The notes under the pieces were generated by a model. It did no database searches. It saw only the letters and a list, made by a program, of their open reading frames with translations, and was not told where the DNA came from. A stretch of DNA of 19,252 nucleotides. It comes from Antrodiella citrinella. Lineage: Eukaryota > Basidiomycota > Agaricomycetes > Polyporales > Steccherinaceae. Below are positions 1-19,252 of the stretch, in pieces (position 1 is the stretch's first letter; each line of letters opens with the position of its first letter). Position numbers and translations under genes: made by a program. The DNA lies in the NCBI GenBank assembly GCA_004802725.1, contig SGPM01000436.1, positions 1 through 19,252 on the forward strand, given 5' to 3'.

Positions 1-573
1 CTCGCCCATCCCCTTCCACCGTCAACCACCTGTTGCTACCGGCTGGAACGCTCAACAGAGACATTGCCCCGGTCACTGTTTGAGCCCAAAGCACGCGTAC
101 ACAGCCGTCACACGTCCAACTTCTACCGCCTTGACACCCCCAGTCGCCGTTGTCTAAAGTGAGTCGCCACAGCTTCCACCTCTTTCATCTCGTCGTGAAG
201 CCAGCCCGTCCTCACTCACCTTTTTGCACTTAGGGTTTCCAGACCACCACCACTGCAGCGACCACCACCACCGCCCACCCTTCCATACTTCCTCCAGAAC
301 CCCGGCCAGCAAATCGCCCAGAACCCGCTGTCTTACGGTGTGGTTCTCGTTGGACCTTTGCCTTGCTGCGACCCCAGCCCGCCTTCCCTCGTCATTCCGT
401 GTCGAGGGCGTCCAGACTATCACCACGGTCCCCACAGCATCCACCACTGTCTCTACGGTCACCACCACTGCCCATCCTTCCCTGCGTCCCTCAGAACTCC
501 AACCCGCCTCCTCATTTGAACCAGTTGTCTTACAGCTTGGTTCTCCTCACGCCCCCAAAGCCCACTTTTCGTC
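1..573 (+). other. Pyrimidine-rich leader upstream of the dioxygenase-like gene
   Basis: No convincing complete coding exon was found here. The sequence is rich in C and T and contains many CCACCAC runs. A plausible leader intron runs from the GTGAGT at about 159 to the TTGCACTTAG ending at 233. The stretch 234-546 holds two diverged copies of one segment, listed separately. I read this as 5' untranslated leader and promoter-proximal DNA of the gene starting at 574, but an upstream coding exon cannot be excluded because one frame stays open from 224 to 823. Confidence 0.4.
234..546 (+). repeat. Imperfect direct duplication in the leader (copy A about 234-350, copy B about 407-546)
   Basis: Both copies start with GG(T/C)(T/G)TCCAGAC, continue through a CCACCAC-rich part into GCCCA(C/T)CCTTCC, then share GAACC, TGTCTTAC and GGTTCTC in the same order. 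Translated in the matching frame, both give a Thr-rich stretch followed by TTTAHPS, then PA, EP, VL and GS at similar spacing. Copy B carries an extra Thr/Val-rich insert. The copies are too diverged to be recent. They may be a duplicated leader exon. Confidence 0.55.
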
Positions 574-2737
574 ATGCGTGTGGATTCCCCCAACCTCGCC
601 TCCTTACACCAGGACCAATCAGAGGACTTCTCCACACCTAGGACCTTGGACTTGCAGGTGCTTTCCATGCGCTCGCCCTCAGGAACAAACTGATTTATGC
701 TGTTTATCTGACAGGCCCCCACTGAGGCCTGCGTGGCCACGATACGACAGCTTTGCGACGAAAGCTTCCCCGCCTTTCGGAACCCCCCAAGCAGTGAGGA
801 CTTCGTTAGCACGGCTGATTTAGCCCGGCTGGCCTTTCTCAGGCACATGGACTCAGATCCCGCCTCTCACAACCAAGACCCCGAGGTTCAGCTTCGTCTG
901 TGGACAGCGCATGGTCCATCGAAAGCGGACGCGCTGCGCATGTACTCCGCCATCGCTCCAAAGCGCACCAAGAACGTGACCCTGAAGCACCCCTTGCAGG
1001 ACGATTCCTCTTCAACAATCGTCGCGTATCGTAAGGATGAGTGAGTACACACGTCTCGAGGACGTTGTTGAACGCCGGCTGACGAACAAACAGGCCGTCA
1101 AAGCCTCCTTCCAAGCGTCGTAAGGTGTCAGGGCAGGTTGAAGAACCCAGGGTTCTTTCTCTTCCGGCTGTGAGACCTCTCACCAAGCGACAGGCCCAGA
1201 TAAAAGCAAGGAAGAGGGCGCAGGACAAGAAGGGCGTCGTACTAAAGTTCTCCGCGAGCAAAGCAGAGACCTACACAGCCCAGAGTGGCTTCGATGCTAC
1301 CACTCTCCCCATCACTAGCACAGGGTGGCGGGGTCTACCTCTGGGCAAGGCGGCGAAGAAGGTGAGGAAGATGCGCGATTCCGGGGAGATTTTCGCTCTC
1401 TTGCAGCACTTTCAATTCGTTCCTTTCAGGAACCCTCATATGTAAGGTTGTTGTGTTTCTTCACCGCATCCCTACTGACCTGGCCGCTTTCCAGACCAGC
1501 TGGGGATTTTGGCTCTCAAGCTCATACCTACATACGCGACTGCGCAGGGCGGCTACTTGGCGTTAGGACCAGCGTATCGGCGTGGGTGCTTGCCTTGGTG
1601 ATGAAGGCTGGTCCGAAGGCCAAGAAGCTGGTGGACTCCACGTACCTAGAAGAGGCTGAGCGGAAGAAGAATAACAGGGGGCTGCACTATTTCTCGGTGT
1701 TTGGGGCGGACAGACAGAGCAAGAAGGTACGTGTCTTCCTCCATACCGGTGGGCGCCGTCTCAAACTGCCCATCAGGCCCTCGTTCGATCAGGTTTCCAG
1801 AGGCTGATGAAAGGAGGCAAGGACAACGCTGCGGCCTTCGCTGAGTTTTGGGACAAGGACATGCAACGTCTCAAGTGAGCAACCTTGCCAACCACGCTTC
1901 CTCATAAACTGACCCGCGTCTTCAGTGGCTATGTATCCTCTGCCTTGTGGACCCATTACCCCGACATGGCTGCTCGCATGAAGTCGGCCAATGACAAGAT
2001 CAAGGAGAAATTTGGGATGGACCCGGAGTTCGGGTTGTTTTGGAACTTTTGCGTCAACGCTCCCTACCCAAAAGCTCAGGTAGACGAAGTGCTCTGCGAT
2101 CCCCATGTTGATGGCATGAATGGTGCCATTCTAGTTTGCGCCGTGTTAGTATACTACATTGGGCAGCGTAGGTCTAACCTTTCTGTTAGGTCCTTATAGA
2201 ACCTGACTGTGTGCCTCAGCCCCTGCTGGTAACAGGGAGAAGGTTTGGCTGGTGCTTTGGGAGGCTGGCATAGTTATACAGGTTCCTATTGGGGCGCTTT
2301 TCATCTACCCCTCCGCTCTAATCATGCACTTTAATGTTCGCATTGAGGGTGAGCAGCTGCCCTTCACTGCACCACTTTTCTCTGACATAGAATTAGATCT
2401 TGCCTTAGTCGTCACGAAGGACGGCGCTTTCCCAACTCACCAGAACAGCACCCCCATTGACAAGACGCCAGAGAATCAAACGGGTGCCAGGTGTAGCATG
2501 GTTTGGTTCACACAGGCCACAGTTTTGATGTCGGCGGACCTGAAGTACAGCACCGTGGAAGAGACTCTCAAGCAGGAGGCTCTTGCGCAGCAAAGGAGTC
2601 CCCGCGAGGAACCCTATTACATTGCTACCTACGACTCCACGTCTGCTTTGGCCGCCAACTTCTTTCCAACCCCTCCTCTAGCGGAGGTCTCAAGTGCCAA
2701 CATATCCGCCATCAAGAGCCAGCACGTTGTCAACTAG
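574..2737 (+). CDS. TET/JBP-like 2-oxoglutarate/Fe(II) dioxygenase domain protein, seven exons
   Basis: Proposed exons are 574-657, 715-1040, 1094-1441, 1495-1726, 1801-1874, 1926-2167 and 2220-2737. All introns have GT...AG ends, and the joined length of 1,824 nt gives 607 residues with no internal stop. The N-terminal third is polar, with a basic KPPSKRRK stretch near the exon 2/3 junction and KRQAQIKARKRAQDKK after it, possible nuclear localisation signals. The C-terminal half carries the catalytic signature: CDPHVDGMNG gives metal ligands His415 and Asp417, and IYPSALIMHFNV gives the distal His472, preceded by a WLVLWEAG strand. This order matches the double-stranded beta-helix of Fe(II)/2OG oxygenases. 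The PHxDxxN and LW...VP.G...PSAL..H.N pattern is what I recall of the TET/JBP-like family expanded in Agaricomycetes, whose relatives oxidise 5-methylcytosine or thymine. Oxidation of DNA bases is inferred from family only. A start at ATG 574 is chosen because exon 1 opens there in the frame that splices cleanly; an upstream start is possible. No decay is visible. Confidence 0.72.
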
Positions 2738-2800
2738 ACCGCTGTTTTTTCTGTCTCCGTACTGTACATTCTTTGTGTAGAAATTCTGAATAATTGACCT
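2738..2800. other. Short convergent intergenic spacer
   Basis: The plus-strand dioxygenase-like gene ends at 2737 and the minus-strand RING gene ends at 2801, so the two 3' ends face each other across 63 bp. Both transcripts must end inside or beyond this spacer, so their 3' untranslated regions probably overlap as antisense RNA. A GAATAATTG stretch at about 2787 could serve 3' processing. Confidence 0.5.
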
Positions 2801-4440
2801 CTACTTCATCAAGGCCATATACACCCTGGAGAGGGTGTCCAAAGGCCACTTGAACCTAGAAACCCGCACCTGCACGTCGCGTTTTGCGAGCACATCCACT
2901 ACCTCCCTGAGCGCGTAGCACCTTACGGGCTGATGAAGAACGGGCTGTCGGCAAATCGGACAGGGTGGAAGGAGCAACACGTTCCACATCATCTTCCACA
3001 ACCTCTCACAGCATTTCTGGCAGAAGGTGTGCCCACAAGTAAGGCTAGCACAAAAAGTCAGCTTTATAGCGGGCAGCAGGGTAGCGGGCATGCTCACATT
3101 CGTGGGGATGCGTAAGTTTCCAAGCACATGGCGCATTGAAGGCCTAAGAGCATCTTCTGGTCCCTTGCGGTCAAGGTCTCCAGACCGGACTTCGCCGCTT
3201 GTAGCTCCTGCTGGATGCTGTCGAGTTTTCCCTGGGCGCCTTGAGGCTTGTTATGGACGTACTGAGAGACGGGTACGTTAGGTGGGCAAAGCGGGTGACT
3301 AAAGCTCACCTACAACAAGACGCAGCCTCAGGTTGTCCTTGTCCAACCCTTTGAACTCCCCAGGGGTGTAAGGACGAGGGTCCATGCTTCTGAGCATCTC
3401 ATCGATGCTGGGAAGGTGTATGTCATCGTCGGGTAGCTCAGCAGGAAACTCGGGGAAAGTGGTGGCCGCCTCGTTCTGGTCGCTCCTTCAGTAAACTGCG
3501 AAGTCAAACGGCTTCCCAACTCACCGTACCAGTGTTCGATGTGCAGGGAGGGGCACAGCTCCGTTGGGTGGGTGTCCGCCTTGCGCGCGTGGCAGAACTG
3601 GACGGTGCGCACGACGTTGAACTTGGCGTACCCGTTGAAGCGGCACTGTGTTCTGACGACGAGCCGTATGGCGCTCAGCCACTCGGCATGGAGGCGAGTG
3701 TCTGCAGTGATGGGTTTCCCTCGAAGCTGGAAAGTCTCACATTTCTTTCCGTTGCTGTCTCCGAGCTCCGCAATGTACTGGATGGTTAGGGAGCTGGTAG
3801 CAATAGCCACTCGCTCGCATGCTGACCCTTCGACCCCTTCTTGCCCGAGGATGTTGTCGACGATCCACCGGAAGTTGTCGTCCTTCCAAAGCTTGGTCTT
3901 GACCTCGACGATCATCTTAGTTTCGATGCCTGGTACAACAAGCTTGAGGGCGGGGTCTGCTCCGATGTCGGTGATCACCCAAGACTGCAGGGATTGGTCG
4001 TATGGGACAAAGCTGAAGACTAGATCTTTCGCGATAGCGAAAGTCTGGAACCAAAGAAGATAATCCTTGATGTTCAGGCCTACTCCCGTCAAAATGAGAG
4101 ACCACGGTTTGGCGTACGCCTGCAAAGCGTCGGTGACCGTCTTGTGGGTGTGGTTGTAGCGAGTCTCCAGTAGGTAGACCGTGGGTTCATACTGGGTCTC
4201 CTCGGCAATCTTGAGACCCACGACGAAGTCTCGAATGTGGTTGTGGATCTCGGGGTGCTTGTTCATGAACATGGGTCCCGCGCCGAGAGGCATCACTGCG
4301 ATGGCCGTAAAGTTGTTGGCTATCGTGTCGCGTTGGCTGTCAGTTATTGCCGTGATGAGGTCGTTAAACGATATGACAATTCGCTCGTACGTCGTGACGA
4401 AGAAGGGCGTTGTGTTGCCTTGCGGCTTGTTGGGAGGCAT
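2801..4440 (-). CDS. Coiled-coil and C-terminal RING-finger protein (putative E3 ubiquitin ligase), four exons
   Basis: Minus-strand exons are 4440-3530, about 3485-3314, 3261-3098 and 3044-2801. Together they total 1,491 nt, or 496 residues, in one frame. The first 300 residues form a domain I do not recognise, starting MPPNKPQGNTTPFFVTTYER. A short coiled coil (LDSIQQELQAAKSGLETL) comes just before a C3HC4 RING: CAMC, then 11 residues, CGH, TFC, QKC, 16 residues, CPIC. All eight zinc ligands are present, and the RING is split by the last intron between the second and third ligands. C3HC4 RINGs usually recruit an E2 and transfer ubiquitin; the substrate is unknown. The exon 1/exon 2 junction is uncertain: the GTGAGT donor at 3524 gives a frame clash, while the GTACGG donor at 3529 keeps the frame open. 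A further 5' exon from ATG 4736 (MSLEVPGS...), spliced through a 105-nt intron, would add a Pro/Ser-rich N-terminus in frame. Confidence 0.7.
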
Positions 4441-4893
4441 GTCTCCGCTTTGCGTCTAATGTTTGTTTGTGGCGACGACAATGGGGAAGAGCGCAAATGT
4501 TGCGAGGTGAATCGCAGGGGTGGAGGGTCTTCGGTATCCAAGGGTGTACGACCACGACCATGCGTCTCCTCGGATCTGCACTTGCTGGAGAATGAAGAGC
4601 TTGTTCTGCCGGTTCAGCTGGATGCCCAGGTTTGCCTGTGTGGGGCTCGGGGGATGGAGACCGCGACAGGATACTCTCAGCGGGGGGAGAACTGGGAGGC
4701 AGGGTAAGATCACTCCCTGGAACCTCGAGACTCATGTTGATTTTTGTCTGAGAAGGTTCGTAGGGAAGATGATTTACAAGCGTAGATACATGTGTACACA
4801 GCATACTCTCGAGCAGGAGTTCCAAGGCGCTTACTCATCCTCCTCTCTTCCTAGCCAACCTCCTATTTTCTTTGCCTCCGCCAAGCTCACGTC
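4441..4893. promoter_or_regulatory. Divergent intergenic region between the RING gene and the helicase gene
   Basis: The minus-strand RING gene starts at 4440 and the plus-strand helicase starts at 4894, so this 453-bp stretch should hold both promoters. A pyrimidine-rich run at about 4838-4882 (CCTCCTCTCTTCC and following) lies just before the helicase ATG, as is common at fungal starts. The minus strand also has an open frame from ATG 4736 that could be a 5' exon of the RING gene. I see no clear TATA box or operator. Confidence 0.4.
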
Positions 4894-5018
4894 ATGCCGC
4901 CCAAACCATGCGACTCCAATGCTCAAAAATGGACTGCACCATGGATGTCCAAGAAGACCCCCAAACGACCAAAACTCTTCGAGGACGAGTTGAAGACACT
5001 CGCTCGCATGCGCGAGAC
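4894..5018 (+). pseudogene. 5' fragment of the RecQ-like helicase gene, cut off by the transposon
   Basis: From ATG 4894 the frame encodes a short basic N-terminus beginning MPPKPCDSNAQKWTAPWMSK and ending LKTLARMRET at the insertion point. Reading on into the transposon adds 11 codons and meets TGA at 5050-5052, so this fragment alone would make about 52 residues. The segment 5011-5018 (CGCGAGAC) is repeated at 12000-12007. Splicing out the element and one copy continues the frame as RMRE-TYCWDDDPREF, so this is the true start of the gene whose body lies at 12008-13827. It has no helicase motif of its own. The assignment rests on the exact duplication and frame match. Confidence 0.85.
5011..5018 (+). 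repeat. Target-site duplication, left copy (8 bp)
   Basis: CGCGAGAC directly precedes the left terminal repeat and is identical to 12000-12007. The bases beyond differ (G before the left copy, T before the right copy), so the duplication is exactly 8 bp. This length is usual for hAT, P and KDZ/Zisupton DNA transposons. Confidence 0.93.
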
Positions 5019-5051
5019 AGGACCCCTGAAAACCCTGCCAAATGCCACTTG
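5019..5051 (+). repeat. Left terminal inverted repeat (33 bp)
   Basis: It begins AGGACCCCTGAAAACCCTGC and ends GCCACTTG. All 33 bases match the reverse complement of 11967-11999, and similarity stops abruptly after base 5051. P elements have inverted repeats of comparable length (31 bp). Confidence 0.95.
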
Positions 5052-5070
5052 ATTTTCGAAAAAATCTCGT

Positions 5071-5163
5071 GTCCGGACAGGCTCCGCAGGAGCCCGATTT
5101 TTGTCCGAAAATCTCAAGTGGCATGACCGAAATCGATTTTTGTCCGGACAGATTTCAAGTGGC
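5071..5163 (+). repeat. Left subterminal repeat modules (GTCCGGAC / CAAGTGGC)
   Basis: GTCCGGAC palindromes occur at 5071-5078 and 5142-5149, and CAAGTGGC octamers at 5115-5122 and 5156-5163. The last two modules read ATTTTTGTCCG...CAAGTGGC, the same orientation as those at the right end. The octamer is also the inner part of the terminal repeat. Repeated motifs just inside transposon ends are typical transposase binding sites; that role is inferred. Confidence 0.75.
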
Positions 5164-5387
5164 CTCAAAAAGCGGAATTTCTGGTCCAAAATGCTCAAAA
5201 AGCGTTGCGAATGGACGCATAACATCGTAGACACACATTGTGATAGTAGATATGGACGAATAATGATATAGGTACACAATATTAGCATTTTCGAACGCAG
5301 TACTAGCTAGCGCGGTCTAGCGCCCGTCACCGAGACATAGAAACATGCAGTGAGCACTAGCGAGAAGCCCTGCGACCCTACGAAGCC
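5164..5387. other. Left subterminal non-coding DNA, downstream of the transposase stop
   Basis: This stretch separates the subterminal repeats from the transposase stop codon at 5388-5390 on the minus strand. It should hold the 3' untranslated region and poly(A) site of that gene. AT-rich sequence at about 5240-5285 (TAATGATATAGG and nearby) could be the cleavage region. I see no open frame of interest. Confidence 0.4.
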
Positions 5388-8300
5388 CTAATAATCATGT
5401 TCCGTGTCGACCACCCTCTTCCTGCCACGAAATAGCGTCGTCGCGCGGTCGAAAGACTCGATGTTGGATGACAGAGAGAGGTACAAGTCGAAATCAACCT
5501 CGGTCATCTTGTATGTTCTTCGCGCAGCAGTCTCTTGAAGACTGGTGTCAGTGGGCGTTGGTTTCGAAGACAGAAGCGTGAGGAACATGTGCGAGGGTAT
5601 GTGAGCGAAATGTTTTGTTTGAAGCAGGGATGTCGAGTCCGGTATGCTGCTGAAGAGCTTTGTATAGCGGGCGGTGCACTGGAAGGTTTGTACCGAGATA
5701 TACGACAGTGCGCTGACGTTGGTAGACTGCGTGACTGCCTGGTGCTTTCCATTGAGAAAGCCAGACTTTGAATACATTGTGAGAACTGCAACGAAAGGTG
5801 TTAAGTCCGAATCCAAGTAACAAAATTGGCCGAACAAGATTACTTACTGTGACCCAGCATGAGGCCCGACGTTGTCCATACAATCCCAAAGTCCCCCACT
5901 GTGACGGGGCGTACTTTCGTTACACGGGCGTTGCAGATATCAAGTTGATGGGGTACTTGTGCTTTGGTGAACAGTGTGACACGTCGTTTCGACGCCTGAA
6001 GAAGTCAAAGTCAGTGATACATCGAGAAGCTAAAGGCGGGTCAACGTACACTTGTAGCAGAATCAGTGGCAGCAAGAACAGCGTTCCCGCTATTGCCTGT
6101 AGTGAGGGTCGTACCCGACTCTTGACCGCCTGCAGCCGATTTGATCCAACGTAATCCTCTGCCCGCCCCTGTGGTAGCAGCGGTGTCCTGATGCTCCTTG
6201 AGAACAGCGTGAAGCTTATGGATCAGCTCACGGCGTGCAGTAAGCTTCCCGTTAGCTGAGTCGTCCGAGCTCCGGGTGCGAGCACTGCTCTCAGCGTGAC
6301 GTGTTTGGTGTTCACGTCGAAGGGCAACAAGTCCGGAGAAGTCCAGGCTACCTTCATGAGGACTGTTGAAAGCGAATTGCTTGGGTGCTTCGTCCGGGAG
6401 ATTGAGCCTGAGCGGCGGAAGTTTCAGCAACTGCAGAGTCTCCATAATGTTGTCGCTATCTTCTGCAAACGTACGAGCGAGATCGGCTTCATCAAAATCC
6501 GGAAGGGATTGACTGTCGTAAGGTCAATGATGGTGCACTCTGAGGGGTAGCTGTGTATAGTACGCACATGGTCATGATATCGTCGGCCTGCAAAGCCATG
6601 GCTGCACAGGCTACGCGAGTGAGTGTGTCGTCCTGAGCCAATCTGAGTTCAGAATAGGACTCCGCCTCATCCATTGCTGCCTGGAGATCGTCTGCGTCAT
6701 TTTCTCTCTGTGTCTCGCATAGTAGTGCTACTGCGTCTGAGTACAGGTCGACAGTGTCTTCAACGAAATCCGTGGGGTGGTACCAGACGTCGATCGAAGG
6801 CAATGTGGGTCGGAAGATTGTTTGTGGGTTGCGCCGAACCACACGAAGCTGCTTGGGTGCAATCCCAAGGAGCAGTAGAAGACTGTCCGCCTCTGCCGCA
6901 GCACGCTCAGCGATGGAGGGTATGTCGCATTGCAGAGGAAATGAAGAGAGGGCAGTGAGGTCCATGTCACACATATCAAAATACGTGTGGTTGTATCCGG
7001 CAGCTGTAGCACGTGAATCTGACAGTCGTGAACACAGAACGGCTTCACGTAGCTTGACCGTGAGCTTGTTCACCATGTGATGATAATCAAGCATGGTGAA
7101 GTCAGCGACAATCTGGCGGGATTCACCAAATACATGTTCACAGGGCTCGCTGGAGTGCAACCACGGGAGGAGAGGGTAGATATTTCCGTCCTTGATGTGG
7201 TCACGGTAGATGATGACGAGTGAGATATAACCCTCAATAAGGATCTTGAGGATGTCGACAGCTTCGCGCGAAAGGAAGTACTGGTCCTTCCTGTAGCCAG
7301 CGCAATCCAAGAAAGCTTCCCATGAGTCGATGAAGTAGCGGGCGCGTAGAACGAGAACAAGCCGTTCGGAGTGATCCAAGTGACGATTTTGAAGCGAGTC
7401 AATGAGATCACCGAATACGAACAAGTACGCAATCGCTCCCACCCAGTCGGGATGTTCAGAGCAGAGGAAACTAAGTGTCTCAGCAGAGAAGAGGCGGCAA
7501 GCCACATTGTCATCTTGTCGATCTACCTTATCAACGTCTCGGTGGTACAGCGGACTTCCGTCATCCATGGCGAGCTGGCGAATGTGGCTGTAGAACATGA
7601 TGAAGTTGACAAAGTTGAGGAGACGGGCACCGGAAAACAGATTGTTCCTCAGGGTTTTCAAGCAATGCTTTGAGTCTTGAATCATCGCAATGGGATAGCC
7701 ACGTATGACTGGTATCTTGATATGAACTGGGGGTATCCCGGGGTTTAGGTTGTCGATCGTATAGTCGATGACCCTCTCCGCCGTTTTCACGAGTAGGTGT
7801 TGCACGTTCCGCTCCACCGTTGTTCCATCGCACGCATACGAGGATACAGCAATTTTGCGATCCAAGAGACCATGGAGGATAGGAGTAAGATAACTGAGGA
7901 GTGTATCGGCGTTGTTGATATCGGAGATAGGTCGAGCAGCGACAATGATAGGCGGAACCTTTGGAAGAGGGACCTGTAGACACCAGAGACGGACCTTGGT
8001 TGCCTTTGTTGCTCGGGCCTCCTCGAGTATAGCCTTGAACTAGTCAGGATCTGTAACACGCAGCGGCCCATCTGTACCTCCGACCGCAAAGTGGCAGTTC
8101 TCGTCGGCGTCCCAATACAGCCGGAAGGTTGCAAACAACTTGGTGTCGTCGCAGCTAAGACCAACTGGTCCATTATACTTCAAAGCCGTGAGATACTCCG
8201 TAACACGATCAAAAGTCCGGTGGCATGTGGTCATGGGAAATTTTGGTTTCCGTGCTTCCTTCTGTCTGAACGAGAGTCAGTACAGTTACGTGAGACTGTC

Positions 8301-10223
8301 TCAGGTTGTACTCACCGGAAACTGCGCTGACTGCGACTTGGAATTTGTTGAGTGAGGTATCGGTAGGCACGAGGACTATGAATGTTGACGATCTCCATGA
8401 ATTCATCGTAGGCAGGAGGATACTGGAAGCCTTGCATGCCCTTACTGTTTTCGGCCCGTTTAACCGTGACCTTCGTGACCATAGTTGTGATGAGACCTCA
8501 AGATCATCGTATTTGCCGTCCAAGACACCTTGTGCATAACGGATACACGGCGTTGATTTCAAAGGCTGCGAGGCAAAATCAGCTTGATATTCAGATGCAC
8601 ATGAACTCCGTACATACCGCTTCCACCAGTTTCCGTAAGCCTTTGACCTTGGCGAACATGGTACCATACGCCTCGTTTTGATATTTCTTATTGAGAAACT
8701 TGAGTTCTCCTCCTTTGGCTCTTTAGCCTTAAGAACGGTACGAAATCCATTGATATGCAAGACGCTGCGGCAGTTGGTGCAGGACAGAACACGGTCTGAG
8801 CTAGTAAGGAACGATTGTCTTCCGCACCGAGGTCAGCCACGGAGACTAGGTCTGAGCCGCCCAACCGGTGCATGTTGTTGCTGCGACCTTGGCAGACGCT
8901 GGAAAAGACGCGGCGATTTTCCTTGTCCACTCGCCACCGCCAGTCATGCATCTGCGCATCTTGAACTTGCTGTTGTTCCGCTTTGGTCAAGACATGGTAC
9001 TCAGCCTTGAATAGCCTATCTGCGTATACCTGAAACTGAGAACCACCTCCTCCCATTGTTGGTGTTCTAGCAGCATACGTGGGAACGCGTTTGTCGTCAT
9101 GACCGGTGAGACCAGGACAAGGCCAAGATGTGGAGTCCTGCACATTTGGTACTAGGTGTGCGTGGTTTGCTTTTTTAGTATCAGAGGGTACGGAAGCTGA
9201 TTCCTTCGAGAAACCAAACTTCGCCCACATCCCGGTGGCCGCCTGAGAGTCAGCTTTCTTGAATTTGGCTGAGACGAGCCTCTTGCCTTTCGTCGAAGCC
9301 TTGGTTGGACCAGTGCATGTTTGGAGGTGCGTCTTGTATCGCGTAGTATCGTATGGTTCACGACATTTGAGCCATTTGTCACAGCCCGTGTGCCGGATTT
9401 CACGAGGATTATCAGGTTTGAAGGATGCTGACGGATTCAGCCCAAGGACCTTCTTCTTCCAACGTGACATCTTCTCTTCATTGACGACAAATGTCCCACT
9501 CTCCAGTGCCTGGCGTGCTGCTCGAGATGCAACAGCACTTCTGCTTACACCCATTCCATCGCCATCATTGCCGTCGGCAGTCCTCCGCTGCTTCTTCTTT
9601 GGTGCTTTACCACTTGCGACCGAGTCTGAGTCACTACCAGAGACATCAGGTGAGTGTCGTCTCCGGAGAGACGGACTGTGCTTTCTGACAATATCCGTTA
9701 CGGCTTGCTTCAGTGCCAGCCAGCTTCGTGTGGATCTCTTCGAACCCCCCGAACCCGTAGTGCCATGTTCTGACTGTGCATCGCGATCATTCGAAGATAT
9801 ATCCGCGGTGCTAGAGGCAAGATGATCCCCCGACATAGACGATACCTCCGAGAATACCGCGCCCGGGCCAGTGTCTATGCCCATCACGAAGTCCGAGTCT
9901 GAATTGTTCTGGTCACTTATGACACTCCTGCTTGTCATGTCGTCGTTGGAAGACCTAGAAGAGGTGCGAGCCATGCTGGCAGTAGCCTCCGGATCGACAA
10001 TTGGATAGCTTGGATTGCTGTCTTGCGGGCTCGAGGGAGGAAGATGATCACGTCCAGCAAGTGACAGTGCAATCGTCAGCTTCTGCAATTCCGGCAGCGG
10101 ATTCAAAAGGTTCGACAGAGACGCCTTTGACGTGTACGGTCTAATCCCTGGCGTAGGAACCCCCTCAGGCTGAATGACTGGTTGAACGTCCTCCTTCCTT
10201 CCAACACGTTGAAGATAGTTGAA
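5388..10223 (-). pseudogene. Zinc-finger / RNase H-fold (DDE-type) transposase, damaged
   Basis: Exons on the minus strand are 10223 to about 8870, about 8808-8618, 8575-8316, 8265-6568, 6512-6050, 5995-5848 and 5785-5388. The first part is Ser/Asp-rich with a basic KKKQRR nuclear signal and a C2HC-like finger (C...C...H...C within HTGCDKW to TCTG). A CTNC pair follows. The catalytic core shows SCDDTKL (Asp at 8145-8150), SYACDGTT (Asp at 7827-7829) and SSEPCEHVFGESR (Glu at 7137-7139), the expected D...D...E order, with a long helical insert before the Glu as in P and hAT transposases. I recall this as a very common but unnamed Agaricomycete family. Three lesions are visible: a one-base loss at about 8699-8706, a frame change at about 8490-8500, and an in-frame TAG at 8040-8042. 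The frames on both sides of each keep family-like sequence. The intron near 8870-8808 has two possible donors. No functional transposase can be made without frame repair. Confidence 0.78.
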
Positions 10224-10281
10224 CTACAAACAGCCTCCGATTTCAGCGCTCGACTTGTCGTCGGTTCGATGTAGTACGTAC

Positions 10282-11624
10282 ATGATGTGTCACAATAAGA
10301 CTGAACATTTTGACTCGCTGAATCTCTCTCTCTTTCTCATTCCACAGCGGGTCCATGAATATCGTGTGCGCTATCGTGTTCAAAGCGATAATCCCGCAAG
10401 AAAAGCTAAGTCCGTGGTCAAGGCTATCACCAAGGAGCTTGAAGGGTCCGCGGAATCGTGCTCGCAACCATTGTTGAAGGGCTCGCATGAACACGGTAGG
10501 TGGTGCGGCTCGCGGTGCAAAAGAGTCGCCTAACCCAAGTTGTCAGCAATCCGAGTCCGTAGTAAGATCAAGAACTTGTGCTCACCGTACGCGATTGTTG
10601 ATGACTTAAAATCTATCTCGCAGGCAATCCAATGGTTTTCGTTGACGAAAACGGGCAAGAACAGTTGAGCAATGGCCGCTGAACTCTTGATGCGGGTCTC
10701 ATACTCTAACATGACTGTGGGTAGGTTCGTGTTCGTGTTCTTGCCATAATCTTGTTTCGCCGATAACATGATAGCATCAAACAGCCCTACTGTCCCAATC
10801 ACGACAGACTTTGCATGGGATGGTAATCTTTCCAATCGTCCAAGCAACCCTCCTAATACCGCCTCCATCACGGATGCCCCAATCCAGTTGTCACCGAGGA
10901 GCTGAGCCAGTCGAGGGGATTGAAGATGTTCCACCTGCATAGGGCCGACACCTTGGATGCGGGTGTTCCAGCCTATCGCCTTGAATGTTTCGACGGCGTG
11001 AACGAGTTCGTTGGAGAACGGTACACCTTCGTCAGCGGACATAGCAGCCCATTGAACAACATCCTCCACGTGAGCGATGTGTGGGCATCCAAGCAAGTTC
11101 GTGAGCCACTTCAACCCAGTTCTCCACTCTCCTTTAATCTTTCTGACACGACCAATATCCAGCCTGAACTGTAGTACCCACAGCGGGAGACGCTCCGACG
11201 ATGTGCTCTCATTGAAGCGCGGGTCCACAATGAATTGATTTCCGTCAAACCAGGCCTGTCCAAATCCGGTCTTGAGGTTCTCGAGAAAAGCAAGTGGTGG
11301 GACCGGCTGACCCTTGAGGATATGACAGAGGTCTGTAGGTGGTGAGAGGAAGGGGGGATCTTTACTGTACCATTCAGCGATGTCCGTGAAGATTAGAGCG
11401 GATGAGGATGGTGGTAAGGGGAGGTCGAGGAGCTGTGACACTGGTAGGTTGTCCGGTGGAAGGAGACACTCTGCGAGGACTAGAGGAATGGCGAGGATAT
11501 TTTTGCGAGCGTCGTGTATATAATTAGGGACAGTTGACTTCGGTGAAGGGAATCGCTTTTGCTGCCCAATCCAATCCTCGGGGACAAATATTAACTCGAG
11601 GTCGTCACGAGCCTGGCTGGCCAT
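10282..11624 (-). CDS. Ulp1-like (C48) cysteine protease module, apparently the N-terminus of the transposase gene
   Basis: Exon 1 runs from ATG 11624 to 10586 and exon 2 from 10529 to 10282. The start MASQARDDLELIFVPEDWIG is chosen as the first ATG in frame; the frame is open further upstream without an ATG. The C-terminal third carries the Ulp1/SENP catalytic pattern: NENHWIACEID (His at 10632-10634), IAYGDS (Asp at 10525-10527, just after the intron) and SFSCGII (Cys at 10396-10398). The oxyanion glutamine usually six residues before the Cys appears to be His. Ulp1 enzymes cleave SUMO or similar modifiers. The next 58-nt intron (10281-10224) has clean GTACGT...TTGTAG ends and leads in frame, with no stop, into the zinc-finger/transposase exon. 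If that intron is retained, translation ends 14 codons later at TGA 10243-10245. The same transcript could thus make a free protease or a protease-transposase fusion. No frame lesion is seen in this part. Confidence 0.75.
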
Positions 11625-11825
11625 AGCTGGAGTGACGAGTCTGAGCTGTGAGTGACTGAAGTTCGTTAGAGCGATCGGTCGTACAAAAAAGACTGAGGGG
11701 TTGCATTTGCGAGACCACAAAAAGAGATGTACAAAAATGTAACAACGAGATTTGAACCGAGGACCTTAGCTACAAAATAAGTACAGAGCATCCACCATAC
11801 CAACTGCACCACCGAGGTCCATGTA
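11625..11825. promoter_or_regulatory. Presumed promoter/leader of the transposon gene
   Basis: The 200 bp upstream of the minus-strand start at 11624 must hold the promoter of the Ulp1-transposase gene, since only the subterminal repeats and inverted repeat lie beyond. It includes the tRNA-like segment at 11741-11820. I see no firm TATA box. The role is inferred from position alone. Confidence 0.35.
11741..11820 (-). other. tRNA-like relic with Pol III A-box and B-box look-alikes
   Basis: On the minus strand the stretch starts GGACCTCGG. It has an A-box-like TGGTGCAGTTGGT and, about 45 nt later, a B-box-like GGTTCAAATC, the spacing found in tRNA genes. A CTTA/TAAG stem closes a loop where TGT sits in the anticodon position. 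The acceptor, D and T stems do not pair, so a functional tRNA is unlikely. It may be a decayed tRNA or tRNA-derived repeat captured by the element. Confidence 0.35.
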
Positions 11826-11963
11826 CGGACAGCTCAAGTGGCTACCATGGTCAGTAAACCAGTCATGTGCGGACAATTCAAGTGACCATCAGGCCAAAAT
11901 AGTCATTTTTTGTTGGAATATCAAGTGACTATGAGGCTCGAAAACCTCATTTTTCGTCCGGAC
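11826..11963 (+). repeat. Right subterminal repeat modules (CGGACA / CAAGTG(G/A)C)
   Basis: CAAGTGGC lies at 11835-11842, CAAGTGAC at 11879-11886 and 11922-11929, and a last copy at 11967-11974 is inside the terminal repeat. They are spaced about 43-45 bp apart. Each is preceded by a GTCCGGAC-like core (CGGACA at 11826 and 11870, a degenerate GTTGGA at 11911, perfect GTCCGGAC at 11956-11963). Regular spacing of about four helical turns suggests cooperative transposase binding; that is inference. Confidence 0.75.
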
Positions 11964-11966
11964 TAC

Positions 11967-11999
11967 CAAGTGGCATTTGGCAGGGTTTTCAGGGGTCCT
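11967..11999 (-). repeat. Right terminal inverted repeat (33 bp)
   Basis: This is a perfect reverse complement of 5019-5051 and ends AGGGGTCCT at 11999, next to the target duplication. Read on the plus strand it is open in the helicase frame, so an ATG at 11931 inside the element runs through it into the helicase remnant. Confidence 0.95.
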
Positions 12000-12007
12000 C
12001 GCGAGAC
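12000..12007 (+). repeat. Target-site duplication, right copy (8 bp)
   Basis: CGCGAGAC, identical to 5011-5018. It lies within a helicase codon series (Arg-Glu-Thr), so the duplication is host coding sequence. Confidence 0.93.
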
Positions 12008-13827
12008 CTACTGTTGGGACGACGACCCTCGTGAATTCCAATTAGCTGCCGTGCAAGCTCACCTAGAAGGCACAGATATGATTATCCAAGCCCCGACCGG
12101 TTCTGGAAAGACAGCAATTGGGGCAGGACCACACCTTTGGCCCACAAGTAAAGGCAAAATTACGATCATGGTTTCGCCGCTACTTGCTCCGGAAGAAGAA
12201 ATGGTGAGTCTGTGGAATATAGTGTACTGTCTTGTGCTCATCACGTGAATGGGTGCAAACTTTTCGTAACCAGTTCGGACTCACGGCTATTGCAGTGAAC
12301 AGTAGCAACGGCGGCTGCCTCTTATGCTGTTGCGCGAGTAAGTCCCATTTGCATAGCGGTCAATATTGACACTCATCCTATAGTAGTTACTCACAAAAGA
12401 TTACGATATACTTCTCATATCTCCCGAAATGCTCCAGTCAACACAATTCGTTGACCGCATCCTTCGTAAATCCCAGTTCACCTCAAAGGTTTTGTCCATG
12501 GTTGTAGACGAGGCTCACGTGGCGTCTCACTGGGGCGCTGAGTTTCGCAAGGAAATATGGGACGCTAGGGGCAGTGCGCGCATTCCTACCCAGAGGTACT
12601 CTGGTTATTGCCATGACAGCCACACTCACCGCACGAGTGCGCCGTGACCTTCACGTGAAACTCCAATTCACGAAAGGTACCCGCAAGTTTCTGAACGTCG
12701 GTAACGACCGACCTAATGTATCTATTGCTGTCCATGCATTTCAGCATCCACAGAACTCGTTCGCCGACTTGGGTTTCGTCATCCCTATAGGCGTAGAAAA
12801 TTCTGCAGACATTCCCAAGACAATGGTGTACTTGGATAAGATTCAGGATGGCAGCAAAGTTATTGACCACCTACGAGCTCTCCTTGTCAAGCGCAACCTG
12901 ACCATGGCAGCCACAGAAGACGCTGATCACCTTATCCGACCTTTCAACGCTACTATGTCTTCTGAATATCGCGAAGCAGCTATGGACGCGGTCCGAAATG
13001 GAAAGCTGCGTATCATGATCTGTACAGATGCGGCAGGCATGGTGAGTGTCTCGAATCATGATCGAACGCGTGGTACTATATGTACAACAGCTAGTAACGT
13101 GATCCAGGGATGCGACATACCAGATATTGACGTAGTCGTACAGTGGAAGCTGCCGAAAACACTCTCAAGCTGGATTCAGCGAGCTGGATGTGTTGCACGT
13201 GGACGAGGCAGGTCGGGGATTGCTGTGTTGCTAGTGGAGCGCGCTGCGTACTCACCAGACAAAGCAAAACCTCCGGGTGAGTCTGCAGGTGCTACCTCCA
13301 CTGGCAAGGCAACCGTCTCCGCAAACAAGTCTTGCTATGGTCGTGGCAGGAAGTCCCAGAAAACACAAGGCGGTGGCTCAGGCAGTGCTAATGCTGCCAA
13401 GGAGATCAAGGAGTATGCGAAGGCACATGGTCTTGAACGTGGAGGCACCAAGCAGAACGACGAGATCCCAACCGGAAAACAGCCGACCCTGGATGTTGAG
13501 GCTTCAGACAAGGGCCTGTCTGCATTCGTCCAAGTACTGAATGTCGTAGGAACGTCTGGGAGCGGGCATTTGTCTGCGAGGATATACGACGAGCTGGTGT
13601 GTGCGGCCTCAGGCTCAGTTCTCTTTTCAAACACCGCTCACAAGATACGCCCTTTGATAGTACCTTCGGTACCCTGCTGTGATATTTGCGAACCGTCGCT
13701 CTTCGATCGTGTACGGCCAGGTCTGAATCTGAAGACCACGATTGCTCCAGCTGAACCAAAGTTGCCCGCGCGGGGACAGGTTGTGAGTCTAAGGAGAGCG
13801 AGGCACGAGCGTCCCGTAGGATCGTGA
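12000..13827 (+). pseudogene. RecQ-like superfamily 2 DNA helicase, main body, disrupted
   Basis: Exons are 12000-12203, 12274-12337, 12387-13041 and 13108-13827. Helicase motifs appear in order: FQLAAVQAHLEG (motif 0-like), APTGSGKT (motif I, 12090-12113), VVDEAHVASHWG (DEAH motif II, 12508-12519), AMTATLTA (motif III), MVYLDKIQDG (motif IV area), ICTDAAGMGCDIPDIDVV (motif V) and QRAGCVARGRGR (motif VI, 13177-13212). A CCDICEPSLFDR motif typical of the Agaricomycete members follows near the C-terminus. Such enzymes unwind DNA 3' to 5'; in fungi many RecQ-like copies lie near chromosome ends. Apart from the transposon in exon 1, there are two frame breaks. The 64-nt exon 12274-12337 is one base out of phase with the next exon, and an extra base lies at about 12551-12557, after which the frame resumes as YGTLGAVRAFLPRG. 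The gene is therefore almost surely non-functional. The C-terminal end may be shorter than in relatives. Confidence 0.85.
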
Positions 13828-14089
13828 TGAGGAGGAAAAGGGTACTATATCTCACGGTATCTTCGGAACCACCACAAGTTGGTAAAATGGGCTCCTAAGC
13901 CAATGAGGAGCCAGGATTCTCGATCAGCGCTTGAATTTTGGCTGGGGATCCGAACTTCTGGTGGTTACGAAGATACGATGGGATATGTATACGCGTCGAT
14001 TTCAACAAACATCGTGGGACAAATCACATGACTTACAATCAACAGACTTCGGTTGCCGATATCACCTCCTGACCACTCTACACTTTGCC

Positions 14090-16718
14090 ATGGGAGGCCC
14101 ACGCACCAACAAGGGTACTTTTACCCGCAGTGCAATGACCAAGGCTCGTCGAAACCAACGCGAAAGGCAAAAGCGAGTCAGTACAGGCAAGAAGTCAGGT
14201 AATCAAGGGAAATTCCATGGCGCGCGGTTCGACTTTCTCGTTGGCCTCGAAGACGAATACAAGACGGCTCAGAAGAACAAAACTTTACCGACCTTCTGGT
14301 ATTCTCTATTCGCCGAGTATTGGAAACTATTTCACTGGTCCATCCCCATCGATCTTGAGCCAGAACCCACCGATCATCCCGACGACGACGATTTGACCGA
14401 CGAGCAAGAAGCCCAGAAGAAGGACGTGATTACGAAGACCCAAAATGTATGTCAGTTTTTATTGTTCGCATTTTTGATATCTTACTCACGATATCGCAGA
14501 GTATCAAGGCGTGGTTTCGTTGGCGCTGCAACAACTACAAAGTCAAGTCAAAAGAGGTTTGGGCCCCTTTCCTTCAGTCCCTCGCACGCAAATCCGAGGT
14601 CCGGGTCCCTCCTCGACAACTTGCTATTTGGCAGTACTATATGTCCCACGACCCCGGTGACATCGCCAGGGAATTCAATCGCACATGGCCAGATGCTGGT
14701 CTGCCAAAGTCACAGCAGATAGGCTTTCGTGCTGCGATTGCCAGACGTCTTTTCGAGGGGCTTCCACTCGAGGACAAAGCTGCGTACGAGGCTCGTGCCA
14801 AGACCGAACACGCGGACGCGCTCAAACAGTATCAAGAAGCATTGGAGGAAACTGAGCTAGCGACGAGGACTGTGGAGGACGTGGAACAGTAAGTGTACTA
14901 CCTCTGACGTCTGCATAACACACTCACATCCTATTCAGTGCCCGAGAACACATTTCCGAGGTTGTGGAGCCGCTGCTGGGGCTTATTGCCGAATATACTG
15001 AGACATCTGCATGTCTCATTATCGGCGCGCCCCCTTCAGAAGGTAGTAGCAAGTTCTATGTCAAGGCGATAAATGCTGGGCTCTCAGTCAAGGGGGAGAC
15101 GTGGAATCACTCGGACCCTGCGAGCTTCACAACAGCGGTGAGGAGTTTTACGTGGTATTTGCAGAAGACAAGTACGTACATCATGTAAAAAGTACATTCA
15201 TTTTGTCTCTAATTTATTCGTATTTACAGAGAACTCAAATGAGCCGGGGCCAAGCTCGTCTGAACATGCACAAGCACCCTCTCGTAAGACTCGTCAGAAG
15301 AGGAAACAGCAAGCAGACCACAGCGACAGCGACGACGACAACGACGACAAAGAGGAGGAGGAAGAAGACAAGGAGGAAGACGAGGAGGAAGACGAGGAGG
15401 AAGACGAAGAAGAAGAGGAGGACACGGAAGCAGAGGACGCTGAAGCAGAGGACGCGGAAGCAGAGGACGAAGAAGCAGAGGACGCGGAAGCAGAGGACGA
15501 AGAAGCAGAGGACGAAGAAGCAGAGGACGAAGAAGAGAGAGGGAAGGATGAGGTTGAAAGCAGCACCTCCAAACACTGTGGCCGCACGCGTGCCTCCAAG
15601 AGGCTTTCGACCGCCGCCCAGGACTCCCTCACGATCGATTCGGTCGAGGGACTTGGTCCTCACTTGCGCAGTGAAATCCAGGTGTTGTCCAAGCCTCAGC
15701 AGCAAAAGCGGCTGAAATGGCTCTATGGCCAGACCCCGTTCGACCTTGAGCGGGAGGAGAACATGGCGCGCATCCGCTCCCTCCGTAACACTATCCCTGG
15801 CATGAGTATCGACCATGTCCGCAAACAGGTCGAAGCCAGTCTTACTGCCAAGGCGGGCCAAACCAGTGCTAACCCATCTTCTCCGCCACCTCCTGCTCAC
15901 GCCCGTACTCCTGTGCAATCCCCGCCTCCACCTCCGCGTTCGCCACCTCCACTCTCACCACCTCCGCGTTCGCCGCCACCTGCTACAACGTCGCAAGGGT
16001 CACCTCCGCGCCACTCACGAGAGCCGGCACCTACTGGCCCGAGCATACCTGAGCCCCGCGAGGCAACACCGTCTGATGACATAGTCCTCTCTGTGGATCG
16101 TGAAGGGTGGCCTGATTGGCTCGAGGAGGCCTACGAGTATATGGACTCATTTGCGTATGGATCCAAGTTCAAGTTGTGCCTCATCAGGTGGACGATGCTT
16201 GAGCGTTCATATGGCTTCGCAACTTCGGTATGTGCCATGATTCTTCATCGCTTCATGCGAACTCACTAATGTTTTCGTAGAATCGTGGTCTCGGTACGAC
16301 TCATCGCCCTCCGCAAGTGGCGCATTGGACAAGGGTCCTCCGTCGCGAGTACAACGCCATACCAGACATCGCGATCGGTGCCCAATTTATTCAGTCGTGG
16401 TGGGACTGGTGGAATGGCCTCCAACCCAATTGGAGGGTGTTCGGGTCTGACACCTTCCCGGTGATTGGAGGTACCGGTTATTGGACGACGTTGAAGAAAC
16501 CCGGCAAGAATGGGCTCCTCATCGTCCTCCTCACCCTCATTTGGTGGCGCAATCATTTCAATCATTGGGAGGACCCCGATTGGGTGTATGCAGTGAATGA
16601 TGTGGCTTGGGTCCTTGGGGAGCTCTGCGCAGACAACGAGAAACAGCTGTCGGAGGCCGCGAACAATCAGGAGGACGAGGAGGATGGCCCACTGCGGAAG
16701 AAGAAGCGCGTTCATTAA
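14090..16718 (+). CDS. Acidic and proline-rich protein of an unnamed Agaricomycete family, five exons
   Basis: Exons are 14090-14446, 14500-14888, 14939-15171, 15230-16227 and 16281-16718. They join to 2,415 nt, or 804 residues, with no break. I chose ATG 14090 (MGGPRTNKGTFTR) because the basic start AMTKARRNQRERQKR follows; an in-frame ATG lies upstream at about 13988. The N-terminal region has WYSLFAEYWKLFHW and an acidic patch, then a Trp-rich block (SIKAWFRWRCNNY) and an alpha-helical, HMG-like stretch ending in EDKAAYEARAKTEHADAL. Exon 4 encodes a nearly pure Asp/Glu/Ala run of about 65 residues with seven EAED(A/E) repeats, then a SPPPPPRSPPP linker. The C-terminal domain is Trp-rich (WWDWWNGLQPNWR, then PGKNGLL, WWRNHF and DVAWVLGEL) and ends in a basic KKKRVH nuclear-type signal. 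The composition suggests a nuclear chromatin- or DNA-associated protein. I know no function for the family. The intact frame suggests it is maintained. Confidence 0.72.
15427..15531 (+). repeat. Seven 15-bp tandem repeats coding EAED(A/E)
   Basis: The unit GAAGCAGAGGACG plus two bases (CT, CG or AA) repeats seven times without interruption, in frame. It lies inside a longer purine-rich run of GAGGAAGACGAG from about 15345. Such arrays change length by slippage, so the acidic tract may vary between strains. Confidence 0.9.
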
Positions 16719-17001
16719 GTGTATTTTCCGTATTGCTTGCTTGTTTTCAGCCTACCTGTTTATAATGTAGATACATTGTCTTGATCGATTTGTATACACT
16801 GCAGGCGAGTACATATTGTACGAACGATGGACAAAAATCTGCAAAACATTCGAAAGCGCCCATTGACTTGGGCTCAGGCTCAGCCCCAGTGAAAACTAAC
16901 TCTTCGCCCAACCTTACGTAACCTGATCCATCTTATCTGAGGATGGAGACGGCTGGGCGCAGACATTCGGGTCGCGAAAGACGAGGGTCTTGGCTCATTC
17001 T
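16719..17001. other. 3' flank of the acidic/proline-rich gene
   Basis: The stop codon at 16716-16718 is followed by a T-rich stretch with TATAATGTAG at about 16762, suited to 3' end formation. After that I see no motif or open frame I can support. Confidence 0.4.
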
Positions 17002-18496
17002 CACCCGTCCCCACTCATCTTCGTCAAGAAAGGCTGCAGATACGGTAGGTCTGAGTAAGATGGTACATCTGTGCTCGTCCCACCACATCTGCGCATATCC
17101 ACAACACATTCGCGTCCCGGTACCCCGTCCGACTCATCTGCACCTGGCTGGACCCCTCCCCGCCGGTCCTCATATACCCCTCGCCACCCTGCTCCAGCTG
17201 CTCCCAGCTGCTCCCATCCCTTCCCGTGTTGCTTCGTCTGACTGATCTTTCCCCAGCCACTCTGGTCCACGTGTATCCTCTGTCCGATACCCCCTCTCGC
17301 GATCGTTTTCACAGTGTCGTGCACGTTCTGTATATCCATATGAAAGGATCATTAGAAGCCTGCAGTTGTCGTAGATAACGGACTTACTGATCTTCACACC
17401 GCCTGCCGCTCTCACAACGTCGCACACGCTCTGTAGATATGAAAAAAATGTCATTAGCAGTTGTTATGAACGAGGGGAAATACATACCAGTTCTCATCTG
17501 CTTTCGAACCGCGTGTACATTTCAATGAAGAGAATTTGTTCATCAGCGCGTTGTGTGTGAGAACATCCCTGTTACGACATACCTTTTTTCACGTTCCCAG
17601 CTCCGCGAAAACAACAAAACCGTGTCAGCAAAGTATCTGCGTCGAATCCATAGCATGATAACGTACCACCCTTTCGTTGACTGTAATTTTATCCCAGTAA
17701 GTCAGCGGCCAAGCTGCCTTCATTCTTCCGACACCAGTCATCAGCGCAGCGGTGTCTTCAAAGACGAATGAAAGGATGAAATAACAAACCACATAACGTA
17801 CCTCGAAGGTTGACAATTAGGAAGCGGCTTCGTGACCTTCCCCTTCTTGGCGATAGCGTTCACGTCGTCAGTCATTGGAACTCCCTTCGACGTGGAAGCA
17901 GCGGGTGTATCTTCCTCAGTCCCGGGACTGGGTGTTGCCTTCGCAGAATCAGTTGTCGTCAGACGTGCGGCTGCAGAAGTGCTGCTCTTAGATGGGCGTA
18001 CTGAATCATGAATGACATCATAAAGTCCTGCGTAACGCGTCGGCCCAAGTAACACACCTACAACCTTGTGCAAAACGCGTGAGTCAATGCAAGCCGAGAT
18101 AAATGAGTACGACACTTACTATATGCGAACTAGACTTAACACTTGCACGAAAAACCTTGCTCGAAGAGTAGTTAGATGGGTATATGCGCGCGAAAAGACC
18201 ACAAATGGATCACAAATACTTACCTGAGGCTGCATGTGATCGACTCGAGATGTAACCTAGTAGAGCGGACGCGAAAGAGAACGCGACGAAACAGTCAACA
18301 TGCGTGGGAGGAGTAAACAGGTTCGCTTTCGAACATCCGGCGCGACGTGAGCACATACGGTATGTCGGTGAAATCAAGATGAAAATCGGACTCACCGTCA
18401 ACTTGAATCACGCAATGCAAGATCTAGGCAAAGCTAGCGACGTCAATGTAGGGGATCATCAGGCTGATAGGCAGAATAACTTTAAGACGAGGATGC
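17002..18496 (-). other. Possible minus-strand intron-rich gene or gene relic, unresolved
   Basis: Several minus-strand GTAAGT/GTATGT...TACAG pairs suggest short exons, for example donors at about 18222, 17491 and 17387. An open stretch of about 100 codons at 18045-17813 reads VLLGPTRYAGLYDVIHDSV followed by a Ser/Thr/Ala-rich tail. The minus strand has a CT-rich box at about 18600-18545, a TTTTATG sequence and an ATG at 18496 (MHPRLKVILPISLMIPYIDV). No splice set I tried gives one continuous frame. I do not recognise the product. It may be a decayed gene, a non-coding RNA, or a real gene I cannot assemble by eye. Confidence 0.3.
17322..17460 (-). repeat. Diverged tandem duplication of an intron-plus-exon unit
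   Basis: Two adjacent minus-strand segments share the order ACAACTGC, CTAATGA, CATAT, TACAG, then (A/G)CGTG..CGAC..TGTGA. Translated in matching frame they read ERVRRCES and ERARHCEN. Both have a branch-point-like CTAATGA and a 3' splice site at the same place. The phases of the two copies do not fit each other, so they cannot both be spliced in one frame as drawn. Confidence 0.45.
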
Positions 18497-18609
18497 ATTG
18501 CTAGGGCATAAAAGGATGCTGGACAGGTGTACAGTACGTCTCAGGCAAGGGGAGGTGGTGGGGGGAGGAAAAGAGTTAGAGGAACGAGAAACAGAAAGGC
18601 GGCGGTCTT

Positions 18610-18999
18610 ATGTATGTGCACCGAGTCGATGGGTGCAGGGCACGGGGGATGATTGTGTCGACGTCGAAGGGTCGGCGGTTCGACGAGTTGACAGGAGAAA
18701 AAGAAGCAGGATCCAACCCTTCCGGATTGTCGTCTGTCCTGCTCTTGAGGCCTGAGGCTGCACACATACCAGCGTGGATACTGAGCTCTTCCCGTCGGCT
18801 TCTTGCAGATACACGTGGATTATTAGCCCAGCTGGACGAAGAGTTAATTTTCACTGGGCCTCAGGAGTGGCCGAGAATGCTAGCGTGGCAAATTATGCGT
18901 GGGCAGCCTGAAAAGAAGGGGTCTAGATTGCTCACGTGGAACCAGCGTGGGGCCAAGAGGTCCACAAGAGATTCGAGAAGCGCCATGAAAATGTATTAA
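18610..18999 (+). other. 129-codon open frame of doubtful coding status
   Basis: It starts MYVHRVDGCRARGMIVSTSK, and the rest is a mixed hydrophilic sequence with no domain I recognise. It opposes the presumed promoter of the unresolved minus-strand locus. It may be a chance frame; the nearby DNA is otherwise empty. Confidence 0.15.
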
Positions 19000-19057
19000 A
19001 TCGTGTTTGATCGTGTTTAAAACTCGTTTACTCAAGTCTAATCGACGCAGCTAGGAC

Positions 19058-19252
19058 ATGTCTTGGCGCCTAGCCGCTCTTCTCACCGCTCGCGTGCTTC
19101 CATCTCTCTTCCTCCTCTTCCTCTCTCGCTCTCTCGCTCCTCTCATCTCGCAGATGCGAACTCGTCCCGCCGCCGACGAGAACAACACCCGACGATCCGC
19201 CCCCTTAGGGCCTCGCTAGGTGATCAATCGGGGCGTTGCCTATCCCCCTCCG
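19058..19252 (+). promoter_or_regulatory. CT-rich promoter/leader and possible gene start at the right edge
   Basis: A strong pyrimidine run (TCTCTTCCTCCTCTTCCTCT and onward, about 19092-19150) leads to CTCGCAG and ATG 19154, which opens MRTRPAADENNTRRSAPLGP before a TAG at 19217-19219. CT boxes ahead of the start are typical of fungal housekeeping promoters. The short basic/Asn-rich start could be the first exon of a gene continuing beyond the window, but a splice donor before the TAG is not evident. Confidence 0.3.

Follow-up and report, generated by a model that had tools for sequence, protein, structure and literature searches.

Our analysis of a 19,252-nucleotide stretch of the Antrodiella citrinella (Steccherinaceae, Polyporales) genome, referred to here as the window, revealed 6,981 bp of inserted DNA (5019-11999) splitting a helicase exon of this polypore. 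C375, the contig that makes up the window, belongs to a 30.0-Mb genome of 602 contigs. The insertion ends in 33-bp terminal inverted repeats (TIRs), a perfect inverted pair that is longer than any other in the window; the longest pairs in 20 shuffled windows measured 13-18 bp, and the chance expectation for perfect inverted pairs of 33 bp is ~3e-12. Both TIRs are directly adjoined by CGCGAGAC. The initial annotation had described a DNA transposon with exact ends and an 8-bp duplication within a helicase exon, and this was borne out by the perfect TIRs, the copies of CGCGAGAC on both sides and flanks that read through (Table 1).

Table 1. Features of the insertion, its predicted gene and the interrupted host helicase (positions within the window)
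Feature	Position	Strand	Evidence
Host helicase exon before the insertion	4894-5018	+	Joined-frame reading
Left target-site duplication, CGCGAGAC	5011-5018		Sequence
Left TIR, 33 bp, AGGACCCC...CCACTTG	5019-5051		100 % complementary to 11967-11999
Subterminal palindrome GTCCGGAC, first of two at left end	5071-5078		Motif count
Left subterminal CAAGTGGC repeats, candidate transposase-binding sites	5115-5122, 5156-5163	+	Motif count
Subterminal palindrome GTCCGGAC, second at left end	5142-5149		Motif count
Single interrupted gene, broken: predicted Ulp1/SENP-type protease, finger/helix-turn-helix region, P-type core and C-terminal extension	5388-11624	-	
Predicted P-type RNase H core with insertion domain; in-frame stop at 8040-8042	6495-8264	-	Predicted fold
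P-element-type helix-turn-helix region	8312-8497	-	PF12017, E 0.0032, 18.3 bits (cut-off 23)
Exon 3: low-complexity linker and Cys/His-containing region, a putative DNA-binding finger	8889-10223	-	
Exon 2: catalytic Asp and Cys (SFSCGI) of Ulp1-type domain	10282-10529	-	
Exon 1: most of Ulp1-type domain, catalytic His	10586-11624	-	
Right subterminal CAAGTGRC repeats	11835-11842, 11879-11886, 11922-11929	+	Motif count
Subterminal palindrome GTCCGGAC, right end	11956-11963		Motif count
Right TIR, 33 bp	11967-11999		Complementary to left TIR
Right target-site duplication, CGCGAGAC	12000-12007		Sequence
Host helicase exon after the insertion, including the nucleotide-binding motif TGSGKT	12008-12203	+	Joined-frame reading
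C-terminal helicase domain of host helicase	12508-13827	+	PF00271, E 2.1e-10

Joining the flanks with a single copy of the duplication gives one open helicase frame (...LARMRETYCWDDDPREFQ...). With the element in place, this frame reaches a stop 10 residues past MRET, and the helicase gene has therefore likely been disabled by the insertion. An empty site had been suggested as a check among helicase paralogues, and an uninterrupted one was found: on contig C75, the exon of a paralogue runs unbroken through the insertion point, and residues 12-107 of the joined peptide (107 residues) are 66 % identical to it.

Searching the 30-Mb genome with a TIR pattern (≤3 mismatches) returned 33 matches, including the two ends in the window, compared to 0 for the reversed pattern used as a control; two narrower patterns added two further places, and all copy counts for A. 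citrinella are lower bounds. Duplications were counted for TIRs with a partner within 2 kb, plus the window, leaving out partnerless TIRs, several of which lie near contig ends (e.g. C433, C104, C583:171 and C197). Among the resulting 17 paired copies, window included, the 8-bp duplication was exact in eight, had one mismatch in three and two mismatches in one, and was absent from five; the last group includes both C66 and C132, which are apparently one locus represented twice (same flanks, inverted). The eight exact duplications are all mutually different, and duplications with ≤1 mismatch would be expected by chance in ~0.007 of 17 pairs. Copies with duplications of their own exist, as had been proposed, and the five without any partly match an outcome named in advance as refuting the interpretation. 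These five would suit an arrangement that is not a transposon at all and arose by chance or segmentally, through recombination between inverted repeats, yet the exact ends, the distinct exact duplications at eight loci and the empty paralogous site leave such an origin barely credible.

The paired copies besides the window were all short, ranging from 371 to 901 bp. Several TIR subtypes exist and, among the places found, only C188 and C433 were close to the subtype of the window. The 603-bp copy on C188 is the closest relative of the window's ends (~90 % identical at the left end) and has no duplication; our guess is that assembly collapse of the copies at C188/C433 may have caused the missing duplications. 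In the genome, the window was the only match both for 6492-8039, a piece of the core, and for the protease exon (each count being a lower bound). Together with the short length of the other paired copies, this indicates one gene-bearing copy found, plus short relatives with related ends.

The gene carried by this copy has GT-AG boundaries at introns 1 and 2, and no stop separates the protease from the finger region across exons 1-3; later introns were placed by eye. It is co-linear with Mycena P0129 over 11612-6552 and with Pleurotus P0126 over 11603-5394. The element had been called structurally complete, which is accurate for its intact ends, but not for its gene, which is interrupted by a single in-frame stop within the core and by two or more frame breaks at ~8800-8470, where relatives continue without room for an intron. 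A database protein from A. citrinella, EUX98_g8318, is 97 % identical to the transposase core, and its model spans only the later part of the gene.

The core is predicted to fold as an RNase H domain with a helical insertion domain, matching the P element transposase, and this fold match was far above all others. Structural alignments with the Drosophila P element and animal THAP9 showed 13-15 % identity. Candidate catalytic acids were conserved at D39 (41/42), D40 (40/42), D146 (55/55) and E376 (54/54), the reference acids of the P element being D230, D303 and E531 (PMC7776569). The P-element helix-turn-helix family, PF12017, was detected at E ≤0.1 in nine of 44 sequences scanned, with two above the cut-off; the corresponding piece of the window (E 0.0032) fell under it. 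A sequence search of the core against the solved P element transposase produced no match, either as a single sequence or as a 55-row profile. Assignment to the P superfamily is therefore based mainly on the predicted fold and a weak helix-turn-helix match. Neither nine pieces of the gene nor the matches of the scanned relatives, many of which have no N-terminal part, included a THAP domain; this domain has been described as confined to animals (PMC7776569).

Duplications of 8 bp are present as in the P superfamily and have the same length in hAT, and the P-group element 1360 has 7-bp duplications (PMC3276498). A hAT transposon would account for the duplication length and for an RNase H core with a helical insertion, although its predicted fold match was weaker than that to P, and we regard this identity as highly improbable. 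Kyakuja-Dileera-Zisupton (KDZ) elements have 8-bp duplications, and Pfam includes a KDZ profile; KDZ was a first guess from the host and the duplication length. In a Pfam search, the window's core matched no family at E ≤10, hAT and KDZ included. The absence of any Pfam family would be in keeping with either a KDZ element or the new superfamily envisaged in the initial annotation, and in the mushroom Marasmius oreades KDZ ranks with the dominant DNA elements (PMC8290104). Nevertheless, with no KDZ profile match and a fold match to P far above the rest, we consider this pair of alternatives very unlikely, and the fold match was taken to rule out a new superfamily.

The view that this transposase family lacks a named superfamily was consequently not upheld, as the core is P-type by predicted fold, PF12017 was detected in the nine sequences above and P elements of rust fungi had already been named (PMC3164196). 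Rather than a type specimen for an unnamed superfamily, the insertion is most likely a mushroom P element. The transposase protein search, which admitted only proteins of ~325-1,033 residues, gave 457 matches, and among the 120 of these that were listed nearly all names given were 'hypothetical protein'.

The ends of the element were also examined for repeats. The palindrome GTCCGGAC occurs three times in the entire window, each within ~131 bp of the element's ends, and is the published target motif of the Drosophila P element (PMC3276498). Leaving the TIRs aside, the subterminal DNA of the two ends amounts to 334 bp and contains CAAGTGRC five times, whereas 2,000 shuffles averaged 0.0165 occurrences. 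The right-end copies are spaced 43-44 bp apart, or 43-45 bp when the TIR copy is included; the motif has another two occurrences within the element and a further two in other parts of the window. The eight exact duplications matched GTCCGGAC at a mean of 4.0 of 8 positions, compared to a background of 2.04 (0/20,000 draws), and one copy had inserted at exactly GTCCGGAC. When that copy was excluded, the mean match was 3.43 (p 0.004), and the 11 copies with ≤2 mismatches, again with that copy set aside, gave a weak signal (mean 2.82, p 0.027). The hAT element hobo appears in the same published table with the target motif GTNCGNAC (PMC3276498), and the motif match therefore supports P without separating P from hAT.

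For the N-terminal domain, a Ulp1/SENP fold was predicted. His, Asp, Cys and Gln were all present in seven of seven relatives; in the window copy, the first three are retained and Gln is missing. The Pfam family Peptidase_C48 scored above the cut-off in four of these relatives (P0123, P0126, P0127 and P0129) and had no match in the other three (P0124, P0125 and P0128); the domain in the window reached 19.8 bits against a cut-off of 20.7. Fusions of protease and transposase were seen in six proteins, against 457 transposase matches limited to ~325-1,033 residues. Only P0129 includes the whole core; P0123 and P0125 hold parts of it, P0126 has no middle portion, and P0124 and P0127 contain only the first 90-100 residues. 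The fused domain had been overlooked in the first reading of the sequence.

The protease and transposase might instead be two neighbouring genes within one P element, with the fusions arising as gene-prediction errors. Every fusion is a gene model or a genomic reading frame, several relatives (P0004, P0006, P0012 and P0037) have no protease, and a low-complexity linker separates the two parts. Against this, exons 1 to 3 are joined by GT-AG introns with no intervening stop, and fused models with the same protease-plus-transposase order occur in other Agaricomycetes, in four named genera. We therefore think separate genes unlikely, and the gene models point to one transcript over both protease and transposase.

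Taken together, this evidence makes a cut-and-paste transposon of the P superfamily the most likely identity of 5019-11999, and the predicted product of its broken gene is a P-type transposase carrying an N-terminal Ulp1/SENP-type SUMO protease. We put the probability of this reading at roughly 85 %; both folds are model predictions. Through its finger and helix-turn-helix regions, the transposase would bind the TIRs and the CAAGTGRC arrays; it would excise the element and join it to target DNA 8 bp apart with the RNase H active site (D39/D40, D146 and E376), GTP probably being used in the insertion domain by analogy with Drosophila. Short non-coding copies could be mobilized in trans. The protease may act on the transposase itself or on host proteins of silencing or repair at the transposon ends, removing SUMO or a related tag. 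More tentatively, and in our view rather less probable than not, the element may represent a distinct mushroom P lineage in which the animal THAP reader was replaced by another finger and a built-in de-SUMOylase clears SUMO from the transposase, or from silencing/repair proteins at the ends, and so licenses the element's own movement. If true, this would be the first P element with its own answer to host control.

The P-type assignment would place an abundant mushroom transposase family (457 protein matches) within a transposon superfamily that is among the best studied, and would broaden the P superfamily in size and domain make-up. A protease-transposase fusion in a P element would be a further case after the Ulp1 domains of Ginger, Mutator-like and Crypton elements, and it makes the idea that SUMO removal aids transposition testable in one protein with one active-site change. 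The AGGACCC...CCACTTG ends, together with 8-bp duplications, may help researchers to recognize short copies in related genomes.

Among the titles and abstract openings found by searching open-access literature, none describes a P element with a Ulp1 domain. The main text of the study reporting P elements in rust fungi does not mention Ulp1 (PMC3164196), and that of a 2025 study of TET-bearing fungal transposons contains neither 'P superfamily' nor 'Ulp1' (PMC12730594). Likewise, a fungus-wide co-option screen makes no mention of these families under six terms (PMC10799480), and a Laccaria transposon survey has no mention of 'P superfamily' (PMC3411680). The VTD deubiquitinases described in Helitrons and Agaricomycetes are of a different protease class (PMC9741609).

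Compared to known systems, KDZ and Plavaka elements of mushrooms are likewise DNA transposons of Agaricomycetes (PMC8290104, PMC12730594), but they have other transposases and gave no profile match to the core studied here. Oomycete CryptonF and CryptonS also carry a C48 peptidase in a mobile element, although these are tyrosine recombinase elements in which the peptidase occurs in addition to the recombinase (PMC3212892). Ginger1 and Mutator-like transposons share a Ulp1 (C48) protease, for which a role in transposition has been proposed; they differ in their transposases, and the Ginger1 protease is C-terminal, whereas it is N-terminal here (PMC2836005). The rust-fungus elements P-1_PSt, P-1_MLP and P-2_MLP (Repbase), reported in 2011 as members of a superfamily previously unknown in Dikarya, are similar in their superfamily, their occurrence in Basidiomycota and their 8-bp duplications, but come from another subphylum, the comparison being by description only (PMC3164196). 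The mushroom element, at 7.0 kb with a protease at the front and no THAP domain found, is unlike the 2.9-kb Drosophila P element. However, the perfect TIRs are of similar length (33 bp here and 31 bp in Drosophila P), the RNase H core with a helical insertion, predicted here, is that of Drosophila P and animal THAP9 (PMC7776569), and the 8-bp duplications, subterminal repeats, helix-turn-helix, shorter non-autonomous copies and target preference near GTCCGGAC are all shared with these elements (PMC7776569, PMC3276498).

The 5′ end of the helicase gene is present a second time in the same A. citrinella genome (G000), as a 560-bp copy with 97 % identity on contig C30 (locus L058). In this copy a single CGCGAGAC is followed by CT, matching the empty site, and then by unrelated sequence; the transposon is absent and the break lies no more than 2 bp from its insertion point.

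Further features were observed within the window. Directly downstream of the helicase C-terminal ORF lies a 34-nt inverted repeat (85 % complementary), and a separate inverted-repeat element has 32-nt arms (88 % complementarity) spaced 1922 nt apart, with CTCAG as a possible 5-bp duplication; a sequence matching the left end of this element occurs at 10 places in the genome, its own site counted. A 375-aa ORF contains a long acidic, GAG/GAC-rich repeat and matched BUD22 weakly, under the cut-off, and a RING-finger-like ORF likewise scored under Pfam cut-offs.

Contigs C66 and C132 each carry a 901-bp element with ends related to those of the transposon. The flanks are identical on both contigs, in inverted order, and the two copies are likely to represent a single locus that was assembled twice.

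Coordinates of the features described
Feature	Location	Position	Strand
Helicase 5′ end	window	4460-5018	
Helicase 5′-end copy	G000:C30	4902-4343	minus
34-nt inverted repeat	window	13847-13880, 13953-13986	
Inverted-repeat element	window	~16879-18864	
Acidic repeat	window	15298-15560	
RING-finger-like ORF	window	2801-3250	minus
901-bp element	G000:C66	15021-15921	
901-bp element	G000:C132	45602-46502
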